Assembly: GCA_017397805.1 (NCBI GenBank)
Contig: JAFQHW010000047.1
Location: forward strand, 1 to 43,834
Direction of reading: 5' to 3'
Length of the DNA stretch: 43,834 bases
From: Clostridia bacterium
GTDB lineage: Bacteria > Bacillota > Clostridia > Oscillospirales > CAG-382
Shown here piece after piece: positions 1 to 43,834 of this stretch. Below the pieces are notes generated by a model. The model made no database searches. It was not told the DNA's origin and saw nothing but the letters and a program-made list of their open reading frames with translations. Each line of letters begins with the position of its first letter. Positions within the stretch are counted from its first letter, which is position 1. The position numbers and the translations under genes are program-made.

Positions 1-228
1 CTGAAAGAGCTTGCGGAGTGTGCAAGGCAGGGGATAGGAGCTATGGTGATCTTCGTGATACAGATGAAGGGTGTAAGCCTTTTCCGTCCCAACAGAGAAA
101 CGCATCCCGCCTTCGCCGACGCTCTTTCGGAAGCGGAAAAAGCGGGTGTTAGGATAATTGCCGTTGATTGCCGCACTTCAAAAGGTGTGGCGGAAATAGA
201 TTCTTTTGTCAAAACAGAAATTTTTTAA
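1..228 (+). CDS. sfsA: SfsA family protein, C-terminal part (5' end outside window)
   Basis: The reading frame is open from base 1 and stops with TAA at 226-228, so only the last 75 or so residues are present. The end matches the C-terminal part of SfsA (sugar fermentation stimulation protein A): a helix with hydrophobic strand around AMVIFVIQM, then HPAFADALSEAEKAGV and a final strand RIIAVDC. SfsA proteins are about 230 residues, have a nuclease-like fold and have been described as DNA binding; their physiological role is poorly settled. The ATG at 43 is internal and not the start. The gene is followed by the promoter of a tRNA gene on the same strand and belongs to the conserved chromosome left of the island. 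Confidence 0.85.
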   Translation: MKELAECARQGIGAMVIFVIQMKGVSLFRPNRETHPAFADALSEAEKAGVRIIAVDCRTSKGVAEIDSFVKTEIF

Positions 229-246
229 AAATTTTCAAAATAGGTA

Positions 247-274
247 TTGACAAAAATCAAAAAACAAGTATAAT
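247..274 (+). promoter_or_regulatory. Promoter of the tRNA-Leu gene
   Basis: TTGACA at 247-252 and TATAAT at 269-274 are both perfect consensus hexamers separated by 16 bases. The predicted start lies near 281, about 33 bases before the mature tRNA 5' end, as expected for a stable RNA gene. Confidence 0.85.
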
Positions 275-313
275 GTAAATGTTCGCTGATGCGGACGGTA
301 TATATTGGTGTAT

Positions 314-396
314 GCGGTTGTGGCGGAACAGGCAGACGCGCACGTTTGAGGGGCGTGTGGGAGACCGTATGGGTTCAAGTCCCATCAGCCGCACCA
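314..396 (+). tRNA. tRNA-Leu, anticodon GAG
   Basis: The acceptor stem pairs 314-320 (GCGGTTG) with 386-392 (CAGCCGC, one G-T pair), followed by discriminator A393 and an encoded CCA at 394-396. The anticodon stem CACGT/GCGTG encloses the loop TTGAGGG with anticodon GAG, reading CUC and CUU. A long variable arm typical of class II tRNAs (Leu/Ser) lies before the T arm ATGGG-TTCAAGT-CCCAT. A tRNA 3' end is a common attachment site for integrases, but I found no second copy of this 3' end in the window. Confidence 0.95.
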
Positions 397-497
397 AGTC
401 TTAATAGCTTGAACCTCTTTACCGTTGGTAAGATGTTCGGGCTATTTTGCTTTATGTCGGAGTATGAAAATTTTGAAGGATAATAAGCATCACAAAG

Positions 498-521
498 CCG
501 CAGGCGATTTTTCGTCTGCGG
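498..521 (+). terminator. Hairpin downstream of tRNA-Leu, probable terminator
   Basis: A 10-bp stem (498-507 with 512-521, one G-T pair) closes a four-T loop and is followed by TTTCG. The T tract is short, so termination is likely but not certain. It is about 100 bases past the tRNA and close to the left edge of the island. Confidence 0.45.
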
Positions 522-565
522 TTTCGCTAAATATAAAGTAAAATCTCGCATTTGCACTTAAAGTA

Positions 566-574
566 TGGTATAAT
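566..574 (+). promoter_or_regulatory. Extended -10 promoter of the 358-aa orphan gene
   Basis: TGGTATAAT at 566-574 is a perfect extended -10 element. No good -35 sits at 16-18 bases upstream. The gene's AAGGAGG ribosome binding site (586-592) and ATG (599) follow closely. Confidence 0.5.
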
Positions 575-598
575 AACTAAAATGCAAGGAGGACACTC

Positions 599-1675
599 AT
601 GGATACAAAACGATTATATGATGGTGCTGTGAAATGTGTAACAGAAGAATTATCCAAACTAAATTATCCTGATGGACATCCGTTTAATAATTATCCTAAA
701 ACCCCCGAATCGATGGCTTTGCAAATGATCGTTATGATCAAAGCATTTACAAACAAGGATGATTTGGTTAAATCTTTTCTTAAAAAGTGCAAGTCCGTAG
801 AAAATGGACAGTTTTCTTATGTAAAATTCAACCAGAATATAAATGAAGTGATTTGGTTTTATTATTTATATATAAGCCTCATGGAGAACGACAGTATAAA
901 ATTGCTTCAAAACATATACGATGAAGAATTTGCAGTTTATGATAACGGAAAAAAGTTTGAATACTCTTTCTTGTTGAATATGTCTGATGCAAATAGCAAG
1001 CGGATAATCACATCAGAAATTAAAACGCTTACTTGCGATCCATTTGTAAAGGAGGATTCATTGAAACTTGTAGATGGGCAAAAACTTATCAAGCCTTTAT
1101 TTCCAGATTTAAAAGATTCCGAGGAATTATCACAAGATACAGATGCAGTGATACTTAAATCGAGTACGCATTATTATCAGATGGAGCAAAATGTCAAAAA
1201 GATCATTAACAAATGTAGAGGAAATAATCTGACTGAGTTTTCACCTTTTAATGTAGGAATTATTTTTATAAACAATGCTACTTCGTTTGAGGAATTTTAT
1301 TCTTATTTGTTTAACTCGAATCGCGGTTTTTATGATAAACTATTAAATAGCAATGTGGATGCATTGGTGTTGATTTCCATGGATGCACGCAACGATTTAA
1401 AGCTTGACAACATATATTCTATGGGGTACATACAAACAGTTTTAATAAACCCTTCCGATGATAACAAGGATTTGTGTAAAAAATTGCGTATTGACAATTA
1501 TATTGCTTTAGGACGTAAAATTGATCAAGAAGTATATAATTTAGCGCAAAATGAATTTGGGAAATTCAAGTTGCTATGCAGAGAAGGCTTTGTTAATATT
1601 ATTCCAGCCGATTCTACCGAGGAGGAAATACAGGAGTATTTGAAATTTTTAAATGGCACTTCTATTAGAGGATAA
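599..1675 (+). CDS. Uncharacterised 358-aa island protein
   Basis: I do not recognise the family. The ATG at 599 has an AAGGAGG six bases upstream, so the start is well supported. No signal peptide or membrane segment is visible; the protein looks cytosolic and mixed alpha/beta. Residues around 120-145 contain an acidic strand (KKFEYSFLLN) followed by ITSEIKTLTC. A strand with E-x-K after an upstream acidic residue is the layout of PD-(D/E)XK nucleases, but this is only a weak pattern match and not an assignment. The C-terminal half has Rossmann-like strands (NVGIIFINNA, DALVLISMDA). It is monocistronic with its own promoter and terminator, is clearly AT-rich, and sits at the left edge of the island next to the integrase, which suits a cargo gene, possibly for defence. 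Confidence 0.75.
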   Translation: MDTKRLYDGAVKCVTEELSKLNYPDGHPFNNYPKTPESMALQMIVMIKAFTNKDDLVKSFLKKCKSVENGQFSYVKFNQNINEVIWFYYLYISLMENDSIKLLQNIYDEEFAVYDNGKKFEYSFLLNMSDANSKRIITSEIKTLTCDPFVKEDSLKLVDGQKLIKPLFPDLKDSEELSQDTDAVILKSSTHYYQMEQNVKKIINKCRGNNLTEFSPFNVGIIFINNATSFEEFYSYLFNSNRGFYDKLLNSNVDALVLISMDARNDLKLDNIYSMGYIQTVLINPSDDNKDLCKKLRIDNYIALGRKIDQEVYNLAQNEFGKFKLLCREGFVNIIPADSTEEEIQEYLKFLNGTSIRG

Positions 1676-1682
1676 TCTAAAA

Positions 1683-1725
1683 AGAGCAGTAAACGACGTA
1701 ATATCGCTTACTGCTCTCGGTTTTT
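1683..1725 (+). terminator. Intrinsic terminator of the 358-aa orphan gene
   Basis: A 10-bp perfect stem, AGAGCAGTAA (1683-1692) with TTACTGCTCT (1708-1717), has a further 3-bp inner stem and is followed by CGG and five T's at 1721-1725. It begins eight bases after the stop codon of the plus-strand gene. Confidence 0.8.
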
Positions 1726-1743
1726 ATACCGTTAATCTATATG

Positions 1744-1950
1744 TCATCCATTAATTTCGTTTATGGAATTGTTTTCGTATTCATTATTGGTCTTTTTATC
1801 TTTGTTTGCCTTCCATTCGGCGTAATCACGCTTCCCCTGTTCGGAAGATAAATATTTTTGTACAATTGGAAGCAATGCTCTTGCGAGCGATTCCATCTGA
1901 TATTCCGGTATGCCTAACTTGTTGCGCGGGATCTTTTTATGTCTCGGCAT
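1744..1950 (-). CDS. Small basic protein encoded downstream of the integrase (68 aa)
   Basis: A short ORF starting 13 bases after the integrase stop codon on the same strand, with a GAGGAT-like ribosome binding site. The product is very basic at the N-terminus (MPRHKKIPRNK), has a predicted amphipathic helix (residues 18-36), and ends in a polar Asn-rich tail. I do not recognise a family. Its tight position behind a tyrosine integrase suggests co-transcription and a possible role as an accessory DNA-binding protein of the element, but that is inference from place and charge only. Confidence 0.55.
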   Translation of the reverse strand: MPRHKKIPRNKLGIPEYQMESLARALLPIVQKYLSSEQGKRDYAEWKANKDKKTNNEYENNSINEING

Positions 1951-1963
1951 AGGCTATCCTCGA

Positions 1964-2902
1964 CTACTTCTTGTTCGAATAGATCTTTGTGATTGATTCC
2001 CTATGATGCCCCAAGCTCTCGCTAAGGTTGCGCTTGGCGTTGCGAATGTGATTTGCCTCCAACCATTCATCGCGCTTCTGTGTATAATAGTGACGAAGTC
2101 CGTGAAACGTGATCTTGTCAACCTTGGGCTTATAGCCTTCTTTCACATCATTCGTTCTATCGGATTCGGTGAACTTTGAACGATGGTTGATTACCCAATT
2201 CTGCCAGGAATCGATTTTGCGCTTAACACCATACTTCTTGTTTTCGCTTAAAACCAACTCCATACCCTGCAAGCCGTTCTTGGTTGCATGCGCTTTCAGA
2301 TCATTGAGTAACTCACGCTGTTCCGATCTTTCAACCGGAACTTCACGCACCTGACCGCCTTTACCCTTGACCCACAAGTGATCGTTATCAAGAGCCTTTT
2401 CAATGTGCTCTACGCGAATTCTTGCGACCTCACTTACACGAAGACCAAATTCTTTAGACAAGCCAATTGCAAAAACCACATCGGTTCTCCCCATTGCTTT
2501 TGCAAGTGCAACTGCCTTTTCGATTTCTTCGGGAAGCCAAGAACGATCCATTTCTCCGACTTTGCGTTTTTCCAATCCTAACTCGGCGTTATCGGGAAGA
2601 CGGTTTTTGCCGCCTACCAAACGATAAACGTAACGAATGGCGGAGAGATCGGACATAATGGTTGCAGGTGCAATGCCATCCGCTTGTCTTTTCTTGACAT
2701 AAGCACGAAGGTGTTTGCCGCTGAGGTTAGCAAACTTCTGCAAATGAAATTCTTTTACAAGAAATTCAACAAGCGGAGCTATTGCGCTTAAATAGCGTGC
2801 CTTGGTTGAATAGTGTCCCTCATTTGTATGATCAAAAGCAGACAAGATTTGAGCGATCATATTGTTGCTCATAGGAATTCTTGGATATTTGTATTTACCC
2901 AT
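1964..2902 (-). CDS. Tyrosine recombinase / phage-type integrase (312 aa)
   Basis: Catalyses site-specific strand exchange through a 3'-phosphotyrosine intermediate. The N-terminal half is a SAM-like core-binding domain with LSGKHLRAYVKKRQADG. The C-terminal half carries the family signature: first Arg in EFGLRVSEVARIR (about residue 175), HGLRHYYTQKR for the His-x-x-Arg box, then LGHHRESITKIYS with the nucleophilic Tyr close to the C-terminus. Length is normal for the family. It starts at an ATG behind AGAAAGGAG. It has an unusually long (about 280-base) leader with inverted repeats and a consensus promoter at 3186-3214. It most likely moves the island or an older element within it; it is distinct in sequence from the second recombinase at 11218. 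Confidence 0.9.
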   Translation of the reverse strand: MGKYKYPRIPMSNNMIAQILSAFDHTNEGHYSTKARYLSAIAPLVEFLVKEFHLQKFANLSGKHLRAYVKKRQADGIAPATIMSDLSAIRYVYRLVGGKNRLPDNAELGLEKRKVGEMDRSWLPEEIEKAVALAKAMGRTDVVFAIGLSKEFGLRVSEVARIRVEHIEKALDNDHLWVKGKGGQVREVPVERSEQRELLNDLKAHATKNGLQGMELVLSENKKYGVKRKIDSWQNWVINHRSKFTESDRTNDVKEGYKPKVDKITFHGLRHYYTQKRDEWLEANHIRNAKRNLSESLGHHRESITKIYSNKK

Positions 2903-2998
2903 AGAATATTTTCTCCTTTCTTTTATTCATCCGTACCAAACGCCGACAGATAAACCTCCTTTGCCTGTGGCTTTAGAATTTGTTTAGTACGGTATGTA

Positions 2999-3067
2999 GA
3001 GCAGCACAAGACTACTAAAGAAAGGATGGCGAAGAACGGAAGAGTGACCATTTTTCTTGTGCTGCTC
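2999..3067 (-). repeat. Inverted repeat in the integrase leader (12-bp arms)
   Basis: GAGCAGCACAAG (2999-3010) and CTTGTGCTGCTC (3056-3067) are perfect inverted copies separated by 45 bases. They lie in the untranslated leader between the integrase promoter and its start and could form a long hairpin in the RNA or bind a protein. Confidence 0.7.
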
Positions 3068-3127
3068 GGAATATGAAACACCGCGCTTTATTTGGCAAGA
3101 AAAAAGCAACAGGTATTTTCATATCCA

Positions 3128-3178
3128 CCAATATCCAAACGGCTTGGCAAGAGAATCCAAAACCGTTTTTCATATTGG
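3128..3178 (-). repeat. Inverted repeat at the start of the integrase transcript
   Basis: CCAATAT (3128-3134) plus AAACGG (3137-3142) pair with CCGTTT (3163-3168) plus ATATTGG (3172-3178). The structure begins almost exactly at the predicted transcription start of the minus-strand promoter at 3186-3214, so the integrase mRNA would start with a stable hairpin. Confidence 0.6.
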
Positions 3179-3185
3179 CTGAGGG

Positions 3186-3214
3186 AATATAGTACATACT
3201 TTTCGATTTGTCAA
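3186..3214 (-). promoter_or_regulatory. Promoter directed at the tyrosine integrase
   Basis: On the minus strand TTGACA (3214-3209), a 17-base spacer and TATATT (3191-3186) form a near-consensus sigma-A promoter. The -35 region and spacer share 17 identical bases (3199-3215) with the trmO promoter at 20850-20866. No other gene lies between it and the integrase start at 2902. Confidence 0.75.
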
Positions 3215-3253
3215 GTAGCTACAGCAAATTTTTTCATATTTTTTTAACATGGC

Positions 3254-3294
3254 AAAAAATCGGCGGTGCAGGAGCTTCAATCTCCTGCACCGCC
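3254..3294 (-). terminator. Strong minus-strand intrinsic terminator
   Basis: GGCGGTGCAGGAG (3262-3274) and CTCCTGCACCGCC (3282-3294) form a perfect 13-bp stem with a 7-base loop. On the minus strand the stem is followed by GA and six T's (3259-3254). It would end a minus-strand transcript coming from the gene-free stretch to its right and insulate the integrase promoter. Confidence 0.8.
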
Positions 3295-3371
3295 TTTGAA
3301 AAAGCAGGGCATTTTGCGCCGTCATTCCGAAAGGATGTCCATAGTCATATCGAAAATGATTATTCAGCCGA

Positions 3372-3427
3372 CTGTTTGATGTTTATTTGGTATCATTCCG
3401 CATTGACATCATTTGAACATCAAACAG
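3372..3427. repeat. Inverted repeat, 12-bp arms
   Basis: CTGTTTGATGTT (3372-3383) and AACATCAAACAG (3416-3427) are perfect inverted copies with a 32-base centre that itself contains one copy of the 10-base repeat. Confidence 0.65.
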
Positions 3428-3567
3428 CCGGAACACGCCGCAGGCGTGAAAATGCGCGGTCATATCGATTAGACGGTCATACTTTCCGATAGGTAGAGCA
3501 TAGTTAAATGTTTATTATTTAATAAAGAAATCATAAATCATATCGAAGTTATCATTTCGAAAAGACC

Positions 3568-3616
3568 AAAAGGGCATAACTCACCCACTGCACGTAGGGG
3601 CGAAGTATGCCCTTTT
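3568..3616. other. GGGCATA hairpin, possible transfer-origin-like or terminator element
   Basis: AAAAGGGCATA (3568-3578) pairs perfectly over 11 bp with TATGCCCTTTT (3606-3616). The 27-base centre contains ACCC and GGGG that can pair and the segment CACGTAGGGGCGAAG. Runs of T follow on both strands, so it could be a bidirectional terminator. Its size and position near an integrase would also suit an oriT-type hairpin, but there is no relaxase gene in the window to support that. Confidence 0.4.
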
Positions 3617-3681
3617 TCTATCATTTTCTTTCCGAAAGGATGGCAAAACCCTTGTTGACGCAAGGCTTTTGTCTGTCATAG

Positions 3682-3725
3682 GGCAATAGTTTCTATTTTA
3701 CTTTCGTATAATAGAAACCATTGCC
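3682..3725. repeat. Long hairpin-forming inverted repeat
   Basis: GGCAAT-a-GTTTCTATT (3682-3697) pairs with AATAGAAAC-c-ATTGCC (3710-3725): 15 pairs with one internal mismatch and a 12-base loop. There is no T tract on either side, so it is not an obvious terminator. Confidence 0.6.
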
Positions 3726-4241
3726 AGAGAAGGTCATTTTATCATCCCGATTGGAAATCATATGTCATTCCGATGTGACGGTCATATTATCCGTTCCGAA
3801 AAGGCATCATATTCAGTTGCACCGCAAGTGGTGAGTACTCAGGGTAATCCTATTAAAGGATCCCCTTAGCGTACCCATCTGAAACAGAGGTGTCGGCGAA
3901 CCGACTACGCATGCCGAGTACCGAACTCTATCGGTCAGCCCCCTCAACTACAAGGCTGTTCGGCAGAGATTTGATTAACGATCAAATCTTCCAAAACATC
4001 GCCGCACTACGCTGTGCGGGAAAGAAAACGCGGTATAGGTCACAAAACATCTTTCAAGCCGTCTACCGCTGGCGGTTGGCTGTTTGCAAATACCGGCTAC
4101 AACTTAACCTACCGTAGTCATATCTGCTCTCTTTCGGTCACACACAGCCCTGTGAGCCGAATGCTTTTGCATCAACTTCTACTACATTGCTTTTACGAAC
4201 ATTTCTATTCCTCCCAGATTAAACTCTACCTTCCTATATTG

Positions 4242-4272
4242 AAAAAGTACGCCTACAATATTGCAGGCGTAC
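4242..4272 (-). terminator. Terminator of the six-ORF HerA operon
   Basis: GTACGCCT and AGGCGTAC arms (4247-4254 / 4265-4272) around CAATATTG form a hairpin followed on the minus strand by five T's (4246-4242). It lies about 30 bases after the stop codon of the last operon gene. Confidence 0.85.
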
Positions 4273-4300
4273 CTTAAAAAAGCAAGTAATTTAGTTTAGA

Positions 4301-6088
4301 TTAGTCAATAATATTCTTTTTGGTAGGAGTTTCATCCGAATCTCCATAAACCGATTGTTTTTCTTTAACAACCGTATCTACCGTTTGGAGTATTGATTCT
4401 TTGAAACTATCAATATACATGTTATTTTTAATTGCTGAGCAATACTTTTCCAATGCTTCAGCAGACAAAGAATTGTCAGGGGTAAACATAGTAATTATTG
4501 TTAAATTCAAGTTTCGACCGTATTTTTCGCAATAGAACAACATACTTATGCAACGATTGCGTTCGCTGTTAAATTTAAAAATCATAGCGTTAGGATATTC
4601 TAAGTTTACCAAATTTACAGCTTTAGCATTAGCTGAATAATTGACTACTTCTCCATCATAATCAGCAACCAAAGCATCAAACTCTTTGGCAAGTGCCTCG
4701 GCAGATACTTTTTGTCCACTTGCCAGAGGCAAAGTTTTTGTCCATTTAGATTGCGCTAGCGAATAGTTTAAGTCCATTTTCTTCATCGACAGTTTTCTGA
4801 AGAAAACACTATAGTCGTTATTGTTCCAATCAAGAGAACTGTTATCAAAAACAAAATCTTTACTCGGTGCAATATCATAAATACGGATGTTAGCTGTTCC
4901 ACCGCTTTCAAGGAACGAAAGCCTTTCTTGAATATCTGCAGGCAACTGTACACCCAGTTCCACCGATTTTCTCAAAACGAATAATTCTATTTCATACAGT
5001 TCCATCCATGCGAGTCCGGATGCTAAATATGTAGCGTCTTCCCAAGAGGAATCACCCGATGCCATCCAAGTGTTTATAGAATCCATCTCTTGACGAACGA
5101 GAGATATACCGCCTAATTGATTTTTAGCATAAATTTTCGCTAACAGAACCTCAACTTTGGGCACAATAATATTCTTATCTCCAGCAAAATTAACCGTATA
5201 ACGATTAAACATATCGGTTGCTGTATTAAAGTTCTCTACATCAAAAGGCTTTAATTTTGCATAATACCACAAAGACGTAACTGATGATTTTATAAACGAA
5301 AGCAATTTGCCGCTTGCTAATATTTGAATGATATCCTGGTTAGAATTGTAAATATCGGAGACAAAGGTTTTAAGCTTGTTGATGCCTCCTATACTAATCC
5401 ATTCCGCTTGTTTATCAAACAACTCCGGATTATCCATAGGAAAGTCAAAAACTCCATATTCTGTTTGAGTGATGTGCATAAAAGGCAATTCAAACACAAG
5501 GCTTATTGCCGTAGTTAATACTTCTACAGATTTTTCTGATTCATCCGTGTGATACAGCTCATTGAAGCATTCTACAAGGTTAAGTGCATAGACAAGACTT
5601 GGAAGCCCGGGAATGCCACTCGGAGCATCATTTCCGCTCATTTGAGCTCTGAGGTGATTTTTAAGTTCATTATAATAGAAGTTCCAATAATTATCATATG
5701 TTGTTTTATATCTACTGTCAGAAGTAACAGCATTGGACCACATCTGTTTTATGCGATTGTGGTAATATGCTGGCTTTTGTTCGCTATTTACAACGTAACA
5801 AGACTTCATCATCTGGTTATAGATTGATTTCAAATCATTTTCCCATGCCTGATATTTTCGGTTTGCTTCATACTGGGCATCTTCGCTATCAGAACATGCT
5901 CCGGCGATTAATCCTATCAACCCACCGATGATTCCACACACAATGCCCGATGTCATAACACTACCCTCGTTCATAGAACTTTCACCGCACGAGAGAAAGT
6001 CGTCTACACACCAAATCAATCCGCATCCAACTGCACCAATGATTCCTCCAATTATCAAGCCAAGAAACAACCAACTAACTTTTTTCAT
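4301..6088 (-). CDS. Large N-terminally membrane-anchored protein of the HerA operon (595 aa)
   Basis: I do not recognise the family. Two glycine-rich hydrophobic segments (about residues 5-27 and 45-65) are followed by about 525 mostly soluble, helix-rich residues. Two cysteines sit at lipobox-like positions: Cys22 in GAVGC and Cys65 in IAGAC, the latter followed by SDSED. Neither fits the classic L-x-x-C rule perfectly, but the adjacent gene is an Lgt-like lipoprotein acyltransferase, so lipidation is a reasonable hypothesis. Alternatively these are ordinary transmembrane helices. The tail (from about residue 410) contains an alternating hydrophobic region ending in TPTKKNIID. The start at 6088 has AAAGGAAAGG upstream and overlaps the lgt-like gene by 14 bases, so it is translationally coupled. 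Last gene of the operon, followed directly by a terminator. Confidence 0.8.
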   Translation of the reverse strand: MKKVSWLFLGLIIGGIIGAVGCGLIWCVDDFLSCGESSMNEGSVMTSGIVCGIIGGLIGLIAGACSDSEDAQYEANRKYQAWENDLKSIYNQMMKSCYVVNSEQKPAYYHNRIKQMWSNAVTSDSRYKTTYDNYWNFYYNELKNHLRAQMSGNDAPSGIPGLPSLVYALNLVECFNELYHTDESEKSVEVLTTAISLVFELPFMHITQTEYGVFDFPMDNPELFDKQAEWISIGGINKLKTFVSDIYNSNQDIIQILASGKLLSFIKSSVTSLWYYAKLKPFDVENFNTATDMFNRYTVNFAGDKNIIVPKVEVLLAKIYAKNQLGGISLVRQEMDSINTWMASGDSSWEDATYLASGLAWMELYEIELFVLRKSVELGVQLPADIQERLSFLESGGTANIRIYDIAPSKDFVFDNSSLDWNNNDYSVFFRKLSMKKMDLNYSLAQSKWTKTLPLASGQKVSAEALAKEFDALVADYDGEVVNYSANAKAVNLVNLEYPNAMIFKFNSERNRCISMLFYCEKYGRNLNLTIITMFTPDNSLSAEALEKYCSAIKNNMYIDSFKESILQTVDTVVKEKQSVYGDSDETPTKKNIID

Positions 6089-6839
6089 TTTTTACCTTTC
6101 CTTTACTATAATATTTTAAACAAATATAAATTACAACAAGTATACTAATAACTTGACTAAATGAAATAAAACCGAACACTCCTCTAAGTTCATCACCTCT
6201 AAAGAATTCATTTACAAACCTAAATGTTGCATAAGACAATAAATACGCATCCAATAGTTTGTTTTTGTCATATTTGTTTTTTATGTAACAATAAACAATA
6301 ACCCCAAATACAACAAGTTCAAATCCAGCTTCAAACAATTGTGTTGGATAACGTGATTGCCAACATCCGTCAAATCCTATGCGATATGGAATAGATAAAA
6401 GCCCTGTAGAAACTTTTCCGTAACAACATCCGCCTAAAAAACACCCCAGTCTTCCGAAAAAATGAAACAAAGGAATACAAAAAGCAACGATCCCAGATAA
6501 TTCATCGAAACGGAGTTTTTTCTTCACGCACAGCAACTTGATTGTTATTATAAAGCCAATCAATCCTCCATAATAGACAATCCCTGAGTCCAAACATTCT
6601 AATAAATCAAATGATCCACCATTATACAAATCATTTAATACCCTGCTTGCCACACCAAATAATTTTGCACCTATGAACAATCCCAACAGAGACCAAAAGA
6701 CTACGCTTATATATTTCGTTAGCATCTGCTTTTGCATAAGGAAACAACACACTAGCGTGATTGAAACTATCAACCCAAGTCCGGCGCATAAAGTATATGT
6801 TGGTATTTTAGCATTAAAAACTTCAATATAAGGATACAT
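6075..6839 (-). CDS. Lgt-like prolipoprotein diacylglyceryl transferase (254 aa)
   Basis: A polytopic membrane enzyme of the Lgt family, which transfers diacylglyceryl from phosphatidylglycerol to the lipobox cysteine of preprolipoproteins. Visible signatures: GIVYYGGLIG, HFFGRLGCFLGGCCYG (the GR-G motif carries the Arg essential in E. coli Lgt), RYPTQLFEA and FRFVNEFFRGDE with a second conserved Arg. At least six hydrophobic helices are present. The Cys-rich GRLGCFLGGCCYG in place of the housekeeping GR-GNF form marks a divergent subfamily. Finding such an enzyme inside an island operon, away from the usual hprK/lgt context, suggests a dedicated substrate, perhaps the next gene's product. 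The start ATG shares one base with the stop of the 68-aa gene (TAATG). Confidence 0.85.
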   Translation of the reverse strand: MYPYIEVFNAKIPTYTLCAGLGLIVSITLVCCFLMQKQMLTKYISVVFWSLLGLFIGAKLFGVASRVLNDLYNGGSFDLLECLDSGIVYYGGLIGFIITIKLLCVKKKLRFDELSGIVAFCIPLFHFFGRLGCFLGGCCYGKVSTGLLSIPYRIGFDGCWQSRYPTQLFEAGFELVVFGVIVYCYIKNKYDKNKLLDAYLLSYATFRFVNEFFRGDELRGVFGFISFSQVISILVVIYICLKYYSKGKVKNEKS

Positions 6840-7045
6840 TAAATTTCAACATTCCCATCGAAATCATCAGAATATTTGGGCAAAATCTTATCCAATTCTT
6901 TCTTTTCCGCAACCGCATTGTCAAGTGCACTCAAATATTCATCACGAGTGCAAGAATAATCGGTTATACAGGGAATATAACCAAATACATCTCTGTATTT
7001 TTTGTTCTTTTCCCTAAGGATTTGATTAAACTCTTTTGTTTCCAT
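6839..7045 (-). CDS. Small acidic protein of the HerA operon (68 aa)
   Basis: No family recognised. The ATG follows the metallopeptidase stop immediately (TAAATG) and its AGGAGG lies inside the last codons of that gene, so the reading frame is convincingly real and coupled. The product has a Lys/Arg-rich N-terminal helix, a CITDYSCTRDEYLSALDN segment with two Cys six residues apart, and an acidic C-terminus (PKYSDDFDGNVEI). No membrane segment. Its strict coupling between peptidase and lgt-like genes suggests a chaperone, immunity or adaptor role, but nothing in the sequence decides this. Confidence 0.7.
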   Translation of the reverse strand: METKEFNQILREKNKKYRDVFGYIPCITDYSCTRDEYLSALDNAVAEKKELDKILPKYSDDFDGNVEI

Positions 7046-7732
7046 TTAGCAACCTCCTATAATTGTTTTGAATCTTGTTGTGGTATTGGGAAAATATTTC
7101 TCCACAAACCCAACGACATCAGCATCATTTTCTGCGTAAATGCCAAAAAGATTTGCAAACACTTCTCGTTCCACAGCTTTTTCCGGCCCGTTCAAACCGT
7201 CCCAATATGAATTACTATGATGATAATAAGCAGCTCCATTTTGATAATATCTATCCATTATCATCGTATTATTGTGAAATACACCTGATAAAATATCAGA
7301 TAGATATCTTGAATCAAAGGCTGATGAATTCTCCAATTCTTCGAGAAGATTATTCAAATTTTGTGATCCTTCCTCATTGCTTGGATTATACCATTCATAA
7401 TCAGCACCAAGTGCGTAATTAAAATTTTCCGTCATTGACGGTCTACCTAATTGTGCATCTGCAAAATGCCCATATTCGTGACGAAATGTTATAGCGTATT
7501 CTTCGTTATCCTTTGTTTCGTCCATACGTATAATGTTATCTATTTCCGAGTAGTGGGATATTTCGGAAACAAATTGTCCATTATAGTTGAGCTTTTTACG
7601 GCATTTTCCCACATTTAAGTTCGAAGAAAATCTTTCAGTTATTTGTTTGATTTCGTCCGTAGCATTTCGAAATCCTTCATTAACAGTTTCTAAACGTTCC
7701 TTAGGAACTGCATCAAAGCAATGTTGCTCCAA
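7046..7732 (-). CDS. Zinc metallopeptidase domain, second half of an ORF split by TGA (228 aa)
   Basis: Contains the zincin motif HEYGH (residues 85-89 from the TTG start) in ITFRHEYGHFADAQLG, with a candidate third zinc ligand in the later Glu-rich helix EKAVEREVFANLF. The frame is the same as that of the coiled-coil ORF upstream: one TGA codon (7763-7765) and ten further sense codons separate them. A TTG at 7732 with AGGA just upstream could allow independent initiation, but it is weak. Without the TGA the two would form one protein of about 399 residues: coiled coil, then peptidase, as in many secreted effector or conflict proteins. Whether this is a nonsense mutation, readthrough, or true separate translation cannot be told from sequence. 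Followed by a coupled 68-aa gene. Confidence 0.7.
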   Translation of the reverse strand: MEQHCFDAVPKERLETVNEGFRNATDEIKQITERFSSNLNVGKCRKKLNYNGQFVSEISHYSEIDNIIRMDETKDNEEYAITFRHEYGHFADAQLGRPSMTENFNYALGADYEWYNPSNEEGSQNLNNLLEELENSSAFDSRYLSDILSGVFHNNTMIMDRYYQNGAAYYHHSNSYWDGLNGPEKAVEREVFANLFGIYAENDADVVGFVEKYFPNTTTRFKTIIGGC

Positions 7733-7762
7733 ACGTCCTGTCAGATTTTCTTTGAGGTTCCT

Positions 7763-8245
7763 TCAAAGGGAAGATAGTTTGTGCGAAACTTCATGCATCT
7801 CTTTTTCGGTTTCAATTAATTCCTCATTAAATTCCTCTAGGTCCTGTTTATTGTCATCCAATTCAGAGATTGCGTCTTCCAAACTACCACCCAAACCAAA
7901 TCTATCCAGCAATGCCTTTTTTTGCTCCAGTTTTGATTTCTGCTCATCGTTGCTACTAATCGATTCGCTGGTTTCCTGTTTCAATTCATCCAGTTGACGA
8001 GCATCAGAGTCCATTTCGCCCGATAATTCAGTTCCTTTTTCTGCGTTTTCTTCAAGGGCTCTATTGATCTGTTCCATTATTGTTTCTTGCACTTCTTCGT
8101 CGATTTCAGAACCTTGAATATCACTACCGGCATCCATTAACTTTTCTTTATTTTCTTCCAGTTTTGCCAGTTCACTTTTTTTGGCTTCGATATTTTGCTT
8201 AATTTCATCTACCTTGCCCTTGTTGCGTTCAAGATTAAATGCCAT
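7763..8245 (-). CDS. Coiled-coil protein, first half of an ORF split by TGA (160 aa)
   Basis: Nearly the whole product is a charged, heptad-rich coiled coil (KVDEIKQNIEAKKSELAKLE onward) with two breaks around residues 40 and 115 (RFGLGGSLEDA). No signal peptide. The ATG at 8245 has AAAGGAG and starts 12 bases after the HerA stop. It ends at TGA 7763-7765, after which the same frame continues into a metallopeptidase domain. Long N-terminal coiled coils in front of a toxin or enzyme domain are typical of effector proteins exported by ATPase-driven systems (established for LXG/WXG-type toxins); similarity to those families is not evident here and the link is inference. Confidence 0.75.
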   Translation of the reverse strand: MAFNLERNKGKVDEIKQNIEAKKSELAKLEENKEKLMDAGSDIQGSEIDEEVQETIMEQINRALEENAEKGTELSGEMDSDARQLDELKQETSESISSNDEQKSKLEQKKALLDRFGLGGSLEDAISELDDNKQDLEEFNEELIETEKEMHEVSHKLSSL

Positions 8246-8257
8246 ATGTATTCTCCT

Positions 8258-10864
8258 TTACAAATTAATTAACATTGTCGCTTTACGGAATTTCTTTTCG
8301 AATGTTATGCCAATTGTTTTGATAATTTCTATAAGTTGTTCTTTCCGTGTTGCTTCTATAAAACTATCATCCAGGATTTTGCACTCGTACAAATAGGAAC
8401 GATTCAAAATCTTCAACCCGTTAAGTGCATCTACTTTTGTTTCGATCCATTTATGGAATGTGTCTACATCCATTGCATTCAAATCAACATTTTTCAACGA
8501 GTTTATTAATTTAATTTCCTTATCAAGTGCAGCTTCTACTTTGGTTTTTATATGCTCAAATTTTTCGTTTTCCTCTTTAACACGAATTGCTTTATACGAA
8601 GGTTTGTTTTTCATAATTTCAAACAACTCTTTATCGTCTGGTGTTTCTTCTCCGTGTTCGGGAACTAATGCCACTTGCATTTCAAACGGTCGGAGTAATT
8701 TTTCATATGTAATTAAAGCTTGTCCGCTTGTATACGTTGCCATATTCTCCATTTGCAAGGGGCTTGCTGACATTGTGCTTCCAACAAGTCCTCTGTCATC
8801 GGATGCGGTCAATCTATGAACAAGTTTAATATTAGTGTTTTTGATAACCTCGGGAGCCATTGCCGTAGGCAACTGATCAGCAATTATAATTCCTTCCCTC
8901 AATGCACGAACTTCCGCAAGCATTTTCACTATATAAGCAGTTGCAGCAATCTTGGGATTTGAATCTTGCGGATCATCCACCTGAGACTCTGCGGCAATTA
9001 GGTTGTGTGCTTCCTCTATAAAAATGACATGACGAACAGGCTTATTTCTGTCTTTATACGGATTTGCTTTCAAAGTTTCTCTGATGAGTGTACAAAGCAA
9101 AAGAGTAACGAAATTTGCAGGTCCTTCACCAAGTGCCTCTAACTCCACTACAACAGGTCGTTCCAGCCATTCCTCAGGAGAAAGTGTTGATTTCTTTACA
9201 TCAAACATATCCTTCATTTCTCGTCTTAGCAAACTGCCGATTCGCATTTCCAAAACAGAGCGGATATTACCTTGAATTTCGCTGTCATAGTTTGTGTTTA
9301 ACAGTTCTTTTTCAAACTGATTATATAGTTCCGACATTGTCGGATATTCTTTTACCCCAGTGTTAATGTCTTTAGCATTCCATCCACGGTTTTCATATAT
9401 TTTTTGTATTGCTCGGTCAAGTATAAAAGGCGCCGGAGGAGCTATGGGGAAAGCACCTTCAAAAACTTGGCACAATCTGTTTATGTGCTCTGACAAGGTG
9501 AGTCCCAATGGAAATTCGAATGGATTGATTTTTATAGGGAAATTAGTACGTGCTGACGGAGAAAATATTATCAATTCAGGTATATCAAACAGTGCTAATT
9601 CTCTGTATTCTCTCTTAGCAGGTTCAAGAACCAAAAACGGAATGTGTGCTTTTGTTTCCTTTCCGTTTTCATCTATAACCGAATGATTCCATAGGCTATT
9701 TGCTATCAACAACATTGTGTTCGTTTTTCCTGAGCCAGGAACACCACAAACAAACATATGCTTCGGGAAAAGTTTTTCGGGAATCTTAACATCATAGTTA
9801 TTTGTGTCTTTACCAATTATAATTCCGCTTTTTTCATGCAGAGGAGATGTTTCTTTTGGTATTTCTATTGATTCGCCGTCATAAAGTATCGGAAATCTCA
9901 CAAATGCTGAAATCTCTTCCGAAGTAAAAGTTATTGGCCAATTTTTCAATGAGTTAGGAGCATTTTCGCTGTGATATTGTTGGTTCTCGTCGATACGATC
10001 AAACAAATTATTTTCACTGAATTCTAAAACATTAAAATTGCCTGTAATGGTTTTAATGGTTCCTGTACCATTTTTAACGCTTTCAGTTATAGCGCTATCT
10101 AACAAAAGTTGTGAATAATGCTTATCGTTAGAAAGTGCACACACTCTACACTTATATACAGGATTTTCATCAATCGACTTCAACCAATCTTCGTACTGAT
10201 GTAATGTTTCATCAGCGTTTGGATCTCTTTTTTCGGTTTCGATTCTTGACAGTTCACTAATTCCGGATGTTTTATTCGAAATGTTTCTTAAATAACGCAA
10301 GGGACGTTCAAAACTGCTATGTATTTCATCCTCTAATCCATGTTGGGAATACAAATCTACTCGATAACAACATTTTTCATCAAAGGCTTGCATCATTTTC
10401 AGCAATCCATAAAGCCTTGCTTCTTCGTTCATTTCCCAATTTTGAACGACATAAAAATATTGTTCCTCATTATTAAGAGAGGTCTGTAATAAACGTTCCT
10501 TCTTTATCATGATTGCCATTTCAGAAAAATGTTCTGTAGGCAAAATGGTGTCATCAACTTCTTTGAAATTAAAATAACTCGAAATACCAGAAGCTTTTAT
10601 TACCTTTTTAAGCTTAAAGTTATAATTATCTTCTTTTGACAATCCAGAGAAAAACATCAATATACTCAATTTCTGTCCGTCTTGACGCTTCGGATCATAG
10701 TCGAACAAAAAGTGAATATTCGTTTTCCCCAATAAAGATATTCTATGCAATTGTTTGATAAACTGTGTCTGCGCTGCAATCATACCCTCAATTCCAGAAT
10801 CCGCAAAAACTTGGTATTTACTTAAAGTTAAATCTGGAATAGTCTGAATCTGATAAATTAACAA
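8258..10864 (-). CDS. HerA/FtsK-superfamily ATPase (868 aa)
   Basis: The central and C-terminal parts form a HerA/VirB4/FtsK-type motor. Walker A is GVPGSGKT at residues 374-381, preceded by PEKLFPKHMFVCG. Walker B is HVIFIEEAH at 612-620 with tandem Glu. HRLTASDDRGLVGSTMSA (683-700) resembles the conserved ATPase segment after Walker B. The N-terminal 330 residues are not recognisable and contain a C-x-x-C (KCRVCAL, about 240). No membrane helix. The start is TTG at 10862-10864 with a strong AAAGGAGG eight bases upstream. HerA-like motors pump DNA (with NurA, Sir2 or nuclease partners in defence) or protein (VirB4, EssC). No nuclease partner is present; lipoprotein and peptidase partners favour an envelope role. 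First gene of the operon; its only strong promoter lies on an invertible segment. Confidence 0.85.
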   Translation of the reverse strand: MLIYQIQTIPDLTLSKYQVFADSGIEGMIAAQTQFIKQLHRISLLGKTNIHFLFDYDPKRQDGQKLSILMFFSGLSKEDNYNFKLKKVIKASGISSYFNFKEVDDTILPTEHFSEMAIMIKKERLLQTSLNNEEQYFYVVQNWEMNEEARLYGLLKMMQAFDEKCCYRVDLYSQHGLEDEIHSSFERPLRYLRNISNKTSGISELSRIETEKRDPNADETLHQYEDWLKSIDENPVYKCRVCALSNDKHYSQLLLDSAITESVKNGTGTIKTITGNFNVLEFSENNLFDRIDENQQYHSENAPNSLKNWPITFTSEEISAFVRFPILYDGESIEIPKETSPLHEKSGIIIGKDTNNYDVKIPEKLFPKHMFVCGVPGSGKTNTMLLIANSLWNHSVIDENGKETKAHIPFLVLEPAKREYRELALFDIPELIIFSPSARTNFPIKINPFEFPLGLTLSEHINRLCQVFEGAFPIAPPAPFILDRAIQKIYENRGWNAKDINTGVKEYPTMSELYNQFEKELLNTNYDSEIQGNIRSVLEMRIGSLLRREMKDMFDVKKSTLSPEEWLERPVVVELEALGEGPANFVTLLLCTLIRETLKANPYKDRNKPVRHVIFIEEAHNLIAAESQVDDPQDSNPKIAATAYIVKMLAEVRALREGIIIADQLPTAMAPEVIKNTNIKLVHRLTASDDRGLVGSTMSASPLQMENMATYTSGQALITYEKLLRPFEMQVALVPEHGEETPDDKELFEIMKNKPSYKAIRVKEENEKFEHIKTKVEAALDKEIKLINSLKNVDLNAMDVDTFHKWIETKVDALNGLKILNRSYLYECKILDDSFIEATRKEQLIEIIKTIGITFEKKFRKATMLINL

Positions 10865-10897
10865 CTACCCTTCCTCCTTTGCCCATCTTTAGAATGC

Positions 10898-10920
10898 AAC
10901 ATAATGGCGATTATGTTGTA
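10898..10920 (+). repeat. Left inverted repeat of the invertible promoter segment
   Basis: AACATAATGGCGATTATGTTGTA is 23 bases and has a perfect inverted copy at 11168-11190. Each copy is itself a near-palindrome, AACATAAT-GGCG-ATTATGTT, the shape expected of a tyrosine-recombinase core site with two arms and an asymmetric centre. It lies 34 bases upstream of the HerA gene start. Confidence 0.9.
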
Positions 10921-10979
10921 ACAAAATAACGCTAAAATAACGTATACATACCAACAATCTCTTTTCATCATAAAAAACA

Positions 10980-11045
10980 GCATGACGAAAAAGCCTTTCC
11001 ATTATTTCCATAAAGAAAGATAAAGGAAAGGCTTTTTTGTCATGC
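10980..11045. terminator. Bidirectional terminator inside the invertible segment
   Basis: GCATGACgAAAAAGCCTTTCC (10980-11000) pairs with 11025-11045 over about 20 bp with one mismatch and a 24-base loop. T runs occur on both strands. In the present orientation it would stop any transcript running left from the recombinase toward the HerA gene. Confidence 0.85.
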
Positions 11046-11095
11046 CAACAATTTCATTTATACTAACCAAACCTTTGAAAGATTTGTAAAATCAG

Positions 11096-11124
11096 TTGAT
11101 TTACTGTCGAATTTATGCTATAAT
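11096..11124 (+). promoter_or_regulatory. Promoter on the invertible segment, in OFF orientation
   Basis: TTGATT (11096-11101), 17-base spacer, and TGCTATAAT with TATAAT at 11119-11124: five of six -35 bases, a perfect -10 and an extended TG. Predicted start near 11131. It points right, away from the HerA operon, and its transcript meets a terminator at 11196-11219 after about 90 bases. Confidence 0.85.
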
Positions 11125-11167
11125 GTTTCCATATTTTATGATTGTAAATAATATGGTGATTAATATC

Positions 11168-11190
11168 TACAACATAATCGCCATTATGTT
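11168..11190 (-). repeat. Right inverted repeat of the invertible promoter segment
   Basis: The exact reverse complement of 10898-10920. It is 27 bases beyond the stop codon of the adjacent tyrosine recombinase, so recombinase gene and site are linked. Confidence 0.9.
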
Positions 11191-11195
11191 ATTTG

Positions 11196-11219
11196 CCGAT
11201 ACTGTGGGTATCGGTTTTT
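11196..11219 (+). terminator. Terminator catching the OFF-orientation transcript
   Basis: CCGATAC (11196-11202) and GTATCGG (11208-11214) form a 7-bp stem with a 5-base loop, followed by five T's (11215-11219). It lies just outside the right inverted repeat and overlaps the end of the recombinase gene on the other strand, so OFF transcripts stop before running antisense into that gene. Confidence 0.75.
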
Positions 11220-12060
11220 ATATTATCAGGCGCATATTTTCCATCTTGCGTTTATGTTCTGCCCCGGTTGTAATAATGTAGATTCGAGTAGTATTGATAC
11301 TGCTGTGACCGAGAATGTCAGCAAGCTTAGCAATATCCTTTTCTATACCGTAAAAAGTACGTGCAAACAGATGGCGAAGATTGTGAGGGAATACCTTATC
11401 AGGAGATACCCCCGCCTGCTCACATAATGCTTTCATCTCACGCCAGATATTGCATCGGCTCATAGGTTTACCGGATTTAGTGATAAAAACACAACCTGTA
11501 GTAATGCCCTTAGCCTTGATATAGTTTAATAGTTTTTTCTGCAACTCCCGAACGATAAACACCGTTCGGGTTTTATTTTTGCAGGAAACTACCGCCTCGC
11601 CCTTACGCACTGCCTCAACCGTGATAAACTGCAATTCGCTGACACGGATACCGGTTCCACAGATTGTCTGTAGTATCAAGTTCAGTCTCTCATTGCATTT
11701 TTGTTTAGCTGTATTTACAAGACGGATATACTCTGATTTCGTAAGTTCCTTCTCTTCGGAACAAAATGCTTTTTTCTGTACCTTAAACTGCTTGATGCAG
11801 CAATCCATCCAACCCATAAACCGCAGAAAAGCATTAACCGCCGCAATCATTGAATTGGCACTTGCAACTTCGTAACTCTCCACAAGCGAAGCCTTAAATT
11901 CCATAACAACTGCCTTGCTGATTTCTCTTGTTCCTACAAACTTAGAAAAAGCCTTTACATCACGCAAATACTTTTCGATGGTATTGTCACTTTTTTCATC
12001 GTTTTGCAGTTGCTCTTGGAAATCATTGAGCACATTAAGTGTTATTGTTCTTTGATTCAT
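11218..12060 (-). CDS. Tyrosine recombinase, probable DNA invertase (about 280 aa)
   Basis: An XerC/XerD-like recombinase. The core-binding domain occupies roughly residues 1-95; the catalytic domain has the first Arg in GTGIRVSELQF, the His-x-x-Arg box in HNLRHLFAR, and LGHSSINTTRIYI with the nucleophilic Tyr. An upstream in-frame ATG (12075) exists, but GGAGGT (12071-12066) lies between it and ATG 12060, which has the better spacing; ATG 12066 is too close. It ends 27 bases from a 23-bp inverted repeat whose partner is 34 bases from the HerA operon, so it most likely inverts that promoter segment rather than moving the island. It is unlike the integrase at 1964 in sequence beyond the shared catalytic motifs. 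Confidence 0.9.
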   Translation of the reverse strand: MNQRTITLNVLNDFQEQLQNDEKSDNTIEKYLRDVKAFSKFVGTREISKAVVMEFKASLVESYEVASANSMIAAVNAFLRFMGWMDCCIKQFKVQKKAFCSEEKELTKSEYIRLVNTAKQKCNERLNLILQTICGTGIRVSELQFITVEAVRKGEAVVSCKNKTRTVFIVRELQKKLLNYIKAKGITTGCVFITKSGKPMSRCNIWREMKALCEQAGVSPDKVFPHNLRHLFARTFYGIEKDIAKLADILGHSSINTTRIYIITTGAEHKRKMENMRLII

Positions 12061-12250
12061 ACTCATTACCTCCATTTATCTATTTTACAACAACTTTTCA
12101 GATGCTGTGGAGTCGAGTATAGATATGAGTAAGAAAAAAGCAAGTAAAAAGAGAATAATTAGTTATAATATAAAATTTTCGTCCAAGAGGGGAAATTAGA
12201 AAAAGAGACTATTCTTTATGTTCAATGCATACAATTAATATAAAAACTAG

Positions 12251-12279
12251 TTGAATTCTATCGCAAATTATGGTAAAAT
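12251..12279 (+). promoter_or_regulatory. Promoter of the TIR gene
   Basis: TTGAAT (12251-12256), 17-base spacer, TAAAAT (12274-12279). The predicted start at about 12286 is only seven bases before ATG 12293 and after the AGGAG at 12281, which argues for translation from ATG 12314. Confidence 0.65.
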
Positions 12280-12313
12280 AAGGAGAAATTTGATGAAAGT
12301 GTGGAGAAAGCAC

Positions 12314-13333
12314 ATGAAAGTGTTTATTAGTTGGTCAGGAGCCACTAGCTTAAAAGTTGCTCAAATTTTTAGAGAATGGCTTCCTTCAGTTATACAGTCT
12401 ATAGAACCTTATGTATCATCCGAGGATATTGACAAAGGCGCGCGATGGAGTACAGATATAGCAACAGAATTAGCCGATTCAACTTTTGGTATTCTATGTG
12501 TTACAAAGGACAATCTAGAAGCACCGTGGCTATCCTTTGAAGCTGGTGCATTGTCAAAAACCATGGAAAAATCCTTTGTAACGCCTTTTCTTTTTGATAT
12601 CAAGCGTTCAGAAGTCAAAGGGCCTATCTTGCAGTTTCAATCCACCATTTTTGAAAAAGATGACATTAAGAAAATGGTTAAAACATTGAATAAAGCAAGC
12701 GGAGATTCTGGTATATCAGAAACACGCCTGGATAATTATTTTGATGTTTGGTATCCAACATTAGAATCCAAACTTAACGAATTAAAGAGCGAAATTGTTT
12801 CTACAAATGAAAGCGATGAGGAACAAAGCGGCGAGCATTCTTCTGAAATTTTAGAAGAGATTCTTGAACTTTCAAGAGATAACCAAAAGCTGTTGAGAAC
12901 ACCGGACACAAAACTGTATGATGATATAGCGTTACTGAAAGACTCCGTAGAACAAATTTCTATACGGAATTCAATGATGTACGACAAAAGAAGAACTAGC
13001 CGGAAATATAATGCTATGTTTTTAGAAGAAGTAGTGCATATGTTTGGTAAAAGTTCTTATGGGTTTTTAATGGCACTGAGTTTATTCAAAGAAGATTTTC
13101 CCTGGATCTATGATATGGGGAAAGAATTGATGGATATTTTAAAGAGTCAAAAAAATCCCGAGGAGAAAATGGGTGCTATACGCGATTTCAGAGAAATGAT
13201 CGATTATACTTGTGGCAATCCCATAATGCGAGATGTATTTGAGCGCAACAAGGACACTATGATGCTTTTAAAAGAAATGCCTTATATTCTAATGAGATAT
13301 TTGGATGATTTATCTGAACATTATATTAAATGA
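12314..13333 (+). CDS. TIR-domain protein (339 aa)
   Basis: Residues 1-130 form a TIR domain: MKVFISWSG at the N-terminus, SEDIDKGARW, and the catalytic Glu76 in APWLSFEAGAL, the position used by NAD-consuming bacterial TIR enzymes. The second half is helical, with an acidic coiled-coil stretch (about 165-210) and a hydrophobic-helix C-terminus, and is not recognisable. Start: ATG 12314 has GGAG seven bases upstream and gives the usual family N-terminus; in-frame ATG 12293 (seven residues longer, AGGAG upstream) and TTG 12251 are alternatives, the last lying in the -35 box. No cyclic-ADPR-sensing partner gene is adjacent, so a complete Thoeris pair is not evident; it looks like a standalone TIR with a built-in sensor region. 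Probable antiphage abortive-infection gene by family and context. Confidence 0.85.
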   Translation: MKVFISWSGATSLKVAQIFREWLPSVIQSIEPYVSSEDIDKGARWSTDIATELADSTFGILCVTKDNLEAPWLSFEAGALSKTMEKSFVTPFLFDIKRSEVKGPILQFQSTIFEKDDIKKMVKTLNKASGDSGISETRLDNYFDVWYPTLESKLNELKSEIVSTNESDEEQSGEHSSEILEEILELSRDNQKLLRTPDTKLYDDIALLKDSVEQISIRNSMMYDKRRTSRKYNAMFLEEVVHMFGKSSYGFLMALSLFKEDFPWIYDMGKELMDILKSQKNPEEKMGAIRDFREMIDYTCGNPIMRDVFERNKDTMMLLKEMPYILMRYLDDLSEHYIK

Positions 13334-13337
13334 TTTA

Positions 13338-13364
13338 GAGATGCATGCCTTTGGTATGCATCTC
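13338..13364 (+). terminator. Hairpin after the TIR gene
   Basis: GAGATGCAT (13338-13346) pairs with ATGCATCTC (13356-13364) four bases after the TIR stop. The following bases TATTCGTTT are only moderately T-rich, so termination may be partial. Confidence 0.5.
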
Positions 13365-13380
13365 TATTCGTTTATATCAC

Positions 13381-13409
13381 TTGACTACAGACTGTTAATA
13401 TGATAATAT
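13381..13409 (+). promoter_or_regulatory. Promoter of the XRE-SWIM-recombinase genes
   Basis: TTGACT (13381-13386), 17-base spacer, TAATAT (13404-13409). Predicted start near 13416, inside the CATATCT half of an inverted repeat that reaches into the ribosome binding site. Confidence 0.7.
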
Positions 13410-13412
13410 ATA

Positions 13413-13434
13413 CATATCTTGTATAGGAGATATG
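13413..13434. promoter_or_regulatory. Inverted repeat over start site and RBS, candidate operator
   Basis: CATATCT (13413-13419) and AGATATG (13428-13434) are inverted copies with an 8-base gap. They cover the predicted transcription start and the AGGAG (13425-13429). An XRE dimer bound here would autorepress; as RNA the same repeat could occlude the ribosome binding site. Confidence 0.45.
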
Positions 13435-13440
13435 CGTTAT

Positions 13441-13812
13441 ATGACTATAGTTGGCGAAAGATTAAAAACATTACGAACTAAAAATCGCTACTCGCAAACA
13501 CAAATTGCGGATATGTGCGGTGTTACTCAGGCGACCATCGGACGATATGAAACCGGAGTGGCAGAACCGCCGATTGAAAAGCTTCTGTGGTATGCAGAAA
13601 CATTTGAGGTTTCTCTTGACTATATCTTTGGCAGAACCGATGATCCTAATGGGCATCTATACGAAAAGGACGAGCCATCATTACCCGCTGATGCAAGTAT
13701 CAACGACTTCATAGAGTTCTGCTTTGACCCAACATCACCCGCCAATGCCAAGCTGAAAAAGATGCTCGTGCAGTTAATGCAAGAAAGCACAAAGCAACCC
13801 GATAAATTTTAG
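13441..13812 (+). CDS. XRE-family helix-turn-helix regulator (123 aa)
   Basis: Residues 5-60 form a Cro/C1-type domain: RLKTLRTKNRYSQTQIAD, then CGVTQATIGRYETG as the recognition helix, ending SLDYIFGRTDDP as is usual in this family. The remaining part is an acidic linker and a short helical dimerisation region. ATG 13441 is 11 bases from AGGAG; an ATG at 13432 is only two bases from it and less likely. It is the first gene of a probable three-gene unit with the SWIM protein and the large serine recombinase, and probably represses it through the inverted repeat at 13413-13434. Confidence 0.85.
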   Translation: MTIVGERLKTLRTKNRYSQTQIADMCGVTQATIGRYETGVAEPPIEKLLWYAETFEVSLDYIFGRTDDPNGHLYEKDEPSLPADASINDFIEFCFDPTSPANAKLKKMLVQLMQESTKQPDKF

Positions 13813-13833
13813 AACACGATAAGAGGTAAAGAT

Positions 13834-14301
13834 ATGGGACTGATTGAATGTACAAGCGGCGCATCTCTTTGGCGCGGCTATGATTATTACAAAGAGAATA
13901 AAGTTAAGAATTTGATTGAAACATCACCGGGATTATTCACCGCCGATGTTGAAGGCAATTCTGATGAACTTTACATTGTAGAGATCGATATTGAACACCC
14001 TCGAAAATCCAAATGCAACTGTCCTCATGCAGACGGAAAACGTATCGTGTGTAAGCATATGATGGCGGTATATTTCACTGCCTTTCCGGAAGAAGCTCAG
14101 AGAATCTATAATGAAGTCATGACTTATCAAGAGCAAGCGGACAAGCGCGCCGAAGATCTCTATAAAAAGGTTCGTCAATGTGTTTGGAAAATGAAGAAAA
14201 GCGAAGCTCAGCAAGCTTTACTTGAAGTGCTCTTCTATGGACCCGAATGGCAATTGGACAGATTTGTAAGAGAACACGATTTGGAGGACGGTTATTATTG
14301 A
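13834..14301 (+). CDS. SWIM zinc-finger protein (155 aa)
   Basis: Residues 60-85 carry the SWIM pattern C-x-C-x(n)-C-x-H as KCNCPHADGKRIVCKHMM. SWIM fingers bind zinc and mediate DNA or protein contacts. The N-terminus (SGASLWRGYDYYKENKV) is the usual lead-in to this finger; the C-terminal 70 residues are helical (KKVRQCVWKMKKSEAQQALL). It begins 21 bases after the XRE gene, with AAGAGG upstream, and ends 18 bases before the recombinase gene, so the three are probably co-transcribed. A role as recombination directionality factor or accessory protein for the recombinase is possible but unproven. Confidence 0.8.
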   Translation: MGLIECTSGASLWRGYDYYKENKVKNLIETSPGLFTADVEGNSDELYIVEIDIEHPRKSKCNCPHADGKRIVCKHMMAVYFTAFPEEAQRIYNEVMTYQEQADKRAEDLYKKVRQCVWKMKKSEAQQALLEVLFYGPEWQLDRFVREHDLEDGYY

Positions 14302-14319
14302 TAACAAGGAGGCGATAAA

Positions 14320-15867
14320 ATGAAAGCCGTGATTTACGCCAGGTATTCATCGGATAATCAGCGTGAAGAGTCAATCGAAGGTCAGCTTCGTGAATGTATA
14401 GAGTTTGCCAAATATAACGAAATGACCGTCGTAAACACATATATTGATCGTGCTTTGTCAGCAAAAACGGATAACCGTCCCGAATTTCAAAAGATGATTA
14501 AGGACAGCTATAAAGGTGGTTTTGATGTAATCATTGTTTGGAAGTTAGATCGCTTTGCCCGCAACCGCTACGATTCTGCACATTATAAGGCACTTCTTAA
14601 AAAGAATAATGTTCGTGTAATTTCTGCAAAGGAGTCTATCTCCGAAGGTGCTGAAGGCATTTTGCTTGAATCACTCCTTGAAGGCTATGCAGAGTATTAT
14701 TCTGTTGAGCTTGCTGAGAAGGTTAAGCGTGGACTTACCGAAAACGCCTTGAAAGGTAGATGGAACGGTGGAACAGTACCGTTTGGGTATGTAGTTGGTA
14801 AAGAACAAACCTTGGAGATTGATCCCAATACTGCTCCAATTGTAAAGCTAATCTATCAAATGGCTGATGACGGTAAAACTGTTCGTGACATACACAAATA
14901 TTTGGAATTCCAAAGTATTACTCGTAGCAATGGTAAACCACTTCGCTACAATGCAGTTCGATACATTCTTTCTAACAGAACATATATCGGTGAGTACAAC
15001 CATTCGGGAATAAAGATTGAAGACAGCATCCCTGCCATTATTGATAAAATGCAGTTTGAGCGTGTACAAAACGAGTTGAAGAAGAACTCAAAGGCTACTG
15101 CAAGGCATACGGCAGACGATGACTACTTGCTGACTACTAAGCTGTTCTGTGGCAAATGTGGTGCTATGATGGTTGCACAGGCAGGGACAAGCCACACCGG
15201 AAAAGTTCATCGTTATTACGCTTGTGTTCGTCAGAAAAAGCATAAGTGCGACAAGAAGATGTTTCACAAGGAAAAACTTGAAAACTTCATTGTGTATAAA
15301 ACTATGGAGATGCTGAAAGAGGACAGCGTTATAGAGGAACTTGCCGCATTGCTCTATAATCTGCAATACAACGAAAGCACCATCCTACCACAGTTGGAAG
15401 CACAGCTCCACGAGAAAGAGCGAGAGATCGACAATATCGTAACCGCTATTCAGCAGGGTGTTGCTTCGCAGGCATTGATGAAGCGACTGAACGAGATTGA
15501 AAAACAAAAAGAGGATATTGAAACTGCCATAACAAAAGAGCAGATCAAAGCACCGACCTACTCTTTGGATGAATATAGAATGGCATTATGCAATTACCGC
15601 AAGCTGGATATAACCAAACAGGACGGCAAACGCAAACTGATCGACACGTTTATAAACGCTGTTTATGCCTATGACGATCACTTCAAAATCATATACAACG
15701 GGAACAATAAAGAGGAAACAGTAAGTTTGGAAACACTCGAAAACAGTTCAACCTTGTTTTCATCCGGTGCACCAAAAAATCCGAGAACATTGTTCTCGGA
15801 TTTTTGTTGTTTTTTTGGGTGCGTTTTTCAATTTTCGAAGATTGACTATTCCACGATTACGAAATAA
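14320..15867 (+). CDS. Large serine recombinase (515 aa)
   Basis: Integrates or excises DNA through a 5'-phosphoserine intermediate. The resolvase domain (1-150) starts IYARYSSDNQ with the catalytic Ser10 and has VWKLDRFARNRYDSAHYK. A recombinase domain (160-265) contains GGTVPFGYVVG and ILSNRTYIGEY. A zinc ribbon (270-310) is KLFCGKCGAMM followed by ACVRQKKHKCDKK, and a coiled coil (360-410) precedes the tail. Start ATG 14320 has AAGGAGG. The last 30 codons cross a bidirectional terminator (15775-15805), and the stop lies 22 bases inside the 3' end of the convergent mgtC. This suggests the native 3' end lies near the terminator and the ORF extends across the element-chromosome junction. It is the likely mover of the island or its right part. 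Confidence 0.92.
   Translation: MKAVIYARYSSDNQREESIEGQLRECIEFAKYNEMTVVNTYIDRALSAKTDNRPEFQKMIKDSYKGGFDVIIVWKLDRFARNRYDSAHYKALLKKNNVRVISAKESISEGAEGILLESLLEGYAEYYSVELAEKVKRGLTENALKGRWNGGTVPFGYVVGKEQTLEIDPNTAPIVKLIYQMADDGKTVRDIHKYLEFQSITRSNGKPLRYNAVRYILSNRTYIGEYNHSGIKIEDSIPAIIDKMQFERVQNELKKNSKATARHTADDDYLLTTKLFCGKCGAMMVAQAGTSHTGKVHRYYACVRQKKHKCDKKMFHKEKLENFIVYKTMEMLKEDSVIEELAALLYNLQYNESTILPQLEAQLHEKEREIDNIVTAIQQGVASQALMKRLNEIEKQKEDIETAITKEQIKAPTYSLDEYRMALCNYRKLDITKQDGKRKLIDTFINAVYAYDDHFKIIYNGNNKEETVSLETLENSSTLFSSGAPKNPRTLFSDFCCFFGCVFQFSKIDYSTITK
15775..15805. terminator. Bidirectional terminator within the serine recombinase 3' end
   Basis: AAAAATCCGAGAACA (15775-15789) and TGTTCTCGGATTTTT (15791-15805) are perfect inverted copies. 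T runs exist on both strands, so it can serve both the recombinase and the convergent mgtC. It sits upstream of the annotated recombinase stop. Confidence 0.85.
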
Positions 15868-16535
15868 ATTCCGTTCATGGCTTTAATATTCTTTTTCAGT
15901 GCATCGACGTCGTCTAACCCTGTGCTGATAACGGAGATTCCCATATGTCCAACGGTGCCGCTTTTTGGTGACGTGACCTCCATGAACGCATCCGAAGGGA
16001 GTAAGGCTTTTATTCCTTCGGTAATATCTTCCAAAGCCTTGAGGTCGTCAACTTCCATGTACAAACTTACGCTCTTTTTGCGTCTGCGCTCTATTCTTGT
16101 TAGGAAGGCGGCGGTGAATATGCAAACCAACAGTGCGATAAGCGCACCGCTGTAAAAGCCTATACCCAGCCCAATTCCTATGATGGCAGTAGTCCACATA
16201 ATGGCGGCGGTGGTAAGCCCCGTGATCATAGCGTGGCTTTTTACGATAATCATCCCCGCGCCCAAAAAACCTATGCCCGAAACAACCTGAGCGGCAATAC
16301 GCAACGGATCGCTGTCAAACCCTAAAACCTTAGTACAGTACACCCCCATAAGGGAGGTAAGCGTGCCGCCTAAGCAAACGAAAATGTGGGTACGCATACC
16401 CGCTTGGCTTCCGTGGCGGTCGCGCTCGATTCCGATAATACCGCCGAAAATAATAGCCATCAATATTCTAAGTGCCACCGTAAGGGTGTTAAGCTCCTTC
16501 TCAAAGGAAACCATATTGTCAAAAAACTCAGCCAT
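15846..16535 (-). CDS. MgtC/SapB family membrane protein (229 aa)
   Basis: The N-terminal 145 residues form the MgtC domain with four or five helices: FGGIIGIERDRHGSQAGMRT (the signature loop), VSGIGFLGAGMII and GLTTAAIMWTTAIIGIGLG. The C-terminal 85 residues form a soluble ACT-like domain (SLYMEVDDLKALEDI). MgtC proteins are linked to magnesium homeostasis and survival in hosts; in most Firmicutes the role is unknown. RBS AGAGGTGA precedes ATG 16535. Its last codons overlap the serine recombinase by 22 bases, marking the right edge of the island. The C-terminus appears complete. Confidence 0.88.
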   Translation of the reverse strand: MAEFFDNMVSFEKELNTLTVALRILMAIIFGGIIGIERDRHGSQAGMRTHIFVCLGGTLTSLMGVYCTKVLGFDSDPLRIAAQVVSGIGFLGAGMIIVKSHAMITGLTTAAIMWTTAIIGIGLGIGFYSGALIALLVCIFTAAFLTRIERRRKKSVSLYMEVDDLKALEDITEGIKALLPSDAFMEVTSPKSGTVGHMGISVISTGLDDVDALKKNIKAMNGIYFVIVE

Positions 16536-16553
16536 AAAATCACCTCTGATACC

Positions 16554-16562
16554 ATTATATCA
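16554..16562 (-). promoter_or_regulatory. Extended -10 promoter of mgtC
   Basis: On the minus strand TGATATAAT (16562-16554) is a perfect extended -10; no good -35 hexamer is seen upstream. It is about 20 bases before the ATG. Confidence 0.5.
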
Positions 16563-16600
16563 TATTAAAACGAAAAAGAAAACACTTTTTTAATAATAAC

Positions 16601-16645
16601 AAATGTCACCTCCCGTCGTATCTTGTACGGCTTCGGGTGACATTT
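16601..16645 (-). terminator. Terminator hairpin after putP
   Basis: AAATGTCACC (16601-16610) pairs with GGTGACATTT (16636-16645) with an inner CCGT/ACGG stem. On the minus strand it is followed by TTTGTTATTATT. It lies about 40 bases after the putP stop. Confidence 0.6.
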
Positions 16646-16683
16646 GCCTATTCATAGATGTTTTATAACACCTTTAATTACGA

Positions 16684-18246
16684 TTAGTCGTCAATAGAAG
16701 AATCTGTAGCGGAATTAAATATAGCATCTACCTCTGCGGAAGGAGCCTTCGTCAACAAAGTAACGGCAATCGCTACGATAAAGCTTATGATAAAGCCGGG
16801 AAGTATCTCGTAAACACCGGTGGAGTAGATAGCGGCGGGCATAATGGTATCGGTAAAGAGGAGCAACCAAGCAATATCTGCTATTGCACCTGCGATAATA
16901 CCTGCACAAGCACCGGCATAGTTGAATCTGCGCCAGAAAAGGGAAAGGATAACGGTAGGACCGAAAGCCGCACCGAAAAGACCCCAAGCGTTTTCGACCA
17001 TCGCCATAATATCGCCTGCCCACTGAGCATCGCTGGAAGCGATAAGGTAAGCAACCAAGGAAACGGCAAGAACTACTATTCTGCCTACCCAAAGCATTTC
17101 CTTGTCGGAAGCCTTGTCCTTGCGAACGAGAGGCTTATAAATATCGCTGGTGAAAGCGGAGGAAGCCACGAGAAGCTGGGAGTCAGCCGTGGACATAGCT
17201 GCCGCAACGATAGCCGCCAAAAGGAAGCCTGCAACAATAGGATGGAAAATAGCCTGTGCTATTTCAATGAATATGTTCTGCTGTGCACCGTCGGGAACTA
17301 ACAACTTAACGAGAGAAGTGCCGTCGTCAAGCAAGAAGGTCCTGCCGAGGATAGCTATGGCTATAGCCGCACCCAAGGAAAGAACGACCCAAACGATAGC
17401 AACGGTAGCAGATTTTTTAACCATGGAAGGCCTTTGGATGCCCATAAAGCGAACGAGAATGTGAGGCATGCCAAAGTAACCCAAGCCCCATGCAAGACCG
17501 GAGGCTATATCCTGCCAGCTTGCGGCAAAGGGGTTAGTGCCGAAAGCGTCAACGTTAACAAGCTCACCGTTAGAGTTTAAAGCGCTGAAAGCATTCGAAA
17601 GCTCGGAATCGGAATTGCACGCCGTCATAATGATGGGAACTGCCAAAAGGGCAACGAGCATAAGAACGCCTTGGAAGAAGTCCGTCCAACAAACGGCCTT
17701 ATAGCCGCCCAGGAAGGTGTAAACCAAAATGATAATAGCAAAAATACCCATTGCAAGCTCGCCTTTATCGGCTAACTGAGGTATAACTGCGCACATTACG
17801 TTTTTACCGGCAACGAAAGATGAAGATACGTAAACCGTAAAGCTCAAAAGGAAAATAACGGCACAAACTATCTTAAGTACGGAACTGCTGGAAAGAAAAC
17901 GGTTGGTAAGATACTGGGGAAGCGTTATAGAGTCGCCCGAAGCGCGGGAGAAACGGCGAAGTCTTTTAGCCACCAAAATCCAATTAGCTGCAGTACCGAT
18001 AGCAAGACCGATACCGATCCAAACCTTGCCCATACCGAAAGCCAATATACTGCCGGGGAAGCCCATAAGAAGCCAGCCGGACATATCGGAAGCCTGAGCG
18101 CTCATAGCGGTAACCCAAGGACCCATGGCTCTGCCGCCTAAGAAATACTCCTTCTCACCGCCGCTTTTAGAGCGAAAGAAGAAAAACAGACCTATGCCCA
18201 ATATGAGGGCAAAGTAAATAACAAACGCAACTAATTGCATTGTCAA
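16684..18246 (-). CDS. putP: Sodium/proline symporter PutP (520 aa)
   Basis: A sodium:solute symporter family protein with about 13 membrane helices. Family marks: GGRAMGPWVTAMSAQASDMS near the N-terminus (the SAQASDMSGW loop is characteristic of PutP), YFGMPHILVRFMG in the middle, and AAIVAAAMSTADSQLL with the Ser/Thr residues of the sodium site. Length matches PutP (about 500). It imports proline with sodium, supplying an amino acid or osmolyte. GAGGAGG precedes the ATG and the gene is monocistronic, with its own promoter and terminator. Confidence 0.92.
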   Translation of the reverse strand: MTMQLVAFVIYFALILGIGLFFFFRSKSGGEKEYFLGGRAMGPWVTAMSAQASDMSGWLLMGFPGSILAFGMGKVWIGIGLAIGTAANWILVAKRLRRFSRASGDSITLPQYLTNRFLSSSSVLKIVCAVIFLLSFTVYVSSSFVAGKNVMCAVIPQLADKGELAMGIFAIIILVYTFLGGYKAVCWTDFFQGVLMLVALLAVPIIMTACNSDSELSNAFSALNSNGELVNVDAFGTNPFAASWQDIASGLAWGLGYFGMPHILVRFMGIQRPSMVKKSATVAIVWVVLSLGAAIAIAILGRTFLLDDGTSLVKLLVPDGAQQNIFIEIAQAIFHPIVAGFLLAAIVAAAMSTADSQLLVASSAFTSDIYKPLVRKDKASDKEMLWVGRIVVLAVSLVAYLIASSDAQWAGDIMAMVENAWGLFGAAFGPTVILSLFWRRFNYAGACAGIIAGAIADIAWLLLFTDTIMPAAIYSTGVYEILPGFIISFIVAIAVTLLTKAPSAEVDAIFNSATDSSIDD

Positions 18247-18284
18247 ATCCTCCTCTTTAATTAACTAAAGTATACACTAACCAT

Positions 18285-18313
18285 ATTATACCACAAGATG
18301 CAGAAAAAAGCAA
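18285..18313 (-). promoter_or_regulatory. Promoter of putP
   Basis: On the minus strand TTGCTT (18313-18308), 17-base spacer, TGGTATAAT with TATAAT at 18290-18285. Confidence 0.7.
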
Positions 18314-18371
18314 CATCTTTTTGCATTTTATACAAAATATTATTTGCAAAGCCTAAAATTATACAATTCTC

Positions 18372-18399
18372 TTTACAAAACGGATTTTTTTGCTATAAT
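18372..18399 (+). promoter_or_regulatory. Promoter of the riboswitch-controlled transporter
   Basis: TTTACA (18372-18377), 16-base spacer, TGCTATAAT with TATAAT at 18394-18399. The transcript would begin about 18406, just before the riboswitch. Confidence 0.75.
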
Positions 18400-18410
18400 A
18401 AATTAAACAG

Positions 18411-18451
18411 ACGGACAGTTCGTGACCATCCTGTCCTTAAACAAAACTACG
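18411..18451 (+). promoter_or_regulatory. Class I preQ1 riboswitch
   Basis: Stem GGACAG/CTGTCC (18413-18418 / 18431-18436) encloses the loop TTCGTGACCATC, followed by the A-rich tail TTAAACAAAACTAC. Stem, TTC...ACC loop and AACAAAACTA tail line up with known preQ1-I aptamers. A terminator hairpin follows at 18473. The downstream gene is a queuosine-precursor transporter, the expected target. PreQ1 binding should favour the terminator and switch uptake off. Confidence 0.82.
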
Positions 18452-18472
18452 GGAAACAAAAAGCAGCGTATA

Positions 18473-18496
18473 ATTGCACCCGTGGGTGCAATTTTT
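18473..18496 (+). terminator. Riboswitch terminator
   Basis: ATTGCACC (18473-18480) and GGTGCAAT (18485-18492) form a stable stem, followed by a run of five T's. It lies between the preQ1 aptamer and the transporter start. Confidence 0.8.
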
Positions 18497-18525
18497 GTTT
18501 TTTGTCCCTCAAATGAGGTGTTTTT

Positions 18526-19227
18526 ATGCGTAACGAGATTTTACTTTTAGGATCTGTTGTTCTTATTTACGGCGCGGTGCTTATGGCTTACCGCCTTTTC
18601 GGTAAGTTAGGACTTTTCGTTATGACGGTTATCGTAACCATTCTTGCCAATATAGAGGTACTTATGTTGGTGGAAGGCTTTGGCATGGAGCAAACGCTGG
18701 GTAACGTGATGTTTGCCGCCTCTTACTTGATAACTGATGTACTGAGCGAAAACGAAAGCAAAAAAGATGCGGCAAGGGCGGTATGGATTGGCGTTTTCAC
18801 CTTGGTTATCATGTTGCTGTTCACTCAGTATTGGATGCTTTACACTCCTTCAAGTGAAGATTGGGCAAGAGAGCCTATAAGCGCCATATTCAGCACTACG
18901 CCCCGTATGCTTTTGGCAAGCTTTTTGGGATACGTGGTATCTCAGCGCTTGGACGTGTGGCTTTTCCACCGTTGGTGGTCGTTTACGGAGAAGAAAACGG
19001 GTAACAAAAGGGCTTTTCTTTGGCTCCGCAACAACGGCTCTACCCTTATATCTCAGGTAATTAACACGGTGATTTTTACGCTTACGGCGTTTGTCGGAGT
19101 ATACGATACGGAAACGCTTATGAACGTGATGCTGTCCAGCTACGTAATATACGTGTTTACAAGCTTGCTGGATACCCCGGCAGTGTATATTGCAAGACGC
19201 ATGAAGGAAAAGGGAACAGTACAATAA
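18526..19227 (+). CDS. Queuosine precursor transporter, YhhQ/VUT family (233 aa)
   Basis: A six-helix membrane protein of the YhhQ (VUT, DUF165) family, which takes up queuosine precursors such as preQ0/preQ1 for tRNA modification. Marks: TLGNVMFAASYLITDVLSEN near residue 65 and the conserved acidic and polar residues in the following helices; LISQVINTVIFTLTAF is typical of the C-terminal half. It begins with ATG and a GAGGTG-type site. The preQ1 riboswitch immediately upstream independently supports the substrate. No queuosine biosynthesis gene is adjacent, consistent with salvage. Confidence 0.88.
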   Translation: MRNEILLLGSVVLIYGAVLMAYRLFGKLGLFVMTVIVTILANIEVLMLVEGFGMEQTLGNVMFAASYLITDVLSENESKKDAARAVWIGVFTLVIMLLFTQYWMLYTPSSEDWAREPISAIFSTTPRMLLASFLGYVVSQRLDVWLFHRWWSFTEKKTGNKRAFLWLRNNGSTLISQVINTVIFTLTAFVGVYDTETLMNVMLSSYVIYVFTSLLDTPAVYIARRMKEKGTVQ

Positions 19228-19242
19228 TCACCCCCACAACAA

Positions 19243-19283
19243 AAAGGACTTCAAATTTCCGATTCGGGAATTTGAAGTCCTTT
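19243..19283. terminator. Shared bidirectional terminator
   Basis: AAAGGACTTCAAATTTCC pairs with GGAATTTGAAGTCCTTT (one bulged T) between two convergent genes, the transporter (+) and the dockerin protein (-). Confidence 0.8.
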
Positions 19284-19286
19284 ATA

Positions 19287-20120
19287 TCATCTGAAGCTGT
19301 TTATTAAATTTGCATCGTAGCGCAAGATCAATGCCGCATCAAGGCTGTTTGCGCCTCCGTCGCCGTTAACGTCACCCGCACTTATTTGGCTTTCGTCAAA
19401 GGATGCGAGCTTTACGTCATATTTCAGAACCAGTGCCGCGTCAAGGCTGTCAACGTAGCCGTCGCCGTTAACGTCACCCAAGCCGTCGCTTTCGCCGTTG
19501 CCGTCTTCCACGATAATATCGAAAGAGCGGTCGCTTAAATCAAACACCGAATAGTGCTCAAAGCACAGATCGGCAAACTCAGCAAAATTCCACTGAAAGG
19601 TAGCTACACCTGCATATACTGCTTTGTATTTGATTTTTACCGTGTACGTTTTCTTTACACCGTCGTCCTCGTCTGCCGAAACGAGGCTCAAGCTTACGTT
19701 TTGCATGTTGGGCTTGCTTTTATCCGTTGCTTCTACTCCGCCCAAATCGTTGCCGCCGCCGTAGTTACAGGCATCTATCCACGGAATCGTAGCTTCCTCA
19801 AGGGTAACGCAAGTATCACATGGGGTTTTAAAGGTTACGTATCTCGTGTCAAATGAAAAATCCGCAACGAAGCAACTGGGATAACCGGGATAATCCCCTT
19901 TAATAAAGGCGTAATCGCTCCACTTCAGAGTAATCTCAAAGCTATCACCGACTTTTACGGTAGTGGGTGCGGAAACGGTCAAAACGGTAGGCTCTCCGTC
20001 GGGTGCTTTAACCGTAAACGTCGTTTCACCGTCAGCCGTAGCCGAGATCCTGCTCACGCAGACACAGCTCGCCATAATGGATAAAGTAAGTAATATACCT
20101 ATCAGTCTGTTTAACTTCAT
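19287..20120 (-). CDS. Secreted cohesin-like/dockerin protein (277 aa)
   Basis: A signal peptide (residues 1 to about 29, MKLNRLIGILLTLSIMAS...ATA) is followed by a beta-rich domain (about 45-200) with VSAPTTVKVGDSFEITLKW and FVADFSFDTRYVTF, resembling the cohesin-type jelly-roll fold. The last 65 residues are a type I dockerin with two calcium loops, DVNGDGYVDSLDAALVLKYD and DVNGDGGANSLDAALILRYD. Dockerins attach enzymes to cohesin scaffolds; here no catalytic domain is evident, so it may be a structural or surface protein. It starts 13 bases after trmO and probably shares its transcript. A cohesin-like and a dockerin module in one chain could allow self-association. Confidence 0.82.
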   Translation of the reverse strand: MKLNRLIGILLTLSIMASCVCVSRISATADGETTFTVKAPDGEPTVLTVSAPTTVKVGDSFEITLKWSDYAFIKGDYPGYPSCFVADFSFDTRYVTFKTPCDTCVTLEEATIPWIDACNYGGGNDLGGVEATDKSKPNMQNVSLSLVSADEDDGVKKTYTVKIKYKAVYAGVATFQWNFAEFADLCFEHYSVFDLSDRSFDIIVEDGNGESDGLGDVNGDGYVDSLDAALVLKYDVKLASFDESQISAGDVNGDGGANSLDAALILRYDANLINSFR

Positions 20121-20133
20121 AAGAACACATCCT

Positions 20134-20820
20134 TTATAAATGTTTTTTTATATCGGTTACGGTCAGCACGCCATCCGCAACCTTAAACATAACTTCCATA
20201 TCTCCGAAGAAGAATCCGTACACCCTGTCACCGTCTTCTTTATAGGAAGGACGTGGGTCTCCCGAAAGCAGTTTTTCCAGCGCTTTGATTTTATCGGACG
20301 GTACGGCTTCCCTCAGTTCGTCGGGGAATACCACCTTCAGACAGTAGTCAAATTTTTCCTCCGCAAAACCGCCCAAAGCGTTTGGATGGCTGTCTGCAAA
20401 AGGCAGATACGGTTTTATATCGTATATGGGTGTTCCGTCCATCAGATCCGCACCCGCAATGCGCAGTACCGTGCCTGAGCTTTTATCGTTTTCTATTCCC
20501 AAAAGCTTAACGCAGGAAAGCCCTATGGGGTTAGGTCTGAAGGGCGAGCGTGTGGCAAAAACCCCTTGACGTTTGTTACCTCCAAGCCTTGGCGGACGTA
20601 CCGTAGGGGACCAAGTATCTCTTACAGCCTCAGAAAATTGCCATATAAGCCATATATGGGAAAACCCTTCCAACCCTCTGAAGGCTTCACTTCTTCCGTA
20701 TTCGGGCAGAAATACTATTCTTCCCTCAAGCTCCTCCACAAGACCGCTTTGCCGTGGTATGCCGAACTTTGTGGGGAAATCGGTATGAATGTGACCTATT
20801 ACTTTCAGCAAATGCTCCAT
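20134..20820 (-). CDS. trmO: tRNA (t6A37) N6-methyltransferase TrmO / YaeB family (228 aa)
   Basis: A SAM-dependent beta-barrel methyltransferase that methylates t6A37 in threonine tRNAs in E. coli. Marks: GIPRQSGLVEELEGRIVFLP, FSHIWLIWQF, and GVFATRSPFRPNPIGLSCVK, the family's most conserved stretch, followed by DGTPIYDIKPYLP. Length is normal. ATG 20820 is preferred over the in-frame TTG at 20832, which overlaps the GGTGAT ribosome binding site. Transcribed from the promoter at 20837-20865, divergent from murQ. Confidence 0.9.
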   Translation of the reverse strand: MEHLLKVIGHIHTDFPTKFGIPRQSGLVEELEGRIVFLPEYGRSEAFRGLEGFSHIWLIWQFSEAVRDTWSPTVRPPRLGGNKRQGVFATRSPFRPNPIGLSCVKLLGIENDKSSGTVLRIAGADLMDGTPIYDIKPYLPFADSHPNALGGFAEEKFDYCLKVVFPDELREAVPSDKIKALEKLLSGDPRPSYKEDGDRVYGFFFGDMEVMFKVADGVLTVTDIKKHL

Positions 20821-20836
20821 TAATATCACCAATGCA

Positions 20837-20865
20837 ATTATAGTTTATGCTTTTCGATTTGTCAA
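20837..20865 (-). promoter_or_regulatory. Promoter of trmO
   Basis: On the minus strand TTGACA (20865-20860), 17-base spacer, TATAAT (20842-20837), both perfect. Bases 20850-20866 are identical to 3199-3215 in the integrase promoter. Confidence 0.85.
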
Positions 20866-20874
20866 GCAAATGCC

Positions 20875-20903
20875 TTGACAATCCGCAGAATAAATAGTAA
20901 AAT
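20875..20903 (+). promoter_or_regulatory. Promoter of murQ
   Basis: TTGACA (20875-20880), 17-base spacer, TAAAAT (20898-20903). It is back to back with the trmO promoter, their -35 boxes nine bases apart. Confidence 0.8.
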
Positions 20904-20932
20904 CAAATGAATACAAAATTCGGAGGCAGTAT

Positions 20933-21757
20933 ATGGAATATAATGCACTTACAACCGAGCAACTTAACGAGAAAAGCTTGCACATAGACGAGATGGATAC
21001 CTTGTCCATGGTTAAGCTTATCAACGAAGAAGATAAAAAAGTAGCTATTGCAGTGGAAGAAGCGGCTCAGTCTTTGGCAAAAGCAATAGATTTAACTGCG
21101 GAAAGGCTTAAAAACGGCGGCAGACTGTTTTACGTAGGCGCAGGTACTTCGGGCAGGCTTGGCATACTTGATGCTTCCGAATGCCCTCCCACCTACGGCA
21201 CCCCTTACGAAATGGTTCAAGGGCTTATTGCAGGCGGTAAGGAAGCCGCTTTCCGTGCCGCAGAAGGTGCCGAGGACAACGCCGAGGCTATGGTGGCTCA
21301 GCTAAAGGAGCATGATTTTTGCCAAAAGGACGTATGCGTGGCTATATCTGCCAGCGGCAGTGCCCCTTGCGTACACGGTGCCTTGGAGTATGCAAAAAGC
21401 ATAGGAGCGTTGGCGGTTTCCGTTCAGTGTAACAAAAACAGTACGGCAATTCCTCTCTCTGACGTATCCATCGTAGCGGAGGTAGGCCCCGAAGTAATAA
21501 ACGGCAGCACCCGAATGAAGGCAGGTACTGCCACAAAGCTTATACTTAACACCCTTTCTACCGGCGTTATGGTGCGCCTTGGCAGAGTTAAGGGGAACAG
21601 TATGGTTTATATGAAGCCCACCAACAAAAAGCTGATGGACAGAGCCGTGCGTATGGTTATGGCTCAAACGGGCAAGGATTACGACGTATGCAAGGAAGCT
21701 TTGCTTAAAGCAGACGGAGATATAAACACTGCAGTTAGTTCATTAGCATTCCTATAA
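20933..21757 (+). CDS. murQ: N-acetylmuramic acid 6-phosphate etherase (274 aa)
   Basis: Cleaves the D-lactyl ether of MurNAc-6-phosphate to give GlcNAc-6-phosphate in cell-wall recycling. A SIS-domain protein with FYVGAGTSGRLGILDASECP (substrate and catalytic region), ISASGSAPCV, and EVGPEVINGSTRMKAGTATK, all diagnostic of MurQ. It is slightly shorter than the usual 295-300 residues, mainly at the N-terminus, but keeps the C-terminal helical part. ATG follows CGGAGG. Its end overlaps hemW convergently by 23 bases, and no phosphotransferase or other recycling gene is adjacent. Confidence 0.93.
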   Translation: MEYNALTTEQLNEKSLHIDEMDTLSMVKLINEEDKKVAIAVEEAAQSLAKAIDLTAERLKNGGRLFYVGAGTSGRLGILDASECPPTYGTPYEMVQGLIAGGKEAAFRAAEGAEDNAEAMVAQLKEHDFCQKDVCVAISASGSAPCVHGALEYAKSIGALAVSVQCNKNSTAIPLSDVSIVAEVGPEVINGSTRMKAGTATKLILNTLSTGVMVRLGRVKGNSMVYMKPTNKKLMDRAVRMVMAQTGKDYDVCKEALLKADGDINTAVSSLAFL

Positions 21758-22835
21758 TAGCGTTGGACACCCTGAATCCCTTTTCGGTAAGGGAAAGCCT
21801 CCCGTTTTCGTAGACACCGCATCCCGTTTCAAATATAACGGACGGTACCTTCTCCAACGCTATAGGCGCACCTTCTGCAAGCCGCAAGCTTAACATGATT
21901 TCTTCTTCCCTTGCTTCAGCTTCGGTGATTTCCTCGGCGTTTTCATAGTCGGTGGGGGATAGAAATCCAAGCTTGGTTTTCTCCGTATAGGCTGTAACGT
22001 CTCTCGGCGTTTCAAATCGCCTATTGCGGAAAAAAGAGTGAGCGCCTGCGCCAAACCCAAAATAGGGCACCCGCTTCCAATATCCGGTGTTGTGCTTTGC
22101 CTCGTATCCGTCAAGGGCGAAGTTGGATATTTCGTAGTGGCTGTAGCCGCTATCTCTCAATAGTTTACATAATGTACAATATTGCCTTTCCTCACCGTCT
22201 TCGGCAGGGAAGGCATATTTTTCTTTATTATCAAACAAAGGCGTTCCTTCCTCAAGGCTTAATCCGTAGACCGAGATATGCTTCGGCTTTAGCTCTATAA
22301 GGCGGGAAACGCTGTAGGAAAGCGCACCTTCGTCTTCATTGGGCAGTGCAAATATCAAATCCGCGTTGACGTTATCAAACCCCGCAAGGTCAGCATTTTT
22401 AAAGCAAGCAACAAAATCCTCTGCGGTGTGAGGACGGTTAAGCAGCCTCAGCGTGGGGTCGTTAAAGGACTGTGCACCTAAAGAAAGGCGGTTGAATCCC
22501 GCCTTTCTCAATATACAAAGGTCATCGTAGGTAACCGTTTTTGGGTTAGCCTCAAGGGTAATTTCGGCACCGTTCTTAAGCTTAAAACACCGTTTTACCG
22601 CATCAAGCACGCGGCAAAGCCTTAAAGCACCCAAAACCGTAGGTGTACCGCCGCCGAAATAGACGGAGGTAACTAAAAATCCCTCGCTCCCTTCAAAGCC
22701 TTCCGTCTGCCTTATCAAAGCTTCGGTATAGCTGTCTAGCAAAGGCTCGTCCCACTGCGGGGTGGAGTAAAAAGCACAGTACGCACACTTGGAAACGCAG
22801 AAGGGAACGTGGTAATAAAGCATCAAATCTTCCAT
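21735..22835 (-). CDS. hemW: HemW-type radical SAM protein (366 aa)
   Basis: A radical SAM protein related to oxygen-independent coproporphyrinogen III oxidase. The 4Fe-4S motif is CVSKCAYCAF (C-x3-C-x2-C) near the N-terminus, followed by VYFGGGTPTVL, EANPKT, RLSLGAQSFND and, late in the chain, KHNTGYW, which is characteristic of HemW rather than HemN. HemW binds heme and is thought to act as a heme chaperone; many such proteins are misannotated as HemN. It starts eight bases after lepA, the common hemW-lepA arrangement of Firmicutes, probably in one transcript with galE. Confidence 0.9.
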   Translation of the reverse strand: MEDLMLYYHVPFCVSKCAYCAFYSTPQWDEPLLDSYTEALIRQTEGFEGSEGFLVTSVYFGGGTPTVLGALRLCRVLDAVKRCFKLKNGAEITLEANPKTVTYDDLCILRKAGFNRLSLGAQSFNDPTLRLLNRPHTAEDFVACFKNADLAGFDNVNADLIFALPNEDEGALSYSVSRLIELKPKHISVYGLSLEEGTPLFDNKEKYAFPAEDGEERQYCTLCKLLRDSGYSHYEISNFALDGYEAKHNTGYWKRVPYFGFGAGAHSFFRNRRFETPRDVTAYTEKTKLGFLSPTDYENAEEITEAEAREEEIMLSLRLAEGAPIALEKVPSVIFETGCGVYENGRLSLTEKGFRVSNAIIGMLMN

Positions 22836-22843
22836 AAACGCTC

Positions 22844-24652
22844 TTATTCGTCCATTTTCAAAACCGCCATAAAGGCTTCTTTGGAAAGCTCTACGCTGCC
22901 GAGGGAGCGCATCTTCTTTTTACCTTCCTTCTGTTTCTCCAACAGCTTCTTCTTACGGGTAATATCGCCGCCGTAGCATTTTGCAAGTACGTCCTTACGC
23001 AACGCTCGTATGGTTTCTCTCGCTATTATCTTGCCGCCCACTGCTGCTTGTACGGGTATTTCAAAAAGCTGTCTGGGGATGTTATCCTTAAGCTTCTCAA
23101 CGATTCGTCTTGCTCTTGCATAGCTCTTTTCGGAATGGACTATAAAGGAAAGCGCGTCCACGTTTTCGCCGTTAAGCAAGAAGTCAAGCTTGATAAGCTT
23201 GGATGCCTTGTAACCGTCAGGCTCGTAATCGAGTGAAGCGTATCCCTTGGTCTTGGACTTCAAGGAGTCAAAAAAGTCGTATATTATTTCGTTAAGAGGC
23301 AGTTCGTAGTGCAGTTCGGCTCTGTCGCCTGCCACGTATTTCATGTCGATAAACATACCGCGTCTGTCCTGACAAAGCTCCATTATACTGCCTACGTAAG
23401 CGGTGGGGGTAATAATGGTAGCCCTAACGATAGGCTCAGCCGCTTCTTCGATCTCGTCGGGTGAGGGGTAGTTAGTGGGGTTATCGATAAACTTAACCTC
23501 GCCGTTTTTGTATGTGATACGGTATATAACGCTGGGCGCAGTGGTGATAAGGTCAAGGTTGAACTCTCTCTCAAGTCTTTCCTGAATTATCTCCATGTGC
23601 AAAAGCCCCAAAAATCCGCAACGGAAACCAAACCCCAAAGCGGCAGAGGTCTCAGGCTCAAACAGAAAAGCACTGTCGTTAAGCCTTAGCTTATCCAAAG
23701 CATCCTTTAAATCTTCATATCTTGCCGCGCCTTCAGCGGGGTATATACCGCTGTAAACCATGGGCAGTACCTTTTTGAAGCCGGGCAAAGGCTCGTCTGC
23801 GGGACGCTCAACCAAGGTAACCGTGTCGCCCACCTCTGTATCGGCAATATTCTTTATGCTGGCGGTTAAATATCCAACCTCACCCGCGGTAAGCACGCCT
23901 TTTGGGTTAAAGCCGAAAGCGGAGAGGGTACCAACCTCCACCAGCTCAAACTCCGCACCCGTGTGCATCATCCTAACGGTATCACCAACCTTAACGGTGC
24001 CCTCTTTAACTCTGATATACACTACAACGCCTTTATAAGAGTCATAGTAAGAGTCGAAAATAAGCGCTTTAAGAGGGGCATCCTTATCACCCACGGGGGC
24101 GGGAACAGCCTTAACTATCTGCTCAAGCACATCCTTGATGTTAAGTCCCATCTTTGCGGAAATTGCAGGGGCATCCTCGGCAGGAATGCCGATTATTTCC
24201 TCAATTTCATCCTTGGTGCCCTGAATATTGGCACTGGGTAGGTCCATCTTATTAATAACGGGTAATATCTCCAAATCGTTGTCCACCGCAAGGTAAGCGT
24301 TTGCCAAGGTTTGCGCCTGAATTCCTTGGGTAGCATCAACCACAAGCAAAGCGCCTTCGCAGGATTGCAAAGAACGGCTTACCTCGTAGTTGAAGTCCAC
24401 GTGGCCGGGAGTGTCGATAAGGTTCATATCGTAAATATTACCGTCATCGGCTTGATATTTAAAGTTAACGGCACGCGCCTTTATGGTGATGCCTCTCTCA
24501 CGCTCCAGCTCCATGTTGTCAAGCATTCTGTCCACCGATTCGCGCTTGGAAACTGCCTCGGTGTACTCCAAAAGTCTGTCGGCAAGAGTGCTTTTGCCGT
24601 GGTCTATATGGGCAATTATTGAAAAATTACGAATTTTGCTTATATCTGTCAT
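22844..24652 (-). CDS. lepA: Elongation factor 4 (LepA), 602 aa
   Basis: A ribosome-associated translational GTPase that back-translocates tRNAs. G1 is [15 protein letters not shown]2 lies in [14 protein letters not shown]3 is DTPGHVDF, and G4 is NKMDLPSA. The EF-G-like domains follow ([20 protein letters not shown] is a LepA signature), and the specific C-terminal domain ends [20 protein letters not shown], which contacts the tRNA. Full length. It lies between galE (18 bases upstream) and hemW (8 bases downstream). Confidence 0.96.
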
Positions 24653-24670
24653 CGTTTTTCACCTGAAAAA

Positions 24671-25663
24671 TTATTTGTCTTTAATAAAGTTCCAACTGCT
24701 GCGGCACATATCCTCAAGGTTGCGCTTTGCTTCCCAACCAAGCTCGTTTTTAGCCTTGGTGGGGTCAGCGTATACTGTAGGTACGTCGCCGGGGCGGCGC
24801 GGACATACGGTGTAGGGCACGTCAATTTCGTTAACGCGGGCAAAGGTGCGTATAAGGTCGTAAACGCTGTATCCGTTACCCGTGCCTAAATTATAGATAT
24901 GCACGCCCGTTGCATTTTCAAGCTTGTTAAGTGCCGCCAAATGCCCTTCAGCCAAGTCGCAAACGTGTATATAATCTCTAACACCCGTACCGTCGGGGGT
25001 AGGGTAGTCATCTCCGAAAACCGTAAGAGATTTCATAATCCCTTTTGCGGTCTGGCAAATACGGGGCATTAAATTATTCGGGATGCCGTTGGGGTTTTCG
25101 CCTATAAGACCGCTTTCGTGAGCGCCGATAGGGTTAAAATACCTAAGCAGTGCTACGGAAAATTCCTTGTCAGACACCGCCACGTCCTTTAAAATCCCCT
25201 CGATATAAAGCTTGGTGGCACCGTAGGGATTAGTGGTGCTGTTGGGAAAATCTTCTCTTATGGGCACCGTTTTCGGCTCACCGTAAACGGTGGCGCTGGA
25301 GGAGAACACCATCTTCTTAACACCGTATTTTTCCATAAGTTTAAGCAGGTTAACGGTGCCGCTTATATTGTTTTCGTAATACATCAGCGGTTTTGCAACG
25401 GATTCGCCCACCGCTTTAAGTCCTGCAAAATGTATAACTGCATCTATCTTATTTTCTTTAAAAATAGGCTCCATGGAATCGGGATCTCTTAAATCTGCCA
25501 CGTAAAAAGGGAAATCCTTGCCGGACAAAGCCTTAACCGCACGGACGGCTTCTTCGGAGCTGTTGTAAAAATTATCAAATCCAACGATATCCTTACCTGC
25601 CGTAAGCAATGCCAAAGCAGTGTGAGAGCCAATGTATCCCGATAAACCCGTAACAAGTATCAT
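24671..25663 (-). CDS. galE: UDP-glucose 4-epimerase (330 aa)
   Basis: An extended short-chain dehydrogenase interconverting UDP-glucose and UDP-galactose. NAD binding at TGLSGYIGSHTALALL (the usual TGGAGYIGSH has LS here), catalytic Ser in VFSSSATVYG, and the Tyr-x3-Lys pair in NPYGATKLYIE. GVRDYIHVCDLAEGH and PGDVPTVYADP are GalE-specific. Full length. It follows the secF terminator within 36 bases with no clear promoter of its own, so expression may depend partly on readthrough. Confidence 0.93.
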   Translation of the reverse strand: MILVTGLSGYIGSHTALALLTAGKDIVGFDNFYNSSEEAVRAVKALSGKDFPFYVADLRDPDSMEPIFKENKIDAVIHFAGLKAVGESVAKPLMYYENNISGTVNLLKLMEKYGVKKMVFSSSATVYGEPKTVPIREDFPNSTTNPYGATKLYIEGILKDVAVSDKEFSVALLRYFNPIGAHESGLIGENPNGIPNNLMPRICQTAKGIMKSLTVFGDDYPTPDGTGVRDYIHVCDLAEGHLAALNKLENATGVHIYNLGTGNGYSVYDLIRTFARVNEIDVPYTVCPRRPGDVPTVYADPTKAKNELGWEAKRNLEDMCRSSWNFIKDK

Positions 25664-25698
25664 AATTCTTTGTCCTTTCTTTTAATAAATAATTTATC

Positions 25699-25736
25699 AA
25701 AAAAGCCGTAAAGGAGGTATCCGTTACGGCTTTTTT
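25699..25736 (-). terminator. Terminator between secF and galE
   Basis: A 13-bp perfect stem (25699-25711 with 25724-25736) with A/T runs on both sides. It follows the secF stop by about 20 bases; galE starts only about 36 bases later. Confidence 0.75.
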
Positions 25737-25754
25737 GCATTACATATTCAGCTT

Positions 25755-26909
25755 TTATTTAGCTTCTTTTTTAGCTGCCTCTTTTTCTTCAACCTTGAAC
25801 CATTTTCTAAGCACGGACCAAATGGGAGCTGCAAGGAAAACGGAGGAGAAAAGACCTGCGATTATACCGATAATCAAAGGCAGTGCAAACGCCTTAATAG
25901 ACTCAACACCAAGGATATAAACCAAAAGGATGGTTACGAGGGTGGTGAAGGTGGTATTGATGGAACGGAGCATGGTGGAATGAACACCGCCGTTAGCCGC
26001 TTCATCAAACTCAGGCATCTTACCGTAGTTCTCACGGATGCGGTCGAAGATAACGATGGTAGCGTTAATGGAATAACCCAATATCGTAAGACAAGCAGGG
26101 ATTATATCCAAGGTCATCTCCCAACGGAAGATGGAGTAGAACAAGAACATAACGAACAGATTGAAGAACAAGCATGCAACGGAGGAAAGACCGGAAGCAA
26201 CCTGCTTAAATCTGAAGGTGATATATACCAACATGAGAAGAATAGCAACCAAAGCGGCGATAAGAGCAGTCTTGGTCTGTGCGGAAGCACGGTTCTTACT
26301 GATGGTGCTTATATCGTTATGAACAACCTCCAAGTTTTCGTCAGCGTTGATCTTGTTAATGATCTGCTGTTCGAAAGAGGTGGAGTAGTAACTAACGGTT
26401 ACTGTGCCGTCGTCAGTCTTTACGCTCTTAAATACGTCGTTGTACTTATCAAGTGCGTTAAGCTTTTCCTTAACGGAAGCATCGTCAACCTTAGTACCGT
26501 CTGCTACTTTGAAGGAGAAGTAAGAATAGGATTCGTCATCGTCGGTAGTGTTTGTCTTGTCGCCGATAACGTCTGCGCTTACGTTGTAAAGGGAAGCAAG
26601 CTCGTTGATAACCAAGGTATCAAAAGCGGTAACGGACTTAATGGTAACGATAACGGTCTTTGCGTTGGAAGTGGACTGGATCAAGGAAACGAACTTGTCT
26701 TCGCCAACGATGTCCTTAACGTGCTGTTCTATATCGTCTAAGTTGTCGGTAGGGGTCTTGTCCATTTGCAAAGTTATCTTGGAACCGCCCGTAAAATCAA
26801 CGCCCATGTTAAATCCGCTGATAATAAAGGAAACAACGCCTACGAGAAGTATGGCTGCGGTTATGATAAACGCAATGTTCTTTTTCTTCAAGAAATCATA
26901 ATTTTTCAT
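25755..26909 (-). CDS. secF: Protein translocase subunit SecF (384 aa)
   Basis: Partner of SecD in the RND-type complex that uses the proton or sodium gradient to help SecYEG export. The first helix is followed by FNMGVDFTGGSKITLQM, the SecF head signature; the later helices contain TILGYSINATIVIFDRIREN. The extracellular segment (about 95-190) is longer than in E. coli SecF (total about 323), with a Thr/Asp-rich insertion (DKTNTTDDDESYS). The C-terminus is Lys/Glu-rich. The start overlaps the secD stop by one base (TAATG). Confidence 0.93.
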   Translation of the reverse strand: MKNYDFLKKKNIAFIITAAILLVGVVSFIISGFNMGVDFTGGSKITLQMDKTPTDNLDDIEQHVKDIVGEDKFVSLIQSTSNAKTVIVTIKSVTAFDTLVINELASLYNVSADVIGDKTNTTDDDESYSYFSFKVADGTKVDDASVKEKLNALDKYNDVFKSVKTDDGTVTVSYYSTSFEQQIINKINADENLEVVHNDISTISKNRASAQTKTALIAALVAILLMLVYITFRFKQVASGLSSVACLFFNLFVMFLFYSIFRWEMTLDIIPACLTILGYSINATIVIFDRIRENYGKMPEFDEAANGGVHSTMLRSINTTFTTLVTILLVYILGVESIKAFALPLIIGIIAGLFSSVFLAAPIWSVLRKWFKVEEKEAAKKEAK

Positions 26910-28234
26910 TATTGGTTACCTCCTTCAGCCTTAGGGCAATAGAGGGAAGGCTTAACGAATCCCATGCCTATGAAGAGACGGATGAAAGCCTTGGAGAGGA
27001 AGAAAGCTGTCAGTACGGAAACAACAACACCGATGAACAGTGTAATACCGAAGCCTTTAACCATACCCTTGCCTATGAATACAAGAACCAAAGCCGCGAT
27101 AGCGGTGGTAACGTTAGAGTCGATAACTGCGGAAAGTGCTTTCTTAAAGCCGGATTCGGAAGCGCTCTTAACGCTCTTACCTGCTCTTATTTCTTCCTTA
27201 ATACGCTCAAATATAACTACGTTAGCGTCAACTGCCATACCGATGGAAAGTATGATACCCGCAATACCGGGGAGGGTAAGGGTAACGTTGAACATGATAA
27301 GGCAGAGGATTACTACGCCCGTGTATGCACAAAGAGAAAGGGAAGCAACAACGCCGGGAATACGGTAAATGATGATCATGAACAACATAACGATTATCAA
27401 ACCGATAAGTGCAGCGGTAATACTGGTGTCAAGTGCTTCTTCACCGAGGGTTGCACTAACAACGCTCTTGGAGCCGTGAATCTCGTCGCACTTAAGCTCG
27501 TACTGCATAACACCTGCGTTGATGTAGCTTGCAAGTCTCTCAGCTTCGCTCTGATCTTCTTCAAAGGAAGGGCTGGAGATTATAGCACTGTCGCCGGTAA
27601 TCTTTTCCTTACAAGAAGGAGAAGAAATAAGCTCGTCGCCTACGTAAATGGCAATATAGTTCTGACCTTCAGCCTTTTTGGAAGCCGCTTCGGTAATAGC
27701 GGCAAAAGTCTTCTGACCGGACGAGGTAAGCTGAAGCTGTACAACGGGTGTACGGGTTACGTTATCCTCGCTTGTGAAAGCAAAGAATGCTTCCTTAACG
27801 GCGGTGTAATCCATAACAATGTTGCCGTCACTGTCTCTGAAATTCAAAGCACCGCTTTTACCGTAATAGTCAACAACCTGATCGGGGTCGCTGTAACCGG
27901 GTATATCAAGCTGAATTTCGGTATCACTTATTTTATAAATGCTGGCTTCAGTATTGTTAACGCGCTTTGTAAGGATGTTAATCGTATCCTGAAGACCCTC
28001 TTCGGTAACAACCTCACCGTCTTTGGGTATAAGCTCAAAGACAACGGACGTACCGCCTGCCAAATCAAGACCCAAAGAGATTGCATCGTCTTCCACAAAA
28101 CCCTTTTGGTCAATATCAATTCCTAACCAGCCAATCTTGAGATTAAGTCCGAACATTGCTATAAAAACTACCAATGTTACACACAGAAGCACAAGAATGG
28201 TACGCGCAACATTATACGCACGCGACATTTTCAT
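26909..28234 (-). CDS. secD: Protein translocase subunit SecD (441 aa)
   Basis: The RND-type export-driving subunit. Marks: SLGLDLAGGTSVVFEL after the first helix, the P1 head (about 70-270) with AIYVGDELISSP and DQSEAERLASYINAG, and helices with LPGIAGIILSIGMAVDANVV, the classic SecD signature. Shorter than E. coli SecD (615), as is common in Firmicutes with a reduced P1 region. The ATG has CGGAGG. Transcribed from 28337-28365 together with secF. Its P1 domain has a close relative in the lipoprotein gene directly upstream. Confidence 0.94.
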   Translation of the reverse strand: MKMSRAYNVARTILVLLCVTLVVFIAMFGLNLKIGWLGIDIDQKGFVEDDAISLGLDLAGGTSVVFELIPKDGEVVTEEGLQDTINILTKRVNNTEASIYKISDTEIQLDIPGYSDPDQVVDYYGKSGALNFRDSDGNIVMDYTAVKEAFFAFTSEDNVTRTPVVQLQLTSSGQKTFAAITEAASKKAEGQNYIAIYVGDELISSPSCKEKITGDSAIISSPSFEEDQSEAERLASYINAGVMQYELKCDEIHGSKSVVSATLGEEALDTSITAALIGLIIVMLFMIIIYRIPGVVASLSLCAYTGVVILCLIMFNVTLTLPGIAGIILSIGMAVDANVVIFERIKEEIRAGKSVKSASESGFKKALSAVIDSNVTTAIAALVLVFIGKGMVKGFGITLFIGVVVSVLTAFFLSKAFIRLFIGMGFVKPSLYCPKAEGGNQ

Positions 28235-28336
28235 AATCTACCTCCGGAATGAGTTACTTTATATATCCTAAAATATATAACAAATTTGTTGTGAAACCAT
28301 AGGGCAAAATCAATACCCAAAATTCCACTAATCTCC

Positions 28337-28365
28337 ATTATACTTGTCTGCCCTTGAAAAGTCAA
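28337..28365 (-). promoter_or_regulatory. Promoter of secDF
   Basis: On the minus strand TTGACT (28365-28360), 17-base spacer, TATAAT (28342-28337). The leader to the secD ATG is about 95 bases. Confidence 0.8.
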
Positions 28366-28426
28366 GAAGAAAGTTTAAAAAAACGCGGTTTTTGTAAAAA
28401 AGAAAAATTTATGCTTAAAGGATGCC

Positions 28427-29317
28427 CTATTTCGGTGCGATAAGATTTGCCGGTATTTCCTTATATAATTTCATTTCAAATTCAAAATCCACCGTTGCCC
28501 CTGCGTTTATATAGATAGCAAGCCGTTCAGCTTCGGATTGATCATCTTCGAAATACGGACTGGTGATGATGACGCTGTCGCTGTCAATTCTTTCTTCAAC
28601 GGTTGGCATAGAGAGCAATTCATCTCCAACGTAGATAGCAAGATAGTTCTCGCCGTCGTCCTTTTTGGAGATTTCATCGGTAATTTCAGCAAATTGCTTT
28701 GCCCCTTCATCGGTAAACTCAAGGCGAACAACGAACTCAAGGGAACTGCCGTCTTCGCTCTGCAAGGTGACGAACGCTTCCTTAACGGCAGCGTAGTCCA
28801 TAAGTACTTCGCCGTCGCTGTTTTTGAAACTCAAAGGCTTGTTTTTGCAGTCCTCTAAGCAATCGTCAACGTATTGGATTATCGCGTCGGGAGAGGGAAC
28901 GATGCCGTCATCAAAGAACTCTTCATCAAAGTTTGCACCGATATACAATAAGCCTTCGTCAACCGTTTCCGTATTCAAGCCTGTGATCTTCAATAAGTTT
29001 GCGGCTGTATAAAAGTCGTCTTCGTTTAAAGGCTCGCCGCTTGGGGTAACTAAATTAAACAGATAATTGTAGTTACATATGGCATACTCAATATACTCTG
29101 AGTCGGTCTCTGCGTTATCGCTGTCTTCTATAGCAGAGGAATCGCTGTCTTCTGCCACGAAGGAATCGCTATCCTCTGTGGCGTAATAGCTACTGTCTTC
29201 TGTTGCAGGGGGACTGCTTTTGTCTTTGCTCTTGTTATCGCTGTCACAAGAAGCAAGACAGGCGGCAAGTAAAGCGAAACACAAAACGAATATGAAAATT
29301 CCGTGAAATTTCTTCAT
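28427..29317 (-). CDS. Lipoprotein carrying a SecD P1-like domain (296 aa)
   Basis: The N-terminus is a lipoprotein signal (MKKFHGIFIFVLCFALLAAC or the next Cys, LASC). A low-complexity acidic linker of repeated ATEDSDS/AEDSDS units follows (about residues 37-75). The C-terminal 110 residues closely match the P1 region of SecD encoded next door: MDYAAVKEAF, NYLAIYVGDELLSMP and DDQSEAERLAIYINAG align with MDYTAVKEAF, NYIAIYVGDELISSP and DQSEAERLASYINAG, well over half identical. It lacks the SecD membrane helices, so it is a surface-anchored copy of the export head domain. ATG 29317 follows AAAGGAT; an ATG seven codons upstream is less likely. Confidence 0.85.
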   Translation of the reverse strand: MKKFHGIFIFVLCFALLAACLASCDSDNKSKDKSSPPATEDSSYYATEDSDSFVAEDSDSSAIEDSDNAETDSEYIEYAICNYNYLFNLVTPSGEPLNEDDFYTAANLLKITGLNTETVDEGLLYIGANFDEEFFDDGIVPSPDAIIQYVDDCLEDCKNKPLSFKNSDGEVLMDYAAVKEAFVTLQSEDGSSLEFVVRLEFTDEGAKQFAEITDEISKKDDGENYLAIYVGDELLSMPTVEERIDSDSVIITSPYFEDDQSEAERLAIYINAGATVDFEFEMKLYKEIPANLIAPK

Positions 29318-29352
29318 AATCCTATCCTTTCTGCACATTAAATATTTAGGTT

Positions 29353-30267
29353 TTAAATAAAACGTCTTTTAGGCACCACAAGGTTTACGGCACGGGTATG
29401 GTTTTTCACGGTAACCTCTTTTTGCGCTTCCAGCTTTTCGCCGTCGATGGTAAAGCAAGGCTCCTTGTCAAACTGCATGTTGACCTCGGAGGTATGGAAA
29501 AGCTTTATACAACTGCATTCAAGCTTGTTCGAAAGCAAGGCCGTAATAAGCTCGGCGGCCTCTTTTAAATTCCTCGGCTTTCTTACAAGCACAAGCTCAA
29601 AGGTGCCGTCGTCGAAGCAGACCTCGTCGCGGTTAAGTCTTACAAGCCCCGCCACGGAGGTGGTGTTGCTTACGGAAGCGTAGATGAATTCGTCCTTGAA
29701 CTTTTTGCCGTTAAAGCTCACCTTCATTTCAAAAGGCTTGATTTTGGTTAAATACTTGGTGCCTTCCAAAATGTACGCAAAATGCCCCAAGGAATTTTTA
29801 AGTCTTTGCGGTGCGGAATAAGAAGCGCCCGTAAAAGCACCCACCGCCGCAATATAGGAAAAATGTCTGCCGTTTATACTGCCCAGATCGTAGGGCATTA
29901 CGGTACCGTTTATTATGGACATAGCCGCGGATTTCGGATTTTTGGATATACCCAGACTTTTGGCAAAGTCGTTGGTGCTTCCCATGGGGATATATCCTAC
30001 GGGGGTTCCCGATTTGCTCTCGCAAACACCTCTGAGCACCTCGCTGAGGGTGCCGTCGCCGCCGCAACACACGACTGCGCTGTAATTCTTCGCGTGCTCT
30101 TTTAAATATTCGGGCGTGCCGCTTTTTCTCGTGGGATAGACCGTTACCGTATAGCCTGCCTTTGTGAATATGGTTAACAGGTCAAGCAGTATATCCTTGA
30201 CCTTGCAAATGCCGGACTTAGGGTTGGCAACTAAAAGCATATTCCCTTTATTTATGGGTGTTTTCAT
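29353..30267 (-). CDS. Diacylglycerol kinase family lipid kinase (304 aa)
   Basis: A soluble DagK/YegS-type lipid kinase. The catalytic domain has NPKSG at the N-terminus, VVCCGGDGTLSEVLRG (the GGDGT nucleotide loop) and GYIPMGSTNDFAKSLGI, all family hallmarks; the second domain is beta-rich. Likely phosphorylates diacylglycerol to phosphatidate for phospholipid recycling. It starts 15 bases after mtnA and probably shares the mtaD transcript, though the pathway link is unclear. Confidence 0.88.
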   Translation of the reverse strand: MKTPINKGNMLLVANPKSGICKVKDILLDLLTIFTKAGYTVTVYPTRKSGTPEYLKEHAKNYSAVVCCGGDGTLSEVLRGVCESKSGTPVGYIPMGSTNDFAKSLGISKNPKSAAMSIINGTVMPYDLGSINGRHFSYIAAVGAFTGASYSAPQRLKNSLGHFAYILEGTKYLTKIKPFEMKVSFNGKKFKDEFIYASVSNTTSVAGLVRLNRDEVCFDDGTFELVLVRKPRNLKEAAELITALLSNKLECSCIKLFHTSEVNMQFDKEPCFTIDGEKLEAQKEVTVKNHTRAVNLVVPKRRFI

Positions 30268-30282
30268 ACGAATATCCTCTCG

Positions 30283-31317
30283 TTAAAGCTCGGACGGTTT
30301 TTTGATGCCCTTTTCCGTTACGAACGCCGTTATAAGATGGGCGGGCGTAACGTCAAAAGCGGGGTTGTATATGCAAGCCTTTGAAGTAACCATGGGCTTA
30401 TCGTACCACAAGCTTCTCACCTCGTCGGCAGACCTCTGCTCAATAACGATGTCCTTGCCCGTGGCGGTGTTAAAATCAATGGTGGAGTAAGGGGCACATA
30501 CGTAAAACGGTACGGAAAAATGCTTGGCAAGTATAGCCAGCATATAGGTTCCTATTTTGTTTGCCGTATCGCCGTTGGCGGCAACTCTGTCACAGCCCGT
30601 AAAAATTGCGCTGATTTTTCCGCTTGCCAGAACGGAAGCCGCCATATTATCGCAAACGGTGGTGGTATCTATACCGTTTTCCGTCAGCTCAAAAGCAGTA
30701 AGTCTCGCCCCTTGAAGCAGGGGACGGGTCTCCAAAGAATAAACGCTTGTTTTTATTCCTTTTTCTGCGGCAACGTATATGGGTGCCAAAGCAGTGCCGT
30801 ATTCAACAGCCGCCAAAGCGCCTGCGTTACATACGGTCATTACGGTGTCCCCGTTTTTAAGCAAGCCGCATCCGTATTCACCTATTGCTTTGCATACGGC
30901 AATATCTCTCTCTTCGGTGGCTACAGCCTCGGCTTTTAATGCACTGATCAGCGCGGCCACTCCGCCGCCCTTGTTTGCTTCGGCACAGCGGAGCATATTC
31001 TCCAGCGCCCAGGACAAATTCTTTGCCGTAGGTCTTGTGGCGTTAAGCGCCTCCGCATCCGCAATAAGCCTCTTCATAAACGCTTCCGTATTATCGGCAC
31101 CGTATCTTGCCGCCAAGGCATAAAGTCCCTCTGCGGCGGCAACACCTATTGCGGGTGCACCTCTTACTCTGAGCTTTTTGATAGCCTCGCAAATCTCGTC
31201 AAGCTTTGAGAGCCGTATCAGCTTGAGCTCCGAGGGCAATAAAGTCTGGTCTATAATAACAAGCTCGTCGGTTTCTCTGTCAAGAGTAACCGTTTTCGGT
31301 AATTTCTTTTCTAACAT
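30283..31317 (-). CDS. mtnA: S-methyl-5-thioribose-1-phosphate isomerase (344 aa)
   Basis: Converts 5-methylthioribose-1-phosphate to methylthioribulose-1-phosphate. Related to eIF2B-alpha. Marks: KLRVRGAPAIGVAAAEGLYA, VMTVCNAGALAAVEYGTALA with the catalytic Cys, and FTGCDRVAANGDTANKIGTY with the catalytic Asp; YVCAPYSTID near the end. Full length. The start overlaps the pnp stop by seven bases, so translation is coupled. It takes the product of the phosphorylase encoded just upstream. Confidence 0.92.
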   Translation of the reverse strand: MLEKKLPKTVTLDRETDELVIIDQTLLPSELKLIRLSKLDEICEAIKKLRVRGAPAIGVAAAEGLYALAARYGADNTEAFMKRLIADAEALNATRPTAKNLSWALENMLRCAEANKGGGVAALISALKAEAVATEERDIAVCKAIGEYGCGLLKNGDTVMTVCNAGALAAVEYGTALAPIYVAAEKGIKTSVYSLETRPLLQGARLTAFELTENGIDTTTVCDNMAASVLASGKISAIFTGCDRVAANGDTANKIGTYMLAILAKHFSVPFYVCAPYSTIDFNTATGKDIVIEQRSADEVRSLWYDKPMVTSKACIYNPAFDVTPAHLITAFVTEKGIKKPSEL

Positions 31318-32120
31318 GATTTTATAATCTCACTTACCAAGCCGCCCAATACGACGCTTTGTTTTTTGCCGGTCTCCGTAACTTCTTCGTGGGTAAGCTT
31401 GTTGCCGGTGATACCTGCCGCCATATTGGTTATGAGGGAGATGGTAAGCACCTTCAGTCCGCAATGTACGGCGGCGATAACTTCGGGAACCGTGGACATA
31501 CCCACCGCATCGGCGCCTAAAATTCTAAAGGCTCTTATTTCCGCAGGAGTTTCATAAGAGGGACCCGTACAAGCTAAATATACACCTTTTTTAAGGTCAA
31601 TCCCAAGCTTGCTCGCGCATTCCTCTGCGATTTTTCTAAGCTCGGGGTTGTAAGCGTAGGTCATATCGGGAAATCTGACACCCAGCCCGTCATCGTTCTG
31701 GCCCATAAGCGGGTTGCGCCCCTGGAAGTTGATGTGATCCTCCACAAGCATAATGTCACCCACCTTAAAGGAGGTGTTGACACCGCCGGTAGCGTTGGTA
31801 AGGAATATCTTGTCCGCACCTAATTTTCTAAGCACGCGGAGAGGGAACACCAAGTCTGTGGGGGAGTGACCTTCGTACAGATGAAGTCTTCCGTCCATAC
31901 AAGCCACGTTTTTGCCCTCAACCGTGCCCAATATCAGTCTTCCGTTATGGGCGGGCGCGGTAGAAACACCAAATCCCGGTATATCGCCGTAGGGAATAAT
32001 GGTTTTCGCCTCAACTCTGTCTGCAAATCCCGCAAGACCGCTGCCGAGTACTACTATTATTTCAGGCTTGAATCCGCCCGAAAGCTCGTTTATTTTATTG
32101 CAAGCCGCTGTATAGTTCAT
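31311..32120 (-). CDS. Purine nucleoside phosphorylase (269 aa)
   Basis: A trimeric-type (PNP-I/MTAP superfamily) phosphorylase. Marks: VVLGSGLAGFADRVE for phosphate, APAHNGRLILG, GRLHLYEGHSPTDLVFPLRV, LTNATGGVN and ADAVGMSTVPEVIAA (the family signature with the base-site residues). Between mtaD and mtnA, it probably splits 5'-methylthioinosine as well as inosine/guanosine. The substrate choice is inference from the cassette; a general purine role is equally compatible with the sequence. Confidence 0.9.
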   Translation of the reverse strand: MNYTAACNKINELSGGFKPEIIVVLGSGLAGFADRVEAKTIIPYGDIPGFGVSTAPAHNGRLILGTVEGKNVACMDGRLHLYEGHSPTDLVFPLRVLRKLGADKIFLTNATGGVNTSFKVGDIMLVEDHINFQGRNPLMGQNDDGLGVRFPDMTYAYNPELRKIAEECASKLGIDLKKGVYLACTGPSYETPAEIRAFRILGADAVGMSTVPEVIAAVHCGLKVLTISLITNMAAGITGNKLTHEEVTETGKKQSVVLGGLVSEIIKSC

Positions 32121-32122
32121 AT

Positions 32123-33427
32123 TTAACCTCCCAATTTTTCCGATATTCTTTTAGCTCTGTTTTTGGTTTCAAAACGTTCTTTTTCTATGTCAATGGTGGT
32201 GAATTCACCGTGGTCGTACAGTATGTTGCCGTCACATATGGTCATGACCACGTCAGAACCTTGAGCCGAGTAAACCAGATTAGCCGCCATATTGTGTACC
32301 GGCTCCATATAAGGCTTATCTACGTTGAGAACGGTGATATCGGCACAAAAACCCTCTTTTATCAGACCGCAATCGGTTCTGCCTTGGGAAAGCGCACCCG
32401 CCCTTGAAGCGGCGTAAAGCGCTTGCGCGGGGGTGATAAGGGTGGGGTCGGAAGCGAGCGCTTTGTTCATGGTGGCAAACAGTTTAAGCTCCTCAAACAA
32501 GTTTAGGTTGTTGTTGCTTGCGGCACCGTCCGTACCAAGACCTATGTTAATGCCGGCACCGAGCATGGATCTAACGTCTGCAAATCCGCTGGCAAGCTTC
32601 AGGTTGCTTATGGGGTTGTTGGCAACGGTAACGCCCTTCCTTGCAAGTATCTCAAAATCCTCGCCCTCCAAATAAACGCAGTGGGCGGCGGTGCAGGGCA
32701 CGTCGAATGCGCCGTGTTTTTCGAAGTAAGCGGCAGGGGTAAGTCCGTGTCTTGCTTTGCATTCCTCGTGCTCGGACTTGGTTTCCGAAAGGTGCAAATG
32801 CATATTCATACCACGCTCTTTTGCCATGGCGGAGGCCGCCTCCACCACTATGGGATTTGTGGTGTATTCAGCGTGGACGCCCATATCAAGCTTAAAGCGC
32901 GTGCTTGCTTTTATTCCGGCGTCTTCAAAGCACCCCATGTATTCTTTATATTCGCTGAGTTTGGTAATATCCGTTTTGTCAAAGCAAACTATCGCGTTGG
33001 AAGCGTTCATTTTCAGTCCGCTTTTTTCGGTGGCTTCATACAAATAAGGAAGTTTGTAATACATCTCCGTAGAGCTTACGCAACCGAAGCGTAAAAGCTC
33101 TGCCTGCGCCATAAGGGTGGCGTGATAAATATCCTCGCCTATGATCTCTGCCTCAAAGGGAAAAACTCTCGTATTAAGCCAATCGGAAAGCGCAAGATTC
33201 TCCGCATACCCTCGCAGTAACACCATGGGAAGATGGGTGTGTATATTGTAAAAGGCGGGTATGGCGCAAAGTCCGTTACCGTCTTTCGTTATATCGTAAG
33301 CTTCTGCAGGGGCGGTATCGGAAACGAGGGATATTTTCCCGTCTTTTATGCCCAAATACATATTGCTTTTAATCTCAAAGTTTTCGTCAGCCAAGGAGAT
33401 GTTTTTAAACAGAATGCTTTCAGCCAT
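32123..33427 (-). CDS. mtaD: 5-methylthioadenosine/S-adenosylhomocysteine deaminase-type amidohydrolase (434 aa)
   Basis: A metal-dependent amidohydrolase of the MtaD/TrzN/SsnA group. Metal ligands: NIHTHLPM near residue 63, then HLHLSET around 214, AAHCVYLEG about 250 and GLGTDGAASNNNL about 305. LRGYAENLALSDWL is typical of MtaD. It deaminates the adenine of MTA, SAH or adenosine to the inosine form. ATG has GGGAGG. First gene of the mtaD-pnp-mtnA-dagK-lipoprotein run, with promoter at 33472-33500. Confidence 0.88.
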   Translation of the reverse strand: MAESILFKNISLADENFEIKSNMYLGIKDGKISLVSDTAPAEAYDITKDGNGLCAIPAFYNIHTHLPMVLLRGYAENLALSDWLNTRVFPFEAEIIGEDIYHATLMAQAELLRFGCVSSTEMYYKLPYLYEATEKSGLKMNASNAIVCFDKTDITKLSEYKEYMGCFEDAGIKASTRFKLDMGVHAEYTTNPIVVEAASAMAKERGMNMHLHLSETKSEHEECKARHGLTPAAYFEKHGAFDVPCTAAHCVYLEGEDFEILARKGVTVANNPISNLKLASGFADVRSMLGAGINIGLGTDGAASNNNLNLFEELKLFATMNKALASDPTLITPAQALYAASRAGALSQGRTDCGLIKEGFCADITVLNVDKPYMEPVHNMAANLVYSAQGSDVVMTICDGNILYDHGEFTTIDIEKERFETKNRAKRISEKLGG

Positions 33428-33471
33428 CGTATTTTCCTCCCATAATCAACCAAAAAATATTTAATCAAGCT

Positions 33472-33500
33472 ATTATAGCACTAACGGTACGGATTTTCAA
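33472..33500 (-). promoter_or_regulatory. Promoter of the mtaD cassette
   Basis: On the minus strand TTGAAA (33500-33495), 17-base spacer, TGCTATAAT with TATAAT at 33477-33472. Confidence 0.8.
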
Positions 33501-33536
33501 GATATTTATGCTAATGGATAAACGTTTTGTCATATG

Positions 33537-33565
33537 TTGACTTTACATTTAAAACGTGATATAAT
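33537..33565 (+). promoter_or_regulatory. Promoter of the duplicated-domain lipoprotein
   Basis: TTGACT (33537-33542), 17-base spacer, TATAAT (33560-33565); divergent from the mtaD promoter. Confidence 0.8.
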
Positions 33566-33617
33566 TGTGATACTCGGTAAATGCATTTTATCGCAAACGA
33601 TTTTTGGGAGGATTATT

Positions 33618-34502
33618 ATGAAAAAACTTATGGCTTTATTGCTTTCCGTGCTGCTTACCGTTCCTTTCGTTGCCTGCGGTGACGAAGGCGGAGATGAAAG
33701 TTTAAAGGTCGATGACAGCTCAGCCGTTTCTCAAAAGGAAGAGGATATAGCTTTTGAAGAACAGATTGTCGTTGATAATGATAAGTGCCTGATAAAAATT
33801 ACGGGTATAGATGCGGACAACCTGTTCGGTTATACCTTGAACGTGTATCTTGAAAATAAATCTGAAGATACGCCTTATCTTTTTACCGTGAATAAAGCTG
33901 TCGTTAACGGTGTTGATTGCCCCGTGTTGCTTTATGTGGAGGTAGACCCCGGCTCCAATACCGACTATGAGGTTACCCTTATGGATACTGAACTGAAGGA
34001 ATACGGCGTAGGCGATTATACCGATATAATCCTTTATTTCACAGTTGAGGACGCAAACAACATCGCTTTGGATCCCGTAGTGGAAGAAAACGTGCACGTT
34101 TATCCCCTTGGCAAAGACAAGGCGACTAAATTCAGCAGAAAGCCCAAAGATACCGACGTAGTGTTAGCCGACGAATCCGAGGTGAAGGTTACCGTTATCG
34201 ATTATAAGCTTGATGACGTATGGGGTTATACGATTGTGTTCTTCGTGGAGAATAATTCCGATAAAGATATTTCGGTTTCATCTGAGAATGAAAGCTTGAA
34301 CGGCGTTGCATTTGAGCCTTTGTTCGCCAATTCCGTTCCCGCAAAATGCAGTTCCTTCGAAACTATGTGCTTCTATAACGATTTCTTGGAGAACAACTCT
34401 ATAGAAACGGTAGAGGAAATAAAGTTTATCCTAAAGGGTAACGAAGATGCAACTTGGTCTTCATTGTTCGAAAAGGAAATAACCCTTAACCCCCAAGCGT
34501 AG
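33618..34502 (+). CDS. Lipoprotein with two repeated beta-domains (294 aa)
   Basis: Lipoprotein signal MKKLMALLLSVLLTVPFVAC with lipobox VAC at Cys20, then an acidic linker. Two related halves follow: FGYTLNVYLENKSEDTPYLF...VNGVDC (about 70-105) and WGYTIVFFVENNSDKDISVS...LNGVAF (about 200-235), so the mature part looks like an internal duplication of an Ig-like or lipoprotein-type beta-sandwich of about 125 residues. No catalytic motif. ATG 33618 follows GGGAGG; the longer upstream frame from 33534 crosses the promoter and is rejected. Monocistronic with a strong terminator. Function unknown; probably envelope binding. Confidence 0.8.
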   Translation: MKKLMALLLSVLLTVPFVACGDEGGDESLKVDDSSAVSQKEEDIAFEEQIVVDNDKCLIKITGIDADNLFGYTLNVYLENKSEDTPYLFTVNKAVVNGVDCPVLLYVEVDPGSNTDYEVTLMDTELKEYGVGDYTDIILYFTVEDANNIALDPVVEENVHVYPLGKDKATKFSRKPKDTDVVLADESEVKVTVIDYKLDDVWGYTIVFFVENNSDKDISVSSENESLNGVAFEPLFANSVPAKCSSFETMCFYNDFLENNSIETVEEIKFILKGNEDATWSSLFEKEITLNPQA

Positions 34503-34522
34503 TACTAATAAAAGCAAACCTG

Positions 34523-34560
34523 CCTCGGCAACGGTGTCACAACACCGTTGCCGAGGTTTT
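34523..34560 (+). terminator. Terminator after the duplicated-domain lipoprotein
   Basis: A perfect 15-bp stem, CCTCGGCAACGGTGT (34523-34537) with ACACCGTTGCCGAGG (34542-34556), a 4-base loop and TTTT. Confidence 0.9.
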
Positions 34561-34612
34561 CTCTCGGTTATAAAAAATATTTGCAAATATCAAATAAAAT
34601 ATTATATTTCTA

Positions 34613-34641
34613 TTGAAAAAAACAAAGAAAAATGATATAAT
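34613..34641 (+). promoter_or_regulatory. Promoter of the gltX-to-U32 gene run
   Basis: TTGAAA (34613-34618), 17-base spacer, TATAAT (34636-34641), about 30 bases before the gltX ATG at 34673. Confidence 0.8.
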
Positions 34642-34672
34642 AGATTATTAATAGGCAAAATGTGGAGGTTAT

Positions 34673-36334
34673 ATGGAAAACTTAAAATTAGCGGGGCTTC
34701 TTTTCCCCGATGTTGATAAAGATACGGAATATTATGAGGCGATGTACCCGCCTCGCAATTTAAAGGAAGGCGCGGCGGTAACCCGTTTTGCACCCAGCCC
34801 CACCGGTTTCGTGCATTTCGGCGGCTTGTTCCCCGTTTTGGTAGGTGAAAGACTTGCCCATCAAAGCGAGGGTGTGTTTTATCTCAGAATAGAGGATACG
34901 GACTCTAAGCGTGAGGTAGAGGGTGCGGAGAACGATATAATAAAAGCTTTTGAGAGCTTTGGCATAAAATTTGACGAAAGCGTGGTTCACGGCGGCGAGT
35001 ACGGTCCCTACAGACAAAGTGACCGCCGCGCCATTTACCGTTGCTATGCGAAAAAGCTGGTAGCGGAAGGGAAGGCGTACCCTTGCTTCTGCACCGCTGA
35101 GGAGCTTACCGAGCTTCGTGAAAAGCAGGAGGCGGAAAAGGTAGTACCAGGCTATTACGGCAAGTACGTAAAATGCCGCGATCTGAGCTACGAGCAGGTG
35201 GAAGCAAACCTTAAAGCGGGCAAACCCTTCGTTCTTCGCTTTAAGTCTTTCGGCTCTTCCGAAAACAAGGTTAAGTTTACCGACCTTATAAAGGGAACAA
35301 TAGAAATAACCGAGAACGATATAGACCACGTGTTGCTTAAAAGCGACGGGATGCCTACCTATCACTTGGCACACGCGGTTGACGACCATTTGATGCACAC
35401 CACCCACGTTGTAAGAGGTGAAGAGTGGTTGCCCAGCCTTCCTTATCACATCCAGCTTTTCAAGGCGTTTGATTTTAAGATACCCAAGTATTTGCATATA
35501 TCTCAGCTTATGCGCCTTGCAGAAGTGACGGAGGAAGACGGTACGGTAAAGCAGGTTAAAAAGAAGCTTTCCAAGCGTGATAAGGGTGCAGGTCTTACTT
35601 CATATATCAGCGACGGTTACGCCCCCGAATGCGTAATTGAATACGTAATGACCTTGTTGAACTCTAATTTTGAGGATTGGCGCAGAGCTAATCCCACAGC
35701 TCCCGTGGATGAGTTTAAGTTCTCTATAAAGAAGATGAGCGCATCCGGTTCTTTGTTTGACCTTAAAAAGTTAGCCGACGTAAGTAAAAACGTGCTTTCC
35801 CGTATGAGCGGAGAAGAGATTTTAAGCAGAGTTATAAATTGGGCGGAAAGCGAAGATAAGGAGTTTTATGATCTGCTTACAGCAGATAAGGACAAGGCGC
35901 TTCGCATTCTGTCCATCGGCAGAGGCGGCGCAAAACCCCGTAAGGATTTCGGACTTTACAGCGAGGTTAAGGGGCATATCGGATTCTTCTATGACGAATA
36001 TTTTGAGTATATAGATGCCATCCCCGATAATTTCTCCAAGGACGATATAAAGAAGGCAATAGAGCTGTTTATAGACAGTTACGACGAATCCGACGAGCAA
36101 AGCGTATGGTTTGATAAGATAAAAGCCGTTGCCGCTGCTATAGGTTATTCCCCCGATATAAAGGCGTATAAAGCAAACCCCGAAGCCTTCGGCGGTCACG
36201 TAGGTGACGTAAGTATGTTCCTCAGAATAGCCGTGACGGGTAAGATGAACAGTCCCGATATGTACGAGGTTATGTCTATATTGGGCAAGGAAAAGGTAAT
36301 ATCCCGCCTTAATGGCTTCAAGGCTGAACTTTAA
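34673..36334 (+). CDS. gltX: Glutamate-tRNA ligase (553 aa)
   Basis: A class I aminoacyl-tRNA synthetase charging tRNA-Glu. The HIGH motif region is RFAPSPTGFVHFGGLFPVL (HFGG rather than HIGG), FYLRIEDTDSKREVEGA contacts substrate, and the KMSKS loop is KKLSKRDKG. It is longer than E. coli GltX (471), resembling a clostridial type with an extended N-terminus and divergent anticodon-binding domain. GGAGG precedes the ATG. GlnS follows after 16 bases, so Glu and Gln charging are encoded together. Confidence 0.93.
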   Translation: MENLKLAGLLFPDVDKDTEYYEAMYPPRNLKEGAAVTRFAPSPTGFVHFGGLFPVLVGERLAHQSEGVFYLRIEDTDSKREVEGAENDIIKAFESFGIKFDESVVHGGEYGPYRQSDRRAIYRCYAKKLVAEGKAYPCFCTAEELTELREKQEAEKVVPGYYGKYVKCRDLSYEQVEANLKAGKPFVLRFKSFGSSENKVKFTDLIKGTIEITENDIDHVLLKSDGMPTYHLAHAVDDHLMHTTHVVRGEEWLPSLPYHIQLFKAFDFKIPKYLHISQLMRLAEVTEEDGTVKQVKKKLSKRDKGAGLTSYISDGYAPECVIEYVMTLLNSNFEDWRRANPTAPVDEFKFSIKKMSASGSLFDLKKLADVSKNVLSRMSGEEILSRVINWAESEDKEFYDLLTADKDKALRILSIGRGGAKPRKDFGLYSEVKGHIGFFYDEYFEYIDAIPDNFSKDDIKKAIELFIDSYDESDEQSVWFDKIKAVAAAIGYSPDIKAYKANPEAFGGHVGDVSMFLRIAVTGKMNSPDMYEVMSILGKEKVISRLNGFKAEL

Positions 36335-36350
36335 AGGAGATTTTTAATAT

Positions 36351-38009
36351 ATGGAAAACAGCAGTAACTATTTGTTTGATATAATTCAAAACGATTTGGA
36401 CGAGGGCAAGGTTAATAAGGTGCACACCCGTTTCCCCCCCGAACCTAACGGTTGCCTTCACATAGGCAGTGCCAAGGCGATATGCATAAATTACAGTGCC
36501 GCTAAAAAATTCGGCGGTGAGTTTAATTTGCGCTATGACGATACCAACCCCTCCAAGGAAGAGGATAGCTACGTTAAGTCTATATACGAGGACCTTTTGT
36601 GGTTGGGCGCTGTTCCCAACAGAGTACTTTACGGCTCCGATTATTTTGAGAAGTGCTATGAATACGCGGTACTGCTCATAAAAAAAGGCTTGGCATACGT
36701 ATGCGACCTTTCAAGCGAGGAAATGCGTGAGTACAGAGGTACGCTTACCGAACCCGGTAAGGAGAGCCCTTACAGAAACCGCAGCGTTGAAGAAAATTTA
36801 GAGCTGTTTGAGAAAATGAAGAACGGCGAGTTTGCAGACGGCGCGTGCACTCTCAGAGCGAAGATTGATATGTCTTCTCCCAATATGAATTTGCGCGACC
36901 CTGCAATATACCGTATACTCAGAGCGACCCATCACCGTCAGGGAGATAAATGGTGCATCTATCCTCTTTACGATTTTGCACATCCCATTCAGGATGCTCT
37001 TGAGGGTATAACCCACTCCATGTGCTCTATCGAGTTCGAAAACCACCGTCCCCTTTACGATTGGGTGGTAGAAAATATAGGCTTCGAACAGCCGCCTCAT
37101 CAGTACGAGTTTGCCCGTCTTAACGTTACCAACACGGTAATGAGCAAGCGTTATTTGCGTAAGCTCGTGGAAGAAGGCTACGTAGACGGATGGGACGATC
37201 CCCGTATGCCCACTTTGTCAGGCTTGCGCCGCAGAGGCTATACTCCCACGAGCATTTTCAGCTTTGTGGAGAAAGCGGGCGTTGCAAAGAATTTCAGCAT
37301 CGTGGATATAGCACTTCTTGAGCATTGCTTAAGAGATGAGCTTAACGCCAACGCTCTGCGCAGAGTGGCCGTTACCGAGCCGTTAAAGCTTGTAATAGAC
37401 AACTATCCCGAGGATCAAACGGAATATTTCCCCCTCTCCAACAACCCTAACGATGAGAGCGCGGGTACCAGAGAGCTTCCGTTTACCAAGGAGCTTTATA
37501 TTGAAAAGTCTGACTTTGCCCTTGTTCCCCCTCCAAAGTATTTCCGTCTGAAGCCTGACGGTGAGGTAAGACTTATGGGCGCATATATTGTAAAATATAA
37601 CGGTGTGGAAACGGATGAAGACGGCAACGTTATCTGCGTGCACTGTAACGCTGACCTTGTAAGCCGTAACGGAATGCCTCACGACGGAAGAAAAGTCAAG
37701 GGCACCATTCATTGGGTTTCCGCAAGCCATTGTATTGATGCGGAGATAAGACTTTACGATAAATTGTTCACCATAGAAAATACCGGTGCAATCCCCGAAG
37801 ATAAGACCTATGACGATTATCTTAACTCCGAAAGCCTAAAGGTCTACACAGGCTGTAAGTTGGAGGAGTCCTTGAAGGATGCCGCCCCCGGTGAAAAGTT
37901 CCAGTTTGTTCGTACGGGATATTTCTGCAAGGATACTAAGTGCGACGGTGTTTACAACCGTACCGTTGAGCTTAAAGATTCAAAACCCGTATCGGAGATG
38001 AAAAAATAG
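36351..38009 (+). CDS. glnS: Glutamine-tRNA ligase (552 aa)
   Basis: Direct glutaminylation of tRNA-Gln. HIGH motif in RFPPEPNGCLHIGSAKAI, FNLRYDDTNPSKEEDSYV, the Gln-specific region YPLYDFAHPIQDALEGITHS, and KMSKS as VMSKRYLRKLVEEGYVDGWD. The C-terminal beta-barrel anticodon domain is present (VRLMGAYIVKYNGVETDEDG). Most Firmicutes make Gln-tRNA through GatCAB; GlnS in a subset of Clostridia is thought to be acquired. Adjacent to gltX in one transcription unit. Confidence 0.95.
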   Translation: MENSSNYLFDIIQNDLDEGKVNKVHTRFPPEPNGCLHIGSAKAICINYSAAKKFGGEFNLRYDDTNPSKEEDSYVKSIYEDLLWLGAVPNRVLYGSDYFEKCYEYAVLLIKKGLAYVCDLSSEEMREYRGTLTEPGKESPYRNRSVEENLELFEKMKNGEFADGACTLRAKIDMSSPNMNLRDPAIYRILRATHHRQGDKWCIYPLYDFAHPIQDALEGITHSMCSIEFENHRPLYDWVVENIGFEQPPHQYEFARLNVTNTVMSKRYLRKLVEEGYVDGWDDPRMPTLSGLRRRGYTPTSIFSFVEKAGVAKNFSIVDIALLEHCLRDELNANALRRVAVTEPLKLVIDNYPEDQTEYFPLSNNPNDESAGTRELPFTKELYIEKSDFALVPPPKYFRLKPDGEVRLMGAYIVKYNGVETDEDGNVICVHCNADLVSRNGMPHDGRKVKGTIHWVSASHCIDAEIRLYDKLFTIENTGAIPEDKTYDDYLNSESLKVYTGCKLEESLKDAAPGEKFQFVRTGYFCKDTKCDGVYNRTVELKDSKPVSEMKK

Positions 38010-38011
38010 TT

Positions 38012-38572
38012 ATGAATATGTATTTACAGCTTTTCTTGGCTTATGCTAAGGTAGGCGCTGTAACTTTTGGCGGCGGTTACGCTATGCTTCCCGTATTAAA
38101 GAGGGAGCTGGTTGACCGCAGAAATTGGGTAAGCGAGGACGACCTTGTAGATTGCTACGCAATAGGGCAGTGTACTCCCGGTGTTATTGCGGTTAATGCC
38201 GCAACCCTTATCGGATACCAAAAAAAAGGCATATTGGGTTCAATTTGCGCTACCGTGGGTGTGGTATTCGTACCCGTGCTTATTATAATTTCCATCGCCA
38301 CTTTGATAGAGCAATTTGCGGATAACAAATACGTACAGCACGCCCTTGCGGGGATGAGTGTGGCTATTTGTGCGCTTATAACCTTGACGGTTATCGGCCT
38401 TATAAAAAAGACCTGCAAGGACGTACCCGCCGTCATAATCGCTTTATGCGTTTTTATCCTATGTATGCTTGTGGATATACCGACGGTGTTCGTTGTGATA
38501 GCGGCGGCGATAGCAGGTGTAATAATTAAAAACGTAAAAGTTGCAAAAGCAAAAAAAGGAGGTAAAAGCTGA
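38012..38572 (+). CDS. Chromate transporter family protein, first half-unit (186 aa)
   Basis: A single CHR domain of about five or six helices: KVGAVTFGGGYAMLPVLKRE and CTPGVIAVNAATLIGYQKKG are the family signatures. Short-chain CHR proteins work as pairs, and the second half is encoded next with a TGATG overlap. Annotated as chromate exporters by homology, but in anaerobes the true substrate may be another oxyanion. Starts two bases after glnS. Confidence 0.9.
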   Translation: MNMYLQLFLAYAKVGAVTFGGGYAMLPVLKRELVDRRNWVSEDDLVDCYAIGQCTPGVIAVNAATLIGYQKKGILGSICATVGVVFVPVLIIISIATLIEQFADNKYVQHALAGMSVAICALITLTVIGLIKKTCKDVPAVIIALCVFILCMLVDIPTVFVVIAAAIAGVIIKNVKVAKAKKGGKS

Positions 38573-39144
38573 TGCTTACACTTCTTTGGTGCTTTTGGGA
38601 ATACTTTCAGGTAGGGCTTTTTGCCGTAGGCGGCGGTCTTGCTACCATCCCTTTCCTTGAGGACATAGCAAGAAGACACCCCGACTGGTTCAGCTTGGAA
38701 CAGCTGAGGAACTTCGTGGCTATCTCCGAGTCTACGCCCGGTCCCATAGGCATAAACATAGCCACCTATGCAGGTTATAAAATATCGGGGCCGATAGGTT
38801 CTATTGTCTGCGTTTTCGCCCTTATTTTGCCTGCGTTTCTCGTGGTTTTGCTGATAGCAAGAGTGCTTGATAAGTTTAAAAGCAGTAATCTGGTCAACAG
38901 CGCCTTTTACGGTATTCGTCCTGCAACCACTGCTCTTATAGCAAGTGCTGTGATCTCCACGTTTGCAGAGGTGCTTATAGATACTTCGGCGGTAGCGTCG
39001 GTAAAAAGCTTTTTCACCTCTATAGACGGGGGAAACTTGATCCTTTTTGCCGTAATACTTACGGCAAGCCTGCTTTTTAAAAAACTGCACCCCGTAGTGT
39101 TTATAGGTGTGGGCGCAGTGGCAGGCATAGTATTTTCAATGTAA
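38572..39144 (+). CDS. Chromate transporter family protein, second half-unit (190 aa)
   Basis: The second CHR domain: YFQVGLFAVGGGLATIPFLE and STPGPIGINIATYAGYKISG. It is homologous to the preceding gene but not identical; the two likely have opposite membrane topology and form a heterodimer. The start overlaps the previous stop by one base, giving a fixed stoichiometry. Confidence 0.9.
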   Translation: MLTLLWCFWEYFQVGLFAVGGGLATIPFLEDIARRHPDWFSLEQLRNFVAISESTPGPIGINIATYAGYKISGPIGSIVCVFALILPAFLVVLLIARVLDKFKSSNLVNSAFYGIRPATTALIASAVISTFAEVLIDTSAVASVKSFFTSIDGGNLILFAVILTASLLFKKLHPVVFIGVGAVAGIVFSM

Positions 39145-39171
39145 ATTTGTTGGGTTTAAGGAGGTTTTGGT

Positions 39172-40542
39172 ATGCATAGAATTGACCCCCAATTTTCCGA
39201 AGTAAATGCCGAGATCGAGGAGCTTTCCAAGCTTTGCGTGGAGAACGGGCAAATCAATCCGGAGCTTTATTCTAAATATAACGTAAAAAGAGGTCTTCGT
39301 GACACCAGCGGTAAGGGCGTTCTTACCGGTCTTACAGAGATAGCAGAGGTTCACTCCTATTCGGTAGTAGACGAGGAGCTTGTTCCTTGCGAGGGTAAGC
39401 TTTACTATCGCGGTATCAATATAGAAGAGCTGGTGGACGGCTTTTTGAAGGACGGCAGAACCGGATACGAGGAAACGGTTTATCTGCTTCTTTTCGGTAA
39501 CCTGCCAACCGAGGAACAGCTAAAGAGCTTTTCAGAGCTTTTGACAAACTACAGAAGCTTGCCTAAGCACTTTTTGCGTGACGTTATAATGAAGGCTTCC
39601 AGCAGGGATATGATGAACTCTCTTGCAAAAAGTATACTTTCCTTGTATTCCTACGATGCAAACGCAGATGATACGAGCATTCCTAACGTACTCAGACAGT
39701 CGTTGGAGCTTATATCCATATTCCCCATGCTGGCGGTTTACGGTTATCAGGCGTATTCCTATTATCACGACGGAAAAAGTCTTATTATACACGCACCCAA
39801 AAAGGAGATGTCCACCGCGGAAAATTTACTTCTCCTTTTGCGCGGTGAAAATAATTATACCGAGCTTGAGGTTAAGCTTCTTGACTTAGCCTTGGTGCTT
39901 CACGCAGACCACGGCGGCGGTAACAACTCCACCTTTACCACCCGTGTGGTTACCTCTACGGGTACCGATACGTATTCTGCCATAACTGCGGCAGTAGGCT
40001 CTCTCAAAGGGCCCCGTCACGGCGGCGCAAACATTAAGGTGGTTGAGATGTTTGACGATATGAAGAAGAACGTTGCCGACTGGACGGACGACGAGCAAAT
40101 TACGGAGTATTTGAAGAAGCTTTTGCACAAGGAGGCTTTTGACAAAAAAGGCCTTATTTACGGTATGGGACACGCGGTTTATTCCCTGTCTGACCCCCGT
40201 TCTGAAGTGTTTAAGCGCTTCGTAAAGGATTTGGCAATAGAAAAGGACAGACTTGACGAGTTGGATCTTTATATGAGAGTGGAACGCTTGGCACCCAAAA
40301 TCATAGCGGGCGAGCGCCATATGTATAAGGGCATCAGCGCTAATATCGACTTTTACAGCGGTTTCGTATACAGTATGCTGGATTTGCCCAGAGAGCTGTT
40401 TACACCTATTTTCGCCGTTTCCAGAATAGCAGGCTGGTGTGCTCACCGTATAGAAGAGCTTGTAAATACGGGTAAGATCATCCGTCCCGCCTTCAAAAAC
40501 GTGTGCAAGCACAAGGCTTATACACCTATTGACGAGAGATAG
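39172..40542 (+). CDS. Citrate synthase (456 aa)
   Basis: Condenses acetyl-CoA with oxaloacetate. Active-site His in LVLHADHGGGNNSTF, substrate His in YGMGHAVYSLSDPRS, and the catalytic Asp in NIDFYSGFVYSMLDLP. GPRHGGANIKVVEMF is also typical. The N-terminal 45 residues are longer than in E. coli type II enzymes, as in several clostridial type I-like forms. AAGGAGG precedes the ATG. In a fermentative anaerobe it supplies 2-oxoglutarate for glutamate, which fits the adjacent gltX-glnS genes. Confidence 0.92.
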   Translation: MHRIDPQFSEVNAEIEELSKLCVENGQINPELYSKYNVKRGLRDTSGKGVLTGLTEIAEVHSYSVVDEELVPCEGKLYYRGINIEELVDGFLKDGRTGYEETVYLLLFGNLPTEEQLKSFSELLTNYRSLPKHFLRDVIMKASSRDMMNSLAKSILSLYSYDANADDTSIPNVLRQSLELISIFPMLAVYGYQAYSYYHDGKSLIIHAPKKEMSTAENLLLLLRGENNYTELEVKLLDLALVLHADHGGGNNSTFTTRVVTSTGTDTYSAITAAVGSLKGPRHGGANIKVVEMFDDMKKNVADWTDDEQITEYLKKLLHKEAFDKKGLIYGMGHAVYSLSDPRSEVFKRFVKDLAIEKDRLDELDLYMRVERLAPKIIAGERHMYKGISANIDFYSGFVYSMLDLPRELFTPIFAVSRIAGWCAHRIEELVNTGKIIRPAFKNVCKHKAYTPIDER

Positions 40543-40545
40543 TTT

Positions 40546-41622
40546 ATGAAAAGAATTTTCGGTGCTTTAGCGGCTTTGCTTCTGCTTTTCGGCGCCTTCG
40601 TAACGGTATCTGCCGATACGGAATCGGCAAGGGATTTGGCGGTTATAAAGCTTGGCTCTGCAGGAGAGGGCAGTACGGTAAACTATTTCGTTTTGCGTAC
40701 CGTTATGGGTTATTGTGATGAAGACGGTGTTTGCAAAGGCGAGTTGTTTGACGGTGTGGTTTTCGAGGAATCACAAAAAACAAATACCCCCGAAAAAGCA
40801 GAGGTTTTTATAGACGAGCTTACTCTGAAGGGCGGTGCTCTTGCTTCGGCAGAGCAGGCGGCGCGTGAGCTTGAAGAAAACGGATATTTGGAAAAAGGAC
40901 AGCGTTACCCCGTGTACGTGTCCTTCCCTAACGCTACGGACTTTTTTGAAACCGAAGAAGAGATAAAGGAGTTTTGTGCGTATTTCATAGACACTTTGGT
41001 TTTTGCCTTCGAATTTCAAGAATACGAAGATATATGCCTTAAAGGTATGTATTTCGGCGACGGCTATGACGAAAACGAGAAGTTAAGGTCCTTTTGCATA
41101 AGCCTTGCAAAAGAAAAAGGCTTGGAGTGTGTGGCTGTTACCGCCGAAGGTCATCCCATCGAGGCAGATAAGGTCTATGCTTCCAATAAACAATTTGAGG
41201 ATAGATTCGGCGCCGTAGAGCACGGCGGTGTGGTCTTGCCGTTGGATGGAGTGCCTACTGACGAAGACAATTCTTCCGTTAAAAAGCTTTTGGAAAACGC
41301 AATAGAGTTTTCCGAGTTTGACGGAAGCGCGCCCTTGCTCTTTACCTTCGAGGCTTTCAATAACCTTTACGATTGTGCCATAGCAACGGCTCAGGACTTT
41401 CCGAACGAAAACGGAAGGCTTGCTTACGACTGTGTAAAGGACTGCCTTAAAAGAGATTTTGAAGGTCTTCGCAGTGTATATAAGGAGCTTAAAAGTGCTG
41501 ATAATTCCGCTTCCGAAGACAATCTGCCCTTGAATATAATTTTTTCCACGGCTTTGTGCGCGGCAGGCGCAGGGGCAATATCCTATATCCTTATCAGAAA
41601 GGCTAAACGCAATGGAAAATAA
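40546..41622 (+). CDS. Secreted, C-terminally anchored protein of unknown function (358 aa)
   Basis: A signal peptide (1-23, ending TVSADT) and one C-terminal helix (about 330-350, IIFSTALCAAGAGAISYILI) followed by KAKRNGK indicate an extracellular domain anchored at its end. The external part has an alternating alpha/beta pattern with RYPVYVSFPNATDFF and SAPLLFTFEAF, compatible with a TIM-barrel-like fold, but I see no family signature. It begins three bases after citrate synthase and overlaps the next gene by 11 bases. Confidence 0.75.
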   Translation: MKRIFGALAALLLLFGAFVTVSADTESARDLAVIKLGSAGEGSTVNYFVLRTVMGYCDEDGVCKGELFDGVVFEESQKTNTPEKAEVFIDELTLKGGALASAEQAARELEENGYLEKGQRYPVYVSFPNATDFFETEEEIKEFCAYFIDTLVFAFEFQEYEDICLKGMYFGDGYDENEKLRSFCISLAKEKGLECVAVTAEGHPIEADKVYASNKQFEDRFGAVEHGGVVLPLDGVPTDEDNSSVKKLLENAIEFSEFDGSAPLLFTFEAFNNLYDCAIATAQDFPNENGRLAYDCVKDCLKRDFEGLRSVYKELKSADNSASEDNLPLNIIFSTALCAAGAGAISYILIRKAKRNGK

Positions 41623-42256
41623 CAGCACGCCCAAGGCCAAAGAAAAGCGCTTGATCAAAAAAACGGCTTTGATAATCGCGGCAGTTGCTCTGTCGTTGGC
41701 GGCGGTTTTGGGCGCGTTATACGCGGTTAAGAGCTTTTTGAACAGAGATAAGTTTGATTATAAAGACGAAAACAGCAGTATATATTTCTTCCCCGCAGAT
41801 TATGACGCCAACCCCGAAGACGATGCGGCGTATATGGCTATGAACAGGGACGTATGGTTTTCCGATGACGGCGGTACGGGCGGTTATCTCGATAGCGCCG
41901 ACGGAGAATCGGACAGCATCAAAGGACTTATGTACAGATACTTTAAGTCTTTGAAGGAGGGTGATGCCACATTGCACGAGGCCTTGCTTTCCGACTATTA
42001 CAAAGCCAACTACGTGGTGCAGGAAAAATTCACCTGTCAGAAGGTGCACGATATTACGGTTACCTTCAATCAGGGCGATCTGATCGACGGTATTTACCGT
42101 TGGTATTTCAGAGTAAGCTACGAGATATACGAAAACAACGGCACGTATCGCACTGACATCGGTTCTGAAACCCCGCGGGTTATGAGCTTTGAAGTGATTT
42201 ACGAGGATAACGGATACAAAATAAATTCCATAGGGTATATTACTGCCAAACAATAA
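41612..42256 (+). CDS. Membrane-anchored protein of unknown function (214 aa)
   Basis: A basic N-terminus (KAKEKRLIKK) and one helix (about 17-38) anchor an extracellular domain. The linker is acidic. Residues 105-210 have the look of an NTF2-like fold: GLMYRYFKSLKEGDATLHEA, then strands DITVTFNQGD and RWYFRVSYEIYENNGTY. NTF2-like is a tentative call. Overlaps the preceding anchored protein gene, so the two probably act together at the envelope. Confidence 0.75.
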   Translation: MENNSTPKAKEKRLIKKTALIIAAVALSLAAVLGALYAVKSFLNRDKFDYKDENSSIYFFPADYDANPEDDAAYMAMNRDVWFSDDGGTGGYLDSADGESDSIKGLMYRYFKSLKEGDATLHEALLSDYYKANYVVQEKFTCQKVHDITVTFNQGDLIDGIYRWYFRVSYEIYENNGTYRTDIGSETPRVMSFEVIYEDNGYKINSIGYITAKQ

Positions 42257-42268
42257 GGAGATAAGCTT

Positions 42269-43225
42269 ATGAAAAAAGTAGATCCCATTCAGTATAAGGA
42301 CGAATGTATTGCTATTTGGAACAGCTACGTGGAAAGCGGAGAGGTAGTGTTCAAGCCTCTTGACAGCGCTTCCTTTGACTCTGTGTTTTTGCGTAGCGGT
42401 GTGAACAACGTTTATGCAGGTCTTGCGGATGAAGAAGGACTTGCAGGCTTCGGTGCCGCTAATTTTGCCGACGGCGCCATAGTTGCTTATATAACCTATA
42501 TAGGTGTCAGAAAAGATCTGCGCGGCAAAGGTATTGCCAAGGAAATATTGTCCGAGCTTGAATCGGAGTTGAAAAAGGCAAACCCCTCTCTTGAAAAAAT
42601 AGAGCTTGTGTTCTATAACCCTTGTCAGATAGCTTGGTATATACCGGAAGCGGCACCCCACGACCATCCCGGTACCCCCGGCGTGGATATGGCAAGCTCC
42701 GCATACCGATTCTTTGCAAAAGCGGGATACGTTGACTACGCTATACAAAACGCCTATTATTTGCCCCTCAAGAACTACGTTTACCCCGATGCTATTGCCG
42801 ATGGTATCAAGCGTTTGAAGGAAGCGGAGATAGAGATAGGCTATTACGATAATGATAAGCATTGCGGCTTTTCGGAGTTCTTTGATAACATAAAGAACGA
42901 AGGCTGGAGAAAGCAAGTGCTTTCCCGTCTGGACGAGAAGATAGTCGTAGCCACCCATAACGGCAAGGTGGTAGGCTATACAGGCCCCCTTACAATATCT
43001 GCCGACGGCAGAGGTATGTTCTGCGGAATAGGCGTTCATACCGAGTACAGACAGCATGGTATAGGCAAGATAATATTTGCTACCATGTGTAAGAATCATT
43101 CCGAAAACGGTGCCACCTTTATGTCTTTGTTTACGGGAACGACCAACCCCGCAAGGAAGATATACGAGGGTGCAGGCTTTGAAATAGTACGTAGCTTTGC
43201 CGATATGCGCAAAGTGCTTAACTGA
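42269..43225 (+). CDS. Tandem GNAT N-acetyltransferase (318 aa)
   Basis: Two GNAT domains. The first (about 10-150) has VRKDLRGKGIAKEILSELE as its acetyl-CoA loop; the second (about 195-318) has VHTEYRQHGIGKIIFATMCK and NPARKIYEGAGFEIV. Double-GNAT enzymes include mycothiol synthase-like and aminoglycoside-type proteins; the substrate here cannot be told. AAGGAG precedes the ATG. It is tightly linked to the DUF1294 gene (one-base overlap). Confidence 0.85.
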   Translation: MKKVDPIQYKDECIAIWNSYVESGEVVFKPLDSASFDSVFLRSGVNNVYAGLADEEGLAGFGAANFADGAIVAYITYIGVRKDLRGKGIAKEILSELESELKKANPSLEKIELVFYNPCQIAWYIPEAAPHDHPGTPGVDMASSAYRFFAKAGYVDYAIQNAYYLPLKNYVYPDAIADGIKRLKEAEIEIGYYDNDKHCGFSEFFDNIKNEGWRKQVLSRLDEKIVVATHNGKVVGYTGPLTISADGRGMFCGIGVHTEYRQHGIGKIIFATMCKNHSENGATFMSLFTGTTNPARKIYEGAGFEIVRSFADMRKVLN

Positions 43226-43491
43226 TGTGGTATTACCTTGCGGCAATATCCTTGCTTTCGGTAATTCTTTGTGTTTATGATAAAAGTGCGGCTCGCCTTA
43301 AAGTGCGCAGAATATCGGAGAAGACATTGTTTTTCCTGTCAGCGTTGGGCGGCGCACTTTTTATGTTTATAACGATGCTTATCATAAGACATAAAACAAA
43401 AAAAGCAAGCTTTATGATATTTCTGCCGCTTATGGCTATGATACATTTATTGGCTGTTATTTATTTTGAGTATAGGGGGATGCATCTGTGA
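43225..43491 (+). CDS. DUF1294 family membrane protein (88 aa)
   Basis: Three hydrophobic helices with the family pattern YDKSAARLKVRRISEKTL, FLSALGGALFMF and RHKTKKASF. Function unknown; small integral membrane protein. It shares one base with the GNAT gene and four with the U32 peptidase gene (GTGA). Confidence 0.88.
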   Translation: MWYYLAAISLLSVILCVYDKSAARLKVRRISEKTLFFLSALGGALFMFITMLIIRHKTKKASFMIFLPLMAMIHLLAVIYFEYRGMHL

Positions 43492-43834
43492 AAAAAGCGG
43501 AATTACTTGCACCTGCAGGCAGTATAGAAGCGCTTAAAGCGGCAGTTTGGGCAGGCGCAGATGCAGTGTATTTCGGCGGTAAAGCCTTCAATGCCCGCGC
43601 TTTTGCGGGGAATTTTGAAGGCGAGCAAATGAAGACCGCTATTGAGTTTTGCCGTCTTTACGGTGTAAAAGTATATATAACCCTTAATACCTTGTTGTCC
43701 GACAAGGAGATAGAAACAGCCTTAAAGTTTGTAAGGGAGTTGGAAGAATCAACTCCGCCCGATGCTTATATAGTTCAGGATTTAGGGCTTGTTAAGTGTT
43801 TAAAGCACGCTTTTCCCGAACTGACTATCCATGC
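43488..43834 (+). CDS. U32 family peptidase, N-terminal part (3' end outside window)
   Basis: The frame opens with GTG at 43488 (overlapping the previous stop as GTGA) and stays open to the window end, 115 codons. ELLAPAGSIEALKAAVWAGA, DAVYFGGKAFNAR and VYITLNTLL are the conserved start of U32 proteins, whose members include collagenase-like proteases and tRNA/ubiquinone hydroxylation factors (TrhP, UbiU). Which subgroup it belongs to cannot be decided without the C-terminal half. Confidence 0.9.
   Translation, partial: MKKAELLAPAGSIEALKAAVWAGADAVYFGGKAFNARAFAGNFEGEQMKTAIEFCRLYGVKVYITLNTLLSDKEIETALKFVRELEESTPPDAYIVQDLGLVKCLKHAFPELTIH

What the first reader, a model, noticed from the sequence alone, without database searches (positions are those of the whole stretch)
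3254..4242. About 1 kb gene-free, hairpin-rich stretch bounded by terminators: candidate large noncoding RNA
Between the operon terminator and a 13-bp perfect terminator (3254-3294) there is no credible ORF, but at least seven hairpins, including one with a UUCG tetraloop on the minus strand. Large structured RNAs such as GOLLD and ROOL are known from mobile elements in Firmicutes, and this stretch has similar size and setting. I could not match it to a family from memory and see no clear promoter.
Basis: partly seen in the sequence, partly recalled or inferred. Interest (0 to 1): 0.68.

Follow-up and report, generated by a model that had tools for sequence, protein, structure and literature searches.

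The report
Large structured RNA beside island integrase
Next to the integrase of a mobile DNA island in gut bacteria lies a roughly 1,000-base stretch that is conserved as strongly as a gene, does not code for protein, and folds into the same elaborate shape in distant relatives: very probably a new family of large RNA whose job is unknown.

Summary
Window 3254-4250 (minus strand) is non-coding but conserved. I found relatives at 9 other loci: 7 more or less whole, one 3' part, one 5' part. Nine of the ten lie directly 5' of, and co-oriented with, the same family of tyrosine recombinase (here 1964-2902, minus, facing a tRNA-Leu gene). Two close pairs are 91-92% identical in this stretch, like their integrase genes, yet 13 of 15 indels break frame and substitutions show no codon periodicity.

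A promoter (4285-4257) and a strong terminator (3294-3262) bound it. Parts: a branched 5' core (five helices in 9 of 9 sequences, compensatory changes), a hairpin with invariant inner and covarying outer stem, a second covarying hairpin, and an array of TTTCGRWATGA motifs. A model of one hairpin alone found a member in another taxonomic family, again beside this integrase. Rfam 15 has no match: not GOLLD, ROOL, OLE or HEARO.

Best reading: a new family of large structured RNA belonging to the integration module of islands that, here, carry defence genes. Function is inferred only; a DNA-level role is not excluded.

The parts
3254..4250 (-). proposed large ncRNA gene, about 1.0 kb (5' end near 4250, 3' end at the terminator)
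   Evidence: conserved non-coding architecture in 10 loci
4257..4285 (-). promoter TTGCTT-17-AATATT
   Evidence: same TTG N3 N17 WATATT at the equivalent place in L013, L021, L024, L062; not found in L033, L058, L014
4248..4271 (.). dyad TACGCCTGCAATATTGTAGGCGTA overlapping the -10 box; also a terminator-like end of the upstream operon
   Evidence: same dyad in L013 and L062
4182..4214 (-). Shine-Dalgarno-like GGAGGAATA and 6-codon leader ORF MFVKAM*
   Evidence: GGAGGAAT present in window, L062, L021, L013, L024, L014; short ORF only in window, L062, L014
3825..3996 (-). 5' core domain: P1, P2 (enclosing two hairpins), P6 (enclosing P4 and P5), P7, unpaired ACTCACC
3892..3905 (-). P4 hairpin GTCGG-TTCG-CCGAC
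3682..3725 (-). hairpin H_A, inner stem TTTCTAT..ATAGAAA invariant, outer stem covarying
   Evidence: 7 of 10 loci
3568..3616 (-). hairpin H_B (GGGCATA..TATGCCC)
   Evidence: other sequences at same place in relatives
3359..3451 (-). CACGCC hairpin plus long stem H_C
   Evidence: models R1/R2
3322..3774 (-). array of 8 TTTCGRWATGA-like repeats: 3774-3765, 3636-3627, 3561-3552, 3547-3538, 3469-3460, 3402-3393, 3354-3345, 3331-3322
   Evidence: 8 sites against 0.24 in 200 mononucleotide shuffles
3262..3294 (-). intrinsic terminator, 13 pairs then GATTTTTT
   Evidence: perfect counterparts in L062, L012, L013, L024, L023
3186..3214 (-). separate integrase promoter TTGACA-17-TATATT
   Evidence: counterpart in L021, L012
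1964..2902 (-). tyrosine recombinase (Phage_integrase, Xer/IntI-like)
314..396 (+). tRNA-Leu (GAG) whose 3' end faces the integrase; homology to relatives stops at 396-397

Best explanation
Window 4250-3254 (minus strand) encodes a stand-alone structured non-coding RNA of about 1 kb, a family not in Rfam 15, which belongs to the integration module of a mobile island (tRNA-Leu target, tyrosine recombinase, variable cargo with defence genes). It is transcribed from its own promoter towards the integrase gene and ended by a strong terminator before the integrase's own promoter. It folds into a branched 5' core and long hairpins, separated by repeats of UUUCGRWAUGA. Shown here: conservation, non-coding nature, covarying structure, linkage to and co-orientation with the integrase. 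Inferred: that it is transcribed, and that it acts with the recombinase or another island protein bound through the repeats, tuning integration, excision or integrase expression (about 0.35 for such a mobility-related role; a host- or defence-directed role is also possible).
For: Ten loci, nine directly 5' of the same recombinase family and co-oriented with it; the neighbouring cargo protein differs between window and L013. Same divergence as the integrase gene but no codon signature (indels not multiple of 3 in 6/6 and 7/9; substitutions 32/34/25 and 36/31/35 by position, against 11/8/55 and 10/2/63 in the integrase). H_C covariation: 8 pairs changed on both sides, 0/500 shuffles as high. Core: covariation score 0.260 against 0.140, 0/500. 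Five core helices found in 9 of 9 sequences, and unconstrained folds of several single sequences give the same topology. Model R1 of H_C alone found L033 in another family (E 2e-10), which proved to lie 5' of the same integrase. Model R3 found held-out L058 in the right place (E 4.4e-4). Promoter and terminator positions. Fold energy z -12.3.
Against: No expression data. L033 and L058 have no recognised promoter, L058 no terminator and no H_A. R3 misses L033. Covariation rests on 6-9 related sequences; the A8 alignment was fitted to its structure and the helices were placed by hand; the 'further pair types' measure for the core does not exceed shuffles. Strand signal is weak: sense core z lower in 7 of 9, but over the whole stretch only in 2 of 4, and close-pair folds show no strand preference. 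The repeats are near-palindromic and change little, which also fits DNA binding sites.
Confidence: 0.7

Rival explanations
1. A DNA element rather than an RNA: a recombination or maintenance region in which the TTTCGRWATGA repeats are protein-binding sites (recombinase arm sites or a partition/replication protein) and the hairpins act as cruciforms or folded single strands, as in integron attC sites or single-strand origins.
For: Repeats are nearly palindromic, often 23-25 bp apart and hardly vary; H_A inner arms are invariant; recombinase resembles Xer/IntI proteins; strand signal of the folds is weak.
Against: Own promoter and terminator in fixed places; branched core with compensatory changes; the stretch stays whole in copies that face tRNA or ssrA genes, so it is not split as an attP core would be (inferred; island ends not mapped).
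Confidence: 0.18
2. A long regulatory leader of the integrase: transcription from the 4285 promoter controls integrase expression through the leader ORF and the terminator (attenuation).
For: Fixed position 5' of the integrase; Shine-Dalgarno and short ORF in three loci; terminator just before the gene.
Against: The integrase has its own promoter beyond the terminator; the short ORF is absent in L013, L024, L021; about 1 kb with several domains is far larger than an attenuator needs.
Confidence: 0.08
3. Decayed or unannotated coding sequence.
For: ORFs of 75-94 aa overlap the stretch.
Against: No reading-frame signature and frame-breaking indels at gene-level conservation.
Confidence: 0.02

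Closest known systems
GOLLD and ROOL RNAs
   Same: large, structured, carried by mobile DNA, function unknown (passages of PMC12286853)
   Different: no Rfam match; tied to a tyrosine recombinase; repeat array of TTTCGRWATGA
[quoted passage not shown]
   Same: large conserved structured RNA, named for a plasmid (passage of PMC12641628)
   Different: no Rfam match; whether ARRPOF is in the library and its size and location were not compared
IS110 bridge RNA
   Same: ncRNA encoded beside its element's recombinase (abstract start of PMC11208158)
   Different: here a tyrosine recombinase (PF00589) and a far longer RNA; no guide loops sought
Integron integrase with attC/attI
   Same: tyrosine recombinase distantly like IntI, next to hairpin-forming DNA
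   Different: recombinase far below the integron-integrase cut-off (34.1 against 265 bits); no cassette array seen

Membership tests
GOLLD / ROOL / OLE / HEARO / raiA (Rfam 15) | covariance model match at gathering score | tested here: not met
   Searches (window; 17 related loci): only tRNA/tmRNA found; the best sub-threshold hits in the stretch fall on single hairpins
Large structured ncRNA (as a kind) | non-coding, conserved, covarying complex secondary structure | tested here: met
Large structured ncRNA (as a kind) | transcribed | not testable with these tools
   no RNA-seq; promoter and terminator only
Integron integrase | score above NCBIfam TIGR02249 cut-off | tested here: not met
   34.1 against 265 bits
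IS110 bridge-RNA element | DEDD recombinase of the IS110 family (recalled) | tested here: not met
   Pfam Phage_integrase and SAM-like N-terminal domains
Tyrosine-recombinase island | recombinase plus tRNA/tmRNA 3' target and flanking direct repeats | tested here: inconclusive
   tRNA-Leu faces the integrase and homology to relatives stops at its end; tmRNA near L022, L023, L024; direct repeat at the far end not found

The most novel reading that the evidence does not exclude
The RNA is a working part of the recombination machine: the tyrosine recombinase needs, or is directed by, a kilobase structured RNA bound through the UUUCGRWAUGA repeats, and the same partnership, with other RNA sequences, accounts for the 0.5-1.6 kb unannotated stretch 5' of all 12 plasmid-borne relatives of the recombinase that I fetched. 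It would be an RNA-dependent tyrosine recombinase family.
Probability: 0.12. Interest if true: 0.95.

Novelty: new variant of a known kind. Interest (0 to 1): 0.73.

Why it matters
Large ornate RNAs of bacteria are few and mostly without known function. This family is linked to one enzyme, an integrase, in nine of the ten loci where it was found, which gives a direct, testable partner. If the RNA takes part in recombination it would be a new principle for tyrosine recombinases; if not, it still adds a structured RNA to the toolkit of islands that, here, carry defence genes (TIR-TM, HerA-like).

Tried and rejected
Rfam at gathering and relaxed thresholds: nothing beyond weak matches to single hairpins. 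DNA similarity in plasmids and phages: none. Viral contigs: integrase alone, its alignment, and three DNA patterns gave no relative. Class and phylum genome searches found only the window itself (391 genomes, plus a 24-base hit in G416 left as chance and not examined, 391 genomes, 174 genomes). The G001 DNA match was judged by eye to lie in protein-coding sequence and was dropped. MAFFT misaligned the 3' arm of H_C in L033, so the model-fitted alignment was used. Folding of close pairs gave no strand preference. A tRNA-end direct repeat at the right border was not found with up to 3 mismatches, and relatives' DNA beyond the tRNA does not match the window, so the island's right end is not mapped. 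Idea that the stretch holds the attP core: disfavoured because copies next to tRNA or tmRNA genes keep it whole. Paper searches for an RNA tied to a tyrosine recombinase (open PMC library only) showed no description of this family; I read passages of PMC12641628, PMC11109978, PMC8040213 and PMC12286853 and only listings or abstract starts of the rest.

Full report
1. Observation. The minus strand of 3254-4250 lies between a 595-aa ORF (4301-6088, -) and a tyrosine recombinase (1964-2902, -; Pfam PF00589). It has no credible ORF, several strong hairpins, and the 13-pair terminator 3294-3262 on the minus strand. Folding energy is -344 kcal/mol against -272 (sd 5.9) in 20 dinucleotide shuffles.

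2. Relatives. DNA search in 99 related genomes gave matches, besides the window, in G005 (L012), G051 (L013), G012 (L014), and one in G001 that looks coding and was dropped. The integrase search showed that L012 and L013 lie 5' of relatives of the window's integrase. A scan of genome contigs with the integrase alignment gave seven loci: two repeats of those (L020, L022), three more with the stretch (L021, L023, L024; MAGs named Clostridia or Oscillospiraceae) and two Desulfofundulus/Desulfovirgula loci (L025, L026) with a different upstream region. A covariance model of one hairpin only (R1) searched in 394 genomes of the order found the three known members and one new one, G757 (L033), in another family; it lies 5' of an integrase that is, of the alignment's rows, the closest to the window's, 45% identical. 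An integrase-profile search of 375 genomes of the order gave 14 with a match. Of these 14, five carry this stretch (window, G051, G757, and the new G668 = L062 and G514 = L058); two (G011, G499) have a gene-free stretch of another sequence type; two (G529, G489) have a gene directly upstream; two (G497, G640) gave no model match and were not resolved; three (G569, G031, G670) are cut by contig ends. In all: ten loci. The window, L021, L013, L024, L033, L062 and L058 are whole; L012 lacks its 5' end (contig edge); L023 keeps the 3' part; L014 keeps the 5' part and has no integrase match in its genome. Other searches were empty: class with DNA and with R2, phylum with R3, plasmids, phages and viral contigs. 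It is rare in what was searched.

3. Non-coding but conserved. L012/L021 are 91.9% identical in the stretch and 92.1% in the integrase; L013/L024 90.8% and 91.8%. All six indels of the first pair and 7 of 9 of the second are not multiples of three; the integrases have no indel. Substitutions by codon position are 32/34/25 and 36/31/35 in the stretch against 11/8/55 and 10/2/63 in the integrase. The neighbouring cargo protein of L013 is not a recognisable relative of that of the window.

4. Architecture, read on the integrase strand. (a) Promoter TTG-N3-N17-WATATT: window, L013, L021, L024 and L062; not found in L033, L058 and L014; L012 and L023 lack the region. The -10 sits in a dyad TACGCCTGCAATATTGTAGGCGTA in window and L013, with a close copy in L062. 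(b) GGAGGAAT near the 5' end in window, L062, L021, L013, L024 and L014; a 6-10 codon ORF follows only in window, L062 and L014. (c) Core (window 3996-3825): P1; P2 enclosing two hairpins; P6 enclosing P4 and P5; P7; then an unpaired CTAACC-like tail. Unconstrained minimum-energy folds of L062, L014, L013 and L033 give this order of helices without help; L021's does not. With arms placed by hand, P1, P2, P4, P5 and P6 exist in 9 of 9 sequences (a few single mismatches), with changes such as TGCCGA/TCGGCA, TGCCAT/ATGGCA and CATCGG/CCGATG in P2 and GCGTA/TACGC, GCGCA/TGCGC and GTGCA/TGCAC in P6. On the MAFFT alignment of seven sequences the structure scores 0.260 for covariation against 0.140 (0/500 shuffles), with 75.8% of cells paired against 31.9-48.6% when slid by 1 to 3 columns; the number of further pair types does not exceed shuffles. 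A model of these seven (R3) finds L058, not used in it, at E 4.4e-4, and misses L033. (d) H_A: inner TTTCTAT..ATAGAAA invariant, outer pairs differ and stay paired, in 7 of 10 loci; not in L058, and outside the parts kept in L014 and L023. (e) H_B, of different sequence in each group. (f) CACGCC hairpin and H_C: on six sequences, 8 pairs changed on both sides and 94.8% of cells paired (26-43% when slid; alignment fitted to the structure); in L062 found weakly by R2 (E 0.002), in L058 not. (g) Repeats TTTCGRWATGA, often 23-25 apart: 7-12 in window, L012, L021, L013 and L024 and 10 in L033, against means of 0.2-0.5 in mononucleotide shuffles; at the looser setting of 3 mismatches in 14 over the whole window the excess is modest (12 against 5.5). 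(h) Terminator with perfect arms of 11 or more: window, L062, L012, L013, L024, L023; L021 and L033 have imperfect ones by eye; none found in L058. The integrase has its own promoter beyond it.

5. RNA or DNA? For RNA: promoter, terminator, constant orientation, branched core. The core folds better on the sense strand in 7 of 9 (mean z -3.2 against -2.2). Against: over the whole stretch the sense strand is better in only 2 of 4, close pairs show no strand preference, and the repeats could be protein sites on DNA. I put the RNA reading at about 0.7 and a purely DNA role at about 0.18.

6. Setting. The window's integrase faces a tRNA-Leu gene at whose 3' end the similarity to three relatives stops; a tmRNA gene lies on the integrase side in L022, L023 and L024. 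Neighbouring genes include TIR-TM and HerA/mad8-like proteins (window) and a TIR-like protein (L024). L012, L021 and L033 have a serine recombinase downstream (read from the translations), and the window one at 14320-15867.

7. Wider family. All 12 plasmid-borne relatives of the integrase that I fetched (of 101 records matched) have 546-1556 bp without an annotated gene directly 5' of it (median 1203; 56 other gaps in the same loci: median 110, maximum 795). The plasmid gene tables are incomplete, and the L068 stretch holds a 198-aa ORF. Seven of these 12 (L035, L037, L038, L039, L040, L065, L068) have inverted repeats with perfect arms of 12-27 bp, above five shuffles each; L034, L036, L064, L066 and L067 have none of that length. 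Three Paenibacillus sequences share an inner CTTTCTCTCTG..CAGAGAGAAAG, with different outer pairs in one of them, as in H_A. No model match links them to this RNA, so kinship is open.

8. Comparison. Rfam 15 has no match in the window stretch or in 17 related loci except tRNA and tmRNA genes. The integrase scores 34.1 against a cut-off of 265 for integron integrases; its closest solved relatives by profile are XerC-like, IntI4 and XerH. In the open library searched I saw no description of such a family.

9. Verdict. A new family of large structured RNA tied to an integrase, probability about 0.7; a direct role in recombination is the boldest reading left open, about 0.12.

Noticed in passing
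window 10898-11190: Segment flanked by exact 23-bp inverted copies of AACATAATGGCGATTATGTTGTA, beside a Xer-like recombinase (11218-12075, -) that also matches tyrosine DNA invertases; it holds a TTGATT-17-TATAAT promoter (11096-11124, +, read by eye) pointing away from the HerA-like operon that starts at 10864 (-). Looks like an invertible promoter, now off, of a phase-variable operon.
   Followed up: partly
window 4301-13333: Cargo with HerA/mad8-like ATPase (8258-10864), TIR-TM (12251-13333, PADLOC E 5.6e-114) and a prolipoprotein diacylglyceryl transferase homologue (6075-6839): possibly an undescribed defence operon.
   Followed up: no
L055 and L063, 1.4-2.6 kb 5' of integrase: Relatives of the integrase in G499 and G011 have an ORF-free stretch with long repeats containing GGTAAGCAGTT and an ACTAACC word, a different sequence type.
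   Followed up: partly
L039 1860-2560: Vallitalea plasmid: several near-identical repeats of about 100 bp (CACCAAAATGGTGTATGGCCATCAAAGATGG..) 5' of the integrase, none annotated.
   Followed up: no
L025 3800-4400 and L026: Desulfofundulus/Desulfovirgula: GC-rich stretch rich in inverted repeats and conserved between the two loci, 5' of the integrase, without Rfam match.
   Followed up: no

Follow-up and report, generated by a model that had tools for sequence, protein, structure and literature searches.

Sequence analysis predicts a recombinase-linked invertible promoter switch in front of a HerA operon on a Clostridia mobile island

We detected a DNA region that is very probably a self-contained phase-variation switch, in which a recombinase inverts the neighbouring promoter segment governing a five-gene HerA operon. 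The window, as we call the whole stretch of 43,834 nucleotides that was analysed, is one whole contig of a 1.72-Mb genome of a Clostridia bacterium, and its features are collected in Table 1. According to the proposed mechanism, the tyrosine recombinase would recombine two near-palindromic sites, resulting in inversion of the 247-bp segment between them. In the OFF state, the sole good promoter would read rightwards and be stopped at once by the terminator beyond the right repeat, and a hairpin inside the segment would shield the operon from read-through from the recombinase side. In the ON state, transcription would run leftwards from the promoter, across the left repeat and into the genes for HerA, the coiled-coil protein, the HEYGH protein, Lgt and the membrane protein. 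The switch lies on a mobile island, and the island's cargo slot can hold unrelated operons. The data show the anatomy of the locus, its conservation across the family, site centres that are the same within pairs, both orientations of homologous segments and different cargo in two sister islands; we infer that the recombinase acts on these sites, that the segment flips in this population and that the ON state means transcription of the operon.

Table 1. Features of the switch, its cargo operon and the surrounding island, with positions in the window.
Feature	Position	Strand	Basis
Tyrosine integrase of the island	1964..2902	-	Profile search and island comparison
Conserved terminator block, far edge of the cargo slot, common to the island of G051	4229..4320	-	DNA comparison and folding
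Membrane-anchored 595-aa protein, no family assigned	4301..6088	-	Sequence and model analysis
Prolipoprotein diacylglyceryl transferase (Lgt), the second one in this genome	6075..6839	-	Profile searches
HEYGH (HExxH-like) putative metalloprotein, TTG-started 228-aa ORF, start uncertain	7046..7732	-	Sequence analysis and homologous operons
Coiled-coil protein, 160 aa	7763..8245	-	Sequence analysis and homologous operons
HerA/DUF87-type ATPase, 868 aa, TTG start, first cargo gene	8258..10864	-	Profile and defence-model searches
Left inverted repeat, putative recombination site, operon side	10898..10920	+	Repeat comparison and genome search
Predicted invertible segment, 247 bp	10921..11167	none	Homologous segments known in both orientations
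Bidirectional terminator-like hairpin inside the segment	10980..11045	none	Folding (-36.7 kcal/mol, z -11)
Sigma-70 promoter, TG-extended TTGATT-17-TATAAT, oriented away from the operon (OFF)	11096..11124	+	Promoter scoring and shuffles
Right inverted repeat, putative recombination site, recombinase side	11168..11190	-	Repeat comparison and genome search
Intrinsic terminator, would end the OFF-state transcript ahead of the recombinase gene	11195..11215	+	Terminator/folding analysis
Tyrosine recombinase of 285 aa, presumably the segment's invertase	11218..12075	-	Profile and homology searches
TIR-TM protein beside the switch, outside switch control; ORF extends to TTG at 12251	12314..13333	+	PADLOC TIR-TM, E 6e-114
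Large serine recombinase of the island, CcrB-like match	14320..15867	+	Profile search and island comparison

The first-pass annotation, made from the sequence alone, had proposed perfect 23-bp inverted repeats around a 247-bp interval, and the repeats and their positions agree base for base. Each site is a near-palindrome with a GGCG centre, AACATAAT-GGCG-ATTATGTT, also as proposed. When the whole window was dinucleotide-shuffled 30 times, the longest perfect inverted repeat at 60-1000 bp spacing was 17, compared with 23 bp in the real sequence, and the repeat pair is beyond chance. No further copies of the 23-mer were found in the 1.72-Mb genome, except for a match with 3 mismatches to the left site's opposite strand, which arises because the site is near-palindromic. 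As expected of an inverton, the inverted repeats flank a promoter-bearing segment and a site-specific recombinase adjoins it: the tyrosine recombinase gene that had been placed 27 bases past the right repeat is convergent, with its stop codon 27 bp past the repeat. Its reading frame is intact and the catalytic domain is full-length.

The promoter, described earlier as TTGATT-17-TGCTATAAT and pointing away from the operon, was detected as described, with the -35 element TTGATT at 11096-11101 and the TG-extended -10 element TATAAT at 11119-11124; an equally good promoter occurred in 2 of 1000 shuffles of the segment. After inversion, the -10 element would end at 10964, giving an expected transcription start about 93 nt from the TTG at 10864, in agreement with the earlier estimate of about 100 bases between promoter and ATPase start. 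The internal hairpin, the terminator outside the right repeat and the narrow limit to the left of the left repeat were absent from the first-pass annotation. Only 33 bp separate the left repeat from the operon start, leaving no space for a promoter outside the segment. The segment could in principle be a fixed regulatory region, whose rightward promoter gives a short terminated RNA or regulates the recombinase while the operon is read otherwise, and the terminator beyond the right repeat would yield such a short transcript in the present orientation. We consider this very unlikely, since little is left to drive the operon (these 33 bp, and a leftward promoter score of 7.8 for the segment, below the shuffle median of 8.3) and the orientation varies among homologues.

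Comparison with related loci places the window's switch in a family of predicted inversion switches that is common in this Clostridia order. At E <= 1e-30, 47 of 149 related genomes encode a relative of the recombinase; at E <= 1e-110, 29 of 394 genomes of the same order do. Scans of viral contigs with the recombinase and with HerA found no relatives. Of the 48 recombinase loci examined, 11 have a contig that stops close to the gene, which leaves 37 with enough sequence. An inverted pair lies beside the recombinase 3' end in 31 of these 37 loci, and the same layout recurs (31/37), consisting of ACATAA-N6-TTATGT sites, a segment of 190-295 bp and one outward promoter. The site arms (ACATAA...TTATGT) are nearly constant and the 6-bp centre varies between loci. 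This centre is identical within all 31 close pairs, which came from a pattern search with the centre left free, compared with 12 of 1347 between-locus comparisons; a separate count of centre identity within pairs gave 25/25. A tyrosine recombinase requires constant arms for binding and a homologous centre for crossover, and constant arms with pair-identical centres match these needs. The rule of fixed arms and a locus-specific 6-bp centre provides a simple pattern for finding switches and for predicting which pairs recombine.

The membership of the recombinase in the integrase superfamily, and the location of the region on a mobile island with other recombinases, would also fit repeats that are attachment sites of an integrating element, with the recombinase as its integrase and the promoter incidental. 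We consider this very unlikely, because the island has other integrase and recombinase genes (Table 1), the sites at nearly all loci form an inverted pair that encloses a single outward promoter and is accompanied by co-directional cargo, the segments occur in both orientations, and inverted sites cause inversion, not excision.

A third site copy was observed at three loci, L046 (G080), L054 (G043) and L052 (G144), each with two direct sites and one inverted; the direct pair is 53-63 bp apart and would permit two alternative inversions or loss of the short piece. Site pairs with distinct centres, together with single sites, occur with no recombinase gene nearby in G124 (L094-L097, L102-L104), G107 (L098) and G089 (L099), where one recombinase may possibly serve many promoters in trans.

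In 29 of the 31 segments, the best promoter reads outward with its end at a distance of 12-47 bp from a repeat, and in 22 of the 31 it lies above the 95% point of shuffles. It is directed toward the recombinase (OFF) in 24 segments and toward the cargo (ON) in 7. All 31 segments have a hairpin upstream of the promoter, with z below -3 relative to shuffles in only 16. To compare orientations with the promoter largely left out, we aligned only the middle of each segment, both as it stands and reversed. Using the central 60%, clear pairs in the same state aligned in the same direction (63/63) and pairs in different states aligned reversed (37/37; together 100/100), and using the central 40%, 187 of 211 pairs were concordant, the best of 5000 label permutations reaching 161; segment pairs are mutually dependent, so these counts are not a probability. 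In the cleanest case, the OFF segment of G082 has to be reversed before it aligns with the ON segment of G412, with 80% identity over 85 nt (E 1e-16). The alignment of ON to OFF segments only when reversed shows that inversion happened repeatedly in evolution, with the segment inverting as a unit. Both orientations, as in invertons, are present among homologous loci, between lineages and not within this species. The OFF orientation of the given assembly and the control of the downstream operon, both claimed previously, are supported by this family-wide comparison.

The nearest switch, in genome G051, has a recombinase 89% identical to that of the window, and its segment shares 97% identity over 195 bp. 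The exception is the 50 bp that adjoin the window's left repeat on the inner side (10921-10972), which are unlike G051 (L039). The window assembly displays a single orientation (OFF), most assembled relatives (24/31) are likewise OFF and silent cargo would cost little, which is consistent with a switch that is real by descent but has since become locked OFF in this lineage and persists on the island as a remnant. We regard such locking as improbable, given that the repeats are still perfect over 23 bp, the recombinase frame and catalytic domain are complete and the promoter is near consensus. The G051 sister switch retains repeats that are equally perfect but have a different centre, which points to continued selection or use. 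We favour a switch that presumably still flips in this population.

Among the 31 best matches to the recombinase, a contig end lies <=350 bp from the segment side of the gene in 11 and from the other side in 0, with 0.53 expected. Contig breaks at the segment are what mixed orientations would cause, an indirect hint that both orientations are present in populations. Repeated recombinase copies can also break contigs, as in G134, but the one-sided clustering (11 vs 0) speaks against gene copies as the general cause. Two candidate cases were rejected: contigs C7/C8/C20 of G134, considered as two orientations within one genome, are different loci, and contigs C11/C12 of G148, considered as a direct flip, appear to be the flanks of a single switch separated by a gap.

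Invertible promoters in general are well known. In the Bacteroides invertible capsule promoters (Mpi-type), a site-specific recombinase likewise inverts a promoter segment before an operon. Mpi acts on many sites in trans and has a recognition sequence different from the present one, whereas here the recombinase adjoins its own site pair and the site centre is locus-specific. The C. difficile switches (cwpV, flg, pdcB/C; RecV) are likewise found in a Clostridia host, with inverted repeats on both sides of a regulatory segment that precedes an operon. Unlike the present switch, RecV works in trans at several loci, and some C. difficile switches use Rho or a leader terminator instead of promoter direction (PMC7446863). 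Antibiotic-resistance genes under invertible promoters (PMC8748976) are similar in that an invertible promoter governs accessory cargo, but that system is found in Bacteroidales with other recombinases and resistance cargo.

Any implication of a new kind of switch has to be corrected, as the window's switch is one of a common family of Clostridia invertons that was probably already described from reads (PMC11892184, Microbiome 2025). In that work, Clostridia inverton group 139 is tied to tyrosine-recombinase invertase group 35, and orientation shifts are given for reads of Clostridium sp. D5 and Intestinimonas butyriciproducens, with IR/segment sizes of 26/205 bp and 14/227 bp, respectively. 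The present family resembles this group in its Clostridia host, its adjacent tyrosine-type recombinase and its repeat and segment sizes, those of the group falling within the family range, and it is probably the same as group 139/invertase group 35, matched by host, recombinase type and geometry. The HerA/Lgt cargo and the cargo exchange are features not found in the available portion of that account, and no phase-variable HerA/Lgt or SPFH/TIR operon was found in the open-access literature. New here are the HerA/Lgt cargo behind such a switch and the evidence for a swappable slot on a mobile island.

The HerA ATPase matched PF01935 with 31.5 bits (cut-off 23.2) and is closest to the defence-database HerA/MADS8 (mad8) and DNA-translocase models, with partial PADLOC matches. 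The cargo had been called an envelope-type system, which fits the second Lgt (the other Lgt of the genome is on contig C5) and the membrane protein, but not the largest gene, the HerA/DUF87 ATPase with its defence and translocase affinities. Such an ATPase and the partial PADLOC matches are shared with HerA-based anti-phage defence (HerA-nuclease pairs, MADS8); in contrast to these systems, no partner effector (nuclease, SIR2, DUF4297 or similar) was matched among the cargo proteins, the partners being the coiled-coil, HEYGH, Lgt and membrane proteins. For HerA and the HEYGH protein, a sequence search of solved structures yielded nothing usable, and the AlphaFold model of HerA from five sequences was too poor for use (pLDDT 45). 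The 595-aa protein model reached pLDDT 66, with a best Foldseek E of 0.05 and a best VIA Z of 8.4 for part of the C-terminal domain; these matches are weak and scattered, so no fold is claimed. Our leading guess, a tentative one, is that the cargo is a membrane-bound DNA-translocating defence or exchange system.

The operon core was found in four other genomes (Clostridia RGIG8738, two uncultured Ruminococcus and Ruminococcus UBA6407), with HerA 65-72% identical, and the HerA operon occurs in 2 of 394 genomes of the order. One of the four homologous operons (L145) is without the Lgt and HEYGH genes, and an integrase-like or resolvase-like gene lies directly upstream of the operon in two of the four. 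The operon is rare and apparently mobile. No ACATAA-type repeats were found upstream of HerA in these four genomes within the sequence available, an absence that is weaker for two of them because their contigs extend only 250-310 bp beyond HerA on the upstream side. The first-pass annotation had named missing repeats at homologous loci as evidence against the switch; the repeats are indeed absent at the four operons, yet the recombinase is absent there too, and the switch reading is not refuted. Given this joint absence, the switch is a feature of the island and not of the cargo. The four homologues without a switch speak against the cargo as a conserved partner, and the cargo-switch coupling comes from one genome. 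A rare, uncharacterised HerA/Lgt operon is in this way tied to predicted on/off switching.

DNA similarity between the window and G051 covers the recombinase and the segment up to the left repeat, breaks there, and returns at the terminator block, directly behind the final cargo gene, and at 3252-3453. Past the terminator block both islands encode a related tyrosine integrase (35%), and on the other side a related serine recombinase (42%). Between these shared borders, the two sister islands carry different cargo, the HerA operon in the window versus an unrelated SPFH (Band 7) operon in G051. The cargo slot, reaching from the left repeat to the conserved terminator, may be swappable, a possible new principle. 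Related switches in G110, G140 and G245, as well as the one on contig C53 of the window's own genome, also front similar SPFH cargo, in some cases with TIR-TPR proteins, and the SPFH-cargo switches are scattered over the recombinase tree. Behind more distant switches lie operons for surface proteins, a glycosyltransferase, GGDEF proteins, a histidine kinase and a signal peptidase. Across the order, the cargo of this one recombinase-promoter module is thus highly varied, including SPFH/TIR-TPR, surface proteins, glycosyltransferases and signalling. It is conceivable, if somewhat doubtful, that Clostridia mobile islands with a plug-in slot behind their own invertible promoter make captured operons, often candidate immune systems, bet-hedged and phase-variable. 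If so, a captured operon (SPFH with TIR-TPR, or HerA/Lgt) would be phase-variable at once. Should the cargo serve in defence, its phase variation would help to explain the persistence of costly systems on mobile islands.

The switch copy on contig C53 (G000:C53 7766-8892, L038; recombinase 69%), the second in this genome, is OFF and fronts an SPFH operon with two tandem TIR-TPR proteins. In the window, the TIR-TM gene is divergent from the recombinase gene and lies within the same island. A long non-coding stretch between cargo and integrase (3200-4230) contains the short repeated motifs GTCATTCCGA/TCATATCGA and is partly common to G051. The 3' end of the serine recombinase gene overlaps a convergent MgtC-family gene and probably marks one island edge.
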